64,000 nt of DNA from Burkholderiales bacterium (GTDB taxonomy: Bacteria > Pseudomonadota > Gammaproteobacteria > Burkholderiales > Burkholderiaceae_C). Below are positions 1 through 64,000 of the stretch, one piece after another; the stretch's first letter is position 1, and each line of letters begins with the position of its first letter. The notes beneath the pieces are model-generated. The model searched no databases. It saw nothing but the letters and a program-made list of their open reading frames with translations, and was not told the DNA's origin. A program made the translations under genes and the position numbers. The stretch covers positions 102,944-166,943 of the forward strand of contig JAFKGD010000012.1 of the NCBI GenBank assembly GCA_017307855.1. Direction: 5' to 3'.

Positions 1-70
1 GCTGCTGCGCGGCATCGGCGACGGGGCCGGATACACGCAGGCCCCGTACGGGCGGGGCGGCTCCGGCGCT

Positions 71-1096
71 CTAGCCGGGCAAGGCATTGTAGCCGAGGGC
101 CCAGGCGCGGAGCGCTCCGGCGAGGTCGTCCGGCGGTGCACTCTCGAAGGTCAGCGGGTCGCCGGTTGCCGGGTGCGCGAAGGCCAGCCTCGCCGCGTGC
201 AGGCCCTGCCGCTGCAGTCCGGCGGCTGGTGAACCGCCATACACCCCGTCGCCCACCAGCGGATGCCCGAGACTGGCCAGATGCACGCGGATCTGGTGTG
301 TACGCCCGGTGTGCAGGCGGCAATGCACCAGCGCACCGGCTTGCGCATTGCCGATCAGAGTGAAATCGGTGCGCGCGGGTTTGCCGGCGTGCTGCGAAAG
401 ATCGACCACGGCCATGCGCAGCCGATGGCGCGGATCGCGCCCGATGGGAGCGTCGACGGTGCGCTCGCGCGGCCCCGCCCAGGGCCGGTGCACGAGGGCG
501 ATGTACTGCCGGCTCACTTCGCGCGAGGCGATGGCGGCGACCAGTGCGTCCATGGCGCGGCGGCTGCGGGCGATCACCATCAGGCCGCTGGTGTCCTTGT
601 CCAGCCGGTGCACGATGCCGGCGCGCGGCAGCTGGCGCGCCAGCGGGTCGCAGGCCAGCAGGCCGTTGAGCAGCGTGCCGCGCCAGTGGCCGGCCGCCGG
701 GTGGACCACCAGGCCGGCCGGCTTGTCTATCACGCGCAGGTGATCGTCCTCGTAGACCGTCGTGAGCGGGATATCGTCGGGAAGAAAGGCCTGGCTCTGC
801 GGCGTCGGACGCAGCTCGATCTGACCGCGCTGGCCTGCCCTGACCTTGTGCGACGGCCGCAGGGCCGGCTGGCCATCGATGCGCACGGCGCCGGCCTCGA
901 TCAACTGCGCCAGGTAGCTGCGGGAGAACTCGGTGACGCGCGCGGCCAGCACGCGATCGAGCCGCTGACCATGATCGGCCGCAGCGAAGGACAGCTCGCG
1001 CAGTTCCGTCGCCGAGGCGGCCAGGCCGTCTTCGGCATCGTCGTCCCAGGCGGCCGCGTCACCCCCCGCCGATATAATCGATGAGCCTTTGTTCAA
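71..1096 (-). CDS. rluD: 23S rRNA pseudouridine synthase RluD
   Basis: RluD converts uridines 1911, 1915 and 1917 in helix 69 of 23S rRNA to pseudouridine. An N-terminal S4 RNA-binding domain (about residues 40-105, GQRLDRVLAARV onward) is followed by the RsuA/RluD catalytic domain. The catalytic-Asp motif HRLDKDTSGLMVIAR is intact, as are the downstream THQIRVHLA and HPLVGDGVYGG motifs. The only start that keeps the S4 domain is a TTG at the 5' end with a weak ribosome site, so the first 35 acidic or low-complexity residues are uncertain. The gene is divergent from bamD, an arrangement common in related genomes, and its 5' end overlaps the bamD promoter region. Confidence 0.9.
   Translation of the reverse strand: MNKGSSIISAGGDAAAWDDDAEDGLAASATELRELSFAAADHGQRLDRVLAARVTEFSRSYLAQLIEAGAVRIDGQPALRPSHKVRAGQRGQIELRPTPQSQAFLPDDIPLTTVYEDDHLRVIDKPAGLVVHPAAGHWRGTLLNGLLACDPLARQLPRAGIVHRLDKDTSGLMVIARSRRAMDALVAAIASREVSRQYIALVHRPWAGPRERTVDAPIGRDPRHRLRMAVVDLSQHAGKPARTDFTLIGNAQAGALVHCRLHTGRTHQIRVHLASLGHPLVGDGVYGGSPAAGLQRQGLHAARLAFAHPATGDPLTFESAPPDDLAGALRAWALGYNALPG
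1073..1078 (+). promoter_or_regulatory. Candidate -10 element of bamD
   Basis: A perfect TATAAT lies 32 bases before the bamD ATG. No good -35 match is visible at the usual spacing. A transcript starting about 7 bases downstream would begin after the upstream in-frame ATG at 1081, which supports ATG 1111 as the true start. It sits inside the 5' end of the divergent rluD reading frame. Confidence 0.45.
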
Positions 1097-1110
1097 GAAA
1101 GTTGCCCGAG

Positions 1111-1914
1111 ATGCATCGCGCCAAATTATCGGCTGTTCCCGTGCTCGTGCTGGCTGGCGCGCTCCTGGCAGGATGCTCGTCCACGCCCGAGGCCGACAAG
1201 ACCGCCACCTGGAGCCCGAACCGGATCTATTCCGAGGCCAAGGACGAACTGAATTCCGGCAGCTACGATGCCGCCATCTCGCTGTTCGAGAAGCTCGAAG
1301 GTCGCGCTGCTGGCACGCCGCTGGCCCAGCAGGCGCAGATCGACAAGGCCTACGCCCAGTACAAGTCGGGCGAGCGCGCCCAGGCCATCTCCACGCTCGA
1401 CCGCTTCATGCGGCTGCACCCCGCGAGCCCGGCCTACGACTATGCGCTCTACCTGCGTGGCCTGGTGAACTTCACCGACGACCTGGGGATGTTCTCGTTC
1501 GTGACGCGCCAGGATCTGTCGGAACGCGACCAGAAGGCCGCCAAGGAATCGTTCGAGTCTTTCAAAGAGCTCATCAATCGCTTCCCCGATTCGCGCTACA
1601 CCCCAGACGCCCGCCTGCGCATGACGTACATCGTCAATTCGCTGGCGCAGTACGAGGTGCACGTGGCGCGCTATTACTACACGCGTGGCGCCTACCTGGC
1701 GGCCGTCAATCGCGCGCAGATCGCCGTGACCGACTACCGCGAGGTGCCGGCCACCGAAGAAGCGCTCTACATCATGGTGCGTTCCTACGATGCCCTGGGC
1801 ATGACGCAGCTGCGCGACGACACGCAGCGGGTGCTGCAGCAGAATTACCCGCAGAGCACCTTCCTCACCCAGGGCTTCAAGCAGAAGGAAACGGCCTGGT
1901 GGCAATTCTGGTGA
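1111..1914 (+). CDS. bamD: Outer membrane assembly lipoprotein BamD
   Basis: BamD is an essential lipoprotein of the BAM complex, which inserts beta-barrel proteins in the outer membrane. The start is the ATG directly before a lipoprotein signal peptide whose lipobox LLAGC places the lipidated Cys near residue 21. An in-frame ATG at 1081 would put ten extra polar residues in front of it and is not preferred. The rest of the 267-residue protein is TPR-like helices (YSEAKDELNSGSYDAAISLF and similar), ending in KQKETAWWQFW. The length is normal for the family. Its last 38 bases overlap the end of the convergent helicase gene. Confidence 0.93.
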   Translation: MHRAKLSAVPVLVLAGALLAGCSSTPEADKTATWSPNRIYSEAKDELNSGSYDAAISLFEKLEGRAAGTPLAQQAQIDKAYAQYKSGERAQAISTLDRFMRLHPASPAYDYALYLRGLVNFTDDLGMFSFVTRQDLSERDQKAAKESFESFKELINRFPDSRYTPDARLRMTYIVNSLAQYEVHVARYYYTRGAYLAAVNRAQIAVTDYREVPATEEALYIMVRSYDALGMTQLRDDTQRVLQQNYPQSTFLTQGFKQKETAWWQFW

Positions 1915-3892
1915 GTTCGGCTTCGAATTCGCCGGCCGATACCAGCCGACGCATCGGCGGCAACGCAGCAATCAGCCGTCGGCCATAGCTCATCGTCACC
2001 AGGCGAGGATCGCAGACCACCAGGATGCCGGCGTCGGTCTCGCGACGGATGAGCCGGCCGGCCCCTTGCTTGAGTGCGATGGCAGCCTCAGGCAGCGAGT
2101 ACTCTGAGAACGGGTTGCGTCGTTGTTGCTCGAGCCGGCGTGAACGGGCCTCCACCTGCGGATCGTCGGGTGGCGGGAACGGGAGCTTGTCGATCACCAC
2201 CAGTTGCAGTACGTCGCCGGGCAGATCGATCCCTTCCCAGAACGAAGCCGAAGCCACGAGCACCGCGCCACGGTCACCGGCGGCCATGAAGCGGTCGATC
2301 AGCACCCGCTTGGGCTGCTGCCCCTGCACCAGGACCTGCACCGGCTGCTCCAGCAGGTCGCCGAAGCGGCGCTCGAGTTCGTCGCCGATGCTGCGCATCG
2401 ACCGCAGTGTGGTGGTGAGGACCAACGTGCGCCCACCCAGCGCAGCAGCCGCATCGCCGGCCAGCCGCGCCACGTGCGCGGGATGGGACGGGTCGGCCGG
2501 TCGCGGCATGTCGGCGGGCACGTAAATCGCGGACTGGCGCGCATAGTCGAATGGGCTGTCGACCCGCAGCACTTCGGCTGACTGCAGGCCGCAGGGCTCG
2601 GTGAACCAGCGCAGGCGAGGGTCGTCGCCCAGCGTGGCGGACGTGAAAATCCAGGCCTTGCCCGGCCCCTGCGGCTGACCCGCGGCGGCCGGCTCGGGCA
2701 GCAGGTGGGTCGCCATCGAATCTGCGATGTCCAGCGGTGCCTCCATCAGCCGCCATGGCGTGCCCGACACATCCACCCATCGGACGCGTCCGTCGGCCGC
2801 GGGGGCAGCGAAACGCTCGCAGCGCCTGGCCAAGACGCCGGCCCGCTCGTCCAGCCGCTGGAAATCAGGCGAGATTTCCACCACGGCGCGCAGTGCTTGC
2901 TGCGCAGCCAGACTGGTGTCCCGCAATGACGCCAGGGCCACACGCCATGGCCGCGCCTCGACACCGTCCGGTGCTTCGCCGAGCCAGCTCAGGCGCACCG
3001 CGCCGGTCGAACGCCCCAGCGCCAGCCGCAGGTCGCGCACGCAGCGCTCCAGCGCAGTGGCAACCCCATGCCAGTCGGCCAGGCCGCGCGCCTGCCCCAG
3101 GCCCGCCGCCAGCAGGTCGCGCACGAAATCGAGCAGTTGCCCTGAAGACAGAGGCTCGCCCATGAACTGCACGCCGGTCTCGTTGAGCTTGTGCGCCTCG
3201 TCGAACACAACCACACGCGCCGACGGCAGCAACTCGGCCATCCCTGACTCGCGCACCGAGAGATCAGCGAAGAACAGGTGGTGGTTGATCACCACCACGT
3301 CGGCCTGCAGCGCGTTGCGCCGCGCGAGATTGACGTGGCAATCGCGAAAGCGTGGGCATTCCGCGCCCAGGCAGTTTTCACGCGTGGAGGTCACCAGCGG
3401 CACGACCGGCGAGCGCTCGTCCAGATCGGGCAATTCGGCGAGATCGCCCCAGCGCGTCTGGCGCGACCAGGCCTGCACGCGTGAGAGATCGGCGACAGAC
3501 ACCCGGTCGGGCAGAACGGCGCCATGACAGGCCTGCTCCATGCGATGGAGGCAGAGATAGCTTCCCCGCCCCTTGAGGAGCGCGGCGCGCACGGGCAGGC
3601 CCAGCACGCGCACCAGGCCCGGCAGGTCGCGGCCGAACAACTGGTCCTGCAGTGCCTTGGTGGCGGTGGAGATCAGCACACGATCGCCGCTGAGCAGTGC
3701 CGGCACCAGGTAGGCGTAGGTCTTGCCCACGCCGGTTCCGGCCTCGACGACCAGCGCGTGGCCCTCCTCGATCGCCTCGCCGACGGCCTGCGCCATGCGG
3801 ATCTGGCCTTCGCGCGGACGGTAGTCTTCCACCGCGCGTGACAACGGTCCGTCTGCCGAGAAGACTTCACGAGCCTGCTGCGCGAGGCTCAT
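1877..3892 (-). CDS. ATP-dependent helicase, DinG/YoaA (XPD-like) family
   Basis: This is a 5'-3' superfamily 2 DNA helicase of the iron-sulfur DinG/YoaA group, about 671 residues. Walker A is AGTGVGKT at residues 51-58 and the DEAH box is VVFDEAH. Cysteines in CLHRMEQAC and ENCLGAECPRFRDC lie between them, as expected for the 4Fe-4S domain. Motif VI is present as GRLIRR. The ATG at 3892 overlaps the TGA of the upstream DUF465 gene (TGATG), suggesting translational coupling; a TTG one codon earlier is possible but less likely. In related cells YoaA helps repair replication damage. Whether this is closer to YoaA or DinG cannot be settled by eye. Confidence 0.88.
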   Translation of the reverse strand: MSLAQQAREVFSADGPLSRAVEDYRPREGQIRMAQAVGEAIEEGHALVVEAGTGVGKTYAYLVPALLSGDRVLISTATKALQDQLFGRDLPGLVRVLGLPVRAALLKGRGSYLCLHRMEQACHGAVLPDRVSVADLSRVQAWSRQTRWGDLAELPDLDERSPVVPLVTSTRENCLGAECPRFRDCHVNLARRNALQADVVVINHHLFFADLSVRESGMAELLPSARVVVFDEAHKLNETGVQFMGEPLSSGQLLDFVRDLLAAGLGQARGLADWHGVATALERCVRDLRLALGRSTGAVRLSWLGEAPDGVEARPWRVALASLRDTSLAAQQALRAVVEISPDFQRLDERAGVLARRCERFAAPAADGRVRWVDVSGTPWRLMEAPLDIADSMATHLLPEPAAAGQPQGPGKAWIFTSATLGDDPRLRWFTEPCGLQSAEVLRVDSPFDYARQSAIYVPADMPRPADPSHPAHVARLAGDAAAALGGRTLVLTTTLRSMRSIGDELERRFGDLLEQPVQVLVQGQQPKRVLIDRFMAAGDRGAVLVASASFWEGIDLPGDVLQLVVIDKLPFPPPDDPQVEARSRRLEQQRRNPFSEYSLPEAAIALKQGAGRLIRRETDAGILVVCDPRLVTMSYGRRLIAALPPMRRLVSAGEFEAELTRIATRPFPSA

Positions 3893-4095
3893 CAAGCCGG
3901 CTCTTTGGGGTCGAGCGCCAATTCCAGTCGCGCGAGCTGATCCCGCAGTGCCAGCCGCCGCTTCTTGAGGCGTCGCATCAGCAATTCGTCGGCGGGGGAC
4001 TGGGCCGTCAGCCGGTCGATGGTGGCGTCGAGATCGGCATGCTCGATGCGCATCTCGATCAGGCGCCGGCCGGGGGAGTGCAGGTTGGTGTCCAC
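3892..4095 (-). CDS. DUF465 (YdcH-like) small protein
   Basis: This is a 67-residue, highly charged helical protein (DLDATIDRLTAQSPADELL, MRRLKKRRLALRDQLARLE), typical of the DUF465/YdcH family. The function of that family is not established. The chosen start is a GTG 14 codons before the first ATG, which gives the usual family length. The same frame stays open much further upstream, but that stretch lies opposite the phosphatase gene and is an antisense artefact. The stop overlaps the helicase start by one base. Confidence 0.75.
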   Translation of the reverse strand: MDTNLHSPGRRLIEMRIEHADLDATIDRLTAQSPADELLMRRLKKRRLALRDQLARLELALDPKEPA

Positions 4096-4200
4096 GGGTG
4101 GGGGACGGGATGGTCTTGTGGTACTGTGCGCGGAGCGCGCGGCCGATGATACGGCCTTGCCCTCAATTAATCGAGCATAGAAGAGGGGTGTAGGGGCACC

Positions 4201-5010
4201 ATGAACAAAGGCTTTCGTCTGAGTGCGGCCACCGGCATCCACAAGGGTGACCGGGAGTACCAGCAGGATCAGGTGGTGTTGCTGAGCCACCCTCGCGTGG
4301 TGGGCTGCATTCTGGGCGTGGTGGCCGATGGCATGGGCGGCCGCAGCGGTGGCCGCAAGGCGTCCGATCAGGTGCTGCTGACGGCTCGCCAGCTGTTCGA
4401 GACCTTCTCGCCCGAGCGCGACGATGCGCCCTCCATGCTCAAGCAGATCCTCGACGAGGCGCACATCGTCATCAAGCTCACCGCCATCTCTGCCGAGCAG
4501 GAGCCGCACAGCACGCTCGCCGCCTTCCTCATCAATCCGCGTGGCGACTCTCACTGGATCCATACCGGTGATTCGCGCATCTACCACTACCACGGCGACC
4601 GGCTGGTCAAGCGCACGATGGACCATTCGTACGTGCAGGCCCTGGTGGACCGTGGCGACATCACGGAAGAAGAGGCGCAATCCCATCCGCAGTCCAACAT
4701 CCTGCTCGGTTGCCTGGGCATGGAAGAAGAGCCGCCCATGGACACGCATTTCATCCCGCGCCTGCGCCCCGGCGACACGCTGATGGCCTGCAGCGATGGC
4801 GTCTGGCACTACTTCAGTCCCGAGGAAATCGGATCCATCCTTTCGACGTTGTCGCCGCGAGAGGCCACCGAGTTCATGATCGACAAGGCCCGCTCGCGCG
4901 GACAAGGCGGCGGAGACAATCTGTCGCTGGTCGTGGTGAAGGTGGAGCCGCTGCAGGAAGAATCCCCTGCCCCTGCCCCGATGCAACCCGGGGGCTGGCC
5001 GGCGGCCTGA
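4201..5010 (+). CDS. PPM/PP2C-type serine/threonine protein phosphatase
   Basis: This is a cytosolic metal-dependent protein phosphatase of 269 residues. Metal-binding motifs are visible in order: the Asp-containing GDREYQQDQ, ADGMGG (residues 42-47), HTGDSRIYHY, CSDGVW and GGDNLSLVVVKV. It consists of the catalytic domain only, with a Pro-rich tail. A purine-rich region (agaggggtgtagggg) precedes the ATG. It is divergent from the DUF465-helicase pair. No protein kinase gene is adjacent, so its substrate is unknown. Confidence 0.9.
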   Translation: MNKGFRLSAATGIHKGDREYQQDQVVLLSHPRVVGCILGVVADGMGGRSGGRKASDQVLLTARQLFETFSPERDDAPSMLKQILDEAHIVIKLTAISAEQEPHSTLAAFLINPRGDSHWIHTGDSRIYHYHGDRLVKRTMDHSYVQALVDRGDITEEEAQSHPQSNILLGCLGMEEEPPMDTHFIPRLRPGDTLMACSDGVWHYFSPEEIGSILSTLSPREATEFMIDKARSRGQGGGDNLSLVVVKVEPLQEESPAPAPMQPGGWPAA

Positions 5011-5032
5011 TCAGGCAGTAGCCCCGGCGCCG

Positions 5033-5659
5033 TCAGGGCGGAACGGGCAGTGGCATGGCTGGCGGCTTGGCCCGCCGCTGCGTCGCGGCCTCGCGCTTGC
5101 GGCGGCGCTCGTTGGCTTGTGCTTCGCGCGTGGCTTCGTCGGTAGCCCGCGTGGCGTTGCGCGCCGCGCGGGTTTCTGCTGCGCCCGGTGACGGCGGCGC
5201 AGGCAATTGAGACCGGGCCCGCGCGCTGGCCCTGGACTCGCCCACTTGCCGGTCTGCCGCCTTGCTCGCTGATCTCCGGTCGCGCTCAGCCTGACTGGCG
5301 CTCTCCGACGAGGCCCGCCGCTCGTCTTCGCCGCTGCGCATCCTCTGCCGCTCGTCGAGACGGCGGACCTGATCAGCCGCATCGCGTGTGCGTTGCTGGT
5401 CGTTGAGCGCCGTTTCCTGCCGGCGCAGGTCAGCCACCGCGAGGCGGTGACGCCGGCGCGCATCTTCCACGCAGGAGGTCACCACGAAGCGCTGATAACA
5501 GGCGGCCAGTTCGCTGTCGAGCACGGCCTGCGCCCGCACCCGCTCTGCACCGATGCGTGCGCGCTCCTGCGCCTCGGGCGCCTGCTGCGCGATGGCCGGC
5601 ACCAGCCCGGCAGCCGCCATGCCCGCAGCAAGAAAGACGTGGGCGAGCGCTCGGATCAT
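5033..5659 (-). CDS. Predicted periplasmic coiled-coil protein
   Basis: No named family is recognised. The 208-residue protein starts with a Sec signal peptide (MIRALAHVFLAAGMAAAGL, cleavage probably after AIA near residue 24). It continues with an Arg/Glu/Gln-rich helical region (about residues 30-150) and ends in a basic, Pro-rich tail (PPAMPLPVPP). Two cysteines (CYQRFVVTSC) could form a disulfide. Its ATG overlaps the zapE stop codon by four bases (ATGA), so the two are probably co-translated. The upstream extension of the frame lies within zapE and is not coding. Confidence 0.7.
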   Translation of the reverse strand: MIRALAHVFLAAGMAAAGLVPAIAQQAPEAQERARIGAERVRAQAVLDSELAACYQRFVVTSCVEDARRRHRLAVADLRRQETALNDQQRTRDAADQVRRLDERQRMRSGEDERRASSESASQAERDRRSASKAADRQVGESRASARARSQLPAPPSPGAAETRAARNATRATDEATREAQANERRRKREAATQRRAKPPAMPLPVPP

Positions 5660-6753
5660 GTCAATGCCGTATCGACGACGCGGCGCTCCAGGGCCAGGAA
5701 CTCGGACGACTGCATTTCGCCCAGGCGCGACACCGTGCGCGGAAACTCGTGCGCCAGAGGGCCTTCGGTATAGAGCTCTTCGGCCGGCACGGCGGCAGAC
5801 ATGATGAGCTTCACACGCCGGTCGTAGAGCACGTCCACCAGCCACGTGAAGCGACGCGCCTCCGAGGCCATCCGCACGGGCATGTGCGGCACGTCGGACA
5901 GCAGGACGGTGTGGAACTGGCTTGCGATCTCCAGGTAGTCGTTCTGCGAGCGCGGACCACCGCACAGCGTCCTGAAATCGAACCACACCACCCCACCTGC
6001 CTTGCGGCGCGCACGTATCTCGCGCTGCTCGATGTGCAGCAGTGGATCTTCGTCCTGCGTCTCGGCCAGCCGATCAAATGCCTGAGCCATCTCGGCGTCG
6101 GCCTCGGGCCCGTTGGGCACGTGGTAGAGCTTGACCTGCTCGAGCGTGCGGCGCCGGTAGTCGGTACCGTTGTCCACGTTGATCACCTCCAGCCGTTCAT
6201 TGAGCAGGTCGATGGCCGGCAGGATGCGGTCACGGTGCAAGCCCCCGGGATACAGGTCGTCCGGGCGGAAATTCGACGTGGTCACGAAGCCCACGCCGTT
6301 GTCGAACAGCGCCACCAGCAAGCGATGCAGGATCATCGCGTCGGTGATGTCGGCAACATGGAATTCGTCGAAGCAGATCAGCTTGTAGCGCTTGGCCATG
6401 CGTCGGCCGAGCTCGTCGAGCGGGTTCACCGTGCCTTGCAACCCCACCAGTTCGCGGTGCACCTCGCGCATGAACTCGTGGAAGTGCAAACGCGTCTTGC
6501 GACGGATCGGCACAGCATTGAAGAAGCAGTCCATGAGGAAGCTCTTGCCGCGCCCCACACCGCCGTACATGTACACGCCCCGCGGAATGTCGGGGCGGTT
6601 GATGAGCTTCTTGAGGGCGCTCGAACGCTTCTGCTTGTACGCCGTCCATTCGCTGGCACAGCGCTCCAGCGCTTCGACGGCGCGCAGTTGCGCGGGATCG
6701 CTCTTGAACCCGCGGGTGTTCAGTTCGGCTTCGTAGGCAGCTTTGACGGACAT
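5656..6753 (-). CDS. zapE: Cell division protein ZapE (AFG1-like ATPase)
   Basis: ZapE is an AAA-type P-loop ATPase that acts at the Z ring in proteobacteria and is related to mitochondrial AFG1/LACE1. Of 365 residues, Walker A is GGVGRGKS at residues 64-71 and Walker B is LICFDEFHVADITDAMIL. The sensor region VGFVTTSNFRPDDLYPGGL and the C-terminal ARRFTWLVDVLYDRRVKL are also characteristic. The ATG at 6753 gives the family N-terminus; an earlier in-frame start adds eight residues. It lies downstream of the 2-oxoglutarate dehydrogenase operon, separated by a terminator, so it probably also has its own promoter. Confidence 0.92.
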   Translation of the reverse strand: MSVKAAYEAELNTRGFKSDPAQLRAVEALERCASEWTAYKQKRSSALKKLINRPDIPRGVYMYGGVGRGKSFLMDCFFNAVPIRRKTRLHFHEFMREVHRELVGLQGTVNPLDELGRRMAKRYKLICFDEFHVADITDAMILHRLLVALFDNGVGFVTTSNFRPDDLYPGGLHRDRILPAIDLLNERLEVINVDNGTDYRRRTLEQVKLYHVPNGPEADAEMAQAFDRLAETQDEDPLLHIEQREIRARRKAGGVVWFDFRTLCGGPRSQNDYLEIASQFHTVLLSDVPHMPVRMASEARRFTWLVDVLYDRRVKLIMSAAVPAEELYTEGPLAHEFPRTVSRLGEMQSSEFLALERRVVDTALT

Positions 6754-6774
6754 GGATGTGGCGGCCGCATCAAG

Positions 6775-6810
6775 CAAAAGGGCCTGCCCGACGGTGCGTC
6801 CGGCAGGCCC
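6775..6810 (-). terminator. Rho-independent terminator after odh operon
   Basis: Read on the minus strand, a perfect nine-pair stem (GGGCCTGCC and GGCAGGCCC) is followed by TTTT. It lies 20 bases downstream of the lpd stop and just before zapE. Confidence 0.8.
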
Positions 6811-6830
6811 GTATGCGGCTTACGGCTTCC

Positions 6831-8258
6831 TCAGAAGTTCAGGGTGCGCTTGTCGACCGCCAGCGCGGCCTCTTTGGTCGCCTCGGACAGCGACGGGTGC
6901 GCATGGCAGATGCGGGCGATGTCCTCGGCGCTGGCCTTGAACTCCATCGCCACCACGGCCTCGGAGATCAGCTCGCTGACCTGCGGACCGACCATGTGCA
7001 CGCCCAGGATCTCGTCCGTGGCGGCATCGGCCAGGAACTTGACCATACCCGTCGTGTCGCCCAGCGCGCGCGCGCGGCCGTTGGCAAGGAACGGGAAGGT
7101 GCCGGCCTTGTACTTCACGCCGTCCGCCTTCAGCTGCTGCTCGGTGCGGCCCACCCAGGCGATCTCGGGGCTGGTGTAAATGACCCAGGGGATGGTGTTG
7201 AAATTGACATGCCCGTGCTGGCCCGCGATGCGCTCGGCCACGGCAACGCCCTCTTCCTCGGCCTTGTGCGCGAGCATGGGGCCGCGCACCACGTCGCCCA
7301 CGGCCCAGACGCCCGGCAGGTTCGTCTTGCACTCGTCGTCGACCACGATGGCGCCACGCTCGTCGAGCTTGAGACCCACGGCTTCGACGTTCAGGCCGAT
7401 GGTGTTGGGCACGCGGCCGATCGAGACGATCAGCTTGTCCACTTCCAGCGTCTGCGCATCGCCCTTGGCGTTGGTGTAGGCCACCGACACGCCCTTCTTG
7501 GCGGTCTTGATCTCGCCGACCTTCACGCCCAGTTCGATCTTCAGGCCCTGCTTGTCGAACGCCTTCTTGGCTTCCTTGGCGATCTGCTCGTCCACCGCGC
7601 CCAGGAACGTGGGCAGGCCTTCGAGGATGGTCACGTCGGCACCGAGACGGCGCCAGACCGAACCCATTTCGAGACCGATCACGCCCGAGCCGATCAGCGC
7701 GAGCTTCTTGGGCACGGCGCCGATGCGCAGCGCACCGTCGTTGGACAGCACGTTGACTTCGTCGAACGGCGTGCCGGGCAACGCACGGGCGTTAGAACCC
7801 GTCGCGATGATGATCTGCTTGCCCGCAAGGGTTTCTTCGGCCGTGCCGGTGACCTTGATCTCGTAGCCGCCATCGGCTGCCTTGACGAACGAACCGCGGC
7901 CATGGAAGAAACTGACCTTGTTCTTCTTGAACAGGTACAGGATGCCGTCGTTGTTCTGCTTCACGACCGCATCCTTGCGGCCGATCATCTTGCCAACGTC
8001 CAGCCCCAGGCCCTTGACCTCGATGCCGTGCTCGGCGAAATGCTTGCCCGCATGCTCGTAGTGCTCCGAGCTTTGCAGCAGCGCCTTCGACGGGATGCAG
8101 CCGACGTTGGTGCAGGTGCCGCCGGGCGCCGGGCCGCCCTTCTCGTTCTTCCATTCGTCGATGCAGGCGACGTTGAAACCCAGTTGCGCGGCGCGGATGG
8201 CGGCGATGTAGCCGCCGGGGCCGCCGCCGATGACGATGACGTCGAATTGCTTGGACAT
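6831..8258 (-). CDS. lpdA: Dihydrolipoamide dehydrogenase (E3 of 2-oxoglutarate dehydrogenase)
   Basis: This FAD flavoenzyme reoxidises dihydrolipoamide on the E2 subunit with NAD+. The 475-residue protein has the N-terminal FAD motif IGGGPGG, the redox-active disulfide [13 protein letters not shown], the NAD-binding [13 protein letters not shown], the second FAD motif GVWAVGDVV and the C-terminal active-site HAHPSLSE. Unlike the second E3 copy at 36-38 kb it has no lipoyl domain. It is the last gene of sucA-sucB-lpd, 10 bases after sucB, and is followed by a clear terminator, so it is dedicated to this complex (often called odhL). Confidence 0.95.
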
Positions 8259-8268
8259 CCGGTTCTCC

Positions 8269-9531
8269 TCAGATGTCGAAAAGCAGGCGCGAGGGATCTT
8301 CCAGCGCGTCCTTCATGGCGACCAGGCCCAGCACGGCTTCGCGGCCATCGATGATGCGGTGGTCGTACGACATCGCGAGGTAGTTCATCGGGCGCACCAC
8401 GACCTGGCCGTTTTCGACCATGGCGCGGTCCTTGGTGGCATGGACGCCCAGGATGGCCGACTGGGGCGGGTTGATGATGGGGGTGGACATCATCGAGCCG
8501 AACGTGCCGCCATTGGAGATCGAGAAAGTACCGCCGGTCATCTCCTCGATGCCCAGCTTGCCTTCCTGCGCCTTCTTGCCGAACTCGGCGATCTTCTTCT
8601 CGATGTCGGCGAAGCTCATCTGGTCTGCGTTGCGCAGGATGGGCACCACCAGGCCGCGCGGCGAACCCACCGCGATGCCGATGTCGAAATAGCCGTGATA
8701 GACGATGTCGTTGCCATCGACCGAGGCGTTGAGCACCGGATACTTCTTGAGGGCATGGACGGCGGCCTTCACGAAGAAGGACATGAAGCCCAGCTTGGTG
8801 CCGTGTTCCTTGGTGAACGCGTCCTGGAACTTCTTGCGCAGATCCATCACCGGCGCCATGTTCACTTCGTTGAACGTCGTGAGGATGGCATTGGTGGATT
8901 GCGATTGAAGCAGGCGCTCGGCCACGCGGGCGCGCAGCCGGCTCATCGGCACGCGCTGCTCGGGACGGTCACCCAGGTTGGCGGGAGCCACGGGAGCCGA
9001 CACTTGCGGCAGCGCGGCCTTGGGCGCGCCCGTGGGGATGGCGGCCGGCGCCGGCTTGGCACCGCCGGCCACGGCGGCCAGCACGTCACCCTTGGTCACG
9101 CGGCCATCCTTGCCGGAGCCGGCCACGTCGCCGGTCTTCAGGCCGTTGTCGGCCAGCAGCTTGGCCGCTGCAGGCATGGCCACGTCGGACTTGGAGCCAC
9201 CCGTGGCGGCAGCCGCAGCAGGGGCAGGAGCGGCAGCAGCTGGCGCCGGGGCAGCGGCCGCCGGTGCGGATGCCGCTGCGCTGGCCTTGCCGTCGGTGTC
9301 GATCTTCGCGATCAGCTGATCGGACACCACCGTACCGCCATCGGCCACCACGATCTCGGCCAGCACGCCGGCGCTGGGAGCGGGAACCTCGAGCACCACT
9401 TTGTCGGTCTCGATCTCGATCAGGATTTCATCGGCCGCGACGGCTTCTCCCGCCTTCTTCTTCCACTGCAGCATGGTGGCTTCGGCCACGGATTCGGACA
9501 GCTGAGGGACTTTGACTTCAACGATTGCCAT
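8269..9531 (-). CDS. sucB: Dihydrolipoamide succinyltransferase (E2 of 2-oxoglutarate dehydrogenase)
   Basis: This is the core subunit that moves the succinyl group from E1 to CoA (TCA cycle). Of 420 residues, the N-terminal lipoyl domain has the lipoylated Lys in [11 protein letters not shown]. An Ala/Pro linker follows ([12 protein letters not shown]), then an E3/E1-binding domain ([19 protein letters not shown]) and the catalytic domain with the active-site [12 protein letters not shown]. One lipoyl domain is the usual number for this E2. It sits between sucA and lpd in a minus-strand operon. Confidence 0.95.
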
Positions 9532-9588
9532 GTCAGTTCTTTCGTGTGTTCTGTTCGGTGCGCCGCGCGACGCCGCGCGGCCCTTGAA

Positions 9589-12480
9589 TTACTTCGTGAG
9601 GATGAAGCCCTTGAGCTTGGCAAAAGCCGCATCCACCAGGGCCTTCTGCTGCTCCTGGTGCAGGTGCGAGTAGCCGACGGCGGGCGATGCCGAAGCCGCG
9701 CGGCCGGCATAGCCGAGCTTCTGGCCATCGAGCATGTTCTCGTGAATGTAGTGCTGCACGAAGAACCAGGCGCCCTGGTTCTGCGGCTCGTCCTGGCACC
9801 AGACGATGTCGGTCGCGTTGGGGTACTTCTTGAGTTCCGTGGCAAAGGCCTTGTGCGGGAACGGATAGAGCTGTTCGACGCGCAGGATCGCCACGTCGTC
9901 CAGGCCCTTCTCCTCGCGCTTCTTGGCCAGGTCGTAGTACACCTTGCCCGAGCAGACGATGACGCGCTTGACCTTGTCGGCCTTCTTGGCGACTTCGTCC
10001 TTGCTGTCCGGAATCACGGTCTGGAAGGCGCCCTTCGTGAACTCGGAGACCGGCGAAGTCGCATCCTTGTTCCGCAGCAGCGACTTGGGCGTCATGATGA
10101 TCAGCGGCTTGCGCAGGTCGCGGATCATCTGGCGGCGCAGCAGGTGGAAGATCTGGCTGGCCGTGGTGGGCTGCACCACCTGCATGTTGGTGTCGGCCGA
10201 CAGTTGCATGAAGCGCTCCAGGCGCGCCGAGCTGTGCTCGGGGCCCTGGCCTTCGTAGCCGTGCGGCAGCATCAGCGTCAGGCCGTTGACGCGACCCCAC
10301 TTCACTTCGCCCGAGGCAATGAACTGGTCGATGACGACCTGCGCGCCGTTGGCGAAGTCGCCGAACTGCGCCTCCCAGATCACCAGCGTGTTGGGGTCGT
10401 TGGACGCGTAACCGTACTCGAAGCCCAGCACGGCTTCTTCGGACAGGATGGAGTCGATGACGACGAACGGAGCCTGGTTGTCGGCCACGTTCGACAGCGG
10501 GATGTAGGTGCCCTCGTCATACTTCTCGCGCTTCTGGTCGTGAATGACGGCGTGCCGGTGCGTGAAGGTCCCGCGGCCGCAATCTTCGCCCGACAGGCGC
10601 ACCGGGTAGCCGCTGGCCACCAGCGAGGCATAGGCCATGGTTTCGCCCATGCCCCAGTCGACGTTCACCTCGCCCCGGCCCATGGCCGCCCGGTCATCGT
10701 AGACCTTCTTCACCAGCTGATGCGGCGTGACGCTGGCGGGAATCGTGGTCACGCGTTCGGCCAGTCGCTTCCACTCGGCCAGCGGGATGGCGGTGTCACC
10801 GGCATCCGTCCACTTCTTGCCCAGGAACGGGCTCCAGTCGACGGCATACTTGCCCTTGAAGTTGGTCAGAACCGGATCGACCGTGTGCTTGCCCGCGTCC
10901 ATGGCAGCGCGGTAGGCCTTGACCATGTCGTCGCCCAGCGTGTCGCCCAGGCCCTGCGTGGCCAGCTTGTCGGCGTACAGCTTGCGCGTGCCGGGGTGCG
11001 CGCCGATCTTCTTGTACATCAGCGGCTGGGTGAGCGCAGGCGTGTCCTGCTCGTTGTGGCCCAGCTTGCGGAAGCAGATGATGTCGACGACCACGTCCTT
11101 CTTGAATTCCATGCGGAACTCGAGCGCCAGTTGCGTGGCCAGCACGACGGATTCGGGGTCGTCGCCGTTCACATGCAGCACCGGCGCCTCGATCATCTTG
11201 ACGATGTCGGTGCAGTACAGCGTCGAGCGGCTGTCGCGCGGGTCGCTGGTGGTGAAGCCGATCTGGTTGTTGATCACGATGTGCACCGTGCCGCCCGTGT
11301 GGTAGCCACGGGTTTCGGCCAGCGCCAGCGTTTCCATGATGACGCCCTGGCCGGCAAAGGCGGCGTCGCCGTGCACCAGCACGGGCAGCACCTGCTTGCC
11401 CTCCGGGTCGCCACGGCGGTCCATGCGCGCGCGCACGGAGCCTTCGACCACGGGGTTGACGATTTCCAGGTGCGAGGGGTTGAAGGCCAGCGACAGATGA
11501 ACCGGACCGCCAGGGGTGCTGACGTCGGAGCTGAAACCCTGGTGGTACTTCACGTCGCCGCTGGGCAGGTCTTCGGGCGCCGTGTGGTCGAACTCGGCGA
11601 ACAGGTCGGCGGGCATCTTGCCCAGCGAGTTCACCAGCACGTTGAGGCGGCCGCGGTGGGCCATGCCGATCACGATTTCCTGCACGCCCTTCTCGCCCGC
11701 GCGGTTGATCAGTTCGTCCATCGCCACGATGAAGCTCTCCCCGCCTTCGAGGGAGAAGCGCTTCTGGCCGACGTACTTGGTGTGCAGGAAGCGCTCGAGG
11801 CCCTCGGCGGCCGTCAGGCGGTCCAGCACGCGCTTCTTCTGCTCGTTCGACAGGCGCGGGTTGGTGCGCGCGCTCTCGAGCTTCTGCTGCCACCAGCGCT
11901 TCTGGTTCTGGTCGGTGGTGTACATGTACTCGGCACCGATCGTGCCGCAGTACGTTTCGCGCAGCGCATTGAGCAGTTCGCGCAGCGACATCGTCTCCTT
12001 GCCGAAGAACGTGTTGCTGGTATTGAAGACAACTTCCTGGTCGGCATCCGAGAAACCGTAGAACGACGGCTCCAGCTCCGGCAGCGCGGGGCGCTCGGTG
12101 CGCTTGAGCGGGTCCAGGTCGGCCCAGCGCTGGCCCACGTTGCGGTAGGCGGCGATCAGTTGCTGGACGGCGGTGCGCTTGCGGCCCAACTCGGAATCAG
12201 CCCCGCTGGCCACGACGACCTGGGTGCCGCCCTGCTTGGCGCGCTCGGCGAAGGCGTTGATGACGGGGAGATGGGGAACGTCGCGGGAGGCGCTGCCATC
12301 GGTGGCCGGCACGTTCTGCAGCGCGTCGAAATACTCGCGCCAGTTGTCGGGCACGCTGCCCGGGTTGGCGAGGTAGTTTTCGTACATCTCCTCGACATAG
12401 GGGGCGTTGCCGCCGAAGAGATACGAGTTGTCGGCGTACGTGGAATACACGGACGCCTGCTGCGACGTGGAGTCACTCAT
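9589..12480 (-). CDS. sucA: 2-oxoglutarate dehydrogenase E1 component
   Basis: This thiamine-diphosphate enzyme decarboxylates 2-oxoglutarate and succinylates the lipoyl group of SucB. The 963-residue length is normal. Visible are the N-terminal YLFGGNAPYVEEMYENYLANP, the catalytic GMAHRGRLNVLVN, the ThDP/metal region GDAAFAGQG with NNQIGFTTSDPRDSRST, and the C-terminal LPHGYEGQGPEHSSARLERF. It is the first gene of the operon. The 298 bases upstream, shared with the divergent surface locus, should hold its promoter, but I see no convincing site. Confidence 0.96.
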   Translation of the reverse strand: MSDSTSQQASVYSTYADNSYLFGGNAPYVEEMYENYLANPGSVPDNWREYFDALQNVPATDGSASRDVPHLPVINAFAERAKQGGTQVVVASGADSELGRKRTAVQQLIAAYRNVGQRWADLDPLKRTERPALPELEPSFYGFSDADQEVVFNTSNTFFGKETMSLRELLNALRETYCGTIGAEYMYTTDQNQKRWWQQKLESARTNPRLSNEQKKRVLDRLTAAEGLERFLHTKYVGQKRFSLEGGESFIVAMDELINRAGEKGVQEIVIGMAHRGRLNVLVNSLGKMPADLFAEFDHTAPEDLPSGDVKYHQGFSSDVSTPGGPVHLSLAFNPSHLEIVNPVVEGSVRARMDRRGDPEGKQVLPVLVHGDAAFAGQGVIMETLALAETRGYHTGGTVHIVINNQIGFTTSDPRDSRSTLYCTDIVKMIEAPVLHVNGDDPESVVLATQLALEFRMEFKKDVVVDIICFRKLGHNEQDTPALTQPLMYKKIGAHPGTRKLYADKLATQGLGDTLGDDMVKAYRAAMDAGKHTVDPVLTNFKGKYAVDWSPFLGKKWTDAGDTAIPLAEWKRLAERVTTIPASVTPHQLVKKVYDDRAAMGRGEVNVDWGMGETMAYASLVASGYPVRLSGEDCGRGTFTHRHAVIHDQKREKYDEGTYIPLSNVADNQAPFVVIDSILSEEAVLGFEYGYASNDPNTLVIWEAQFGDFANGAQVVIDQFIASGEVKWGRVNGLTLMLPHGYEGQGPEHSSARLERFMQLSADTNMQVVQPTTASQIFHLLRRQMIRDLRKPLIIMTPKSLLRNKDATSPVSEFTKGAFQTVIPDSKDEVAKKADKVKRVIVCSGKVYYDLAKKREEKGLDDVAILRVEQLYPFPHKAFATELKKYPNATDIVWCQDEPQNQGAWFFVQHYIHENMLDGQKLGYAGRAASASPAVGYSHLHQEQQKALVDAAFAKLKGFILTK

Positions 12481-12778
12481 GGGATCGCGACCTCTGCTTC
12501 CCTCGGGGAAGCTTTAGCTGGTGAAAAAACCTTCCGCGACACGGCTTGACCGGATGGCGGATGCACTAGGTAACAGTGGCTGGAAGGGCTCTGATTACGC
12601 GCAGGATTGTGCCACCGAACCCCGCCTGCGTGCCCAAAGCGCGGGCATCCAGACGTGAAACTCCTCACCAGGACGGCTTTATGACGTTCTTTTTTGGCAA
12701 CATTTACATACAAAGCCGGTTTGTGTGAGTTAAATTGCCGAAGTTGACAGTTATTAACAATTGAACGGTATCACGGCC

Positions 12779-14116
12779 ATGGCAACACCCCGCTTTCGCG
12801 CCTCCACCCTCGCCGCCCTGCTGCTCGCCGCGGCGGCATTGCCCCAGGCTGCCATGGCTCAGGCCGACGCCACAGTCCGCGACGCGCTGACGATGACCAA
12901 TACCGGCCAGAGCGCGCAAGCCTTCGCGCTGCTGGATCCGCTCGAGGCCACGCGCGCGGGCGACCCGGAGTTCGACCTCGTGTTCGGCATCGCCGCCCTG
13001 GAGTCGGGCCAGTACAGCCGCTCCATCATGGCGCTGGAGCGCGTGCTGGTGGTGCAGCCCGACAATGCCCGGGCCCGCGCCGAACTGGGCCGTGCACTGT
13101 TCGCGGTCGGTGACACCCGTGCGGCCCGCGCGCTGCTGCAGGAGACCCGCGACCAGGGCGTGCCGATCGCGGTGGCAACGACCATCGACGAGTTCCTCAC
13201 GGCCATCGACCGCGTCGAAGCCCAGGGCAAGTCGTCCTGGAAAGCCTACGCCGAACTCGGTATCGGTCATGATTCCAACGCCAACAGCGGCCCCGCCGGC
13301 AGCAACGTGGCAGTCCCGGCCTTTGGCGGCCTGGTGTTCACGCTCAATCCGGGCGGCGTCAAGCAGAAAGCGGAATTCTTCACGGCCGGCGCGGGCGCTT
13401 CGGGCCGTTACGTCATCGATCCGCGCTGGTCGCTGATCGGCAACGCCAGTGTGCTGTCCCGCTCGTACAGCGGCTCCGCCGACCAGTTCGACAACCTCCA
13501 GCTCGACATCAGCGGCGGTGCCAGCTACCGCCATGAGCGCAACGAATACAGCCTGGTGGGTCAGGTGGGCAATTACTGGGTCGATGGTGACCGTGCCCGC
13601 GAGCAGATCGGCGTGGTGGGCGAATGGATCTATCGCTTCGACTCGTTCCGCCAGGTCAGCACGTACCTGCAGTACTCGCAACTGTCGTATCCGGGGCAAT
13701 CGATCCGCGACGCGGACCGCACGGTGATTGGTTCGTCGTACTCGCACATCTTCCGCAACGGCAGCCTCGTCTACGCGGGCGGCTACTTCGGCGAGGAATC
13801 CGAGAAGGCTGCGGGTGTGCCGCAATTCGGGCACAAGCTGTGGGGGCTGCGTGTGGGTGGACAGCAACCCATCCGCGACAACCTGGCCGCCTTCGCGACG
13901 CTGGGCTATGAAGACCGCCGCTACGGCGGCACTGATCCGCTGTTCCTGGTTCGTCGCAAGGACGAGCAGGTCAACTTCAACATCGGGCTGAACTGGGTGC
14001 CTGCGCCGCTGTGGCGTGTCACGCCGCAAGTCGCGCTCACGCGCACCAGCTCGAACATCGCCATCTCGGACTACGACCGGAACGTGTTCTCGGTCGTCGT
14101 GCGCCGGGACTTCTGA
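12779..14116 (+). CDS. Putative type 11 (Slam/DUF560-like) outer-membrane translocator
   Basis: The 445-residue protein has a Sec signal peptide (cleavage near AAMAQ, residue 24-25) and then TPR-like helices (about residues 30-145, for example RSIMALERVLVVQPDNARAR). An outer-membrane beta-barrel follows (about 150-445, AYAELGIGHDSNANSG onward) and ends in a terminal Phe (VVVRRDF). The GHDSNAN strand after a TPR domain and the barrel length fit the DUF560/Slam family, which moves surface lipoproteins or hemophores across the outer membrane. A TTG 18 bases upstream is in frame but lacks the signal-peptide context. The gene is 39 bases ahead of its likely cargo. Family assignment is from architecture alone. 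Confidence 0.7.
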   Translation: MATPRFRASTLAALLLAAAALPQAAMAQADATVRDALTMTNTGQSAQAFALLDPLEATRAGDPEFDLVFGIAALESGQYSRSIMALERVLVVQPDNARARAELGRALFAVGDTRAARALLQETRDQGVPIAVATTIDEFLTAIDRVEAQGKSSWKAYAELGIGHDSNANSGPAGSNVAVPAFGGLVFTLNPGGVKQKAEFFTAGAGASGRYVIDPRWSLIGNASVLSRSYSGSADQFDNLQLDISGGASYRHERNEYSLVGQVGNYWVDGDRAREQIGVVGEWIYRFDSFRQVSTYLQYSQLSYPGQSIRDADRTVIGSSYSHIFRNGSLVYAGGYFGEESEKAAGVPQFGHKLWGLRVGGQQPIRDNLAAFATLGYEDRRYGGTDPLFLVRRKDEQVNFNIGLNWVPAPLWRVTPQVALTRTSSNIAISDYDRNVFSVVVRRDF

Positions 14117-14155
14117 TCAAGACATACAAGACTACTCAGGCCGAGGACACCCATC

Positions 14156-17020
14156 ATGAAGCGCAACACCCGACTTCAGCACACCGCCCTGGTTCTGGCG
14201 CTCGCTGCCGCTTACCCCATCGTCAGCCATGGCGCCGCCGGCACTGCGCAGTTCGCCGCGGGCGATGTGACCTACAAGCGCGGCAATGCGGCGCCTGCGG
14301 CCCTGACCAAAGGCACCACGCTCGAGAGCGGCGATGCCATCACCACCGGTGCCCGCGGAATCGCCCAGGTGAAGTTCTCCGACGGCGGCTACGTCGCGAT
14401 CCAGCCCAACTCGCAGTTCGACATCACGCGCTACGCCGACAGCGGCAATGCCCAGCAGGACAGCTTCCTGGTCAACCTGGCCCGCGGCGGGATGCGCGCC
14501 ATCACCGGTCTCATCGGCAAGCGCAACACGGCCAACTACAAGGTCACGACCAACACGGCGACCGTGGGTATCCGCGGTTCGTCGTTCACGCTGGCCTACG
14601 GTCCCAACGGTGAAGTCATCGTGACGACGGAGCAGGACGGTATCGAGGTCTGCACCACGGCCGGCTGCACCGGGCTGACCGCCGGGGAATCGGCCATCGT
14701 GACGAGTCCCAACAGCGAACCCAGCCGTACCAACGCCACCACCACGATGCCGCTGGTGCCCTACCGCCAGGATCCGCAGGTGGCGGGCAATCAGGCGAAT
14801 CCGGATGGGACGGCGGCCATCATCGCGGCTCGGCTGACCGGCTCGTACGACATGGCATTTGCCTGGAGTGGCAACTACGGCGAGGGTGGCATCACGAGTG
14901 GCCTGGAGCGCTCGGGCCAGCTGCATTTCGGCGCCAATGGCGCGCCCAGCAAGTACGTCGAGACCTATGGCGAAGGCTCCTACTCCACCGACTACGGCTT
15001 CTTCGCCAACGACGATGCCGTCACGGTCTTCACCACCCGGGGCTCGCTGGCCAACAGCGACCTGATGGTGCTGGGCATGTGGAGCGGGGCAGAGGACGGA
15101 TACCGCACGACGTATGAAGGCGGCTCGTACTCTTCCGTATTCGACACTTATTCACCGCTGGCGTTCGTCGCGGGTCAGGTCACGCCTGAAGCGAACATCT
15201 CATCGCTGAACATGGTGGCGACCTACAGCCTGAGCGCAGCCACTCCGGTCATCACTGGAGCTGGCACTGCCGGCACCCTCAATTCCGCCAACCTGTCGGT
15301 GGATTTCTTCAGCGGCACCAACAGGGGCCAGCTGGACATGAACCTCACCATGCCCACCGGGCCGGGCACTTCGACGAACGTGTCGATGTACGGAACCGTG
15401 AGCGGCGAGGGTAGCTACTTCAGCGGCGAGGTCGGCACGTCGTATGGCGGGCCTTCACTGCTGGCGCTGAGTGTGTCTGGCGGTGCCAATGTCCGCGGTT
15501 TCTTCGGTGGCCAGAATGCCCAGTGGGCCGGGCTGAGCTACAACGGCGGCCTCAGCTTCTACGACGGCGAAGGCAGCTACTACTATGACTTCGGCGGTGC
15601 GGCGATCCTGGGACGTGACTCGGCGACGCCGCTGACCGGCCCCCTCGGCGTCATCGGTATCGGCAGCGACGGCGGCTACACGGACTGGATCGGCAATGAC
15701 TGGACCTTCGTGTCGAGCACGGGTGGCGCCATCAACTACATGGCGAGCTACAACGAAACAGGCCGCGCCGTCGGCCCGGCCGTGGAAGTTGGGTCGCTGA
15801 CCGCGGGAGGCCAGAAGGTCTCGCTGACACATTGGGCCGACAGCTTGTGGCAATCGGGCGAAGGCTCGTACTCCTACTCGCTGCAGGATGTCGTCTTCGT
15901 CGCCGGCGTTCCGACCAGCAACAGCACGATCAGTTCGATGAACGGCATGAGCGCCACTTACTCGCTGACAGGTGGCGTGAAGTCATCGGCCTTTGCATCG
16001 CAAGGCGGCGGCCCGCTGGGCACCCTGGATTCCGCCACGCTGAGCGTCATGTTCAACGGCAGTTCCAACACGGGCGTGCTCGACATGGCGTTCTCGCTCA
16101 CGGGCAGCTACGGCGGCGCGTCTTCGACGAGCATTTCGGTCTCGGGCGGTGGCAATTACTTCTACGGCACTGGCGCCCTGTCCGGCTCGGGCGGTGGCAC
16201 GCTGGGCGCCGACGGCGTCTTCTACGGCCCGTCGGCGGAATTCGTCGGCCTGATCTACGAAAGCTGGGGCCGCGGCAATGGGGAAAACTTCCACGGCGGA
16301 GCCATCCTCACGCAGACAGCGATGCCGGTCGTTCCCGAAGCCGGCAGCTACAGCAACCTGTCGTCGTTCATGGCGTTCACCAACTACCAGCCCGGCGTCA
16401 GCGACGCCGCCACGACCGGCACGCATGTGTTCAACAACTCGCATCTGTCGACCATTGCGGATGGCGAAGGAACGAGCATCGCGGCCAATACCCTGAACGG
16501 TGAATTCGGCCACACGGGCTCGGGTGCTGCCGGCGACTTCATCGGCTGGGGCAAATGGGAGTCTGCCGACGTCCGCTACAACGGCTCGTCGGCCTCTGGC
16601 GTCTCCAACGTGCATTACATCGTCGGCCAGGCCACGCCTGGCAGCTACTTCACCGCCCCCGAGCGCAATGGTGTCACGGCAACCTACACCGCCGTCGGCG
16701 GCACGACGCCGACGGCGAGCAACGGCGGCACAGGCTCGCTGCAGACGCAACTCTCCGAACTCACGGTGGCCTTCTCCGCGACGCCCACGGTGTCGGCCAC
16801 GGTGAACACGCTGTTTGGCAGCTCCACCTATGTCAACAACACCATCAACGACATGCCCATCACCGGCGGCTCGTTCGGTGGCGCCAACGCGGCCGGTACC
16901 ATGAACGGTTTGTTTGCGGGACCCAACGCCGAGCGTGCGGGCCTCGTCTACACCATCAACGGCGGTTCGTACGGCACGGTGACCGGGGCTGTGGGCTTCA
17001 ACCGCAACGGCGCGCAATAA
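14156..17020 (+). CDS. FecR-domain surface protein with three tandem barrel-like repeats
   Basis: The 954-residue protein has a Sec signal peptide (cleavage near SHGAA, about residue 24) without a lipobox Cys. A FecR domain follows (about residues 30-180: VTYKRGNAAPAAL, GDAITTGARGIAQVKFSDG, NTATVGIRGSSFTL). The rest is Gly/Ser/Thr/Tyr-rich beta sequence in three repeats of roughly 230-270 residues. Each repeat carries a VAGQVTP-like motif, an ATYSL strand, GTLNSANLSV and a closing barrel motif: GFFGGQNAQWAGLSY, VFYGPSAEFVGLIY and LFAGPNAERAGLVY, each followed by an FGGAAILG-type strand. The closing motif resembles the C-terminal barrel of TbpB-like Slam cargo. It probably is exported by the preceding gene. 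Its activity is unknown. Confidence 0.7.
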   Translation: MKRNTRLQHTALVLALAAAYPIVSHGAAGTAQFAAGDVTYKRGNAAPAALTKGTTLESGDAITTGARGIAQVKFSDGGYVAIQPNSQFDITRYADSGNAQQDSFLVNLARGGMRAITGLIGKRNTANYKVTTNTATVGIRGSSFTLAYGPNGEVIVTTEQDGIEVCTTAGCTGLTAGESAIVTSPNSEPSRTNATTTMPLVPYRQDPQVAGNQANPDGTAAIIAARLTGSYDMAFAWSGNYGEGGITSGLERSGQLHFGANGAPSKYVETYGEGSYSTDYGFFANDDAVTVFTTRGSLANSDLMVLGMWSGAEDGYRTTYEGGSYSSVFDTYSPLAFVAGQVTPEANISSLNMVATYSLSAATPVITGAGTAGTLNSANLSVDFFSGTNRGQLDMNLTMPTGPGTSTNVSMYGTVSGEGSYFSGEVGTSYGGPSLLALSVSGGANVRGFFGGQNAQWAGLSYNGGLSFYDGEGSYYYDFGGAAILGRDSATPLTGPLGVIGIGSDGGYTDWIGNDWTFVSSTGGAINYMASYNETGRAVGPAVEVGSLTAGGQKVSLTHWADSLWQSGEGSYSYSLQDVVFVAGVPTSNSTISSMNGMSATYSLTGGVKSSAFASQGGGPLGTLDSATLSVMFNGSSNTGVLDMAFSLTGSYGGASSTSISVSGGGNYFYGTGALSGSGGGTLGADGVFYGPSAEFVGLIYESWGRGNGENFHGGAILTQTAMPVVPEAGSYSNLSSFMAFTNYQPGVSDAATTGTHVFNNSHLSTIADGEGTSIAANTLNGEFGHTGSGAAGDFIGWGKWESADVRYNGSSASGVSNVHYIVGQATPGSYFTAPERNGVTATYTAVGGTTPTASNGGTGSLQTQLSELTVAFSATPTVSATVNTLFGSSTYVNNTINDMPITGGSFGGANAAGTMNGLFAGPNAERAGLVYTINGGSYGTVTGAVGFNRNGAQ

Positions 17021-17023
17021 CCG

Positions 17024-18010
17024 TCAGGCGTCTTGCTGATAGAACTGCAATTGCCGTTCTATCGCTTCGTCGCCGTGGATGCGAATCGCGCTGGCGCGCC
17101 CCGCCCGCGCGATTTTTTCATGCAGGCCGGCGTCCTTGCGCAACGCCTCGATGGCATCGAATGCCTCCTCGGTGCTTGCGATGAGGAAACCGTCGCCGCC
17201 GTGCGCAATCTGCTCCGCATAGCCCCCCCTGCGGCTGGCGACCACGGGCACGCCTGCTGCCATGGCTTCGAGCACGACACGGCCGTAGGGCTCTTCAAAG
17301 CTGCCGGTGCGATAGAAAAACACGTCGAGTTCTTGCAGGAACCGGTGCGCGGGCATGGCCCCCGCCACGAGTATCTCCACACCCGGCACGCCCTCCAGCC
17401 AGGGCGACAGGCATGTGGCGCCCATCAACCGGATCCGCACTCCCTGCGCCGCCAGCATGCGGTAGAGCCCGATGTCCTCGGGATGGTGCTTGTCCAGCAC
17501 ATCACGGCTCAGTCGGCCCACGGTCAGCGGCTTGCGCCGGGCCGGGGGGGCGACGGCGAGGAACGGCGCGAGGCGGATCAGGCTCGGCTCCACCGTACCC
17601 GCCATGCCCACAGCCCGCTGCATCACGCGCGAGACGAAGCGGACTTGCGGGACAAGGCCTGTCATGTGCTGCAGATACACCACGAGCCGCGCGAGGCGCT
17701 CATGCTGCGGCAAGTTGTACCGTACGGCGAGCCGGTCGAGATGCGCCTGCCGCAGCCAGTCACCCGTGCCCACATGCACTCCGCCCAGCAGCAACATGCC
17801 GCCCCGGGGAAACTCACCGGCTTCGGGCCTCACCTGACGCACGCCCATCGCTGCGTAGTCAGGGTGAGGTGGGGTATCCGACCACAGCACGCATTCACGC
17901 CGACCGGCCAGGGCTTGCGCCAGATCCGGCAATTCGCGCTCGGCGCCGGTGTGGATGTCGGCGAAGTGGCCAAGGAGGTGAAGCGGTGTCGCGGGCGCGT
18001 GGGCAGACAT
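17024..18010 (-). CDS. Glycosyltransferase, GT-B fold (GT4-like)
   Basis: This 328-residue protein has the C-terminal half of a GT4-type retaining glycosyltransferase: FFYRTGSFEEPYGRVVLEAMAAGVPVVASRRGG, including the EPYGRVVLEAMAAG donor-site motif, then HGGDGFLIAS. The mid region KPLTVGRLSRD is the usual sugar-donor domain entry. The chosen ATG gives MSAHAPATPLHLLG; an earlier start adds nine residues. It ends three bases after the FecR protein stop on the opposite strand and is divergent from the TPR-GT gene. Its place in this locus suggests it decorates the surface protein or a polysaccharide. Donor and acceptor are unknown. Confidence 0.75.
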   Translation of the reverse strand: MSAHAPATPLHLLGHFADIHTGAERELPDLAQALAGRRECVLWSDTPPHPDYAAMGVRQVRPEAGEFPRGGMLLLGGVHVGTGDWLRQAHLDRLAVRYNLPQHERLARLVVYLQHMTGLVPQVRFVSRVMQRAVGMAGTVEPSLIRLAPFLAVAPPARRKPLTVGRLSRDVLDKHHPEDIGLYRMLAAQGVRIRLMGATCLSPWLEGVPGVEILVAGAMPAHRFLQELDVFFYRTGSFEEPYGRVVLEAMAAGVPVVASRRGGYAEQIAHGGDGFLIASTEEAFDAIEALRKDAGLHEKIARAGRASAIRIHGDEAIERQLQFYQQDA

Positions 18011-18051
18011 GCGGGCGATTATGCTGGCGGCCTGCACTGCTCCGCCTCCTC

Positions 18052-20280
18052 ATGACCCCGTCCTTCGACACCTTGCGCGCTTTCCCTCATGACGCCCTGA
18101 CTCGCGTGCGCAATCAGCCCCTGCGCGCGCGCAATGCCTTCGGACGTCACATGGAACGCGGTGCGGCCTTTCATGCGGCGGGTCTGGCCGACTACGCGCT
18201 GGCCGAATTCGAACACGCCCTGTCGCTGCAGCCCGGCGACGCGCAGGCGGCCAGTGCGCGGGCCACCGTACTGCTGGAGCAGCGGCGTCCGCAGGCGGCA
18301 CGTCAGACCTTGCTCGCCTGCACGCAAACACTGTCTGCCAACGCCGACGGGTGCTGCAATCTGGCGCTGGCGCATGCCATCGGCGGCGACGCCGAGGCTG
18401 CCCGGCAGATGTACGAACGGGCGCTGAATCTCGCTCCTGCGCACGCGGGCGCGCTGGAAGGGCTGGTTCGCGAGGCCGGCGCACGGCGCGACTGGGATGC
18501 GGCATTGATCCATGCCGAAGCTGCCGCGCGGGCGCATCCGTCGCGGCCGGCGACCTGGCTCCTGTGGATCGACACGCTGCTGCATGCGCGACGTCCCCAC
18601 GACGCGCTTGCCGTGATCGATGGACAGTCTGCACAAGCAGCAGGGGGCCAGCCGCAGGCCCTGGTGACCTCCGCTGCACATGGCGTGCGCCGCGCCTTGG
18701 CCCAGGCGTTGATCGGGCAATGGGACCAGGCCCGGGCGACGCTGGTCGGCCTGCCGGCAGGCCATGGGCCCGGGGCACTGGCGCTGCTGCAGGCCGGACT
18801 GTTGCCATCGCTTGGCATCGGCCACGGCGCAGCACGAGGTGTGGATGTGGTGTTGTGGTGCGCTCAATACGCCGCCGCTGGCGTGGCCGAGGGGCACTGG
18901 CATTGCGCCTCGACGCTGTCGCAGATGCTCCAGGCCGCCTCCCGTGCCGACGCCCCCGCGACATCGCCGGCCTTGTGGCAGATCGCACGGCCGCAGCTCG
19001 ACAGCCTGCCATTGCCCGACAGCACACTGGCTGCTTGCCTCGCACGGGCCGATGCAGCAGACCTGGCGGCCCGCCCCGCCAACGATTCACTCGCCCCCCC
19101 GCTGCCGCGCAGCGACGGCCGGCTGCGCATCGCGCTGCTGATACCGCCGCTCGATGCGATGCGCGTCCACTGGCTGGCTCACCAACTCGCATCCCATCAC
19201 CCGGGTCGATTCGACCTGCGCGCCTATGCTGCACTGAATCCTGATTCCGCAGATCCGGCCGAGGCAGCCGCGCTCGCGGCACTGTCCTCGCGGGTCGATC
19301 AGCTGCTCCCCATCGGACACCTGAGCGACGCCGAGCTGGTGGCACGCATCCGGCTGGACCAGCCGGACCTGCTCATCGACCTGTCCGCCAGCCATCCGGC
19401 CGGACGACCTGCGGTCTCAGCCCGTCGCCTGGCCTCGGTCCATGCCCGGTTGCATGCCGTTCCGGCGCATGCGGCCGACGCACCATACGACTATCTGATC
19501 ACCGATCTGTTCACGCATGCGGGCACACCTCCTGCGGCCGGCGGCGCGTGGGCACGGGTGCCGGGCTCGACATGGCTGGTCCCCGCTCCGGCAAGCACGG
19601 CCGGATGGCAGGACGAGCCTTCGGACGCCTCATCTGTCCGTCTGACGGCCTGGGTCGCGGCAACCTGCATCGACGAACAGAGCTTCGCCCTCTGGATGCG
19701 CCTGCTGCGACAACTCGATGGCGCCGTGCTCGAGCTCCTTGCATTGCCTCCCGATACTCAGGCACGCCTGCGGCGCGAAGCCGCACGGCACGATGTGGCG
19801 CCAGCACGGCTGTGGTTCGGCGATCCATCGGCCGCGCCCGAAGGTCGCCGCATCCACCTCGATCCTCTGCTGCGCAGCGACCCGATAGCGGTATCGAATG
19901 CGTTGGTCCGGGGTGAGGTCGTGCTGGCCTGTGCAGGCCAGCGCACGGCATCGCGGCCCGGCGCGGCCATCCTGCATGGCGCAGGCATGCCGCAGTGGGT
20001 CGCCTCCGACCCTGAAGCTCTGTTCACACTCGCTTCGCACCTGGCCACCGATGCCGTGGCGCTGCGTGGCATGCGGGCCGAACTGTCGCAAGCCCGCATC
20101 GAAGGCCTTGCCGATCCGGCGTCGCCCGGGTGGTGGAACAGCCGCGCCCGCGCCGCCGAACTCGGCTGGGCTTTCACGCACATGGTCGAACGCGCGCGAG
20201 CCGGTCTGCCGCCCGCGTCTTTCGAAGTGCCGTGCGGCGCGGTACCCCCGCCGCTCAGCCTGCGGCCAGCTGCTCCCTGA
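18052..20280 (+). CDS. TPR protein with divergent SPINDLY/OGT-like (GT41) region
   Basis: The 742-residue protein begins with TPR repeats (about residues 30-330: RGAAFHAAGLADYALAEFEH, ALSLQPGDAQAA, MYERALNLAPAHAGALEGL). From about residue 350 the sequence LRIALLIPPLDAMRVHWLAHQ and later IRLDQPDLLIDLSASH, ARLHAVPAHAADAPYDYLIT follow the outline of SPINDLY/OGT-type transferases (RIGYLSPDF..., DILVDL..., DY.I.D). The match is weak and the usual His/Lys catalytic context is not obvious, so it may be a degenerate or specialised GT41 relative. The frame extends upstream over the antisense glycosyltransferase, but the ATG at 18052 is the sensible start. The last 26 bases overlap prpE tail-to-tail. 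Confidence 0.6.
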   Translation: MTPSFDTLRAFPHDALTRVRNQPLRARNAFGRHMERGAAFHAAGLADYALAEFEHALSLQPGDAQAASARATVLLEQRRPQAARQTLLACTQTLSANADGCCNLALAHAIGGDAEAARQMYERALNLAPAHAGALEGLVREAGARRDWDAALIHAEAAARAHPSRPATWLLWIDTLLHARRPHDALAVIDGQSAQAAGGQPQALVTSAAHGVRRALAQALIGQWDQARATLVGLPAGHGPGALALLQAGLLPSLGIGHGAARGVDVVLWCAQYAAAGVAEGHWHCASTLSQMLQAASRADAPATSPALWQIARPQLDSLPLPDSTLAACLARADAADLAARPANDSLAPPLPRSDGRLRIALLIPPLDAMRVHWLAHQLASHHPGRFDLRAYAALNPDSADPAEAAALAALSSRVDQLLPIGHLSDAELVARIRLDQPDLLIDLSASHPAGRPAVSARRLASVHARLHAVPAHAADAPYDYLITDLFTHAGTPPAAGGAWARVPGSTWLVPAPASTAGWQDEPSDASSVRLTAWVAATCIDEQSFALWMRLLRQLDGAVLELLALPPDTQARLRREAARHDVAPARLWFGDPSAAPEGRRIHLDPLLRSDPIAVSNALVRGEVVLACAGQRTASRPGAAILHGAGMPQWVASDPEALFTLASHLATDAVALRGMRAELSQARIEGLADPASPGWWNSRARAAELGWAFTHMVERARAGLPPASFEVPCGAVPPPLSLRPAAP

Positions 20281-22153
20281 CCTGCTGCAGCGCCGTCGGA
20301 TCCTCGATCGTGGTCAGATCGCCCGGGTCGCGCCCCTCGCAAACGGCCTGGATGGCACGGCGCAGCAGCTTGCCGCTGCGCGTCTTGGGCAGCGCGTTCA
20401 CAAAGCGCACGCGCGCGGGCCGGGCGACGGCGCCAAGCTGGGTATCCACAGCCTTCATGATTTCGCCTTCCAGCCGCTGACGCGCCGCCTCGTCGGCCAC
20501 GCTGGCCGGGTTGCGCACCACGGCGAAGGCCATCGCCACCTGACCCTTGAGCGTGTCGGCCACGCCGACCACGGCCACCTCTGCCACGGCCGGATGGCTG
20601 GCGATGCTTTCCTCGATCTCCCGCGTGCCCAGCCGATGGCCGGCCACGTTGATGACGTCGTCCGTGCGGCCGAGGATGAAAAAGTAGCCGTCCTTGTCGC
20701 GGATGCCCCAGTCAAAGGTGTTGTAGACCTGCCGGCCGGGGATGCTGTCCCAGTAGGTGCGCACGAAGCGCTCGTCGTCGCGCCACACGGTCTGCATGAA
20801 ACCGGGTGGGGTGGGCCCTTCGATGACCACCACGCCCTTCTGGCCGGGTTCGGTCAGCTCTTCGCCCGTGCCTTCGTGAAGCAGCTTCACCTTGTAGCCG
20901 TACATCGGCACGCCCGGGCTGCCGAAGCGTGCGGGCGTGTCCTCGATGCCGCGTGCGAGCGTGAGGATGGGCCAGCCACTTTCGGTCTGCCAGTAGTTGT
21001 CGATGATGGGCACGCTTAAGGACTCGCTGATCCAGCGCGCGGTGGGTTCGTCCAGCGGCTCGCCGGCCAGGAACAGCGCGCGCAGGCTCGACAGGTCGTG
21101 CCGCTTCAGCAACGCCGCATCGTGCTTCTTGAGCACGCGCACCGCCGTCGGCGAGCTGAACATCACGCTCACCTTGTACTTCTCGACCAGCCTCCACCAC
21201 ACGGCGCCGTCGGGCCGTACCGGCAGGCCTTCATACACGATGGTGGCCATGCCGGCGATCAGCGGGCCGTAGACGATGTAGCTGTGGCCCACCACCCAGC
21301 CGATGTCGCTGGTGCAGAAGTACGTCTCGCCCGGTGCGCCGCGGAAGATGTGCTGCATGCTCGCGGCCAGCGCCACGGCATAGCCGCCGGTGTCCCGCTG
21401 CACGCCCTTGGGGCGGCCCGTGGTGCCGCTGGTGTAGATGGTGTAGCTGGGCTCGGTGGCGTCCAGCCATTCGCAGGGTACCTGCACGCCGGCATGGCGG
21501 TCGCGCAGGGCCGACCACGCATGGTCGCGGCCCGGCACGAGACTCATGGGCGCGAGGCCGCGCTCGACCAGCACCACGGCTTGGGGCTTGTGCGTGGCCA
21601 GGCGGATGGCTTCGTCGAGCAGCGGCTTGTAGGGCACGACCTTGCCCGCGCGCGACCCCGCGTCGGCGCTCACGATCACACGCGGCTCGGCATCGTCGAT
21701 GCGGCTGGCCAGCGACACCGACGCGAATCCGCCGAACACCACGCAATGGATGGCGCCGATGCGCGCGCAGGCCAGCATGGCGAACACGGCTTCGGCAATC
21801 ATGGGCATATAGATCAGCACGCGGTCGCCGCGCTGCACACCCAGCGCGAGCAGCATGGCGGCGGCACGCTGCACCTCGTCGTGCAGTTCGGCGAAGGTGT
21901 AGCTGCGCTCCTGCCCGGTTTCGGTGGAAACGGCGATCAGCGCGGCCTGCTGCGCGCGCGCGGGCAGGTGGCGATCGACCGCGTTGTGGCAGAGATTGGT
22001 GGTGCCGCCCGCGAACCAGCGCGCGAACGGGGGGCGACTCCAGTCGCACACCTGCGTGGGCGGCGTGCGCCAGTCGATCAGGCGGGCCTGTTCGGCCCAG
22101 AAGGCATCCGGCTGCTCGACCGAGCGGCGGTGAAAGTCATCGTAGGCGCCCAC
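20255..22153 (-). CDS. prpE: Propionate-CoA ligase (acetyl-CoA synthetase family)
   Basis: This enzyme activates propionate (and less well acetate) to acyl-CoA through an acyl-adenylate. The 632-residue ANL-family protein has the N-terminal ACAS domain (YDDFHRRSVEQPDAFWAEQ), the P-loop YTSGTTGRPKGV, the core motif NYWQTESGWP, and the C-terminal LPKTRSGKLLRR with the Lys that is acetylated to control such enzymes. YFCTSDIGWVVGHSYIVYGPL and the overall pattern favour PrpE over Acs. The methylcitrate-cycle genes are not adjacent. Confidence 0.88.
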   Translation of the reverse strand: MGAYDDFHRRSVEQPDAFWAEQARLIDWRTPPTQVCDWSRPPFARWFAGGTTNLCHNAVDRHLPARAQQAALIAVSTETGQERSYTFAELHDEVQRAAAMLLALGVQRGDRVLIYMPMIAEAVFAMLACARIGAIHCVVFGGFASVSLASRIDDAEPRVIVSADAGSRAGKVVPYKPLLDEAIRLATHKPQAVVLVERGLAPMSLVPGRDHAWSALRDRHAGVQVPCEWLDATEPSYTIYTSGTTGRPKGVQRDTGGYAVALAASMQHIFRGAPGETYFCTSDIGWVVGHSYIVYGPLIAGMATIVYEGLPVRPDGAVWWRLVEKYKVSVMFSSPTAVRVLKKHDAALLKRHDLSSLRALFLAGEPLDEPTARWISESLSVPIIDNYWQTESGWPILTLARGIEDTPARFGSPGVPMYGYKVKLLHEGTGEELTEPGQKGVVVIEGPTPPGFMQTVWRDDERFVRTYWDSIPGRQVYNTFDWGIRDKDGYFFILGRTDDVINVAGHRLGTREIEESIASHPAVAEVAVVGVADTLKGQVAMAFAVVRNPASVADEAARQRLEGEIMKAVDTQLGAVARPARVRFVNALPKTRSGKLLRRAIQAVCEGRDPGDLTTIEDPTALQQVREQLAAG

Positions 22154-22337
22154 GGCGTTGTCTCCCTGTTGGAATTTCGGCTGGCCGCGGCAGGATGCGG
22201 GCCAACTGAATTCTTAATTATGGGAATCGCGCTTGCGGCAAGCTGACACCGGCGCAGACCGGGAGTGCGGATTCGCAGGAAGATGAAGTTCGCCAGCGGC
22301 CGAGGCCCTGGCCCGCACGATGAATTGTGCGAGGCCC

Positions 22338-22363
22338 GAAAAGAACGGCGCGCTCAGCGCGCC
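22338..22363 (-). terminator. Terminator after isochorismatase-family gene
   Basis: On the minus strand, a GGCGCGC/GCGCGCC stem with a three-base loop is followed by GTTCTTTTC, 8 bases after the stop codon. Confidence 0.65.
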
Positions 22364-22370
22364 GGGGCAC

Positions 22371-22979
22371 TCACTTGATGAGCGCCTGCACTTCCTTGAA
22401 GTGCGGATGCTCCGCCGTGCGCAACCACTCGAACACCACCATCTCGGTGGTGACCAGCTCGGCCCCCGCGCCAGCCAGACGGTCGAAGGCAGCATCGCGG
22501 TTGCGTTCGGTGCGCGAGCCGCAGGCATCGGTCACCACCCACACGTCGAACTCATCCTCGAGCAGGTCGAGCGCCGTCTGCAGCAGGCACACATGCGTCT
22601 CGCAACCCGAGATCACGATCTGGGTGCGGCCCGGCGCCTGTTGGGGCACAGCCTTCTGCAGGTGCTTGGGCAGGCTGCGCGCATTGCCCTGAGGCGGGCG
22701 CGCAGCGGGGGGCTGCAGCCATTCGCCCAGGCCCTCTTCCACCGCGCTGAACTGCATCTTGGCCAGCGTGCGCGAGAACAGCGCGCGCAGCTCGGGGGCG
22801 GTCTCGCCCAGCCTGGAGGGGTTCTGCTCGGTGCCCCACACGGGCACGCGCAGCAGGCCGGCAGCGCGTGCCAGCCGCACGGCATTGGCCTGCACCTGGG
22901 CACCGTCGGCGATGGCGGGCATGAGCCGGGGCTGGTAGTCCACCAGGACCAGTTGGGATTGTTCTGCGTCGAGCAGCAT
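22371..22979 (-). CDS. Isochorismatase-family (cysteine) hydrolase
   Basis: This is a 202-residue single-domain hydrolase of the isochorismatase/nicotinamidase superfamily. The expected Asp-Lys-Cys triad can be placed at Asp14 (LVLVDYQ), Lys74 (AKMQFSA) and Cys131 (GCETHVCLLQTALDLL), with the cis-peptide region ISGCETHV before the Cys. The pattern resembles YcaC-type proteins rather than a dedicated nicotinamidase. The substrate is unknown. It has its own downstream terminator and precedes prpE by about 220 bases. Confidence 0.8.
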   Translation of the reverse strand: MLLDAEQSQLVLVDYQPRLMPAIADGAQVQANAVRLARAAGLLRVPVWGTEQNPSRLGETAPELRALFSRTLAKMQFSAVEEGLGEWLQPPAARPPQGNARSLPKHLQKAVPQQAPGRTQIVISGCETHVCLLQTALDLLEDEFDVWVVTDACGSRTERNRDAAFDRLAGAGAELVTTEMVVFEWLRTAEHPHFKEVQALIK

Positions 22980-23060
22980 GATCTTTTTCTTTCGTCGTTC
23001 GGCCCGGCGGCGACCGCGCCGCCGCAGCCCCCGATTAGACCGCAGCCACCACGCCGCGCA

Positions 23061-24191
23061 TCACGAGCCGGGCTGCAGCCGCAGCAGCCGTCCGCCCGAG
23101 CCGTCGGTCAGCACGTAGATGTAGCCATCCGGGCCCTGTCGTACGTCGCGGATGCGCTGGTTCACGTCCTGCAGCAGGCGCTGCTCGCCCGTGACCTTGC
23201 GGCCATCGAGCGTGAGCGCAGCCAGGTAGCGGAACTTGAGCGAGCCCACCAGCAGCCGGCCCTTGAGCGCCTCGCCATAGCGGTCGCTGGTGACGAAAGC
23301 CATGCCCGAAGGCGCGATGGAAGGCGTCCACTGGTGCAGCGGCTGCTCCAGACCGTCGCGTTGCGTGCTGCCATCGGTCACGTTGCCGCCGCCGTAGCGC
23401 TCGCCGTAGGTGATGAGCGGCCAGCCGTAGTTGCGGCCGGCCTGCGGCACGTTAATTTCGTCGCCGCCTTGCGGGCCGTGCTCGTGCATCCAGTAGGTGC
23501 CGTCGGGCGCCAAGGCCGCCCCCTGCGAATTGCGATGGCCCCAGCTCCAGATCTCGGGCCGCGCGTCGCTACGGCCGACGAAGGGGTTGTCCTTGGGCAC
23601 GGTGCCGTCCTTGTTGAGGCGCACCACCTTTCCCAGATGAGAGTCGAGCCGCTGCGCATGCTGCATCTGCGTGCTGCGCTCGCCCAGCGACAGGAACAGC
23701 GTGCCGTCGCGCGCCTCGACGATGCGGCAGCCGAAGTGCAGCCGGCTGTTGAAGCGGGGGCGCTGGCTGAACAGCACTTTCACCGCTTCGAGCCGCGAGC
23801 CATCCGCCGAGAGCTTGGCGCTCGCCATGGCCGTGCTGTTGAGGCTGGCATCCTTTTCGTCGGGCTCGCTGTAGCAGAAGTAGAGCTGACGATTGCGGTC
23901 GAAGCCGGCGTCGAGCACCACGTCGAGCAGGCCGCCCTGACCGCCGACGGCGATCTTCGGCAACCCAGACACCGGCTCGCCTTTGCGTCCGTCGGCCTCG
24001 ATCACGCGCAGTTGTCCTGTGCGTTCCGTCACCAGGAAACGACCCTGCGGCAGGAAGGCTACGGCCCACGGACTGTCCAGCCCCGTGGCCACCGCCTCGG
24101 CGCGCAGGGAGGTCTGAGACTGGGCAGCCAGTGCGGCCGTCAATAGCGCCAGACCTACCCAATAACGAGAGTGGACAAAGGATTTCTGCAT
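23061..24191 (-). CDS. PQQ-dependent aldose sugar dehydrogenase, periplasmic
   Basis: This is a soluble glucose/sorbosone-type dehydrogenase (YliI/Asd family) of 376 residues. An N-terminal signal peptide (MQKSFVHSRYWVGLALLTA) is followed by a six-bladed propeller with family motifs LDSPWAVAFLPQGR, VGGQGGLLDVVLD, LGERSTQMQHAQ, WGHRNSQGAALAPDG and EHGPQGGDEIN; the residues that bind PQQ and Ca2+ lie in these. It oxidises aldoses at C1 in the periplasm. The start at 24191 is the Met directly before the signal peptide. It is divergent from the NlpC/P60 gene. No PQQ synthesis genes are nearby. Confidence 0.85.
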   Translation of the reverse strand: MQKSFVHSRYWVGLALLTAALAAQSQTSLRAEAVATGLDSPWAVAFLPQGRFLVTERTGQLRVIEADGRKGEPVSGLPKIAVGGQGGLLDVVLDAGFDRNRQLYFCYSEPDEKDASLNSTAMASAKLSADGSRLEAVKVLFSQRPRFNSRLHFGCRIVEARDGTLFLSLGERSTQMQHAQRLDSHLGKVVRLNKDGTVPKDNPFVGRSDARPEIWSWGHRNSQGAALAPDGTYWMHEHGPQGGDEINVPQAGRNYGWPLITYGERYGGGNVTDGSTQRDGLEQPLHQWTPSIAPSGMAFVTSDRYGEALKGRLLVGSLKFRYLAALTLDGRKVTGEQRLLQDVNQRIRDVRQGPDGYIYVLTDGSGGRLLRLQPGS

Positions 24192-24283
24192 AAATTCTTT
24201 ACAAAACAATGGCTTGCAATGCTATTGAAGAAACAACTTGAAATTGACACCACCTTGTTAGCGACTGTATCCTCTGCGCCGAC

Positions 24284-24922
24284 ATGCAAATCCGCCGCAC
24301 CGCGCTCACCCTGTCACTGGCTTTGGGCCTTGCTGCAGGTGCATGCGCCGCGCCGGCTGGCGCCCAACATGCGAGCACGGACGACATGGACAAGTTCCTG
24401 GTCGAGCGCGGTTTGATGGGCCAGCTCCAGCAAATGGGGCAGACAGTGCAGCAGCGCACGGCCGAGCTGGTGGTCAATGCCATGGGTTTTCTGGGCGTGC
24501 CGTACAAGCGTGGCGGCAATTCCGCCGACGCAGGCGGCTTCGACTGCAGCGGCTTCGTGCGCGCCATGTACGAACAGACCCTGGGCCTGATGCTGCCCCG
24601 CCGCGCCGAGCAGCAAGCCGCCGCCACGCAGACCATCGACAAGACCGAACTGCAGCCGGGCGATCTGGTGTTCTTCAACACACTGCGCCGCGCCTTCAGC
24701 CACGTCGGCATCTACGTGGGCGACGGCAAGTTCATCCATTCCCCCCGTCCGGGCGCCCAGGTGCGGGTGGAGAGCATGCAGACCAGCTACTGGGCCCGCC
24801 GCTTCGATGGCGCCCGGCGCGTGGCGGGCGAGGCGCCGGCCACCGTGGCGGCCGTGGGCGCCGCGCAGGCTGTGCCCGTCGCCCTGCCGGCCCGCATGCC
24901 GATCGAGCAGCCCCAGCCGTGA
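24284..24922 (+). CDS. NlpC/P60 family peptidoglycan endopeptidase
   Basis: This secreted cysteine peptidase cleaves peptide stems of cell-wall peptidoglycan. Of 212 residues, a signal peptide covers about 1-22. The catalytic domain spans about 62-180, with Cys88 in FDCSGFVRAMY, His140 in FSHVGIYVGDGKFIH and a third polar residue at His152 (HSPRPG). The C-terminal 30 residues are Ala/Pro-rich. The gene's TGA overlaps the GTG start of the LysR regulator (GTGA), an unusual coupling of a wall hydrolase with a regulator. Confidence 0.88.
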   Translation: MQIRRTALTLSLALGLAAGACAAPAGAQHASTDDMDKFLVERGLMGQLQQMGQTVQQRTAELVVNAMGFLGVPYKRGGNSADAGGFDCSGFVRAMYEQTLGLMLPRRAEQQAAATQTIDKTELQPGDLVFFNTLRRAFSHVGIYVGDGKFIHSPRPGAQVRVESMQTSYWARRFDGARRVAGEAPATVAAVGAAQAVPVALPARMPIEQPQP

Positions 24923-25923
24923 CCCGGCCGGCGCCGCCCGCGCCACTTGCGGCCGCGGCCCTGACCGCCCATTCCGTGCTCACCCCGCGCACGGGCCTTC
25001 AACTTCCCACCCTCAAGCTGCGCCACATGCGCATCGTGCTGGCCGTGCACGAGGCCGACAACCTCACGCAGGCCGCCGCCCGCCTGCACGTGAGCGCTGC
25101 CGCCGTGTCCAAGGCGCTGGCCGAGGTCGAGGAGGTGTTCGGCGAGCCATTGTTCGAGCGCGGCCGCGGCTGGGTTCGCCTGACGCCGCTGGGCGAAGCC
25201 GTGCTCTCCTGCGCGCGCGCCGTCACAGCCGAAATGCAGGGTCTGGCCGACGTGGTGGACGGCCTGCGCAGCGGCTACCAGGGAGAGTTGAGCCTCGGCT
25301 TGCGGGCCATCTCGACACATCCGTTCGTGGCCGAGACGATCACCGAGTTCTCTCGTCTCTATCCCCAGGTACGCATCAGCCTGGTCGAGGGATCGTCGAG
25401 CCACCTGCGCGAACTGCTCGACGACGGCAAGATCCAGCTGCTGTTCGCACGCCTGTCGACCGACATCGTCCAGTCGCGCCTGGCCAAGGCCATGGTGCTC
25501 AGCGACGATGTGGTGGTAGCTGCCAGCGCCGGCCATCCGCTGGCCTCGGCCACCTCGGTCAGGTGGAAGGATCTGGTGCAACAGCGATGGTGCCTGCCTG
25601 TCGCCGGCACGCTGATGCGCGACCACCTGCAACAGGTGCTGGCGGCACGCCACCTGCCGCTGCCCGCGCACTACGTAGAGACGAGCGACATGGCGATGGT
25701 GTCGGCGTTGTTCGCGCTCGGGCCCTGGGTGACGCTGGTACCGCGCCGCGTGGCGCTGCGCCATCTGGCCGCCCCCACCGGCACGGTGCTGCCGGTGGCT
25801 GTTCCCGATGCCCGCGATTCGGTGGGCATGATCTGGAACGAGGCCCTCCCGATGCGCCCCACGGCGCGGCTGTTCCGCGACCTCGCGCTGCGCCGGCTGA
25901 CCGGGGGCATTACTCGAACGTGA
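24919..25923 (+). CDS. LysR-type transcriptional regulator
   Basis: The 334-residue LTTR has a winged-helix domain (LKLRHMRIVLAVHEADNLTQ, AAARLHVSAAAVSKALAEVE, about residues 34-80) and a periplasmic-binding-like effector domain. The chosen GTG overlaps the preceding stop; a GTG about 20 codons later would also give a normal length. It runs tail-to-tail with the Bug receptor gene (14-base overlap). Since LTTRs often control the neighbouring solute receptor, it may regulate the lyase-Bug genes, but it is not divergent from them. Confidence 0.85.
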   Translation: MTRPAPPAPLAAAALTAHSVLTPRTGLQLPTLKLRHMRIVLAVHEADNLTQAAARLHVSAAAVSKALAEVEEVFGEPLFERGRGWVRLTPLGEAVLSCARAVTAEMQGLADVVDGLRSGYQGELSLGLRAISTHPFVAETITEFSRLYPQVRISLVEGSSSHLRELLDDGKIQLLFARLSTDIVQSRLAKAMVLSDDVVVAASAGHPLASATSVRWKDLVQQRWCLPVAGTLMRDHLQQVLAARHLPLPAHYVETSDMAMVSALFALGPWVTLVPRRVALRHLAAPTGTVLPVAVPDARDSVGMIWNEALPMRPTARLFRDLALRRLTGGITRT

Positions 25924-26914
25924 TGTTCTTGTCGCGGATGAGCTTGCCCCACTTGGCCAGATCGGCCCGCACGCGCGTGGCCACCACGTCGGCCGGCCCC
26001 GCCAGCGGCTCGTAACCCTGGCGCCGCAGCGCCTGCTGGACGGCCGGATCAAGCAGCGCCGACTGCAGCGCGCGGTGCACGCGCGCTGCCACGTCGGCGG
26101 GCAGGCGCGCCGGCCCCACCATCGCGAACCACACCGTGGCGTCGTAGCCCGCCACCCCCTGCTCGGCCACCGTCGGCACATCGGGCAAGGCCGACGAACG
26201 CGTGGCCGAGGTCACGGCCAGGGCGCGCATCTTGCCCGACTGGATGAAGGGCAACGCTGTGCCCGTGGACGCGAACAGCATCGGAATCTGCCCACCCACC
26301 AGATCCACCGCCGCCGGGCTGCCGCCCTTGTACGGCACGTGGACCAACTGCACGCCGGTCATGGCCTGCAGCAACTCGCCCGACAAGTGGGCCGAGCCAC
26401 CAATGCCCGACGAGCCGTAGCTGATGCTGCCGGGCCTGGCGCGCGCCAGTTGCAGCAGTTCTCGCAGGTTGTTGGCCGGCACCGAGGGGTGGACCACCAC
26501 CACCGAGCAGCCTTCGCAGATCATGCCCAGCGGGGTGAACGCCTGATTGGGGTCGTAGTTCAGCTGCTTGCCGTTGGGCAGGATGGTCATCGGCCCGCTG
26601 TCGGTGATGTGCAGCGTGTAACCATCGGGTGCCGCCTTCGCCGTGAGGCCGGCAGCCACCGTGGCGCCCGCGCCGGGTTTGTACTCGAAGACCAGCGGCT
26701 GGCCCAGCGAAGCCTGCAGTTTGGGTTCGAGCGGGCGCGCGACGCCATCGGTGGCGCCGCCGGTGGCATAGCCCATGATCAGGCGGATCGGCCGATCGGG
26801 CCAGCCCGTGCCGCCGGAAGCGCTTTGCGACAGCGCGATCTCGGGGGCCAGCGCGCCCAGTGGGCCGAGCAGTGAAGCGCCGATCAGTTGCCGGCGGACG
26901 GAATCGATGGACAT
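25910..26914 (-). CDS. Bug/TctC-family tripartite tricarboxylate transporter receptor
   Basis: This is a periplasmic solute-binding protein of 334 residues with a Tat-like or Sec signal (MSIDSVRRQLIGASLLGPLG). It shows the Bug family pattern WPDRPIRLIMGYATGG, GQPLVFEYKPGAGATVAA, KAAPDGYTL, VPYKGGSPAAVDLVGGQI and MRALAVTSATRSSALPDVPT. Such proteins bind carboxylated compounds. A strong AAGGAGA ribosome site precedes the ATG. It follows an argininosuccinate-lyase-like gene on the same strand by 97 bases. No TctA/TctB membrane genes are adjacent, as is typical for orphan Bug proteins of Burkholderiales. Confidence 0.9.
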   Translation of the reverse strand: MSIDSVRRQLIGASLLGPLGALAPEIALSQSASGGTGWPDRPIRLIMGYATGGATDGVARPLEPKLQASLGQPLVFEYKPGAGATVAAGLTAKAAPDGYTLHITDSGPMTILPNGKQLNYDPNQAFTPLGMICEGCSVVVVHPSVPANNLRELLQLARARPGSISYGSSGIGGSAHLSGELLQAMTGVQLVHVPYKGGSPAAVDLVGGQIPMLFASTGTALPFIQSGKMRALAVTSATRSSALPDVPTVAEQGVAGYDATVWFAMVGPARLPADVAARVHRALQSALLDPAVQQALRRQGYEPLAGPADVVATRVRADLAKWGKLIRDKNITFE

Positions 26915-27011
26915 GCGAAGTCTCCTTGTAGTGAGTGTCTTGAGGCAGCACCTGGGCTGCCAGTGTGGTGCGATGACGGTCGGCGATGACGGGTTGGCTC
27001 GCGCCCCGCGC

Positions 27012-28529
27012 TCAGGCGGCGAGCACGCCGTCGATGGCGGCTTCGAGATGCGCTGCGGCGGCATCGACGCGCTGGCGCGCCTGGGTGGCCCAACGCTCAT
27101 CGCGCGTCAGTTCGACCTCATGCAAAGCGATGGCCTCGCCAACCCGCTCGGGTGCGGGGCCACCGGGCAGGCGGTGACGGCGCACCGAGGCCCCCGGATC
27201 GAGCGCGGCGCGCAGGCGCGCGGTGTCCAGCCCGAGCGGCCGGCCCAGTTGCTGTTGCGCCGCACGATCGAGCAGTTCGCTGTCGAGCTCGGCGGGTGCC
27301 AGGCCCTGTTCGATCGCCAGCCGCACGACGATGCCCGTGACCTGGTGCGCGGCGCGCCAGGTCAGCCCGGCCTCGCGCACCAGCGCGGCGGCCAGGTCGG
27401 TGGCCGTGGCCCAGTGGCGACCTGCGCTGTGCGCCATGCGTTCACGGTGGACGGTGAGCGTGCGAAGAATGGCTTCCATGAGCGGAAGCGCGCTGTTCAT
27501 CTCGTCGTAGCCGCGCCAGGCGTCGGACATCGAGCGCACCCACTCGAACACCGGTACCGTGGACGGGTTCTTGTGGACCATGGCCGTGCTCACCAGATGC
27601 CCTGTGACGGTGGCCACCACGCCCTTGAGGCATTCGAGCGCGTTGGGATTCTTCTTCTGCGGCATGATGCTGCTCGTGCCGCAGAAGCCATCGACACATT
27701 CCACCAGCCCGAACTCGGGCGCCGACCAAAGCATCAGATCTTCGGCCAGGCGATTGAAGTTGCCGGCCAGCAACAACGTCACCGTGTGCGCCTCGGTTTC
27801 CAGATCGCGCCCCCACACCGCATCGCGCGTGTTCAGCGCCAATCCATCGAAGCCCAGCAGTGTCGCCATGCGCTCACGATCGAGCGCGAACTCCGAACCG
27901 TTGAGGATGGCCGCGCCCGCCGGGCTCAGGTTCAGCCGGGCGTAGTACTGGCGCAGCCGCTGTCCATCGCGCTCGAAGGCACTGGCGTGCGCCAGCAGGT
28001 AGTGCGCGAAAGTGTCGGGCTGCGCGTGCTGCAGGTGGGTGGATCCCGGCATCACCGTTTCGGTGTGCTCGCGGGCGAGCGTCAGCACGGTGTGGCGCAA
28101 CGCGTCCAGCCCCTCGATCAGACGCAGCAGGCGCGCGCGCAGCGTGAAACGGAACGACACCGTCAGCAGATCGCCCGAGCTGCGCCCCAGGTGCAGACGG
28201 CCCGCCACTTCAGGTCCCAGCGCAGTGGTGAGGATGGCTTCGCCCGAATGCATGTGTTCGGCCGTGGCGGCGCGCGCGGCGATGGCGTCGCCGGCTTCCA
28301 GCTCGCGCAGCACGCGCAGCATGGCGCGGGCATCGGCCGTGGGCAGCAGGCCCTGCTCGCAGAGCATGACGAGATGCGCTTTGTCGAAGGCATGAAAGGC
28401 TTCGAGTTGCGGACCCATGCGCGCATAGCGACCCAGCACGCGCTCGTCGGGCCCGGGCAGGCAGACCTCGGCAAGTTCTGGGCGGACACCTTCGGCAAGG
28501 CGGATGTTGGCGGCGCGATAGACAGACAC
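27012..28529 (-). CDS. Argininosuccinate lyase-like C-N lyase
   Basis: This is a fumarase/aspartase superfamily protein of 505 residues. The catalytic-loop signature GTSSIMPQKKNP lies at 284-295, and GSTHLQHAQP (162-171) and HMHSGEAILTTAL are also present. It is somewhat longer than biosynthetic ArgH and lies among transport and catabolic genes rather than arg genes, so it may cleave another amino-acid adduct; EDDS lyase is one known member of this family. The start is a GTG with GGAG upstream. A 95-base AT-richer gap separates it from the kinase gene, and a separate promoter there is possible. Confidence 0.78.
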   Translation of the reverse strand: MSVYRAANIRLAEGVRPELAEVCLPGPDERVLGRYARMGPQLEAFHAFDKAHLVMLCEQGLLPTADARAMLRVLRELEAGDAIAARAATAEHMHSGEAILTTALGPEVAGRLHLGRSSGDLLTVSFRFTLRARLLRLIEGLDALRHTVLTLAREHTETVMPGSTHLQHAQPDTFAHYLLAHASAFERDGQRLRQYYARLNLSPAGAAILNGSEFALDRERMATLLGFDGLALNTRDAVWGRDLETEAHTVTLLLAGNFNRLAEDLMLWSAPEFGLVECVDGFCGTSSIMPQKKNPNALECLKGVVATVTGHLVSTAMVHKNPSTVPVFEWVRSMSDAWRGYDEMNSALPLMEAILRTLTVHRERMAHSAGRHWATATDLAAALVREAGLTWRAAHQVTGIVVRLAIEQGLAPAELDSELLDRAAQQQLGRPLGLDTARLRAALDPGASVRRHRLPGGPAPERVGEAIALHEVELTRDERWATQARQRVDAAAAHLEAAIDGVLAA

Positions 28530-28624
28530 GTTGGCTCCACAGGTTGTGCTGGAGCGCGAGTCTAGGCAGCGCGATAAGAAACCAGAAGGGAATTAAACGG
28601 AAAGCAAATTGAGCATTCGGTTAA

Positions 28625-29932
28625 TCAATGCCCGTCGCCCGCGACCAGCCGGCCGAAAAGGTCAGGCGCGCCCATCTGCCCGCCCTTGAGCGCGATCTCC
28701 AGCCCGTCGAGCCGTGGCCGGTCACTGTGCAGGCGGCACAGCGATACGCCCGGCGATACGGCTGCCAGGTACGACAGCCCCCAGGCATCCAGCGCCTGCA
28801 CGCCGTGGCTCGATGTGTCGCCGCCGGCCACGACCACACGGCGCACCTGCGGCGCGGCGTCGAGCACGCGGCGCAGAAGGCGCCCACCGGCCAGGGCCAG
28901 GTCGCGCCCGCCGACACCGGCGTCGCCGGCCGGCGGCTGGCCGGGGCGCACCGTGCAGGCCAGGGTGTGCCGGCCGGCCTGCAGCGACTGGACGAGGCGC
29001 CCGGCGGTGTCGGCCACGAAGGCCTCGGATTCGCACAGGCGCTGCGGATCGATCCACAGTGTCTCGAACAGCGGCTGCGCCTGCGCCACCTGCGCGGCCG
29101 TCACGGGCGAGAGGCTGCCGGCCAGCGCGAAAACCGGGCCGGTCACCGGTGCCAACGGCCGCGCGGGCGCGGGCCCGGAGGCAATGCGCGGCGCCAGCGC
29201 CTGCACGACGCTGCTGGCGCCGGCCGCGAGCACGGGCGCGTCGGCACTGGTGCGCCACAACAACTCGCCGATGCGCGAGAGGCTGGCCGCGTCGGCCACG
29301 TCGAACAGCACGCCGCCCTCGCCCGCCGCGGCGTCGAACAGGTTGGCTGGCCGCGCATCGGTGGCATCGGCCAGCCAGGTCCACGGCACGGCCTGCAAGG
29401 CATCGAGCCCTTGCAGCGCGAGGTGGCAACGCAGATCAGCTTCGTGCATGGGCGTGACCGGGTGGCGGCTCATGGTCGGGTGGCGGTCGATCCGGTACAC
29501 CTCGCCTTCGCTGCCCGCACGCGCGAACAGGTTGCCGAACAGGCAGTAGCGGCCCAGATCGGGCTGGCCCCCGATCACGGCCAGCTGCGCGCCCGGCACG
29601 CCGCGGCGCAGCGTGTCGACCGCCACGCCGATGCTGCCCACCGCGGGGGCGCTGTCGAAGGTGGAGCAGACCTTGTAGTGCAGCACGCGCGCACCCAAAC
29701 GGCCGAACAGCGCGGCCACGGGCGCGAGCTCGGCCCGCATCTCGTCGGGCGACATGGCGCGCGCGGCGCCCGCGATGCCCAGGCAGTCGAGCGCGCCGGC
29801 CGCATGGAGTTGCGCGGTGCTGGGCAACCGCAGGAACAGCAATGCGCGCAGGCCCGCGCGCGCAGCCGTGCCCAGGGTGTCGGTGGCGCCGGTGAAGTCG
29901 TCGCCGTAGTAAACGATGGCCGGCGGCGCCAT
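28625..29932 (-). CDS. Four-carbon acid sugar kinase family protein (DUF1537/OtnK)
   Basis: This ATP-dependent kinase of 435 residues belongs to the DUF1537 family, whose members phosphorylate threonate, erythronate or 3-oxo-isoapionate. The N-terminal signature is YYGDDFTGATDTLGTAARAG (residues 8-27). The C-terminal nucleotide-binding region has VVVAGGDTSSHGVQAL and ALKGGQMGAPDLF. It starts five bases after the stop of the RuBisCO-like protein, so the two are one transcription unit. That pairing matches the OiaK-OiaX (3-oxo-isoapionate kinase and decarboxylase) arrangement. The upstream part of the frame lies over the RuBisCO-like gene and is not used. Confidence 0.82.
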   Translation of the reverse strand: MAPPAIVYYGDDFTGATDTLGTAARAGLRALLFLRLPSTAQLHAAGALDCLGIAGAARAMSPDEMRAELAPVAALFGRLGARVLHYKVCSTFDSAPAVGSIGVAVDTLRRGVPGAQLAVIGGQPDLGRYCLFGNLFARAGSEGEVYRIDRHPTMSRHPVTPMHEADLRCHLALQGLDALQAVPWTWLADATDARPANLFDAAAGEGGVLFDVADAASLSRIGELLWRTSADAPVLAAGASSVVQALAPRIASGPAPARPLAPVTGPVFALAGSLSPVTAAQVAQAQPLFETLWIDPQRLCESEAFVADTAGRLVQSLQAGRHTLACTVRPGQPPAGDAGVGGRDLALAGGRLLRRVLDAAPQVRRVVVAGGDTSSHGVQALDAWGLSYLAAVSPGVSLCRLHSDRPRLDGLEIALKGGQMGAPDLFGRLVAGDGH

Positions 29933-29937
29933 GCGGC

Positions 29938-31233
29938 TCAGCCTTTGCCGAAGAAAGTCAGCGCCTGCGCCAGTTCGGCCGCACTGGCCGCGGCCGTCTC
30001 GATCGCCACACCATCGCGCGCCGCGGCCCAGGCCTGGCGGATGCTGGCCACGCCGGCCGCCGCGCCGCCCGGGTGGGCCAGGATGCCGCCACCCGACATG
30101 AACAGCAGATCGTCGCGGCCCACGGCCTGCCAGGTCTGCGCCACGGTGCCGGCCCACTGGCCCGACGAAAACGCGGGCATCACCGCGTCGTCGAGCCCTT
30201 CGGCCAGCGGCGTGTAGCAGTCGTGTGCCGATTCGATGACCTCTTCGTCGGACTGCGAGAACTTGCCGTTGACACCATGCACGTGCATGTGATCGACCCC
30301 CGCCAGCCGCCACAGCGTCTGGTACGCGTGATAGCCCATGCCCAGCAGCGGATGACGCGACAGCGCGCCGAAGCCGTTGCGGTGGCCGTGCAGCGCCAGC
30401 GGCGTATGGCGGCGCAGCGCCTGGATCGCCGAGTAGCCGCACCAGTTGAGGCTGGCCATCACGCAACTGCCGCCTTCACGCTCGACGAGATCGGCATGGC
30501 GGCGCATGGCGTCCACCTCGTCGGTGATGTTGAAGGCCACCATCACATGTTTGCCGGTGCGCTGCTGATGCTCGCGCACCACGGCCATCACCGCAGGCAC
30601 GCGCTGGGCCAGCGGCGCGTGGTCGGGGTCGGCGCAGACTTCGTCGTCCTTGATGAAATCCACGCCTGCTGCGCACAGCCGCCCCACCAGCTCCGCCGTC
30701 TGCGCGGCGCTGAAGCCGACGTTGGGCTTGATGATCGTGCCCACCAGCGCGCCCGTGGCGACGCCGGTGGCGCGGCGCGTGCCGGGGATGCCCACGCGCG
30801 GCAGCTCGAAGCGGCGGCGGTACGTGGCGGGCACGTGCAGCGTCTCGAGCCGCATGCCGGTGCTCTCGCCCAGGTCGTACAGGTTGCCGGCCACGGTGGC
30901 GGCCAGCGTGGGCAGGTTGGCGCCGATGTTGGCGACCGGGAACGACAGCGTCACGCGCGCGCGGCGCCACGGGCCCGGTGTGCGCTTGCGTTCGAGCAAC
31001 GCGTTGGGCAGGCTGGGTTGCGCGGCGGATTCGAGTTCGTCGATGCGCTCGACCTCGGCCCGCGCGCGCGCACGCAGCTCGTCCGTCTCGCCCTCGACAC
31101 GTTTGAAGGTGCCGCAGGACTGCTCGCCGGCCATGACCTCGGCCACGGCGGCCGGCGCCAGCGGCGTCTCGATCAGGTAGCTGGCGCGGATGCGGTCCGT
31201 CGCTGCGCTCGTCGTCACGGTCGGTGCGGTCAT
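29938..31233 (-). CDS. RuBisCO-like protein, probable 3-oxo sugar acid phosphate decarboxylase
   Basis: This 431-residue form IV RuBisCO-like protein keeps much of the RuBisCO active site. GTIIKPNVGFS has the first Lys (169), while the usual second Lys is Asn. VDFIKDDE (192-198) has the carbamylated Lys195 with Asp197 and Glu198. HGHR is at 282-285, loop 6 VNGKFSQSDEE has Lys324, and FMSGGGI with HPGG forms a phosphate site. This suggests an active Mg2+-carbamate enzyme acting on a phosphorylated substrate. With the adjacent DUF1537 kinase, the best model is OiaX-like decarboxylation of 3-oxo-isoapionate 4-phosphate. Its ATG overlaps the VOC gene stop (TGATG). Confidence 0.82.
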   Translation of the reverse strand: MTAPTVTTSAATDRIRASYLIETPLAPAAVAEVMAGEQSCGTFKRVEGETDELRARARAEVERIDELESAAQPSLPNALLERKRTPGPWRRARVTLSFPVANIGANLPTLAATVAGNLYDLGESTGMRLETLHVPATYRRRFELPRVGIPGTRRATGVATGALVGTIIKPNVGFSAAQTAELVGRLCAAGVDFIKDDEVCADPDHAPLAQRVPAVMAVVREHQQRTGKHVMVAFNITDEVDAMRRHADLVEREGGSCVMASLNWCGYSAIQALRRHTPLALHGHRNGFGALSRHPLLGMGYHAYQTLWRLAGVDHMHVHGVNGKFSQSDEEVIESAHDCYTPLAEGLDDAVMPAFSSGQWAGTVAQTWQAVGRDDLLFMSGGGILAHPGGAAAGVASIRQAWAAARDGVAIETAAASAAELAQALTFFGKG

Positions 31234-31775
31234 CAGATCTTGGAGAGGTCGGGGAACGGACGCACCGGGTCGGTCTTGCCGTCCCAGGCTTCCGACTCGG
31301 CGCGGATCAGGTCGAACATGCGGCCCTTGGGGCCGGCCACTTCCGACAGCTCGATCACGGTGCCGGGGTGGTATTCGGTGTCGAAGTAGACGAAGCGGCC
31401 CTTCTCGCCCACCTCGCCGCTCATCACGGGCTTGAAGCCTTCGCCGATCAGGCGCTCCAGATCGGCGTCGTAGTCGCTCGTCCAGTAGGCGACGTGCTGC
31501 AGCCCGGTGCGGCCGGCCTGCAGGAAGTCGCGGTACATCGAGGGCACGTCGTTGCGCGTCTGGATCAGCTCGACCTGCACATAGCCCGAGTTGGCCAGCG
31601 CCACGGAGTTGTGCGGCTGGTGCTCTTCGCCGTTGTAGCGGTAGTTCACGATGGGCACCTTGGGGTTGTAGAACCACGGACCCACGCCGAGGGTGCGGCT
31701 CCAGTAGTCCATGGCGGCCTCGATGTCGTGGACCACATAGCCCAGCTGGCGGATGGCGCCGAAATGACGGCTCAT
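31233..31775 (-). CDS. VOC (glyoxalase/epimerase-like) family protein
   Basis: This is a 180-residue metalloprotein of the vicinal-oxygen-chelate superfamily with two beta-alpha-beta-beta-beta modules. Four candidate metal ligands sit at the expected places: His16 (GYVVHDIEAAMDYW), Glu69 (VQVELIQ), His94 (GLQHVAYW) and Glu142 (GTVIELSEV). The pattern fits methylmalonyl-CoA epimerase or isomerase relatives. It is translationally coupled to the RuBisCO-like gene, so it probably epimerises or isomerises an intermediate of the same pathway. This is inferred from context; no VOC step is part of the apiose pathway as I know it. Confidence 0.78.
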   Translation of the reverse strand: MSRHFGAIRQLGYVVHDIEAAMDYWSRTLGVGPWFYNPKVPIVNYRYNGEEHQPHNSVALANSGYVQVELIQTRNDVPSMYRDFLQAGRTGLQHVAYWTSDYDADLERLIGEGFKPVMSGEVGEKGRFVYFDTEYHPGTVIELSEVAGPKGRMFDLIRAESEAWDGKTDPVRPFPDLSKI

Positions 31776-31850
31776 GAGAATGCTTTCCTTGTGTTGGTGC
31801 GCCGGCGCGCGCGCATGGCGCGGCCGGAGTCTTGGCCTGACGGCGTGGCC

Positions 31851-32645
31851 TTACTTGGCGCCGTCGATGATTTCCTTGGGCACGGGCACGCCGGCGTGCT
31901 TCAGGTGGATGTCGTTGAGCTTGCCGTTGTGCAGGTTGGTCTTGACCCAGCCGTTGACCCAGTTCATCAGCTCGGGCTGGTTCTTGCGCATGGCAATGCC
32001 CAGCTGGAACGACTGCAGCACGAACTTCACCTCGAACTCGCGCGCCGGGTTGCGCTTGGCGATGGCCGCGATGATGGGCGGCGTGATGGCGACGATGTCG
32101 GTCTGGCCGCTGGCGGCAGCGGTGATCGATGCGGCCTCGTCGTCGAAGCGCACCACGCGGGCCTGCGGCGCGCGCTCGGTCACGATCTTGTCCTGCGGGC
32201 CGCCGCGCGTGACGGCCACGCTCTTGCCGGCCAGGTCTTCGATGCCGGTGATCTTGAGGCTCTTGGGTGCGCCCACGGCAGCCTGGATGGCGCCGTAGGG
32301 AATGGAGAAGTCCACCGCCTTCTGGCGCTCGGGCGTGATCGAGAGCGACGAGATGATCAGGTCGGCCTTGTTCGACAGCAGGTTGGGAATGCGCGCCGAG
32401 TTGGTGGTGTTGACGATCTCCAGTTGCACGCCCAGGTCTTTGGCCAGCAGCTGCGCCGCTTCGACGTCGGAGCCCGCGGGTTGCATCTTGTCGTCGGAAT
32501 AGCCGTAGAACGGGGCGGACAGATCGACGCCGATGCGGATCTTGCCGGCCGCCTTGATGTCGGCCAGCTCGGCCAGCGCGGGCAGGCACAGCGCGCCCAG
32601 GGAAGCGGCCAGCACGGTGCGGCGCAGGATGCGGAAAGTGTTCAT
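31851..32645 (-). CDS. ABC transporter periplasmic solute-binding protein (amino-acid type)
   Basis: This is a family 3 solute-binding protein of 264 residues. Signal peptide MNTFRILRRTVLAASLGALC is followed by KIRIGVDLSAPFYGYSDDKM, DVEAAQLLAKDLGVQLEIV, and the family signature around ADLIISSLSITPERQKAVDFS. A strong AGGAGA site precedes the ATG. It is fourth in the transporter operon, after two permeases and the ATPase. The ligand is not known. In this catabolic setting it may be a sugar acid rather than an amino acid. Confidence 0.88.
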   Translation of the reverse strand: MNTFRILRRTVLAASLGALCLPALAELADIKAAGKIRIGVDLSAPFYGYSDDKMQPAGSDVEAAQLLAKDLGVQLEIVNTTNSARIPNLLSNKADLIISSLSITPERQKAVDFSIPYGAIQAAVGAPKSLKITGIEDLAGKSVAVTRGGPQDKIVTERAPQARVVRFDDEAASITAAASGQTDIVAITPPIIAAIAKRNPAREFEVKFVLQSFQLGIAMRKNQPELMNWVNGWVKTNLHNGKLNDIHLKHAGVPVPKEIIDGAK

Positions 32646-32695
32646 GTCGATGTCTCCTGGTTGTGTCAAAGGAACGGGATTGAAAGGCCGGGGCT

Positions 32696-33430
32696 TCAGA
32701 GCCCGTGCGAGAGGAAATCGCGCAGCTCGGGCGTCTGCGGGTCGCGCAGCATGGAGCCGGGGCCGGCCTCCCACACTCGGCCGGCATGCATGTAGATGAT
32801 GGTGTCGGCCACGCGCGCGGCGAACTCCATCTCGTGCGTGACCAGCACCATGGTCATGCCGCCCTCGGCCAGCTGTTCGATCACGCGCAGCACCTCGCCA
32901 GTGAGTTGCGGATCGAGCGCCGAGGTCACCTCGTCGAACAGCATCACCTGGGGCTCCATGGCGAGCGATCGCGCGATGGCCACGCGCTGCTGCTGACCGC
33001 CCGAGAGCTGCTCCGGATAGGCCTGGGCCTTGTCCGACAGGCCCACCTGGCGCAGCGTGCGCTCCGCAATGGCGCGCGCGTCGGCGGCCGATTTGCCCTT
33101 GACCGCCTTGGGCGCCAGCATGATGTTCTGCTCCACCGTGAGGTGCGGGAACAGGTTGTAGCTCTGGAACACGATGCCTACATCCTGGCGCAGGCGGCGC
33201 AGGTCGACGTCGGGCGCATGCACGGCATGGCCGCACACCTGGATGGTGCCGCTGTCGATGATCTCCAGCCGGTCGATGCAGCGCAGTGCCGTGCTCTTGC
33301 CCGAACCGCTCTTGCCGATGATGGCCACCACCTGGCCACGGGGAATGGCGAACGACACGCCCTGCAGCACGGCGTTGCTGCCGAAGCGCTTGTGGACGTC
33401 CTTGAGTTCGACGACGACGGGGTTGCTCAT
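32696..33430 (-). CDS. ABC transporter ATP-binding protein (polar amino acid type)
   Basis: This is the 244-residue ATPase of the GlnQ/HisP type. Walker A is GKSGSGKST, the signature is LSGGQQQRVAIARSLA, Walker B is VMLFDEVTSALD and the H-loop is VLVTHEMEFA. It energises uptake through the two permeases encoded upstream. It is 22 bases after the second permease gene. Confidence 0.92.
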   Translation of the reverse strand: MSNPVVVELKDVHKRFGSNAVLQGVSFAIPRGQVVAIIGKSGSGKSTALRCIDRLEIIDSGTIQVCGHAVHAPDVDLRRLRQDVGIVFQSYNLFPHLTVEQNIMLAPKAVKGKSAADARAIAERTLRQVGLSDKAQAYPEQLSGGQQQRVAIARSLAMEPQVMLFDEVTSALDPQLTGEVLRVIEQLAEGGMTMVLVTHEMEFAARVADTIIYMHAGRVWEAGPGSMLRDPQTPELRDFLSHGL

Positions 33431-33452
33431 GCGTATGTCTCTTTCTCGGCCG

Positions 33453-34121
33453 TCAGGCCTGGCTGGCGCGCGTGCCGAAGTTCAGGCGCTGCTCCAGCCG
33501 GCGGCTCCACACCGACAGCGGATAGCACAGGGCGAAGTAGATCGCCGCGATCAGCACGTAGACCAGGAAAGGCTGGAAGATCGAGTTGTTGATGAGCTGG
33601 CCAGCGCGCACCAGCTCGACGAAACCGACGATGGACACCAGCGAGGTGTTCTTGACGATCTGCACCATGAAGCCGACGGTGGGCGGTGTCGCGATGCGCA
33701 CCGCCTGCGGCAGGATCACCAGGCGCATGCGCTGCGTGCGCGTGAGGGCCAGGCACTCGGCGGCTTCCCACTGCGTGGGCGGCACGGCCTGGATGCAGCC
33801 ACGCCAGATTTCGCCCAGGTAGGCGCTGACGTAGACCACCAGTGCGATGCTGGCGGCCACCAGCGGCGGCAGCTCGAAGCCCATGATCGACAGGCCGAAG
33901 TAGGCGATGAACAGCACCACCAGCAGCGGCGTGCCCTGCACCAGCTGGATCCAGCCGATGGCCAGCCAGCGCAGCGGCCAGGCCGGGCTCACGCGCGCCA
34001 GCGCCACCACGCCGCCCGCGATGCCGCCGCCCACGAAGGCGATGATCGACAGGCCGATGGTCCAGAGCGCGCCCAGCAGCAGGAACTCGAAGTGGACGAA
34101 GGTGAAGCCGCCGCCGGTCAT
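33453..34121 (-). CDS. ABC transporter permease (amino-acid type), second subunit
   Basis: This is a 222-residue inner-membrane permease of the HisMQ/GlnP family with about five hydrophobic segments. The EAA loop that contacts the ATPase reads QWEAAECLALTRTQRMRLVILPQA. The start ATG overlaps the stop of the first permease (ATGA). The longer upstream frame overlaps that gene and is rejected. Confidence 0.9.
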   Translation of the reverse strand: MTGGGFTFVHFEFLLLGALWTIGLSIIAFVGGGIAGGVVALARVSPAWPLRWLAIGWIQLVQGTPLLVVLFIAYFGLSIMGFELPPLVAASIALVVYVSAYLGEIWRGCIQAVPPTQWEAAECLALTRTQRMRLVILPQAVRIATPPTVGFMVQIVKNTSLVSIVGFVELVRAGQLINNSIFQPFLVYVLIAAIYFALCYPLSVWSRRLEQRLNFGTRASQA

Positions 34122-34801
34122 GCCCGGGCTCCCAGGCGGCGGCGCCGCGTGAACACGATCTGGCCGAACGCCCACAGGCCGGCGCGCATCAGCAGCGAGA
34201 GCAGCAGGTAGGCCACGGCGACGAGGATGTAGGCCTCGAACGGGCGGAAAGTCTCGGACTGCACGCGCGCGGCGATGGCCGTGAGCTCTTCCACCGAAAT
34301 CTGCGACGTGATGGAGGTGGCCAGCATCAGCAGCACGAACTGGCTGGTAAGCGCGGGGTACACCTTCTCCATCGCGGGGCGCAGGATCACGTGCCAGTAG
34401 ACCTGCCGCTGCGTGAGGCCCAGGCATTCGGCCGCCTCGAGCTGGCCCTTGTGGATCGAATCCATGCCGGCGCGCATGATCTCGCAGCTGTAGGCCGCCA
34501 CGTTGATGATGAGCGACACCAGGGCCGCGGCGAAGGCCGACACCTTCCAGCCCAATGTGGCCAGGCCGAAGAACACCAGGAACACCTGCACCAGCAGCGG
34601 CGTATTGCGGATCACCTCCACATAGGCGCCGCACAGCCGCGCCACCCACACCACCTGGCCGCGGCGGCCGATGGCCAGCAGCGTGCCGGCTGCGAAGCCG
34701 AGCACCGTGGCGGGGAACGAGAGCTGGATGGTCAGCCACGCGCCCTCCAGGAAGAGGGGCCAGGCGGTCAGCACGCTCGCAAAGTCGAAGTCGTAGCTCA
34801 T
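34118..34801 (-). CDS. ABC transporter permease (amino-acid type), first subunit
   Basis: This is a 227-residue permease, the first gene of the transporter and sugar-acid operon. The EAA loop is QLEAAECLGLTQRQVYWHVILRPA. The ATG at 34801 is preceded by CAGGAGAC; an in-frame start 35 codons earlier would run into the promoter region. A TTTGATGTGAT element 39 bases upstream suggests direct control by the divergent LacI-type regulator. Confidence 0.9.
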   Translation of the reverse strand: MSYDFDFASVLTAWPLFLEGAWLTIQLSFPATVLGFAAGTLLAIGRRGQVVWVARLCGAYVEVIRNTPLLVQVFLVFFGLATLGWKVSAFAAALVSLIINVAAYSCEIMRAGMDSIHKGQLEAAECLGLTQRQVYWHVILRPAMEKVYPALTSQFVLLMLATSITSQISVEELTAIAARVQSETFRPFEAYILVAVAYLLLSLLMRAGLWAFGQIVFTRRRRLGARA

Positions 34802-34839
34802 GTCTCCTGACGACCGGCTCGGGCCGGTTCGTTGATGGG

Positions 34840-34850
34840 TTTGATGTGAT
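34840..34850. promoter_or_regulatory. Candidate LacI-family half operator, operon side
   Basis: TTTGATGTGAT here is an exact copy of 11 bases of the palindromic site at 34919-34929. It lies 39 bases upstream of the first permease start codon. Confidence 0.45.
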
Positions 34851-34911
34851 CTGCAGCTCTTCCTGCATCGGATCGGGGGTGATAGTATCCGCGCGATTTC
34901 AATCAATCCAG

Positions 34912-34927
34912 CACATCATTTGATGTG
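34912..34927. promoter_or_regulatory. Candidate palindromic operator of the LacI-family regulator
   Basis: CACATCA-TT-TGATGTG is a perfect seven-base inverted repeat around a two-base centre, 19 bases before the regulator's ATG. LacI-family proteins bind such short palindromes. Binding here would overlap the regulator's own promoter or leader (autoregulation) and, together with the copy at 34840, control the divergent operon. Confidence 0.6.
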
Positions 34928-34946
34928 ATTTGATGGCTTTGGAGAC

Positions 34947-35981
34947 ATGAACAAGGCGCCCCGCATCCACGACATCGCGCACCTGGCCGGCGTGTCCACC
35001 GCCACGGTGGACCGCGTGCTCAACCAGCGCAGCGGCGTGCGTGCCGCCACCGTGCAGCGCGTGCTGCAGGCGGCGGCGCAGCTGGACTACCGCACCGAGT
35101 CCGGCCTTGTCAGCTCCACGCCCGCCCTGCCCGCGCCGATGCGCCTGGCCTTCCTGCTGCCGGCCGGCCAGAACCGCTTCATCCGCATGCTGGGCGACAT
35201 GGTCAATTACTCGCAGGAGCACTGGACGCCCTTCAACGTGCGCTGCCGCACCGAGTTCATCGAGAGCTTCAACCCGATCGAGCTGGCCGATGCCGTGCGC
35301 CGCCATGGCCAGCGCGCGGACGGCATCGCGCTGATGGCGCTGGAGCATCCGGCCGTGCGCGAAGCCGTGGCCGAAGTGGCCGCATCGGGCGTGCCCGTCA
35401 TCACGCTGATCTCCGACCTGTCGAACTCGCCGCGCACGGCCTACCTGGGCCTGGACAACCGCGCTGCCGGCCGCACGGCGGGCTACCTGATCGGCCGATT
35501 CATCGGCCCGCGCCCGGCCAAGGTGGCGCTGATCGCCGGCAGCCGCAGCTACCGCGCGCACGAGGAACGCGAGGCCGGCTTTCTTCACGTGCTCTCCGAG
35601 ATGTTCGGCCAGCTCGAAGTCGTGGGCCTGCGCGAGGGCCACGACGACTCCGAGCAGAACTATGCGCAGACGCGCTCCCTGCTCGACCAGCATCCGCAAC
35701 TGGCCGGCATCTACAACGTCGGCGGCGCCTCGGACGGCGTGGCGCGCGCGCTGAAGGACACGGGACGCGACCAGAAGGTGGTGTTCGTGGGCCACGGCCT
35801 CACGCCCGACACGCGCGCCCTGCTCATCGACGGCAGCCTGGACGCCGTCATCACGCAGAGCCCACAGGCAACGCTCGCCAGTGCGGTGCGCATCTTCGTC
35901 AACGTGCGCGAGGGTCGGCCCGCGCTCAGCGGCGTGGAGAGCACGCGCGGGCAGGTGATTTTTCGGGAGAACCTGCCCTGA
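34947..35981 (+). CDS. LacI-family transcriptional regulator
   Basis: The 344-residue repressor or activator has an N-terminal helix-turn-helix IHDIAHLAGVSTATVDRVLN (residues 7-26), a hinge (RVLQAAAQLDY) and a type 1 periplasmic-binding-like sugar-sensing domain. GIALMALEHPAVREAVAEV and VVFVGHGLTPDTRALLIDG are typical. It is divergent from the ABC transporter/RuBisCO-like operon, with a palindromic site between them, so it very likely senses the pathway's sugar acid. Confidence 0.9.
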   Translation: MNKAPRIHDIAHLAGVSTATVDRVLNQRSGVRAATVQRVLQAAAQLDYRTESGLVSSTPALPAPMRLAFLLPAGQNRFIRMLGDMVNYSQEHWTPFNVRCRTEFIESFNPIELADAVRRHGQRADGIALMALEHPAVREAVAEVAASGVPVITLISDLSNSPRTAYLGLDNRAAGRTAGYLIGRFIGPRPAKVALIAGSRSYRAHEEREAGFLHVLSEMFGQLEVVGLREGHDDSEQNYAQTRSLLDQHPQLAGIYNVGGASDGVARALKDTGRDQKVVFVGHGLTPDTRALLIDGSLDAVITQSPQATLASAVRIFVNVREGRPALSGVESTRGQVIFRENLP

Positions 35982-36005
35982 GGCGGCAGGCGATCGCTCC
36001 ATGAG

Positions 36006-36033
36006 AAACGGCCCCGAGGGGCCGTTTTCTTTT
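36006..36033. terminator. Bidirectional terminator between LacI gene and lpdA
   Basis: AAACGGCCCC pairs with GGGGCCGTTT, with T-rich runs on both strands. It lies between the convergent ends of the regulator and the pyruvate dehydrogenase operon. Confidence 0.85.
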
Positions 36034-36050
36034 CTGCGTCGACGAAAGCC

Positions 36051-37862
36051 TCAGGCCTTCTTGCGTGCCGGCGGCACGTCGGTGCAACTGCCGTGCGCCA
36101 CTTCGGCCGCCAGGCCGATGCTCTCGCCGAGCGTGGGGTGCGGATGGATGGTCTTGCCGATGTCGATCTCGTCGGCCCCCATCTCGATGGCCAGGGCCAC
36201 CTCGCCGATCATGTCGCCCGCATGCGTGCCCACGATGCCGCCGCCGACGATGCGGTGCGTGGCTTCGTCGAACAGCAGCTTGGTGAAGCCTTCGTCGCGA
36301 CCGTTGGCGATGGCGCGGCCCGACGCGTTCCAGGGGAACAGGCCCTTCTTCACGGCGATGCCCTGCGCCTTGGCCTGATCCTCGGTCAGGCCCACCCACG
36401 CGACCTCGGGGTCGGTGTAGGCCACGCTGGGAATCACGCGCGCGTTGAATGCGGCGGCGGCCAGTTCCTTGTCACCCTGCAGTTCGCCGGCGATGACTTC
36501 GGCCGCCACATGGCCTTCGTGCACCGCCTTGTGCGCCAGCATGGGCTGGCCCACGATGTCGCCGATGGCGAAGATGTTGGGCACGTTGGTGCGCATCTGG
36601 ATGTCGACCGGAATGAAGCCACGCTCGCCCACGGCGACACCGGCCTTCTCGGCGCCGATCTTCTTGCCGTTGGGCGTGCGGCCGACGGCCTGCAGCACGA
36701 GGTCGTACAGCTGCGGATCCTTGGGCGCTGCCGCGCCTTCGAACTTCACCAGGATGCCATCCTTCGTCGCCTCGGCGCCCACGGTCTTGGTGCCCAGCAT
36801 GATGTTGTCGAAGCGCGGCGCGTTCATCTTCTGCCACACCTTGACGAGGTCGCGGTCGGCGCCCTGCATCAGGCCGTCCATCATCTCGACCACGTCCAGG
36901 CGCGCGCCCAGGGTGGAGTACACCGTGCCCATCTCGAGACCGATGATGCCGCCGCCCAGGATCAGCATGCGCTTGGGCTCATGCGCCAGCGTCAGTGCGC
37001 CGGTCGAGTCGACGACGCGCGGATCCTGCGGCATGAACGGCAGGCGCACGGCCTGCGAGCCGGCCGCGATGATCGCATTCCTGAACTTGACGGTCTGCGT
37101 CTTGCCGGTGCGCTCGGTGCCCTCGCCCGTGGTTTCGGCCACGGAGAGGTGGTGTGCGTCGAGGAACTCGCCCACGCCGCGCAACACGGTCACCTTGCGC
37201 ATCTTGGCCATGGCCGTGAGGCCGCCGGTGAGCTTGCCCACCACCTTGCCCTTGTGCGCGCGCAGCTTGTCACGGTCGACGGTGGGCTTGCCGTACGACA
37301 CGCCCAGCGCCTCGAAGTGGCTCACTTCGTCCATCACGGCCGCCACGTGCAGCAGCGCCTTCGACGGGATGCAGCCCACGTTCAGGCACACGCCGCCCAG
37401 CGTCGAGTAGCGCTCGACCAGCACGACCTTGAGGCCGAGGTCGGCCGCGCGGAAGGCCGCCGAATAGCCGCCAGGGCCGCCGCCGAGCACGAGCACGTCG
37501 CATTCCTGGTCCACGCCGCCGGCATAGCTGGACGCGACAGGTGCGGGCGCAGCGGCCGGCGCCTTCGCAGCAGCGGGTGCAGGTGCCGCAGCGGGAGCCG
37601 ACGCAGCCGGAGCTGCAGCCGCGTCGGCCGCCTCCAGCACCAGCACCACCGATCCCTCGGCGATCTTGTCGCCGATCTTGACCTTGAGTTCCTTGACCAC
37701 GCCGCCGTGGCTGGCGGGGATCTCCATCGAGGCCTTGTCGGACTCGACGGTGATCAGGCTCTGCTCGGGCTTGATGGTGTCGCCGGCTTTCACCAGCACT
37801 TCGATCACGGCCACTTCGGCGAAGTCGCCGATGTCGGGCACCTTGATGTCGATCGTTGCCAT
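36051..37862 (-). CDS. lpdA: Dihydrolipoamide dehydrogenase with N-terminal lipoyl domain (E3 of pyruvate dehydrogenase)
   Basis: This 603-residue E3 starts with a complete lipoyl domain (residues 1-80, lipoylated Lys in [11 protein letters not shown]) and an Ala/Pro linker. The flavoprotein follows: [18 protein letters not shown], disulfide [16 protein letters not shown] site [24 protein letters not shown] and C-terminal HPHPTLGES. Lipoyl-bearing E3 subunits are known in Neisseria and Burkholderiales pyruvate dehydrogenases. It is the last gene of aceE-aceF-lpdA. Its partner E2 carries two more lipoyl domains. Confidence 0.95.
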
Positions 37863-37880
37863 ATGTGCTTGCCTCCCGCG

Positions 37881-39545
37881 TTACAGCAGCACGCGGCGGA
37901 AGTCCGCCAGCACCTGGCCGAGGTAGGCGTTGAAACGCGCGGCGCTGGCGCCGTCGATCACGCGGTGGTCGTACGACAGCGACAGCGGCAGCGTGAGCTG
38001 CGGCACGAACTGCTTGCCGTCCCACACGGGCTTCATATAGCTCTTGGACAGTCCAAGGATCGCCACTTCGGGCGCGTTGATGATGGGCGTGAAGTGCGTT
38101 CCGCCGATGCCGCCCAGCGACGAAATAGAGAAGCAGCCGCCCTGCATGTCGGCCGCGCCGAGCTTGCCGTCGCGCGCCTTCTTGGCGAGTTCGCCCATCT
38201 CGGTACTGATCTGCAGGATGCCCTTCTTGTCGGCATCGCGCAGCACGGGCACCACCAGCCCGTTGGGCGTGTCGGCCGCGAAGCCGATGTGGAAGTACTG
38301 CTTGTAGACCAGCGTGTCGCCGTCGAGGCTGGTGTTGAACTCGGGGAACTTCTTGAGCGCCGCGACCACCGCCTTGATGACGAAGGCCAGCATCGTCACC
38401 TTGACGCCCGACTTCTCGTTCTCCTTGTTGGTGGAGACGCGGAAGGCTTCGAGCGCCGTCACGTCCGCTTCGTCGTTGTTGGTGACGTGCGGGATCATGA
38501 CCCAGTTGCGGTGCAGGTTGGCGCCGCTGATCTTCTTGATGCGGCTGAGGTCCTTGCGCTCCACCGTGCCGAACTTCGTGAAGTCGACCTTGGGCCAGGG
38601 CAGCAGGCCGAGCGCCGCGCCGTCGGCACCGCCACCCGCCGCGCCCTTGGCGGCGGCAGAGGCCTTGGTGGTGGCCGTGCCGGCCATCACGGCGCGCGTG
38701 AAGTTCTGCACGTCGTCCTGCGTGATGCGACCCTTGCTGCCCGAGCCCTTCACTTCGTCGAGCGGCACGCCGAGTTCACGCGCGAACTTGCGCACCGACG
38801 GCGAGGCGTGCGGCAGCTTGCCGCTGGGTGCCACGGTCGGGTCGTGCGGCGCGGGAGCCTGCGACGCTGCCGGGGCGGCAGCAGGGGCCGGCGCCGCGGC
38901 GGCAGGTGCCGGCGCGGGCGACGCCGCAGGGGCCGCGGTTGCGGGTGCGGGCGCTGCGGCCGACTGGCCTTCGAGCACCGCGATCAGGTCGCCGATGTTG
39001 AGCGTGTCGCCCACCTTGACCTTGAGCTCCTTGAGCACGCCGGCAGCCGGCGACGGGATTTCCATGGAGGCCTTGTCGGACTCGACCGTGATCAGGCTCT
39101 GCTCGGCCTTGACCGTGTCGCCGGCCTTCACCAGCACCTCGATCACCGCCACGTCCTTGAAGTCGCCGATGTCGGGCACCTTCACGTCGATCGGACCGCT
39201 GGCCACGGGGGCGGCGGCCGGTGCAGCGGCGGGGGCCGGAGCCGGTGCAGCGGCCTGCGCTGCCGGCGCCGGGGCAGCCGCCGCCGGGGCGGGCGCGGCT
39301 GCCGCACCTTCGGCCTCGATCACCAGAACGACCGAGCCTTCTTTGACCTTGTCGCCGATCGCGACCTTCACTTCCTTGACCACGCCGGCAGCCGACGACG
39401 GAATCTCCATCGACGCCTTGTCGGATTCCACGGTGATCAGGCTCTGCTCGGCCTTGACCGTGTCGCCGGCCTTGACCAGCACTTCGATGACCGCGACTTC
39501 GTCGAAGTCCCCGATGTCCGGGACTTTCACATCCTGCAATGCCAT
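37881..39545 (-). CDS. aceF: Dihydrolipoamide acetyltransferase (E2 of pyruvate dehydrogenase)
   Basis: This core subunit transfers acetyl groups to CoA. Its 554 residues contain two lipoyl domains (each with [11 protein letters not shown]; about residues 3-77 and 118-192) separated by Ala/Pro linkers. A peripheral-subunit-binding domain ([15 protein letters not shown]) and the catalytic domain with [12 protein letters not shown] follow. Near-identical lipoyl domains here and in lpdA indicate internal duplication. It lies 21 bases after aceE and 18 before lpdA in one operon. Confidence 0.95.
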
Positions 39546-39566
39546 GTTCGATGTCTCCAGTGGCGC

Positions 39567-42293
39567 TCAGGCGAAGAGCGGGTTGGTCTTGTCGGCGTCG
39601 ATGCCGTACTTCTTGATGGCCTCGGCCACCTTGGAGGCCGGGATGGTGCCCGCGTCGGCCAGCTCCTTGAGTGCCGCGACCACGATGTAATGGCGGTTGA
39701 TCTCGAAGTGCTCGCGCAGCTTGCGGCGGAAGTCGCTGCGGCCGAAGCCGTCGGTGCCCAGCACGCGGTAGCCGCGGCCCTTGGGGATGAACGGGCGGAT
39801 CTGCTCGGCGTAAGCCTTCATGTAGTCGGTGGACGCGACCACCGGGCCGGTGGTGGCCGACAGTTGCTGCGCCACGAAGGGCACGCGCGGCTCGTCGGTG
39901 GGATGCAGCAGGTTCCAGCGGTCGGCCGCCTGGCCGTCGCGCGTGAGTTCGTTGAAGCTCGGGCAGCTCCAGACGCCGGCCGACACGCCCCAGTCCTTCT
40001 CCAGCAGTTCCTGGGCGAAGAACGATTCGCGCAGGATGGTGCCACTGCCCAGCAGTTGCACCGTGGGGACTTCCTTACCTTTGGCAGCCTTGATCGCGGG
40101 CGCCTGCTTGCACAGGTACATGCCCTTGATGATCTGCTCTTCGGTGCCGGGCTGCAGGCCGGGCATCGGGTAGTTCTCGTTGAGCAGCGTGAGGTAGTAG
40201 AAGACGTTTTCCTGCCGCTCGACCATGCGCTTCAAGCCGTCGTGCATGATCACCGCGACTTCGTGCGCGAAGGTCGGGTCGTAGCTCACGCAGTTGGGAA
40301 TGGTGTTGGCCAGGATGTGGCTGTGGCCGTCTTCGTGCTGCAGGCCTTCGCCGTTGAGCGTGGTGCGGCCCGAGGTGCCGCCCAGCAGGAAGCCGCGCGC
40401 CTGCATGTCGCCGGCCGCCCAGGCCAGGTCGCCGATGCGCTGGAAGCCGAACATCGAGTAGTACACGTAGAACGGCACCATGATGCGATTGTTCGTGCTG
40501 TACGACGTGGCCGCGGCGATCCAGCTGGACATGCCACCCGCTTCGTTGATGCCTTCCTGCAGGATCTGGCCAGCCTTGTCTTCCTTGTAGTACATGACCT
40601 GGTCCTTGTCGACCGGGGTGTACTGCTGCCCGTGGGGGTTGTAGATGCCGACCTGGCGGAACAGGCCTTCCATGCCGAAGGTGCGGGCCTCGTCCACCAG
40701 GATGGGCACCACGCGCGGGCCCAGGGCCTGGTCACGCAGCAGTTGCGTGAGGAAGCGCACGTAGGCCTGCGTGGTGGAGATTTCGCGGCCTTCGGGCGTG
40801 GCTTCGAGAACGGCCTTGAAGGTGTCGAGCGAGGGCACGGTGAAGCTCTCGTCGGCCTTCACGCGGCGTTGCGGCAGGTAGCCGCCCAGCGCCTTGCGGC
40901 GGGCGTGCAGGTACTGCATCTCGGGCGTGTCGTCGGCCGGCTTGTAGAACGGCAGGTCGGCGATCTGGCTGTCGGGGATGGGGATGTTGAAGCGGTCGCG
41001 GAAGGCCTTGATGTCCTCGTCGCCGAGCTTCTTGGTCTGGTGGACGGTGTTCTTGCCTTCGCCGATCTTGCCCATGCCGAAGCCCTTCACGGTCTTCACG
41101 AGCAGCACGGTGGGCTGACCCTTGTGCGTGTTGGCGGCGTGGAAGGCGGCGTAGACCTTCTGCGAATCGTGGCCGCCGCGACGCAGGTTCCAGATCTCGT
41201 CGTCGCTCATGTGCTCGACCATCTTGAGCGTGCGCGGATCGCGGCCGAAGAAGTTCTTGCGCACGAAGGCACCGTCGTTGGCCTTGAACGACTGGTAGTC
41301 GCCGTCGTTGCACTCCATCATGATCTTGCGCAGCGCGCCATCCTTGTCGCGCGCCAGCAGGTCGTCCCAGCCCTTGCCCCAGATCAGCTTGATGACGTTC
41401 CAGCCCGAGCCGCGGAACTCGCTCTCCAGCTCCTGGATGATCTTGCCGTTGCCGCGCACCGGGCCATCGAGGCGCTGCAGGTTGCAGTTGATGACGAACA
41501 CGAGGTTGTCCAGGTTCTCGCGGGCGGCCAGGCCGATGGCACCCAGCGATTCCACTTCGTCCATTTCACCGTCGCCGCAGAACACCCAGACCTTGCGGTT
41601 CTCGGTGTTGGCGATGCCACGGGCATGCAGGTATTTGAGGAAACGGGCCTGGTAGATGGCCATCAGCGGGCCCAGGCCCATCGACACCGTCGGGAACTGC
41701 CAGAAGCCGGGCATGAGCTTGGGATGCGGATAGCTCGACAGACCCTTGCCGTCGACTTCCTGGCGGAAGTTCAGCAACTGCTCTTCGGACAGGCGGCCTT
41801 CCAGATAAGCGCGCGCATAGACGCCCGGCGACACGTGGCCCTGGAAGTAGATGCAGTCGCCGCCGTGGTTTTCGCTCTCGGCATGCCAGAAGTGATTGAA
41901 GCCGGCCGCGAACAGGTTGGCCAGCGAAGCGAACGAGCCGATGTGGCCGCCCAGGTCGCCGCCTTCGGGCGGATGGTGACGGTTGGCCTTGACCACCATG
42001 GCCATCGCGTTCCAGCGCATGTAGGCGCGCAGGCGGCCTTCGAGTTCCAGGTTGCCGGGCGAGCGGGCTTCCTGCGAGGGCTCGATGGTGTTCACGTAAC
42101 CCGTGTTGGCCGAGAACGGCATGTCGATGCTGCTCTGGCGCGCGTGCTCGAGCAACTGCTCCAGCAGGAAGTGGGCGCGCTCGGGGCCTTCGGCCTGGAT
42201 GACGGCGGACAGCGCATCCATCCATTCGCGGGTTTCCTGGCTGTCCGCGTCGTTCGCGGCTGAGCCGAAGAGTTTTTCGGGATTGGCTGACAT
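39567..42293 (-). CDS. aceE: Pyruvate dehydrogenase E1 component (homodimeric type)
   Basis: This thiamine-diphosphate enzyme decarboxylates pyruvate and acetylates AceF. Of 908 residues, the ThDP motif GDGEMDEVESLGAIGLAARE and VINCNLQRLDGPVRGNGKII are clear. TLNGEGLQHEDGHS and the C-terminal LGTDGFGRSDFRRKLREHFE also match. The ATG at 42293 has AAGGAGACGAG in front; an in-frame start 29 codons earlier is rejected. It is divergent from the sensor kinase across about 200 bases. Confidence 0.96.
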   Translation of the reverse strand: MSANPEKLFGSAANDADSQETREWMDALSAVIQAEGPERAHFLLEQLLEHARQSSIDMPFSANTGYVNTIEPSQEARSPGNLELEGRLRAYMRWNAMAMVVKANRHHPPEGGDLGGHIGSFASLANLFAAGFNHFWHAESENHGGDCIYFQGHVSPGVYARAYLEGRLSEEQLLNFRQEVDGKGLSSYPHPKLMPGFWQFPTVSMGLGPLMAIYQARFLKYLHARGIANTENRKVWVFCGDGEMDEVESLGAIGLAARENLDNLVFVINCNLQRLDGPVRGNGKIIQELESEFRGSGWNVIKLIWGKGWDDLLARDKDGALRKIMMECNDGDYQSFKANDGAFVRKNFFGRDPRTLKMVEHMSDDEIWNLRRGGHDSQKVYAAFHAANTHKGQPTVLLVKTVKGFGMGKIGEGKNTVHQTKKLGDEDIKAFRDRFNIPIPDSQIADLPFYKPADDTPEMQYLHARRKALGGYLPQRRVKADESFTVPSLDTFKAVLEATPEGREISTTQAYVRFLTQLLRDQALGPRVVPILVDEARTFGMEGLFRQVGIYNPHGQQYTPVDKDQVMYYKEDKAGQILQEGINEAGGMSSWIAAATSYSTNNRIMVPFYVYYSMFGFQRIGDLAWAAGDMQARGFLLGGTSGRTTLNGEGLQHEDGHSHILANTIPNCVSYDPTFAHEVAVIMHDGLKRMVERQENVFYYLTLLNENYPMPGLQPGTEEQIIKGMYLCKQAPAIKAAKGKEVPTVQLLGSGTILRESFFAQELLEKDWGVSAGVWSCPSFNELTRDGQAADRWNLLHPTDEPRVPFVAQQLSATTGPVVASTDYMKAYAEQIRPFIPKGRGYRVLGTDGFGRSDFRRKLREHFEINRHYIVVAALKELADAGTIPASKVAEAIKKYGIDADKTNPLFA

Positions 42294-42497
42294 GCTCGTC
42301 TCCTTGTGAGTGCCGTACGTCGTGAATCTAATGCCGCTTTTGCGGCGGCGCGAGTTTCGCACAAATTCCTCTAATTTCAAATCGCGCCATTGACTTTCTT
42401 AATGTGAAATTTATGCTGCAACGCACCATATATATATGAGTGCAGCGGGTATCGCCTGGAGACCGACCCCGCCGTTGCCCTCGCCTACACTGCCGCG

Positions 42498-45059
42498 ATG
42501 AGCCGTACCCCCTCGTTCACGCCGTCCACCTATGGCGCCGTGCCGCCGCTGGCTTGGTGGCGGCGCTGGTGGCGTCGGCAGACCCCATCGCGCCAGGACC
42601 GCTTCGCGCTGCTGGCTCCGCTGGCGGCCGTGCTGCTGTTCTTCGCCGCCATCGTCGCGGCCTTCTGGTACCTGCGTGCCGAGGAAATGGAGCGCGAGCA
42701 GGAAGCCGTGCGCCGCGACGTCGAGTACGCCCAGCAGCAAGTGCGTCTGCGCCTGCTCGAGCGCCAGGAGCAACTGATGAGGCTGGCGCGCGACGCCAGC
42801 AATGGCGATCTCGATCGCTCCAGCTTCATCGGGCGTGCCGAGGCACTGGTCAGCCAGTATCCCGAACTGCAGGCCATCACCTGGATCGATGACCGCCGCC
42901 GCATCCGCGACGCCTATGCCGCACCCAGTGCGCCCGTCAGCCAGCGCCGTGCTTCCGGCGAGCCGTTGCCGGCAGGCGAGACCGAATCCACTTTCAACCT
43001 CGCACGCGATCTGCAGCAACCCGTCTTCTCCCAGCCGCTGGCCGGTCCCGAGGCCCAGGCCTCGACACTGCAGCTGCAGATACCGCTGCAGGGCCAGGGA
43101 CTCTTCGCCGGTGTGCTGCTGGCCGAGTTTTCCATCGATGGTCTGCTGCGCTACGGCGTGCCCGCCGAAGTGTCGGCGCGCTATGCGATGTCGATGCTGG
43201 ATGCCAACAACCAGATGCTGGCCGGAAGCACGGCGCCGGTGCGGGCCTCGGTCACGCCCTGGCTCGACTGGAACGAGCGCAACCGTGAATACGGCGGTCC
43301 GGTGTCACCGGTGGGCAATGGCCTGATCCTGCGCGGCCAGGCTTACCGCACGTCCCCTGGACTGGTGGGCAACGGCCTGTTCTGGATGGTGGGGGCGCTG
43401 TCGGTGCTGACGGCATGGATGCTTATCGGCACGTGGCGCCACACGCGCCGGCGCGTTCAGGCACAGAACGCCCTCGTGGCCGAGACCAACTTCCGCCGCG
43501 CGATGGAAAACTCCATGGTCACCGGCATGCGCGCGCTCGACATGAACGGCCGCATCACCTATGTGAATGCCGCCTTTTGCCAGATGACCGGCTGGGCCGA
43601 GACCGAACTGGTGGGGCGGACCGCGCCCTTCCCCTTCTGGCCCGAGGAAGACCGGGAAAGCCTGGCCGCCAAGCTCGACGAAGAGCTTCAGGGCCGCATC
43701 ACCCCCGGCGGCTTCCAGGTGCGGGTCAAGCGCAAGACCGGCTCGCTGTTCGATGCGCGCCTGTATCTCTCGCCGCTGATCGATGCCAAGGGCGTGCAGA
43801 CCGGCTGGATGACGTCGATGACAGACATCACGGAGCCCAACCGCATCCGCGAGCAGTTGCAGGCTTCGCACGAACGCTTCACCACCGTGCTGGAGGCGCT
43901 GGACGCTTCGGTATCGGTAGCCCCGCTGGGCAGCACCGAACTGCTGTTCGCCAACAAGATGTACCGGCAGTGGTTCAACCAGGACACGCAGGGCCACCTG
44001 CAACTGGTGGCGCAGGCGGGCGTACCGGATGCGCGGCCTACGGATGACGGCATGGACGCCGTCGATGGGCTGGTCGGCTTGCCCACCGATTCGCTCACCG
44101 TGGCGCAGGCTGGCAATGCCGAGGTCTATGTGCCTGAACTGGGCAAGTGGCTGGAGGTGCGGTCGCGCTACCTCAATTGGGTGGACGGCCGGCTGGCGCA
44201 GATGGTGATCGCCACCGACATCACACCGCGCCGCCAGGCCGAGGAAGAGGCCGCCGCGCAGGCCGAGCGCGCGCAGTCCGTCAGCCGCCTCATCACCATG
44301 GGCGAGATGGCCTCCAGCGTCGCGCACGAACTCAACCAGCCGCTTACCGCCATCAGCAACTACTGCAACGGCATGATCTCGCGCCTGCGCGCGCAGCAGA
44401 TCAGCGAGGACGACCTGGTCGCCGCGCTGGAGAAAACATCCAGACAGGCCCAGCGGGCCGGCCAGATCATCCAGCGCATCCGCGCCTTCGTGAAGAAAAG
44501 CGAGCCCAACCGCACGCTGTCCGAAGTGGCGCCGATCGTGAACGAGGCCCTCGAGCTCGCGGAGATCGAGCTGCGCCGCCGCAACGTGCGGCTGTCGCAT
44601 TACGTGGCCGCGCGCATGCCGCGCCTGCTGGTCGATCCGATCCTTGTCGAACAGGTGCTGGTGAACCTCGTGCGCAATGCCGCCGAATCGATCGATCTGG
44701 CGCAGCGGCCCACGGCCGGGCGCCACGTCGAGGTGCGCGTGATCCCGCGCCAGATCGAGGGCCAGGACGTGATCGAGTTCTCGGTGCAGGACACTGGCAA
44801 GGGGCTCGCGCCCGAAGTGATGGAGCGCCTCTACGAGGCTTTCTTCTCGACCAAGCCCGAGGGCATGGGCATGGGCCTGAACCTGTGTCGCAGCATCGTC
44901 GAGTCGCACCGCGGCCGGATGCACGTGGAGAACCTCTACAATGGCCCGGAGGTCACGGGTTGCAGGTTCTCCTTCTGGATTCCACTCACCCAACCGGCTG
45001 CGGACAACGGCCCGGCGACCATCGACAGTCCATCCAAAGACGCCGGAGTATCAGCATGA
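42498..45059 (+). CDS. PAS-domain sensor histidine kinase
   Basis: This is a membrane-bound kinase of 853 residues. One transmembrane helix lies at about 38-58 (LLAPLAAVLLFFAAIVAAFW), an extracytoplasmic sensor region at about 60-290 and a second helix at about 293-313. Two PAS domains follow (MENSMVTGMRALDMNGRITY onward and one after it), then the HisKA motif VAHELNQPLTAISNYC with the phospho-His. The ATPase domain shows NLVRNAAESID, DTGKGLAP and GMGMGLNLC. It resembles FixL/DctB-type kinases, but no haem-binding site is evident. It is paired with the FixJ-type regulator 61 bases downstream. The divergent location next to aceE suggests it senses pyruvate, redox state or a carboxylate. Confidence 0.88.
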   Translation: MSRTPSFTPSTYGAVPPLAWWRRWWRRQTPSRQDRFALLAPLAAVLLFFAAIVAAFWYLRAEEMEREQEAVRRDVEYAQQQVRLRLLERQEQLMRLARDASNGDLDRSSFIGRAEALVSQYPELQAITWIDDRRRIRDAYAAPSAPVSQRRASGEPLPAGETESTFNLARDLQQPVFSQPLAGPEAQASTLQLQIPLQGQGLFAGVLLAEFSIDGLLRYGVPAEVSARYAMSMLDANNQMLAGSTAPVRASVTPWLDWNERNREYGGPVSPVGNGLILRGQAYRTSPGLVGNGLFWMVGALSVLTAWMLIGTWRHTRRRVQAQNALVAETNFRRAMENSMVTGMRALDMNGRITYVNAAFCQMTGWAETELVGRTAPFPFWPEEDRESLAAKLDEELQGRITPGGFQVRVKRKTGSLFDARLYLSPLIDAKGVQTGWMTSMTDITEPNRIREQLQASHERFTTVLEALDASVSVAPLGSTELLFANKMYRQWFNQDTQGHLQLVAQAGVPDARPTDDGMDAVDGLVGLPTDSLTVAQAGNAEVYVPELGKWLEVRSRYLNWVDGRLAQMVIATDITPRRQAEEEAAAQAERAQSVSRLITMGEMASSVAHELNQPLTAISNYCNGMISRLRAQQISEDDLVAALEKTSRQAQRAGQIIQRIRAFVKKSEPNRTLSEVAPIVNEALELAEIELRRRNVRLSHYVAARMPRLLVDPILVEQVLVNLVRNAAESIDLAQRPTAGRHVEVRVIPRQIEGQDVIEFSVQDTGKGLAPEVMERLYEAFFSTKPEGMGMGLNLCRSIVESHRGRMHVENLYNGPEVTGCRFSFWIPLTQPAADNGPATIDSPSKDAGVSA

Positions 45060-45120
45060 ACGACACACGGCCGCCCGAAGGCCTGCGCAGCCACCCCGCG
45101 CGGAGCTCGGAGGTTTTCCA

Positions 45121-45747
45121 ATGAGCCTGATTCCCAAGAAGGGCACGGTCTATGTCGTCGATGACGACGAAGCCGTGCGCGACTCGCTCCAGTGGTTGCT
45201 CGAAGGCAAGGACTATCGCGTGCGGTGCTTCGACTCCGCAGAGTCCTTCCTCAGCCGGTACGACCCGCGCGAAGTCGCCTGCCTCATCGTCGACATCCGC
45301 ATGGGCGGAATGACCGGGCTCGAGCTGCAGGACCGCCTGATCGAACGCCGCTCGCCGCTGCCCATCGTGTTCATCACCGGCCATGGTGACGTACCCATGG
45401 CGGTGAACACCATGAAGAAGGGCGCGATGGATTTCATCCAGAAACCCTTCAAGGAAGAAGAACTCGTGGGCCTGGTCGAGCGCATGCTCGAACACGCCAA
45501 GGGCGCCTTCACCGAATACCAGCAGGCCGCCAGCCGCGACGCGCTGCTGGCCAAGCTCACCGGCCGCGAGGCCCAGGTGCTCGAGCGCATCGTCGCCGGC
45601 CGGCTCAACAAGCAGATCGCCGACGACCTGGGCATCAGCATCAAGACAGTGGAGGCGCACCGCGCCAACATCATGGAAAAGCTCAACGCCAACACGGTGG
45701 CCGACCTGCTCAAGATCGCCCTGGGCCAGAACGCCGCCAAGACCTGA
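45121..45747 (+). CDS. FixJ/NarL-type response regulator
   Basis: The 208-residue regulator has a receiver domain with acidic pocket VVDDDE (12-17), phospho-acceptor Asp58 (CLIVDIRMGG), switch Thr in FITGHGD and Lys in IQKPFKEEE. A LuxR-type helix-turn-helix follows (LTGREAQVLERIVAGRLNKQ, IADDLGISIKTVEAHRANIM). GGAGGTTTTCC precedes the ATG. It is co-transcribed with the upstream kinase and followed by a terminator. Confidence 0.92.
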   Translation: MSLIPKKGTVYVVDDDEAVRDSLQWLLEGKDYRVRCFDSAESFLSRYDPREVACLIVDIRMGGMTGLELQDRLIERRSPLPIVFITGHGDVPMAVNTMKKGAMDFIQKPFKEEELVGLVERMLEHAKGAFTEYQQAASRDALLAKLTGREAQVLERIVAGRLNKQIADDLGISIKTVEAHRANIMEKLNANTVADLLKIALGQNAAKT

Positions 45748-45766
45748 GCCCCTAGCCTCCTGCCCG

Positions 45767-45797
45767 ACGCCCGCCTCGCTTCGATCGCGGGCGTTTT
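45767..45797 (+). terminator. Terminator after the two-component genes
   Basis: ACGCCCGC pairs with GCGGGCGT around a 12-base loop, followed by TTT. It ends the kinase-regulator unit before folD. Confidence 0.7.
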
Positions 45798-45837
45798 CGC
45801 TTCCAGCCCTTCGCCGCGCACCTCACGCCCTCCTGTC

Positions 45838-46689
45838 ATGACCGCACAACTGATCGACGGCAATGCCCTCGCCAAGACCATCCGCGCCGACGTCGCGCAC
45901 CGTACCGATGCACTCAAGGCGCGCGGCGTGCTGCCGTCGCTGGCCATCGTGCTGGTAGGAGACGATCCGGCCAGCCAGGTCTACGTGAAGCACAAGGTCA
46001 ACGACAGCAGCGAGACCGGCCTGAAGGCCACCCTGGAGCGCTACCCGGCGTCGATGCAGGAGGCGCAGCTGCTCTCGCGCATCGCCGCCCTCAATGCCGA
46101 CCCGTCGGTGCACGGCATCCTGGTGCAACTGCCGCTGCCGCGCCACATGGACGCCAGCAAGGTCATCGAGGCCATCGCGCCGGCCAAGGACGTGGACGGC
46201 TTCCACGTGGCCAGCGCCGGTGCGCTGATGGTGGGCCGGCCGGGCTTCTGGCCCTGCACGCCTTACGGCTGCCTGAAGATGCTCGATTCCATCGGCTATG
46301 ACCTGCGCGGCAAGCACGCGGTGGTGATCGGCCGCAGCAACATCGTCGGCAAGCCGATGGCCATGATGCTGCTCGCGCGCAATGCCACGGTCACCATCTG
46401 CCACAGCGCCACGGCCGACCTGAAAGCCCTCACGCTGCAGGCCGATGTGGTGGTGGCTGCCGTGGGCAAGCGCAATGTGCTCACGGCCGACATGGTCAAG
46501 CCCGGCGCAGTGGTGCTCGACGTCGGCATGAACCGCAACGACGAAGGCAAGCTGTGCGGCGACGTGGACTTCGAGGGCGTGCGCGAGGTGGCGGGATGGA
46601 TCACCCCGGTGCCCGGCGGCGTCGGCCCCATGACGCGTGCGATGCTGCTCGTCAACACGCTCGAAGCCGCCGAGCGCGCGGCTGGCTGA
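45838..46689 (+). CDS. folD: Bifunctional methylenetetrahydrofolate dehydrogenase/cyclohydrolase FolD
   Basis: FolD interconverts 5,10-methylene-, methenyl- and 10-formyl-tetrahydrofolate using NADP. The 283-residue protein has the active-site region [40 protein letters not shown] and the dinucleotide motif [34 protein letters not shown] completes it. The length is normal. The immediate neighbours are the regulator terminator and oligopeptidase A. Confidence 0.95.
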
Positions 46690-46768
46690 GCACGCCACTG
46701 GAGGGTTGATCGCTCCGATAGTCAGACTTTGCGGTTGAAACCCACAGGGCTGCCTCAAAATGCGGGGC

Positions 46769-48802
46769 ATGACCCAACCGCTGCTCGACTTCTCCGATCT
46801 CCCGCTGTTCGACCGTATCCGCCCTGAGCACGTCGGGCCCGCCGTCGATGAACTGCTGGCCGAATCCAGCGCCGCCCTGGAGAAGGTCACCGCGGCCGAC
46901 TTCCCCGCCGACTGGACCGCGATCGCGCGCGAGCTCGACGTCGCCACCGAACGACTGGGCCGCGCCTGGGGCGCCGTGAGCCACCTCAACAGCGTGGCTG
47001 ACTCGCCCGAGTTGCGCGCGGCCTACAACGCCGCCCTGCCCCGGGTCACCGAATTCTGGACCCGCCTGGGCGCCGACGAGCGCCTCTATGCCAAGTACAA
47101 GGCCATCGACCCGGCCACACTCACCGCCGAGCAGCGCCAGGCCCACCGCAATGCAGTGCGCAACTTCGTGCTCTCGGGTGCCGAGTTGCAGGGCGATGAC
47201 CGCGAGCGCTTCGCCGCGATCCAGGAGCGCATGGCCGAAGTGAGCCAGAAGTTCAGCGAGAACGTGCTCGACGCGACGGACGGCTGGGCCTACTACGCGT
47301 CGGCCGAAGAGCTGGACGGCGTTCCCGCCGACGTGCAGGCTGCGGCGCGCGCGGCCGCCAACGCCGAAGGCCGCGAAGGCTTCAAGCTCACGCTCAAGAT
47401 GCCCAGCTACCTGCCTGTCATGCAGTTCGCCACGTCCAGCGAACTGCGCCGCAAGCTGTACAAGGCGTACGCCACACGCGCTTCCGATCAGGCCGAGGGC
47501 GAGAAGGCTGTCGCGCTGGACAACACGGCGCTGGTGCGCGAGATCCTCGCGTTGCGCCAGGAGGAAGCCCGCCTGCTGGGCTACCGCAATTTCGGCGAGG
47601 TGTCGGTCGTTGCCAAGATGGCCGACTCTCCCGATCAGGTGATCGACTTCCTGCGCGACCTGGCACGGCGCGCCAAGCCTTATGCCGGGCGCGACCTGAC
47701 CGACCTGCGCGAATTCGCGCAATCCGAGCTCGGCCTGGCCGATCCGCAGCCGTGGGACTGGAGCTACATCAGCGAGAAGCTCAAGGAAGCGCGCTACGCT
47801 TTCAGCGAGCAGGAGGTCAAGCAGTACTTCACCGCGCCCAAGGTGCTGGCCGGGCTGTTCAAGATCGTCGAGACGCTGTTCGAGGTCGCCATCCGCCGCG
47901 ACAGCGCGCCCGTGTGGAACCCTGGCGTGGAGTTCTATCGCATCGAGCGCAACGCACAACTGGTCGGCCAGTTCTATCTCGACCCCGCAGCCCGCGCCGG
48001 CAAGCGCGGCGGAGCCTGGATGGACGATGTGCGCACGCGCTGGCTGCGCCCTGACGACGGCCGGCTGCAGACGCCGGTGGCGCACCTGGTGTGCAACTTC
48101 GCCGATGGCGTCGATGGCAAGCCGCCGCTGCTCACGCACGATGACGTGATCACGCTGTTCCACGAATTCGGCCACGGCTTGCACCACATGCTCACCCAGG
48201 TGGACGAACGCGACGTCTCGGGCATCAGCGGCGTCGAGTGGGACGCCGTCGAGCTGCCCAGCCAGTTCATGGAGAACTTCTGCTGGGAATGGGACGTGCT
48301 GCGCCACATGACCGCCCACGTGGATACAGGCGAAGCCCTGCCGCGCGCGCTGTTCGACAAGATGCTGGCCGCCAAGAACTTCCAGAGCGGCCTGGGCACG
48401 GTGCGCCAGATCGAATTCGCGCTCACCGACATGCTGCTGCACACCTCGCACGACCCGGCGGGCGACTTCATGGACGTGCTGCGCCAGGTGCGCGCCGAGG
48501 TGGCCGTGATCCAGCCGCCCGAATGGAGCCGCACGCTGCACAGCTTCAGCCATATCTTCGCGGGTGGCTATGCGGCCGGCTACTACAGCTACAAGTGGGC
48601 CGAGGTGCTGAGCGCCGACGCCTACGCGGCCTTCGAGGAAACCATGCAGGACGACGGAACGCCCAGCGTCGAAACCGGGCGACAATACCGGCAGGCCATC
48701 CTCGAGGCGGGCGGCAGCCGACCGGCCATGGAGTCGTTCAAGGCATTCCGTGGCCGCGAACCCGAGCTCGACGCGCTCTTGCGCCATCAGGGCATGGCCT
48801 GA
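46769..48802 (+). CDS. prlC: M3 family metallopeptidase, oligopeptidase A
   Basis: This cytosolic zinc peptidase degrades short peptides, including cleaved signal peptides. The 677-residue protein has the zinc-binding FHEFGHGLHHML (HExxH at about residue 465) and the third ligand region GVEWDAVELPSQFMENF. LARRAKPYAGRDLTDLREFA and the C-terminal PVETGR-like region also match. Two Met codons are three residues apart; the second (MTQPLLDFSD) matches the family start better. Confidence 0.92.
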   Translation: MTQPLLDFSDLPLFDRIRPEHVGPAVDELLAESSAALEKVTAADFPADWTAIARELDVATERLGRAWGAVSHLNSVADSPELRAAYNAALPRVTEFWTRLGADERLYAKYKAIDPATLTAEQRQAHRNAVRNFVLSGAELQGDDRERFAAIQERMAEVSQKFSENVLDATDGWAYYASAEELDGVPADVQAAARAAANAEGREGFKLTLKMPSYLPVMQFATSSELRRKLYKAYATRASDQAEGEKAVALDNTALVREILALRQEEARLLGYRNFGEVSVVAKMADSPDQVIDFLRDLARRAKPYAGRDLTDLREFAQSELGLADPQPWDWSYISEKLKEARYAFSEQEVKQYFTAPKVLAGLFKIVETLFEVAIRRDSAPVWNPGVEFYRIERNAQLVGQFYLDPAARAGKRGGAWMDDVRTRWLRPDDGRLQTPVAHLVCNFADGVDGKPPLLTHDDVITLFHEFGHGLHHMLTQVDERDVSGISGVEWDAVELPSQFMENFCWEWDVLRHMTAHVDTGEALPRALFDKMLAAKNFQSGLGTVRQIEFALTDMLLHTSHDPAGDFMDVLRQVRAEVAVIQPPEWSRTLHSFSHIFAGGYAAGYYSYKWAEVLSADAYAAFEETMQDDGTPSVETGRQYRQAILEAGGSRPAMESFKAFRGREPELDALLRHQGMA

Positions 48803-48836
48803 CGAGAACCCCGCCATTTCGCACCGGAAAGAATCG

Positions 48837-49478
48837 ATGACGAGTATCCCCATCGCGAACGCGCCCCTGCTCCGCCTGGCCGGCCTGTTGCTGGCCATCA
48901 CGGCGGCCAGCCCGGCGCTGGCACAGCAGATCTTTCGCAGCGTCGGCCCGGACGGTCGCGTCACCTTCTCCGATAAGCCGCCCGTGGCCACCGCCGCACC
49001 AGGCGGCTCCGGCACAGCGGCCGCCGCGCCCTCGGGCCCGGCGCTGCCATTCGCCGTGCGCCAGGCGGCCACGCGTTTCCCGGTCACGATCTACACCGGC
49101 AACGGCTGCGCCCCATGCGCCAGCGGCCGCAACCTGCTGCTGGCGCGCGGCGTGCCGTTCAACGAGCGCATCGTCGGCACACCCGAGGACATCGAAGCGC
49201 TGCAGCGCCTGCAGGGCGAAAGCGGTCTGCCCTTGCTGACCATCGGCGGCCAGCAGCTCAAGGGGTTCTCGGAAGCCGAATGGGTACAGTTCCTTGATGC
49301 CGCGGGTTACCCCAAGACCTCGCAGTTGCCGTCGGGCTACCGCAATCCGGCGCCGCAGCCCATGGTGGCCCGCGCCGAAGCCGCTCCGCCCCCGCAGCCC
49401 CCTGCTCCGCCACCGCTGGCTCCATTGACGGCGCCTCCCGCGCCCTCGCCGGCCAATCCGGCCGGTATCCAGTTCTGA
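48837..49478 (+). CDS. Exported DUF4124/glutaredoxin-like protein
   Basis: The 213-residue protein has a signal peptide (about residues 1-29, cleavage after ALAQ). A DUF4124-like strand region (QIFRSVGPDGRVTFSDKPP) is followed by a glutaredoxin fold with the redox pair CAPC (TIYTGNGCAPCASGRNLL), the cis-Pro region SGLPLLTIGG and GFSEAEWVQFLDAAGYP. The tail is Pro/Ala-rich. It is probably a periplasmic thiol-disulfide protein. Its partner is unknown. A GGAAAG site precedes the ATG and a terminator follows. Confidence 0.82.
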   Translation: MTSIPIANAPLLRLAGLLLAITAASPALAQQIFRSVGPDGRVTFSDKPPVATAAPGGSGTAAAAPSGPALPFAVRQAATRFPVTIYTGNGCAPCASGRNLLLARGVPFNERIVGTPEDIEALQRLQGESGLPLLTIGGQQLKGFSEAEWVQFLDAAGYPKTSQLPSGYRNPAPQPMVARAEAAPPPQPPAPPPLAPLTAPPAPSPANPAGIQF

Positions 49479-49494
49479 GCCGCTACCCAGTAAG

Positions 49495-49526
49495 AACGGC
49501 CCCTGCTGCGGGGCCGTTTTTCTTTT
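49495..49526. terminator. Terminator between glutaredoxin-like gene and rpiA
   Basis: AACGGCCCC pairs with GGGGCCGTT, followed by a T-rich run on the plus strand. It may work in both directions for the convergent genes. Confidence 0.85.
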
Positions 49527-49544
49527 CTCGGCTGGCCGGTACGC

Positions 49545-50225
49545 TCAGTACCTGATCGTCTCGACGCCACCCGGCGTGCCGAGCAGGCAGACGTTGGCCT
49601 TCTGGCAGGCGAACACACCCACCGTCACCACCCCGGGCCACTGGCTCACCTGCATCTCGAAACCGAGCGGATCGCGGATCTGCAGACCCTGCACGTCGAG
49701 GATGTGCTGCCCGTTGTCGGTGACCAGGGGCACACCGTCCTTCATTCGCAGGCGGGCCTCGCCCCCCTGCGCCGCGAACTGGCGCGCGATGCGCTGCGCG
49801 GCCATCGGGATCACTTCCACCGGCAGCGGAAAGCGGCCCAGCACATCGACGCGCTTGGACGCATCGGCAATGCACACGAAGCTGCGCGACTGCGCAGCAA
49901 CGATCTTCTCGCGCGTGAGCGCCGCGCCTCCGCCCTTGACCATGTGGCCGCCGCCATCGATCTCGTCGGCGCCGTCGATGTAGACCGAAAGCGACTCCAC
50001 TTCGTTGGCATCGAATACGCGGATGCCGAGCGCGGCCAGCCGCGCCGTCGAGGCCTCCGAGCTCGACACCGCGCCGGCGATGCGGTCCTTCATCGACGCC
50101 AGCGCGTCGATGAACTTGTTGACCGTGGAGCCTGTGCCCACGCCGACGATTTCGCCGGGCACCACGTAATGCAGCGCTGCCTGGCCCACGAGGGCCTTGA
50201 GTTCATCCTGGGAATAAGAGGTCAT
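49545..50225 (-). CDS. rpiA: Ribose-5-phosphate isomerase A
   Basis: RpiA interconverts ribose 5-phosphate and ribulose 5-phosphate in the pentose phosphate pathway. The 226-residue protein has the substrate-binding [31 protein letters not shown] and the catalytic-region [16 protein letters not shown]. The C-terminus [12 protein letters not shown] is typical. The much longer upstream frame lies over pyrD and is not coding. It is divergent from pyrD with only 33 bases between the starts. Confidence 0.95.
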
Positions 50226-50258
50226 CTGGGAGAATCCTGAGAGTTCACGAATTATCCA

Positions 50259-51353
50259 ATGCCGCTGCTCCCCTATTCCCTCGCCCGCCCGTTCCTCTTC
50301 AGCCTCGACCCCGAGAAAGCCCACGAACTGACGCTGGACGCGCTCGCCCGCGTGGGCGGCACACCGATGGCCTGTGCCATCGGCAACAAGCGGGTGGACG
50401 ACCCGGTCGAGGTGGCTGGTCTGCGCTTTCCCAACCGTGTCGGCCTGGCTGCCGGGCTGGACAAGAACGCGCGCTGCATTGACGGCTTGGCAGCGCTTGG
50501 CTTCGGCTTCGTCGAGGTGGGCACGGTGACGCCGCGCGCGCAGCCGGGCAACCCGCGCCCGCGCATGTTCCGCCTGCCCGCGGCGCACGCGCTCATCAAC
50601 CGGCTGGGGTTCAACAACGACGGGCTCGACGCCTTCGTGGACAACGTGCGACGCGCGACGTTCCGCTCGGCCGGTGGCGCCACCCCCATGTTGCTGGGCC
50701 TCAACATCGGCAAGAACGCGGTCACGCCGGTGGAGCAGGCCACCGACGATTACCTCGCCTGCCTGGACGGCGTACACGCGCACGCCGACTACGTGACCGT
50801 CAATATTTCCAGCCCCAACACCAAGAATCTGCGCGAGCTGCAGTCCGACGAGGCGCTCGACGCCCTGCTTGGCGCGCTGGCACGTCGCCGGCGCGACCTC
50901 GCCCAGCAACAGGGCCGGCGCGTGCCGCTGTTCGTGAAGATCGCCCCGGACCTCGATGATGCCCAAGTGGCCGTGATCGCCGCCACGCTGCGCCGCCACG
51001 ACGAGGCCGATCGCGCGGCAGACAGCCTGGGCTGGGGCTTGGTCGCCACCAACACCACCATCGACCGCACGGCCGTTCAGGGCCTGCGTCATGCCGACGA
51101 AGCGGGTGGGCTGTCGGGCGCGCCGGTGTTCGCAGGCAGCAACCGCGTCATCCGCCTGCTGCGCGAGCAGCTCGGCCGCGCGTTCCCGATCATCGGCGTG
51201 GGCGGCGTGCTGAGCGCGGCCGACGCCGTCGCCAAGCTCGACGCCGGCGCCGACGTGGTGCAGATCTACACCGGCCTCATCTACCGCGGCCCGGCACTGG
51301 TGGACGAAGCTGCCCGGGCGCTGCGCGACCACGGGGCCCGCCAGCCACGCTGA
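50259..51353 (+). CDS. pyrD: Dihydroorotate dehydrogenase (quinone), class 2
   Basis: This membrane-associated FMN enzyme oxidises dihydroorotate to orotate with quinone as acceptor. Of 364 residues, the N-terminal membrane-binding helices ([20 protein letters not shown]) are followed by [49 protein letters not shown] and the catalytic-Ser motif [16 protein letters not shown]. The phosphate site is IIGVGGV. The N-terminal extension marks it as class 2. Confidence 0.95.
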
Positions 51354-51365
51354 AGTCGCACGGGT

Positions 51366-52466
51366 TCACAGCAACCCGGCCGCCGCTTCGCCGATCGCGA
51401 GACTGCTGGTGAGCCCCGGCGACTCGATGCCGAACAGGTTGACCAGGCCCGCCACGCCGTGCACTGCGGGGCCCTGAATCATGAAATCCGCCGCCGGCTC
51501 CCCCGGCCCGCTGATCTTGGGGCGGATGCCCGCGTAGCCCGGCTGCAGCGCGCCGTCGGGCAGGCCGGGCCAGTAACGCCGCACCTCCGCATAGAAGCGC
51601 TCGCCGCGCGCCGGATCGACCTGCAGGTCGAACGGCGAATCGACCCATTGCACATCGGGCCCGAACTTGGCCTGCCCACCCAGGTCGAGCGTCAGATGCA
51701 CGCCCAGGCCGGCCGCATGTGCCTCGGGCACCGGATAGATCAACCGCGAGAACGGCGCGCGGCCCGACAGCGTGAAGTAATTTCCCTTGGCAAACGACGC
51801 GCGTGGCACGTGGCACGTATCCAGGCCATCGAACCGGGCCGCCAGCAGCGGCGCGGTCAGGCCGGCCGCATTGACGACCGCAGCGGCCAGCCAGCATGAG
51901 CCATCGGCCATGTGCAGTTCGATCCCGTCGCGCGTGCACATCGCGCGGTCCACCGGCGACGCCACCGCCACCAGGCCCCCCGCGTTCTCGATGTCCCCGC
52001 GCAGGGCCAGCATCAGCGCATGGCTGTCGACGATGCCGGTGCTGGGTGAAAGCAAGGCCCCGGAACAGGTGAGTGCCGGCTCCAGCGTGAGGGCTTCGCC
52101 AGCCGTCAGCCATTGCAGGTCGTGCACGCCGTTGCCCTGTGCCTGGCTGCGGATGCCTTCGAGCGCGGCCACCTGCGCGGCCGACGTGGCCACGATGAGC
52201 TTGCCGCAGCGGCGATGAGGCACGCCGCGCTCTTGGCAGTACGCATAAAGCAGTTGCTTGCCGCGCACGCACAGCCTGGCCTTGAGCGATCCGTGCGGGT
52301 AGTAGATGCCGGCGTGGATTACCTCGCTGTTGCGCGCGCTGGTACCGCTGCCGATCTGGCTTTCGGATTCGAGCACGACCACCTCGCGCCCGGCCAGCGC
52401 CAGCGCGCGCGCCACCGCCAGGCCCACCACGCCGGCGCCGATCACGACCGCGTCGAGCCGGTCCAT
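51366..52466 (-). CDS. FAD-dependent oxidoreductase, LhgO (L-2-hydroxyglutarate oxidase)-like
   Basis: This 366-residue DAO-family flavoprotein has the Rossmann motif [20 protein letters not shown], then the LhgO-like substrate motif [39 protein letters not shown] and [20 protein letters not shown] are also close to L-2-hydroxyglutarate oxidase. The ATG at 52466 overlaps the stop of the upstream amidohydrolase (TGATG), with a GTG one codon earlier as an alternative. The pairing suggests a shared role in glutamate-family or 2-hydroxy acid breakdown. Confidence 0.83.
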
Positions 52467-53314
52467 CACAGGCGCCTGGGATCGGTGACCAGCAGCATGC
52501 CCACCATGGCCTGCAGGTGACGCTTGAGGGGTTCGAATCCTTCGTGGAGCTGCAGCGTCTGCTCGTCCATGTAGAGCTTGCGGTTGATTTCAAGCTGCAG
52601 GCTGTGCCGGTGCTGCGCCGGCGCGCCATGGCGGCGCACCAGTTCGACCCCCTTGTACGGGTGGTTGACCGCCACACTGTGTCCTGCCGACGCCAGCTGA
52701 TCGGCCAGCCGCAGCGCCAGTGCCTCGCTCGAGGTGCTGTGGTCGCGGTTGCCAACGACGAAGTCGGCATGAGCCTCGCCCGGAAAATCGGTGGCGTATG
52801 CACTGGCCACGGCCGGCATGGAATGGCAGTTGATGTGGATGCTGTAACCGTGGCGCGCGTGGGCATCGTCGATGGCCCGCCCGACGGCGGCGTGATAGGG
52901 ATGCCAGCACGCATCGATACGGCTGCGCACCTCGTCTACCGATAGCTGACGACGGTAGAGCGGCAGGCCCTCGTCGGTCATCCGCCAGATCAGCCCCTTG
53001 CCCAGCCGCACCTTGCCGCGCAGGTACGGGTCGTCGGGCAACGGCTCGGGCCAAGGCTCGGCCAGCATGCCCGGATCGATCTCGGTGACGTCGCGGTTGG
53101 CGTCCAGATAGCTGCGCGGAAAAAGCGCCTCAATCCAGGCGACACCCATGGCAGGGGCGAAGTCGTAGAGCTTCTCCACATGCGTGTCTTCGGCGCGGCG
53201 CAGCGTCGCCAGCTCGAGCACGTGGCCGAAATCGTCGGGATAGACGGTGCCGCTGTGCGGCGAATCCAGCACCAGCGGCGTGCTGCCGGTCGAGTAGGAC
53301 ACCCAGGAACGCAT
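52466..53314 (-). CDS. N-formylglutamate amidohydrolase family protein
   Basis: This 282-residue hydrolase is of the HutG/FGase family, whose classical role is formylglutamate to glutamate plus formate in histidine breakdown. Visible motifs are [39 protein letters not shown] and [11 protein letters not shown]. No hut genes are nearby, so the substrate here is inferred only. Its stop overlaps the start of the LhgO-like gene. Confidence 0.83.
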
Positions 53315-53348
53315 GGCGGCACTTTAGCAGCGCTCTGCGCGCGGCCAC

Positions 53349-53750
53349 TCAGACCTTGGAGAGCTGGTACTGGTTGTGGCAGGCGCCGCAACTGCCCGTT
53401 TCGGTCTGGCCGTCGGCCGACGGGGTGAATTGCAGCGCATGCTTGTTGCCGAGGAAAACCCAGCAGTGCGGGCAGTGCTCCTGCCCTTCGCGTGGCGTGT
53501 AGGAAAGCGCACGCTGGCGTGCCCGCGGATGGCTCAGCCGCCCAGCCTGCTCCAGAGCTCCGGCAATATCCCTGGCGGCCTGCGTGTCGCGGCCCTGCGT
53601 GCGGTCCTGAAGCCCGAACTCGAAGCGGTTGAGCTCGGTGCGGGCCCATTGCCTCAATTCGGTCCCGCGGATTTCGAGTTCGCTGGGACGCGCCAGCGAT
53701 GCAGCGTCGCCCTCGCGGAAACCTGAAATGAAAAACTCGCTCGGCACCAT
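53349..53750 (-). CDS. Hypothetical protein with C-terminal zinc-ribbon-like motifs
   Basis: No family is recognised. The 133-residue protein starts MVPSEFFISGFREGD and is largely helical and charged. It carries CPHC (in EHCPHCWVFLGN) and CGACH near the C-terminus, a spacing that fits a zinc ribbon. An in-frame start 18 codons earlier is possible. It lies 34 bases downstream of the amidohydrolase start on the same strand and ahead of it, so it could lead that operon. Confidence 0.55.
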   Translation of the reverse strand: MVPSEFFISGFREGDAASLARPSELEIRGTELRQWARTELNRFEFGLQDRTQGRDTQAARDIAGALEQAGRLSHPRARQRALSYTPREGQEHCPHCWVFLGNKHALQFTPSADGQTETGSCGACHNQYQLSKV

Positions 53751-54016
53751 GCCCCCGGCAAACGTTGTGTAGAGCGTTCTACACCTCCTGCCACCGCTTG
53801 TCACTCCCCTGAAGGAGCCAGAGTGCCTTGTCGGCGTAACAGTACGCGACGGATTCGCGTGCTAGCGGTGCGCCAAAGGCGAAAGATCGCATGCGACCGC
53901 CAAGCAACCTATGGCGGCAGCAGTCGCCAGGACCGGGCTTTGGACTACGTGAGACGCTACGTTTGAGGGGTAAGTTCTTGTGGTCGGAATTCGATCCGCA
54001 AGCCGAAGGAGGCGCC

Positions 54017-54469
54017 ATGGATGCGATGAGTCGCGTACGCAGACTTGTGGGCGAACCCGCCATATCGTTCGCCACCGATGCGGGCGCGTGCGAGCTGATC
54101 GCGCTGCTCGCTGCGCAGCAGGGGCAAGGGACACCACATGCGGAGATCCGTGAGGCGTTCGAAGAGCGCGAGCGCCAGGTTTGCAAAGCCGTGCGCAGCG
54201 GAAGGCTTGTGATGGATTACCGACCGCCTCCGGATGGCACGGTGTCGTTGCCCGCACGCGACCATGCCCTCTACGCGCAAGGCCTGATTTACTGGGCCGC
54301 GACGCTGCGCCGTCCGATCGCGCGTATCGAGGAAGCGTGCCGCCGGAGAGGTGACGGCGCAACGCGTGAGGCGGTGACGAACGAGGTACGGCGTATCGAA
54401 TTCGAGAACAGCACGATGCGCACCGACTCACTGCATCTTTCGAGCTTTGACGACGATGCAGCCTCCTAG
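54017..54469 (+). CDS. Hypothetical protein next to the tRNA attachment site
   Basis: This is a 150-residue protein of unknown function. An excellent ribosome site (GAAGGAGG, 7 bases upstream) fixes the ATG. The sequence is mostly helical (GACELIALLAAQQGQGTPHA, HALYAQGLIYWAATLRRPIA) with no membrane segment or clear domain. The frame is open 42 codons further upstream without ribosome site support. It lies on the chromosomal side of the island junction. No homologue is recognised. Confidence 0.55.
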   Translation: MDAMSRVRRLVGEPAISFATDAGACELIALLAAQQGQGTPHAEIREAFEERERQVCKAVRSGRLVMDYRPPPDGTVSLPARDHALYAQGLIYWAATLRRPIARIEEACRRRGDGATREAVTNEVRRIEFENSTMRTDSLHLSSFDDDAAS

Positions 54470-54592
54470 CGAGGCAACGACTGCGCCGGCCGCCCATGAT
54501 GACACCTGCCGCGCCTGCGTGACGCTACCCAGTAGCGCGCTATCTCACCCCAGGCTGGTGGCGCCCGACCCCGACAGACGCGCTGCCACGCC

Positions 54593-54624
54593 AGAAAGGC
54601 AACGGGCTCCCGAAGGAGCCCGTT
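54593..54624 (-). terminator. Terminator of the original tRNA-Val transcript
   Basis: On the minus strand, AACGGGCTCC and GGAGCCCGTT pair around a stable TTCG tetraloop, followed by GCCTTTCT. It begins six bases after the tRNA CCA end, as expected for the tRNA gene's own terminator. Confidence 0.75.
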
Positions 54625-54629
54625 TCTAT

Positions 54630-54677
54630 TGGTGGGTGATACATGGATCGAACATGTGACCCCTGCCGTGTGAAGGC
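54630..54677 (-). tRNA. 3' half of tRNA-Val(CAC), attachment site of the island
   Basis: Read on the minus strand this is the 3' part of a tRNA. It contains the anticodon loop TTCACAC (anticodon CAC) with three pairs of its stem, the variable loop, the T arm ACATG-TTCGATC-CATGT, and the acceptor strand ATCACCC followed by ACCA. No D arm or 5' acceptor (GGGTGAT...) follows on the right, so homology stops inside the anticodon stem. It is the leftover chromosomal 3' end, with the intact tRNA expected at the far end of the inserted element. The 48-base segment is the likely att core. Confidence 0.8.
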
Positions 54678-54837
54678 GAAAATCTGCGCATCTCCAATGA
54701 ACCGTAGTGCACACCAATCTACCCCGATAGACAAAATTTCCCTTAAAATTCAAAGGCTTAAGCGTAATCCCTAGTCGATTGCCGTTCAGTGAGATAGCCT
54801 TGCGTTCATCCGCATTGTGCTTACAGCGTGTCCTCAC

Positions 54838-56067
54838 ATGAACGGCAAGATCACCAACACAGCAGTTTCGAAGCTTGCGCCGCAGGCCACGCCATTCGAA
54901 CTCAACGATGACGATCTCAAGGGCTTCGGTGTTCGAATGCAACCCTCCGGAGTCGCCTCCTACTTCGCCCGCTATCGCCTACGTGGCAAGCAGACTCGCT
55001 TCGTTATCGGTCGAACCACGGAATTCACCGCGACCCAGGCGCGTGATGCTGCAAAGCGCATTCTGTCCTCAGTGAATCTCGGCACGGACCCGTCCGATAT
55101 CCGCAAGCCGGCCAGCGGATCTATGAACTTGGAGAAGTTCATTGACGATGAGCTTGGTCCATGGCTCCTGACGAACCGCAAAAGCGGCGATGCCACCGTT
55201 AAAAGGCTCAAGAAGTCCTTCAAGTCATTCTTGATGACGCCATTGAGCGAAATCACGCCGCACGCGATCGAGAAGTGGCGCACCGCACGGACAGGGCCGG
55301 GTAAAGAGTCGGTATCACCAGCAACAGCCAATCGAGATTTGGTTGCACTGAAGTCCGCAATGTCTCGTGCCAAACAGTGGGGCTTCCTCACGGAAAACAA
55401 ACTCACACTGGTGAAGCCAGCCAAGCTCGACTCCAACGGGCTGGTGCGCTACCTAGATGCCGAAGAACGAGCTTCGCTTCTCACCACATTGCTGGCTCGT
55501 GACCAGCGCAAACGCGATGAGCGCATCTCTGCGAATCGTGAACGGACAATTCGCGGACTCCCCACGCTTCGAGAATTTGGAGCGGAGGAGTATCCGGACT
55601 ACTTGCATCCCGCAATCGTTCTTTCGCTACACACGGGCATTCGACAAGGTGAACTAACCGCACTGACCTGGGACGACATTAACCTAGACAGCAAGTTGAT
55701 GACCATTCGCGGGTCGAGTGCGAAAAGCGGGACCACACGGCACGTTCCGCTCAACTCCACGGCAGCAGCAGTAGTCAACCGCTGGAAGGGCAATGTGGAC
55801 AGGAGCGGCTTAGTGTTTCCAAGTCGTGACGGCAGTCGACTTGTTGAGATCAAGACAGCGTGGCATGGAATCATGAAGCAAGCCGGCATAGGCAACTTTC
55901 GATGGCACGACATGCGCCACGACTTCGCCAGTTGCCTCGTCATGGCTGGCATCGATTTGAATACCGTACGAGAGCTGCTCGGGCATGCGGACCTAAAGAT
56001 GACGCTCCGATATGCACACCTTGCGCCTGCCCACAAGGCCGCTGCTGTCGAAATGCTCAGCAAGTAA
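54838..56067 (+). CDS. Tyrosine recombinase integrase
   Basis: This phage-type integrase has 409 residues: an N-terminal DUF4102-like arm-binding region (LNDDDLKGFGVRMQPSGVAS), a core-binding SAM-like domain (about 100-190) and a catalytic domain. Catalytic residues are all present: Arg269 (HTGIRQGEL), Lys296 (SAKSGTTRHVPL), His357 and Arg360 (WHDMRHDFAS), His383 (LLGHADLKMT) and nucleophile Tyr392 (LRYAHL). It lies about 160 bases from the tRNA-Val half site it should use. A GTG seven codons upstream is an alternative start. Confidence 0.93.
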   Translation: MNGKITNTAVSKLAPQATPFELNDDDLKGFGVRMQPSGVASYFARYRLRGKQTRFVIGRTTEFTATQARDAAKRILSSVNLGTDPSDIRKPASGSMNLEKFIDDELGPWLLTNRKSGDATVKRLKKSFKSFLMTPLSEITPHAIEKWRTARTGPGKESVSPATANRDLVALKSAMSRAKQWGFLTENKLTLVKPAKLDSNGLVRYLDAEERASLLTTLLARDQRKRDERISANRERTIRGLPTLREFGAEEYPDYLHPAIVLSLHTGIRQGELTALTWDDINLDSKLMTIRGSSAKSGTTRHVPLNSTAAAVVNRWKGNVDRSGLVFPSRDGSRLVEIKTAWHGIMKQAGIGNFRWHDMRHDFASCLVMAGIDLNTVRELLGHADLKMTLRYAHLAPAHKAAAVEMLSK

Positions 56068-56070
56068 GCA

Positions 56071-56637
56071 ATGAAACCTCAAAAGCTCTCGGAAAAAATA
56101 GCAGCAGCTTTGGCGGGTACGACCGCATACGAAGAAGAGCTAGATGAGCTCCTCTTCGAACTTCCTCAGCGCTGGGCATCGGTTCCTAGCGGCCAAAGTG
56201 CGAACTTGCGCGCTGACGCTGCGGAGGTTGTTGAGAGCGTACGGCTGTTAGTTTCGCAGTTGGACAGACACAAGAAAGCGATGGAGTACGAGTTCGGCTT
56301 CCTTCAAGGCGATGTACACGAAGGTCTTCGCGACGTGGCTGAACTGTTTCTTTCAGAAGTAGACGGCCCACGTCCGGACTTTGGCATCAAAGGAATGGTT
56401 CCTCGGAAGCGAAGTGATCCGAATGCGAAGCGGACATTCTTCCTCAACAACATCATGGCCTGGTTCTTTCACTGCACGAATCGCAGGCACCCAACACTCG
56501 TAGCGGACATCTACAACGAGTACTTCAGTGGTGAATCCGGTGAGATCGTTAGTTCCAAGCAGGTCTCTGATGCGACAGAACCGGCCATCGCACGTCTCGC
56601 GGCGACTCAGAAGCAGCGCAAAACTACTTCTCTCTAA
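56071..56637 (+). CDS. Island protein of unknown function
   Basis: The 188-residue protein starts three bases after the integrase stop and is probably co-transcribed. It is soluble and acidic in the first half, with helical heptad-like stretches (ADAAEVVESVRLLVSQLDRH). A second half contains PRKRSDPNAKRTFFLNNIMA and an aromatic stretch WFFHCTNRRHP. No domain is recognised. Confidence 0.6.
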   Translation: MKPQKLSEKIAAALAGTTAYEEELDELLFELPQRWASVPSGQSANLRADAAEVVESVRLLVSQLDRHKKAMEYEFGFLQGDVHEGLRDVAELFLSEVDGPRPDFGIKGMVPRKRSDPNAKRTFFLNNIMAWFFHCTNRRHPTLVADIYNEYFSGESGEIVSSKQVSDATEPAIARLAATQKQRKTTSL

Positions 56638-56738
56638 ATAAGGCGACCGGCGTTGTCCTCGTCTCGGCATCTAAATGCCGGTCGACTCTAGCGACTCTCG
56701 CCACCACGATACATGCTCCTGAAAGCGGAGCACCAATC

Positions 56739-57002
56739 GTGAACCAACCCCAACACAACTCCAGCGAGCTCCACTCGCTATCTCGCGCTCGCGCGCCCGC
56801 AAGCGCCGTGCTCGATGAACGGGCTGCAGCGGCCTACATCGGCGTCAGCACTTCCAGCTTGCGCAAAGGGCGGATGACTGGTGCGCGAGAAGGCTACATG
56901 CAGCCGCCGCCCTATGTGAAGCTGGGTCGCAGTGTCCGCTACTTGCAGAGCGACCTCGATCAGTATCTCGCCCGCTTCCGCCATTCCGGCTGCGAAGCTT
57001 AA
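56739..57002 (+). CDS. AlpA-like excisionase/helix-turn-helix regulator
   Basis: The 87-residue DNA-binding protein has a winged helix of the MerR/AlpA type: LDERAAAAYIGVSTSSLRKG, then PPPYVKLGRSVRYLQSDLDQ. Such proteins act as excisionases or activators in P4-like and PICI satellites. The start is a GTG with GCGGAG upstream; the first 20 residues look unstructured. It lies between the integrase unit and the replication gene. Confidence 0.8.
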   Translation: MNQPQHNSSELHSLSRARAPASAVLDERAAAAYIGVSTSSLRKGRMTGAREGYMQPPPYVKLGRSVRYLQSDLDQYLARFRHSGCEA

Positions 57003-57044
57003 TCACGTCTCCTGCTGGCAAGGCCAGATCCAACATTCATCGCA

Positions 57045-59837
57045 ATGACTACCAAGCGCAGCGCCAGCAAGAGCGCATCGCAACGTGCGACGTTTTCCGT
57101 CGTGACTGCGACCACCCCCCTAACCAAACACATCAGCCTGGAGAGCGGCAAGCTGGTCAGCACATCGCCTGCCGGAAGATTGCAGGACGGCAAGCTTCGC
57201 ATCGAATCGATGTCACCACGTGAGTTCGCTGCCATGCTGAACCTCCGCAGGCTGACGGAGATCAACATTTACGGCGTGCCGAAGAACAAGCGTGCCAACC
57301 GTGTACTGAGCAAGCGCCGATTTGGTGCAGCGACGCACCTGCCGACGACGATCACCCGCACGGTCGAAAACTTCGAGTGGGCTGACGAGCCGGGCATCAT
57401 GATGATCGATTACGACGCCCCCGAAGGAAAGACGTACAGCAAGACGGACCTTTTGAGGTTGTTTACTAAGACGTGCAAGGGCATTGCATGCGCGCCGGTG
57501 GTGTGGAAACCTTCCGCGTCGTCTTCGATCTATGAACTACTGAAGGGCAAGCGCAAGAGGGAGCGTGTGGGCGTGGTCAACCAGCGCGTCTACTGCTTCG
57601 TGAAATCTGCTCGTGACATCCCCCGCGCTGCGGAAGTGCTTCACAAGCGGCTCTGGCTGGAAGGTCACGGCTACATCAAGATCAGCTCGAGCGGCAAGAT
57701 GCTTGTACGGTCACCGCTGGACCTCGCCGTATTCCGATCCAACCATATCGACTTCACGGCTCCTGCAACGACAAGCAAGGAACTCATTGCATCCCCCCCG
57801 CTGGCGGAGGTGATCCGCCCCGATGCTCAGTTTCTCGACACCGAGCAAGCGCTTCCCGACCTCAGTACCGCTGAACACCAGAGGTATGACCAACTGGTCC
57901 GTTCCGCGAAAGAGTTGAAGGCGGACGAGGCTGCTCAAGTTCGTGGCACCTGGCGTCTGGGTCAGATCAAAAAGATGGTTGATCGCGGTGTCCCGGAGAA
58001 GGAAGCTGCACGCCAGATCGACGAACTGATCGACACCGAAGTGTTGGGGCCGGACCACGTGCTCTACCCGGCCGAAGGTGAGCCCGTGACCGTTGCGGAT
58101 CTTCTTGCGCAACCAGATCGCTGGCATGGCGCGCATTTCGCAGACCCCATGGAGCCTGAGTATCGCAATGACTCGCGGATCGCCAAAGCCTTCTTGCTGC
58201 CAGGCGAACCGATGATCAAGAGCTTCGCGCACGGAGAAAGCATCTACTACCTGGCGCCCCGACGCATCCGAGTCACGGTTGCCCGGGGCCAGCGCGATTC
58301 CTATTTGCGCCGTGTCGTGTCGGGGCTGAAGGGCACGGGAAACGTGTTCAACCATGCGGGGCAACTCGTCCGCGTCAATCCTTCCGGTGAGATCGAGCAC
58401 TTCACAGATCAAACAGTTGGACGCCTGCTCAGCCGCACCTTCGATTTCGTTGTGAAACGCAAGGAAGGCTTTGAGTCCATCGAGCTGTCGGCAGAGGACA
58501 TCCGGCATCTGTTGGGGGGCTACATCGAGGATTTCTCGTCGTTGACCGGCGTTGTCACGGCGCTGGTGATGGAGCCCTCAACCGGGCGGGTCATGAGCAA
58601 GCCGGGCTTTGACGCTGAAACAGGCCTCTACGTGCTGCTGCCGGAAGACATTCCGGGCGTAGTCGACCGCCCTTCCTACAAAGAGCTGAGTCTGGCATTC
58701 AAGACCATCTTCAAACCGTTCTCCTCCTTCCCGTACGCAGCACCCATCGATCAAACGGCAATCATCTCGGCCGTCTTCTCGGCGATCCTGCGGCCCGTGA
58801 TGGAGACTTGTCCGTTGTACGCGTTCAACGCTCCGTCTCAAGGTGCGGGTAAAACCTTCATGCTCAAGGCAGTTGCAGCGCTCGCCGGTGGTGACGGCAC
58901 CGTGTCCGCTCCGCCTCAGAACGAGGAGGAGTTCAAGAAGTTCCTCTTCTCCGATCTGATGTCGGGCGCCCCTGTCACCTCGATCGACAATCTAATCGGG
59001 AAATTCGACTCTCCCACCCTCGCGTCCATCTTGACCACCGAGTTCTTCAAAGACCGTGTACTGGGCGCGAGCCGGAATGCCAAGGTTGCAACGCGCCGCC
59101 TGTACCTGGCTTCGGGCAACCAGCTCATGTTTGACAAGGACATGCCGCGGCGCGGAATCATGGTCACGATCGATCCCAAGATCCCGGACCCGACTAGCCG
59201 ACAATTCGACTTCAATCCGTACGAGTTGGCTAGGAAGATGCGGCATGAGATCGCTGCAGCAGTTCTGACGATCGTGCGCGCACAGCGACAGATGGCGCCG
59301 TCTTTTTCTGCAGCAGGCAGCGCACCTTCGTTCGACGACTGGAATGAGTTGGTTCGCGCTCCCATTGCATGGGCAGCATCGCTTCAGAAGGATGGGAAGA
59401 TCGATAAGGCGTCAGATGGCCTGATGCCTGCGCTGGGCGACCCTATCGAGCTCATCAGCCAACGTATTCAACAGAGCCCGCAGACCGTCAGTCGCGGACG
59501 CTTGCTCACCGCCATTGAGCGCGAGTTTGGTGACGGCATCGGCCGCGGCTTTACCACCACTATGGTCCTTGCAGCGGCGGCTAGCTCGGGGATCAGCCGG
59601 GCTGTGACTGAAGACATCGAAGAGAATCTCGCAGACGTGCTTCGTGAATTGTTCGGTGCGAATGCTGGCAACGCGAGAATGATCGGCAAGTACCTGTCGG
59701 ACATGAAGGGCGTTACGCTGGATCTTGAAGGGCCCGTCTCACTCCAGATGAACGGCACAAAGCAATCGAAGGTCGTCTGGTACGTTGATCGTATCGCACC
59801 GAACGCTCAAAAACTGGGCCCCAGTCTGCAGTCGTAG
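57045..59837 (+). CDS. Primase/helicase-like replication protein of the island
   Basis: The 930-residue protein is probably the element's replication initiator. The N-terminal third carries an archaeo-eukaryotic-primase-like acidic motif (MMIDYD, Asp122 and Asp124) and a following basic, strand-rich region (HGYIKISSSGKMLVRSPLDL). A P-loop ATPase domain in the C-terminal half has APSQGAGKT (GAGKT at 600-604), then SIDNLIGKFDSPTL and the sensor-like LYLASGNQLMFDKDMPRRG. This primase-plus-helicase plan is common in satellites and plasmids. Exact family membership is not certain. The ATG has only a weak ribosome site. Confidence 0.68.
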   Translation: MTTKRSASKSASQRATFSVVTATTPLTKHISLESGKLVSTSPAGRLQDGKLRIESMSPREFAAMLNLRRLTEINIYGVPKNKRANRVLSKRRFGAATHLPTTITRTVENFEWADEPGIMMIDYDAPEGKTYSKTDLLRLFTKTCKGIACAPVVWKPSASSSIYELLKGKRKRERVGVVNQRVYCFVKSARDIPRAAEVLHKRLWLEGHGYIKISSSGKMLVRSPLDLAVFRSNHIDFTAPATTSKELIASPPLAEVIRPDAQFLDTEQALPDLSTAEHQRYDQLVRSAKELKADEAAQVRGTWRLGQIKKMVDRGVPEKEAARQIDELIDTEVLGPDHVLYPAEGEPVTVADLLAQPDRWHGAHFADPMEPEYRNDSRIAKAFLLPGEPMIKSFAHGESIYYLAPRRIRVTVARGQRDSYLRRVVSGLKGTGNVFNHAGQLVRVNPSGEIEHFTDQTVGRLLSRTFDFVVKRKEGFESIELSAEDIRHLLGGYIEDFSSLTGVVTALVMEPSTGRVMSKPGFDAETGLYVLLPEDIPGVVDRPSYKELSLAFKTIFKPFSSFPYAAPIDQTAIISAVFSAILRPVMETCPLYAFNAPSQGAGKTFMLKAVAALAGGDGTVSAPPQNEEEFKKFLFSDLMSGAPVTSIDNLIGKFDSPTLASILTTEFFKDRVLGASRNAKVATRRLYLASGNQLMFDKDMPRRGIMVTIDPKIPDPTSRQFDFNPYELARKMRHEIAAAVLTIVRAQRQMAPSFSAAGSAPSFDDWNELVRAPIAWAASLQKDGKIDKASDGLMPALGDPIELISQRIQQSPQTVSRGRLLTAIEREFGDGIGRGFTTTMVLAAAASSGISRAVTEDIEENLADVLRELFGANAGNARMIGKYLSDMKGVTLDLEGPVSLQMNGTKQSKVVWYVDRIAPNAQKLGPSLQS

Positions 59838-59953
59838 TGCCATTGGCGCGACGCTCAACGACATCCAATGTAACTCCAGCAATCCTCAAAATCGGCAAAG
59901 CTCGTCAGGGCCCGGCTGGCGCTTCGAAATGACGTTGCGGTCTGCTTCGTTGC

Positions 59954-60046
59954 GTTAGTTAGGTTAGTTTAGTTAGTTAAATTAATTAGAGCCGTAGAAG
60001 CAGCTTTACCTAGCAAAACGCATTAGCGGCCTTAACTAACCAAACT
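59954..60046. repeat. AT-rich TTAGTTA cluster with inverted repeat
   Basis: Between the convergent rep and terS genes, TTAGTTA-type units recur from 59954 to 59989. The segment AGTTTAGTTAGTTAA (59966-59980) is matched by TTAACTAACCAAACT (60032-60046), an inverted repeat of 15 bases with one mismatch. Such a structure directly after a replication gene could be an origin with iterons, or a shared terminator. The rest of the 59838-60051 gap shows nothing else. Confidence 0.55.
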
Positions 60047-60051
60047 CTCGC

Positions 60052-60387
60052 TTACGTCGCGGGGTAGAACCCGCACAACCGCCCGAGCTCTCGCGCGGCG
60101 GCGACCATCGCCATCGGATCGCCCCTCTCGCGGGCCAGATCTACCGCGCACAGTAGCTCTTTCACCAACCCGTCGCGAGTCAGATTGAACTTCGCCCTTG
60201 CGTCGGCGCCCCTGGCCGCCAAGGCCTCCTGAACGCGCCTGGAGCGCAACATGCGCGAGGCTGAGACCTTCGCGGACTTCTCCGCGTACCCAGCTTCCAC
60301 GGCAGCGGCCCCGGCCTTGCCGCTCAAGCTGTACTCTTCAACGAACTTGCGCTGCTTTGGGGTCAGTGGTCGGTCTGCATCGTTCAT
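60052..60387 (-). CDS. Phage terminase small subunit
   Basis: This 111-residue protein belongs to the Terminase_2-type small subunit family. LTPKQRKFVEEYSLSGKAGA and AAVEAGYAEKSAKVSASRML form the DNA-binding helix-turn-helix region, followed by a helical oligomerisation segment. A good GGAGG ribosome site precedes ATG 60387; an upstream start adds four residues. No large subunit or capsid gene is present, so it probably redirects packaging by a helper phage. It is transcribed opposite to the other island genes. Confidence 0.82.
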   Translation of the reverse strand: MNDADRPLTPKQRKFVEEYSLSGKAGAAAVEAGYAEKSAKVSASRMLRSRRVQEALAARGADARAKFNLTRDGLVKELLCAVDLARERGDPMAMVAAARELGRLCGFYPAT

Positions 60388-60396
60388 GACAGCCTC

Positions 60397-60415
60397 CAAT
60401 AGATAACGTCTATTG
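60397..60415. promoter_or_regulatory. Palindromic candidate operator between terS and membrane gene
   Basis: CAATAGA-TAACG-TCTATTG is a perfect seven-base inverted repeat, 9 bases before the terS ATG and touching its ribosome site. It lies in the 53-base gap between the divergent starts, where one bound repressor could control both genes. Confidence 0.55.
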
Positions 60416-60440
60416 TCTCGCAGAATCGTTATATTTCCTT

Positions 60441-60893
60441 ATGCCCGAAATCGAGCTCGTCCAGTCGCCTAGCCCCGCAAAGCTCCGCCGCCGCGGGCTG
60501 TTCCGCGCGCTGCTTCTCGGGTCTGCCATGCTGATGCTGTCTGCAACGGCCATCATCTGGGGCCTCGATGGACGAAGCGCCGGGCAGACGTGGATTCGCC
60601 CCAAAGGCGGCGCGAAGTACTTGGCCACACCGGACACGCACCCGATCGCATACTGGATCCATACGACCGGCTTTGTGATCATCGGAGTGTTCATAGGCGC
60701 CCTGACCCTCCTGATGCTCTGGAAGGCCCTTTTTAGCCCCATTGAGATCCGGCGCACGACGCTCTTCCAGCTCGGCGCGCAGAGCATGACCGCGGGTAGC
60801 CCGCGCATCCCTGGATGGTTTGCTTCGCTTGTGCTTCTCGGCTTTGCTGCCTTCCTCTTCTACGTAGCAGTGAAATGGACACCTCCAGCATGA
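60441..60893 (+). CDS. Small island membrane protein
   Basis: The 150-residue protein has three predicted transmembrane helices (about residues 21-42, 73-95 and 125-144) and a short basic N-terminus. No family is recognised. The ATG has no ribosome site; a TATATT six bases upstream would make the message leaderless or nearly so. It precedes the Rad50-like ATPase by 76 bases and may be part of the same cargo module. Confidence 0.55.
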   Translation: MPEIELVQSPSPAKLRRRGLFRALLLGSAMLMLSATAIIWGLDGRSAGQTWIRPKGGAKYLATPDTHPIAYWIHTTGFVIIGVFIGALTLLMLWKALFSPIEIRRTTLFQLGAQSMTAGSPRIPGWFASLVLLGFAAFLFYVAVKWTPPA

Positions 60894-60969
60894 ATCCGTG
60901 GCGCCTCCCGCTCTTCGCCGTCGCCGCGAAGCCCGTCCTACCGGCGACTGCTCTCTGTGAGAGGCGGGC

Positions 60970-63621
60970 ATGACCTCTGCGTACCACGACTACCAGCAAT
61001 TCCTCGGATGGCTCCACCACACGGGGCGCGGCGCGCCGGAGGATGTCCTCCGGTTCGCCAATATGACCCTCGCCCACTTTGCCGCGGTCGCTGCAACAAC
61101 AAACCGGCAGAGCCAGCGGTCGACCACGCTGGCAGCTCTGGCACGAGCCGGCCTGGCCCAAACCAGCCCGGCGCCACCTCCCCCGGGCGCGGCGGAGGCG
61201 GCAAGCCCGTGGGCGTGGAAGTCGCTGAGCAGCCTGACCATTGGTCCTTTTCGCGGCTTCCGCACTGCAGAGACGTTCAACTTCCCGCGCCGCATCACGA
61301 CGTTCTCCGGTCCCAACGGCAGCGGAAAGACCAGTCTGTGCGAGGCGCTGGAGCTAGCCTTGCTCGGCTCGGTGGACGAGGCAGGATTCAAGCGCATTGC
61401 CCCTGAGCGCTACTACGCCAACGTACACGAGGGGCGCTACGCCGCGCCGGTCTTGGTGGCGAACGACGCGCGGGGCCAGCCCGTGGCGGTGCGGCCGGAC
61501 GCTGACGCCTACCGCTTCTGCTTGATCGAAAAGAACCGCATCGACAACTTCTCGCGCATCGCGTCGAAGACACAGGGCGAGAAGACGAACCTGATCGCCG
61601 CGCTGTTTGGAATGGACCAGTTCCACGACTTCGTCGGTAACTTCAATGACTCCATGGATGGTCAGCTCTCGTTGACGGCCGCCAAGCAGCAGCAGCTCGC
61701 GAACCTGCGCGCAGCCCTCGCCCAGGATCAAGCCGTGGTCGATGGAGAAGCTGCGGCCTATGCGGCCATCACCGCCGAAGAGGAGGCCTACGCGCGGGCG
61801 TACGCGCCCAGCGCGACCTATGCGGCCCTGCTCGCCTTGATTGGAACGCCGGACACGCCTGGTCGTTTGCAGCAGATCACCGCCGAACTCGAAGGGACGC
61901 CACATCCCTATGAGTACGCGCCGAACAGTGCTGGATTCCTGGCAGCCTTTCAAGCCGCTGACGCCCAGCAGAGTCGGCTGGAAGAAGCGAAGGCGAAGCT
62001 CGCGGGAAAGACGGCAGAGACCTCGTTTCTGAATCTCTACAACGCAGTCCTTGGAGTCCAACTGCAGTCGCCCGACCACTGTCCGGCATGCGGCACGCCG
62101 CTGGCGGGAAATCCAAGGGCCAACCATGACCCATACGCCCACGCTGCAGCCGGCCTTAACGCGCTGCGCGACCTGACGACGCTCCAAGAAGAGGTCGCCG
62201 CTGTCCGCACGATTTGGGAAGCTGCGTCGCGCGCGCTGGAGCAGCGTTTCGCGCATTTCGCCCAGCGCATCGGAGCCACGCCAGACCACGCAAACGAACT
62301 TTACCGCTATATCGCGGCACCGAGGGTCGACCTCAGCCGCGCGTGGTGGACCGATGGCTATGCGCAGCAACCCTCAGGAAAGTCCTATGCGCAAATGGCT
62401 GTGGACTTCGCCATCGAACTGGAGCGGCAAGACGTGCAAATCCGCGCGCGACAGGCGGCAAGGCAGCGAAGCGTGGAGGAGAGGGAGCGGTTGAACCAGG
62501 CAGCTGTCGCGGCCGCGACCTATCGTGAGAAGCGCAGCCAAGTCGCGGCTAGGGTCACGGCGGCTAGGCAACGGATCGCGGCCTTCGACGCGGCAAATGC
62601 CGTATTGATCGAGGAGGCTCGACAAGAACTCGAGCTGATCGCCCGGGACCACCGGATCAAGGCCGCCTATGACGCCTTCCTGCGGCTGCTGCGGCAGTTC
62701 AGGGCGGAGTTGCCCAGCACCTTGATCGCGGGTCTCAATACGCTCACGATGGAGCTCTACAACGAGTTCAACGTGCGCGACCCCGACTGCGACAAGCTTG
62801 CGCTGCTCGTGCTCCCCACCGCGGCCGACAGCCGCATCGAGCTCGCCTTCCGAGGCAACCCAACGCGCAGGGTGGACGCACTGCATGTGTTGAGCGAAGG
62901 CCATATCCGGTGCCTCGGCGTCGCGCTCCTACTGGCGAAGGCCCTATCGATCCAAGCGCCCATGATCGTCTTCGACGACGCGATTAACGCCATCGACACC
63001 GAGCACCGGCAGGGCATTCGCGAGACCATCTTCGAAAGCCCTCGATTCGCGGCGACACAGATCATCGTGACTTGCCACAGTAGCGAGTTCATCAAGGACA
63101 TCCACAACCACGTGCCGAGCGACCAATGGAGCGGCTACTCGTTCATGCCGCACCCAGGGAATTACCATCCGCGCGTGCTCGGTGGCGTTTCGCAGAACTA
63201 CTTGGCTAAGGCCCGAGCCGCCTTCGACGGCGGCGACTTGCGCGACGCCCTAGGGTCGTCAAGGCAAGCGTTGGAGATGCTCACCGACAAGATGTGGAGG
63301 TGGCTCGCCAAAAATGACCACGGCATGCTGACGCTGCCGCTACCGGGTCGAGGCGCGGAGCCGGCGCTGCGCAACCTCTGCGAAGCCCTTCGGGCTCGCA
63401 TGCGGGAGGCGACCACGTTCGTCCATCCCGACAAGGTCGAGGCAATCCGTTGCCTCGACGTGGTCCTCGGCATGCCAACGAACAACTTTGTTTGGCTCTA
63501 TCTAAACAAGGGCACGCACGAGGAGGCTAATCGCGACGACTACGACGCTGGCGTCGTCCAGATGGTGCTCGAAACGTTCGAGGCGATGGCCCGCCTCAGG
63601 TTCGAGCGCGTCCGCACCTGA
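60970..63621 (+). CDS. Rad50/SMC-like zinc-hook ABC ATPase
   Basis: The 883-residue protein has a split ABC ATPase like Rad50/SbcC. Walker A is GPNGSGKT (114-121). A helical arm of about 200-580 carries a zinc-hook CPACG (Cys371, Cys374). The signature LSEGH is at 641-645, Walker B IVFDDAINAID has Asp669/Asp670 and the H-loop is VTCHS (His703). An 84-residue N-terminal region precedes the ATPase. A 175-residue C-terminal domain of unknown type follows it (ALEMLTDKMWRWLAK, WLYLNKGTHEEANRDDYD). Such AAA_23-type proteins are frequent in defence islands. No nuclease partner is visible. Confidence 0.78.
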   Translation: MTSAYHDYQQFLGWLHHTGRGAPEDVLRFANMTLAHFAAVAATTNRQSQRSTTLAALARAGLAQTSPAPPPPGAAEAASPWAWKSLSSLTIGPFRGFRTAETFNFPRRITTFSGPNGSGKTSLCEALELALLGSVDEAGFKRIAPERYYANVHEGRYAAPVLVANDARGQPVAVRPDADAYRFCLIEKNRIDNFSRIASKTQGEKTNLIAALFGMDQFHDFVGNFNDSMDGQLSLTAAKQQQLANLRAALAQDQAVVDGEAAAYAAITAEEEAYARAYAPSATYAALLALIGTPDTPGRLQQITAELEGTPHPYEYAPNSAGFLAAFQAADAQQSRLEEAKAKLAGKTAETSFLNLYNAVLGVQLQSPDHCPACGTPLAGNPRANHDPYAHAAAGLNALRDLTTLQEEVAAVRTIWEAASRALEQRFAHFAQRIGATPDHANELYRYIAAPRVDLSRAWWTDGYAQQPSGKSYAQMAVDFAIELERQDVQIRARQAARQRSVEERERLNQAAVAAATYREKRSQVAARVTAARQRIAAFDAANAVLIEEARQELELIARDHRIKAAYDAFLRLLRQFRAELPSTLIAGLNTLTMELYNEFNVRDPDCDKLALLVLPTAADSRIELAFRGNPTRRVDALHVLSEGHIRCLGVALLLAKALSIQAPMIVFDDAINAIDTEHRQGIRETIFESPRFAATQIIVTCHSSEFIKDIHNHVPSDQWSGYSFMPHPGNYHPRVLGGVSQNYLAKARAAFDGGDLRDALGSSRQALEMLTDKMWRWLAKNDHGMLTLPLPGRGAEPALRNLCEALRARMREATTFVHPDKVEAIRCLDVVLGMPTNNFVWLYLNKGTHEEANRDDYDAGVVQMVLETFEAMARLRFERVRT

Positions 63622-63647
63622 CTCATCCGCGCTCGACCGGAGGACAT

Positions 63648-63854
63648 ATGAAAAATCACGCCCGCCGCCGGCCTCGAATCGCTCCGCTGGTAGAGGTTAG
63701 TAAGTCAAGATTTTCAGAGAAGCTTTCATCTGACGCCATCTTGGTTGGGCTAGCCACTGCAGTTGCATACCTTGTGACTTACGGATTCGAATCTGGGTAC
63801 TGCCGGATATTCGAAATTCCAACCTATCTTATTGAACCATCACTAGGAAATTGA
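63648..63854 (+). pseudogene. Truncated membrane protein gene, interrupted by IS3-family element
   Basis: The 68 residues have a basic N-terminus and one membrane segment (DAILVGLATAVAYLVTYG), then FESGYCRIFEIPTYLIEPSL. This looks like the first part of a longer membrane protein. GGAGGACAT precedes the ATG, 26 bases after the ATPase gene, so they were one operon. The stop TGA is formed by the first bases of the insertion element (TGACCCTGCC). The missing remainder may lie beyond the IS, outside the window. Confidence 0.65.
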
Positions 63855-64000
63855 CCCTGCCTCGATTTCACGTACAGCAAGAAGTTGATAACTTCAGAGG
63901 TACGGAGAATCGAAATGAGAGAAGGCAAGCTGCCCAGGAGGCAGTACACACAGGAGTTCAAGGCTGAGGCCGTCAGGCTCGCGGCGTCGGTCGGCGGTCA
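63852..64000 (+). mobile_element. IS3-family insertion sequence, left end only
   Basis: A terminal-repeat-like start TGACCCTGCCTCGATTTCA interrupts the preceding reading frame and is followed 63 bases later by a transposase OrfA start. The right end is outside the window, so the inverted repeats and target duplication cannot be checked. Confidence 0.65.
63915..64000 (+). CDS. IS3-family transposase OrfA, 5' partial
   Basis: The first 28 residues (MREGKLPRRQYTQEFKAEAV, then RLAASVGG) match the N-terminus of the HTH_Tnp_1 helix-turn-helix protein OrfA. In this family OrfA is fused to OrfB by programmed frameshifting. The gene runs off the window edge. Confidence 0.8.
   Translation, partial: MREGKLPRRQYTQEFKAEAVRLAASVGG

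Follow-up and report, generated by a model that had tools for sequence, protein, structure and literature searches.

A FecR domain as the near-constant partner of a clade of DUF560 (Slam/T11SS) outer-membrane proteins

A two-gene locus in a 64,000-nucleotide stretch of Burkholderiales DNA (hereafter the window), taken together with its counterparts in other genomes, shows that the FecR domain, and not the barrel, is the near-constant partner of a clade of DUF560 proteins. This suggests that FecR is a fixed partner of a large uncharacterized branch of the T11SS (Slam/DUF560). No characterized member of this large clade was found; the available text of a 2021 paper (PMC8406197) describes nine DUF560 clusters besides cluster 1 as having no characterized protein and a cargo as yet unknown, and clusters 1 and 3 are the subject of a 2025 paper. 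A search of PMC, with supplementary tables and subscription papers lying outside it, found no instance of FecR alongside DUF560, type XI secretion or T11SS, nor any mention of FecR in the Slam/T11SS papers listed by it. With FecR, a widespread environmental DUF560 clade gains a predicted and directly testable partner.

The channel gene and its FecR partner

The first gene, ORF A (12779..14116, + strand; ATG start at 12779, with an in-frame TTG upstream at 12761), codes for a protein with a signal-peptide-like N-terminus followed by a TPR region and a beta-barrel with a C-terminal Phe (...VVVRRDF). Profile searches recovered SlipAM (Pfam: PF04575) over its full length (66 bits, cut-off 22; E=5.1e-18; profile positions 1-288 of 288; residues 160-451 as numbered from the TTG start) and no other barrel family. 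Together with a TPR_19 match above the Pfam cut-off (E=6e-8), this bears out the initial annotation of a TPR plus terminal-Phe barrel protein, a putative Slam/DUF560 channel, and, as judged from sequence, places ORF A in the DUF560/SlipAM family. PF04575 has matches in 0/14 control genomes, and the 16 homologs aligned with ORF A are 38-64% identical to it. ORF A resembles the T11SS/Slam translocators NilB, HrpB, and Slam1 in the full-length PF04575 match, the TPR preceding the barrel, and the adjacent gene for a TbpB-like barrel; it differs from them in its weak match to the Slam TPR model (PF24575; 17 bits, E=0.008, below the cut-off of 35.2 bits) and in having FecR as the constant neighbor.

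ORF B (14156-17020) follows after a gap of 39 bases (14117-14155) and codes for a 954 aa protein whose Pfam content at E<=1 is FecR alone (PF04773; 45 bits, cut-off 24, residues 60-151), so that coordinates and Pfam confirm both the spacing and the 954-residue FecR-domain partner described earlier. Its N-terminus, judged by eye, resembles a Sec-type signal peptide (14156..14233, + strand; MKRNTRLQHTALVLALAAAYPIVSHG) with no lipobox seen, in keeping with the lack of a lipobox reported before; elsewhere, 14/233 FecR ORFs (at least 60 bits) display, by pattern matching, a lipobox-like N-terminal stretch. By PF04773 and a structural model the FecR domain spans residues about 31-192 (14246..14731, + strand). 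The modeled part (residues 31-190; 10-residue blocks at pLDDT 76-93) matches a putative anti-sigma factor, 4m0n, in Foldseek (E=4e-5, rmsd 3.5), and a 12-row alignment of the domain has 34 invariant columns, two cysteines among them.

FecR domains are carried by periplasmic signaling proteins, and a FecR anti-sigma regulator combines a cytoplasmic anti-sigma segment and a transmembrane helix with an adjacent sigma-factor gene. ORF B has the FecR domain and the 4m0n model match in common with such regulators, but it begins with an apparent signal peptide instead, and its domain content (PF04773 alone at E<=1) leads us to reject it as a sigma regulator. The match to the LapA-type retention module (NF033682) is weak and local (19.3 bits, far under the cut-off of 50). 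The four flanking window ORFs scanned code for a 2-oxoglutarate dehydrogenase E1, two glycosyltransferase-type proteins, and an acyl-CoA synthetase, with no sigma-factor, TonB receptor, or heme family among them. A PDB search with the single ORF B sequence and a comparison with defense-system models returned no match, a promoter scan found no promoter, and terminator-like sites occur at chance level.

The same two-gene pairing, which had been proposed as something to look for elsewhere, recurs across the order and the class. In a family sample of 299 genomes, FecR adjoins the DUF560 gene at 24/29 SlipAM places, with none found at L032, L033, L034, L055, and L059. The order census, which covers strong channel places (about 131 bits or more, n=113, weaker matches being left out) and excludes the genome of the window and one other, G020, has FecR beside 108/113 of them, 104 downstream (FecR ORF starting no more than 400 bases ahead of, or 1200 bases beyond, the channel ORF end) and four upstream. 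In nine of the 104 the FecR frame opens inside the channel gene; these were added outside the script count, and FecR match coordinates confirm seven of them, the other two not being among the matches listed. Order places at which no FecR was found are L188, which has a barrel partner, and L174. At the class level, again excluding the window's genome, FecR lies <=1 kb downstream at 48/53 channel places, a count made with 77 FecR rows drawn from a longer list; among the omitted rows, a single one in G671 (>1 Mb off) is on the same contig as a channel place lacking a FecR pair. The class places without a FecR found, contig ends being unchecked, are G829:C127, G741, a second place in G671, and G675. 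Counted from the FecR side, a channel is paired at 77/80 loci, in partial overlap with the family sample. The earlier view of FecR as an extra domain at the front of a barrel cargo is to be revised: FecR is the near-invariant partner of the DUF560 clade and the barrels are optional.

Handle-barrel units of the partner

Downstream of FecR, ORF B has three handle-barrel units on the + strand, namely unit 1 (residues 204-488, 285 aa; 14765..15619), unit 2 (residues 490-721, 232 aa; 15623..16318), and unit 3 (residues 727-952, 226 aa; 16334..17011), which score 107, 57, and 131 bits, respectively, against an iterated profile that absorbs the units it finds, its bit scores following from that. All three closing motifs noted previously are present (FFGGQNAQWAGLSY, FYGPSAEFVGLIY, and FAGPNAERAGLVY). 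A self-BLAST of ORF B gave its full-length match only at E<=1, with no repeat match, as the repeats are too diverged for this method and a profile is needed to show them. A first unit profile, built from six single-barrel homologs and unit 3 of the window, finds units 1 and 2 at i-E of 1e-11 and 1e-9.

Modeled alone, unit 3 (pLDDT 91, pTM 0.89) consists of a seven-strand handle plus eight more strands. All 50 matches that Foldseek listed for it (E<=0.001) are to TbpB, LbpB, hemophilin/HphA, fHbp, or NHBA, at TM-scores that are low by query length (0.31-0.47, rmsd 7-14.5), NHBA reaching a TM-score of 0.58 by target length. We therefore interpret the predicted fold of unit 3, with this reservation as to TM-scores, as a TbpB/hemophilin-type handle plus an eight-strand barrel, and its match to Slam cargos in the PDB supports the suggested resemblance of the repeats to the barrel of TbpB-like Slam cargo. 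The claim of three barrels holds in part by structure: unit 3 is modeled well and unit 1 moderately (10-residue blocks at pLDDT 38-93), while unit 2, whose alignment is too shallow for a model, is recognized by sequence profile. Against PDB sequences, the unit profile scores best with LbpB 7n88, in its C-terminal part (E=2.6e-4), the next match standing at E=0.93. Pfam models reach the units weakly (TbpB_B_D in 4/52, best E=0.0019; HphA_C in 2/52, best E=0.0026), and an unrelated plant LysM model matches one unit at E=8e-4, better than either; unit 3 of the window itself has no Pfam match.

TbpB and LbpB are the closest matches of the unit in sequence and structure and have tandem handle-barrel pairs in common with ORF B, which differs in showing no lipobox, and in its FecR domain and three units rather than two lobes. 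The soluble T11SS cargos hemophilin/HphA and HrpC likewise have a handle with a C-terminal eight-strand barrel and, as ORF B appears to, a signal peptide and no lipobox, and hemophilin/HphA is further linked to the units by the Foldseek and HphA_C matches; here, one to several units follow a FecR domain, and the TonB receptor and heme families are absent from the four flanking window ORFs scanned. According to the available text of PMC12282271, T11SS surface proteins of Sphingomonas and Psychrobacter have two to three handle-barrel pairs in lipidated and soluble forms, with N-terminal Pro-Thr or Pro-Thr-Asp repeats and lipidation in 18/30 and 55/59. The present partners differ in that FecR replaces these repeats, lipidation appears to be rarer, and the taxa are others. 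Two or three handle-barrel pairs and non-lipidated cargo, as far as that text goes, were thus described earlier, so that the three units and missing lipobox, put forward initially as unusual, are not new traits for T11SS.

Partner variants and evolution of the FecR domain

Among 244 FecR ORFs (not deduplicated between samplings, and including stand-alone and truncated ones), 83 have no recognized unit, nine of these running off the sequence end. The variants comprise FecR by itself or FecR with a proline-rich tail. Six genomes (G023, G140, G186, G206, G216, and G224) have barrel-less partners that are complete, and none of these genomes gave a unit match at E<=0.001; G419, also without a unit match, was excluded from this set because a contig end cuts its partner gene. 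A split version is found in G420, G549, and G606, where the channel is followed by a 146-155 aa FecR protein and then by a separate barrel protein of 964-1584 aa with 3-4 units and no FecR. A very long open frame on one FecR contig proved to be an artefact of masked sequence.

In seven genomes, tandem cargos behind one channel have FecR domains 81-100% identical and units 31-41% identical (eight rows, two from one genome; drawn from the 99 FecR ORFs in which a single unit, and no more, reaches 40 bits). In a background of 1500 random other-locus pairs, unit identities of 30-35%, 35-40%, and 40-50% go with median FecR identities of 42, 45, and 59, respectively, although some such pairs whose units are just as diverged attain FecR identities as high as 89-93% (maxima). 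Five tandem pairs were profiled, and in these the base identity, third codon positions included, is limited to the FecR domain. On this evidence, the FecR domains of two cargos behind the same channel evolve in concert. The tandem genomes represent two lineages, five being apparently Polaromonas and two Rhodocyclaceae-type, so that the duplications need not be independent; moreover, gene conversion is easier in already conserved sequence, and FecR homogenization need not mean selection. Channel identity follows FecR more closely than the unit (partial r 0.80 versus 0.29; 2500 comparisons over 83 loci, with one cargo per distinct channel, 83/92, and one shared, uncontrolled species phylogeny). 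When the channel is split by part, the partial r with FecR is 0.35 for the TPR and 0.52 for the barrel; TPR-specific co-variation, looked for by this split, was not found.

Models for the role of FecR

On balance, we lean toward the pair being a T11SS variant that is not lipidated and in which FecR serves as a docking or anchoring module; secretion is predicted for it. The partner would cross the inner membrane via Sec, and the DUF560 protein, with its TPR and barrel, would deliver the TbpB/hemophilin-like units at the C-terminus to the cell surface. The FecR domain would bind the channel from the periplasmic side as a dedicated docking or retention module, and might stand in for the lipid anchor that classical Slam cargo carries. 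The computed basis comprises the channel family, the unit 3 fold, the pairing, the near-constant FecR, the optional and variable barrels, the split version, and the concerted evolution of FecR; translocation, the side on which FecR lies, its binding to the channel, and what the barrels do are inferred in the model. In the available text of PMC8406197, the C-terminal barrel is proposed as the secretion signal of known T11SS cargo; if so, barrel-less partners would not be exported, unless FecR suffices or these channels act otherwise. The present findings call into question whether T11SS cargo is defined by its C-terminal barrel alone.

A classical interpretation, with the barrel as address, the channel as exporter, and FecR as a surface-shown N-terminal effector, is one that we consider rather unlikely. 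The unit fold and architecture agree with the literature scheme of N-terminal effector, pedestal, and C-terminal barrel, and a barrel-only partner is known (L188); yet a near-constant FecR with an optional barrel is the opposite of that scheme, the barrel-less partners of the six genomes are complete, sister cargos combine homogenized FecR with diverging barrels, and FecR may be a gene of its own. It appears still less probable that the FecR protein joins the DUF560-like barrel in a structural or sensing complex between periplasm and outer membrane, with the units as periplasmic ligand binders. The presence of FecR domains in periplasmic signaling proteins and the 4m0n match fit such a complex, as do FecR-only and proline-rich partners without a cargo-like part, but the full-length match of ORF A to a translocator family, the Slam-type surface or secreted proteins that account for all 50 listed PDB matches of unit 3, and the four scanned flanking ORFs of the window, which include no sigma-factor family, argue against it. 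A chance neighborhood of unrelated genes, in favor of which nothing was found, can practically be dismissed, being refuted by the order, class, and FecR-side counts.

Building on the docking or anchoring role favored above, we tentatively raise a broader possibility, in which we place less confidence: in a major T11SS branch, FecR might be a portable periplasmic address-and-anchor, so that several cargos with the same tag would use one channel, the tag being kept near-identical by gene conversion while the surface barrels diversify freely, with forms acting in trans as the separate 146-155 aa protein or bearing other tails such as proline-rich ones. If such a portable tag exists, it would allow surface display without a lipid anchor. 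The tandem cargos, with their common FecR and diverged barrels, constitute a natural experiment on channel recognition.

The channel gene and its FecR partner

The plus-strand pair consists of ORF A (12779-14116), whose product covers the whole SlipAM/DUF560 profile (Pfam, E 5.1e-18) with TPR repeats upstream of the match and a weak match to the Slam-specific TPR model, and ORF B (14156-17020), which begins 39 bases later. This bears out the initial suggestion that ORF A encodes a Slam/DUF560 barrel. A signal peptide is discernible by eye in ORF B, followed by a FecR domain (Pfam), beyond which no Pfam family matches at E<=1. In the flanking ORF scan, a minus-strand gene for 2-oxoglutarate dehydrogenase E1 precedes the pair, and a minus-strand glycosyltransferase and, beyond both glycosyltransferase-type ORFs, a minus-strand acyl-CoA synthetase follow it. 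A mechanically called plus-strand ORF (17413-20280), which contains TPR-like stretches and matches family 41 glycosyltransferases (O-GlcNAc-transferase type) at its C-terminus, adjoins a group 1 glycosyltransferase. The channel profile matches the window's own genome at this place only; two more FecR-type matches occur apart from the pair on contigs C4 and C12.

Self-BLAST of ORF B detected no repeat. A profile built from six single-barrel homologues and the window's third unit picked up units 1 and 2 (i-E 1e-11 and 1e-9), and the iterated profile places unit 1 at residues 204-488 (107 bits), unit 2 at 490-721 (57 bits), and unit 3 at 727-952 (131 bits). The best PDB sequence match of a 52-unit profile is the C-terminal part of lactoferrin-binding protein B (E 2.6e-4; the next, E 0.93). 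Scanned singly, the units gave weak Pfam matches (TbpB_B_D in 4/52, best E 0.0019; HphA_C in 2/52, best E 0.0026), and window unit 3 gave none; other families match one or two units each, among them a plant LysM model whose match in one unit (E 8e-4), better than those to TbpB_B_D and HphA_C, we read as chance.

An AlphaFold2 model of unit 3 from the 52-unit alignment (pLDDT 91, pTM 0.89) has a handle of seven strands followed by eight more, and the 50 Foldseek matches listed at E<=0.001 are all to TbpB, LbpB, hemophilin/HphA, fHbp, or NHBA (E 7e-6 to 8.5e-4). Given TM-scores of 0.31-0.47 by query length (NHBA, 0.58 by target length) and rmsd of 7-14.5, superposition over the whole unit is loose. 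A closed barrel in this model would follow from the Foldseek matches rather than the coordinates. The full-length model (mean pLDDT 66) is confident for FecR (residues about 31-190), moderate for unit 1, unusable for unit 2, and good for unit 3 C-terminally from about residue 780, an unevenness expected from alignment depth; its top Foldseek matches are TbpB, and for the FecR part they are 4m0n/4m0h, structures of putative anti-sigma factors, at E 4e-5 to 9e-5 and rmsd 3.3-4.0. Of the three TbpB-like repeats originally suggested, the third is borne out by model and Foldseek, and the second by profile only; with that qualification the hypothesis of a type 11 secretion pair survives its own computational tests.

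Conservation of the pair across genomes

Within the family, PF04575 occurs at 29 places in 27 of the 299 genomes sampled, with a FecR gene directly downstream at 24; the others (L032, L033, L034, L055, L059) include the three best PF04575 scores of the sample (the first three). In the order sample, a 17-row channel profile matches 146/349 genomes, and a census of the 113 strongest places (90 genomes, 29 families; own genome and G020 left out) found FecR downstream at 104 (95 by script and nine with overlapping frames) and a FecR-plus-barrel gene directly upstream at four. At the remaining five, the FecR gene adjoins the channel convergently (L170), lies about 2 kb downstream (L220), or was not found near the channel (L174); the channel stands at a contig end (L186); or the partner (L188, 2025-3089) has a unit-like C-terminus (50 bits), no FecR, and no Pfam match at E<=0.001, and may represent a cargo of classical type served by this channel clade. 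Across 274 genomes drawn from the class, 48/53 channel places outside the own genome are followed within 1 kb by a same-strand FecR, and one further place (G726) has FecR upstream. The expected recurrence of the pair is seen at 24/29 family, 108/113 order, and 48/53 class places. Searched from the FecR side, a channel lies upstream at 77 of 80 named loci, which partly overlap with the family sample and mostly bear Polaromonas, Acidovorax, Rhodoferax, Ramlibacter, other Burkholderiales, Rhodocyclaceae, or betaproteobacterial names; of the three exceptions, two stand where a contig ends and the third is masked.

The 2021 T11SS paper (PMC8406197) describes DUF560 clusters other than cluster 1 as having no characterised protein, and the 2025 cargo paper (PMC12282271) treats clusters 1 and 3 and reports soluble cargo as well as proteins carrying two to three pairs of handle and barrel. 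The word FecR is absent from both papers, and a PMC search found no paper joining FecR with DUF560 or type XI secretion, or 'FecR domain' with T11SS.

A nearly constant FecR domain with optional barrels

The fixed FecR module is the more unexpected result. Among 244 FecR ORFs (not deduplicated), 83 have no recognised unit (nine of them cut at the end of sequence), 127 have one, 23 two, four three, five four, and two five. Many unit-less ORFs carry a proline-rich C-terminal tail, and some, at 146-155 aa (L063, 233 aa), barely exceed the FecR domain. A unit search of 15 genomes at E<=0.001 recovered units in all four positive controls (G000, G001, G122, G131) and in three family-f38 genomes, and none in six genomes with complete barrel-less partners (G023, G140, G186, G206, G216, G224); G419 likewise lacks a match, its partner gene being cut by the contig end, and G197, with a proline-rich partner tail, has one weak match elsewhere (E 1e-5). 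In the f38 genomes (G420, G549, G606; L197, L199, L201) the channel is followed by a FecR protein of 146-155 aa, and a separate FecR-less barrel protein of 3-4 units either starts a few bases after it or overlaps it; FecR and barrels therefore exist both fused and as adjacent separate genes.

Partner architecture varies further. One partner (L064:7207-9099) has a tail of roughly 400 residues, (PTPA)n and proline-rich, in place of barrels. Two whose genes lie directly upstream of the channel gene (L261, L262) have NGIGGTG-type repeats N-terminal to FecR, and L264 has similar GGMGGTG/GGVGGTG repeats. Two further partners (L176, 1696 aa; L208, 2022 aa) have several unit matches, the first unit profile matching five stretches in each.

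Tandem cargos and the role of the FecR domain

Channel identity correlates with FecR identity (r 0.885) more closely than with that of the last unit (r 0.666) over 83 loci and 2500 comparisons, the partial correlations being 0.80 and 0.29; shared ancestry inflates all these values. When the channel was split into parts, the TPR part did not stand out as the FecR contact. Two FecR-plus-one-unit genes stand behind one channel in seven genomes (eight rows, since L038 and L100 belong to one genome), five apparently Polaromonas and two of Rhodocyclaceae type (L126, L132), so that the arrangement may have arisen independently only twice. Identity between the paired genes is 81-100% in the FecR domain, versus 31-41% in the units; in 1500 random different-locus pairs, median FecR identity was 42, 45, and 59 at unit identities of 30-35%, 35-40%, and 40-50%, with maxima of 89-93. 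At base level, identity in five tandem pairs, third codon positions included, is confined to the FecR domain, flanked by a diverged signal peptide on one side and barrel on the other. Within FecR, third positions are 84-100% identical in L132 (deposited as a complete genome) and 64-80% in L100, likeness is greatest mid-domain in L041 and L072, and L126 is 100% identical, possibly as an assembly artefact of a MAG. The simplest explanation is gene conversion limited to the FecR domain. Selection may maintain a common tag for the channel that both cargos share, and the better conservation of FecR could also have given rise to conversion.

The channel is of the DUF560 family, its pairing with the partner is conserved, the units are TbpB-like, FecR is nearly constant, and the partner appears to carry a Sec signal and lacks a lipobox. 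We propose, with slightly better than even confidence, a type 11 secretion unit in which FecR is a docking or retention module and the barrels are exported. Export is the predicted key step: the units would pass through the channel across the outer membrane, and FecR would dock on its periplasmic side, delivering the cargo or retaining it at the surface. More tentatively, FecR may be a portable periplasmic address-and-anchor tag, allowing several cargos per channel and leaving the barrels free to diversify. Confidence in both proposals is slightly tempered, and the two main rivals gain marginally, since the tandem pairs represent two lineages instead of seven independent ones and one barrel-less genome was dropped. 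The classical scheme, in which the barrel is the address and FecR an effector shown at the surface, accounts for the window protein but leaves the barrel-less partners, the split operon, and the tag-like evolution of FecR unexplained, and we consider it rather unlikely.

At three loci (L130, L131, L134) an extra, short FecR gene of 253-280 aa immediately precedes the channel, in addition to the FecR-plus-barrel gene that follows it.
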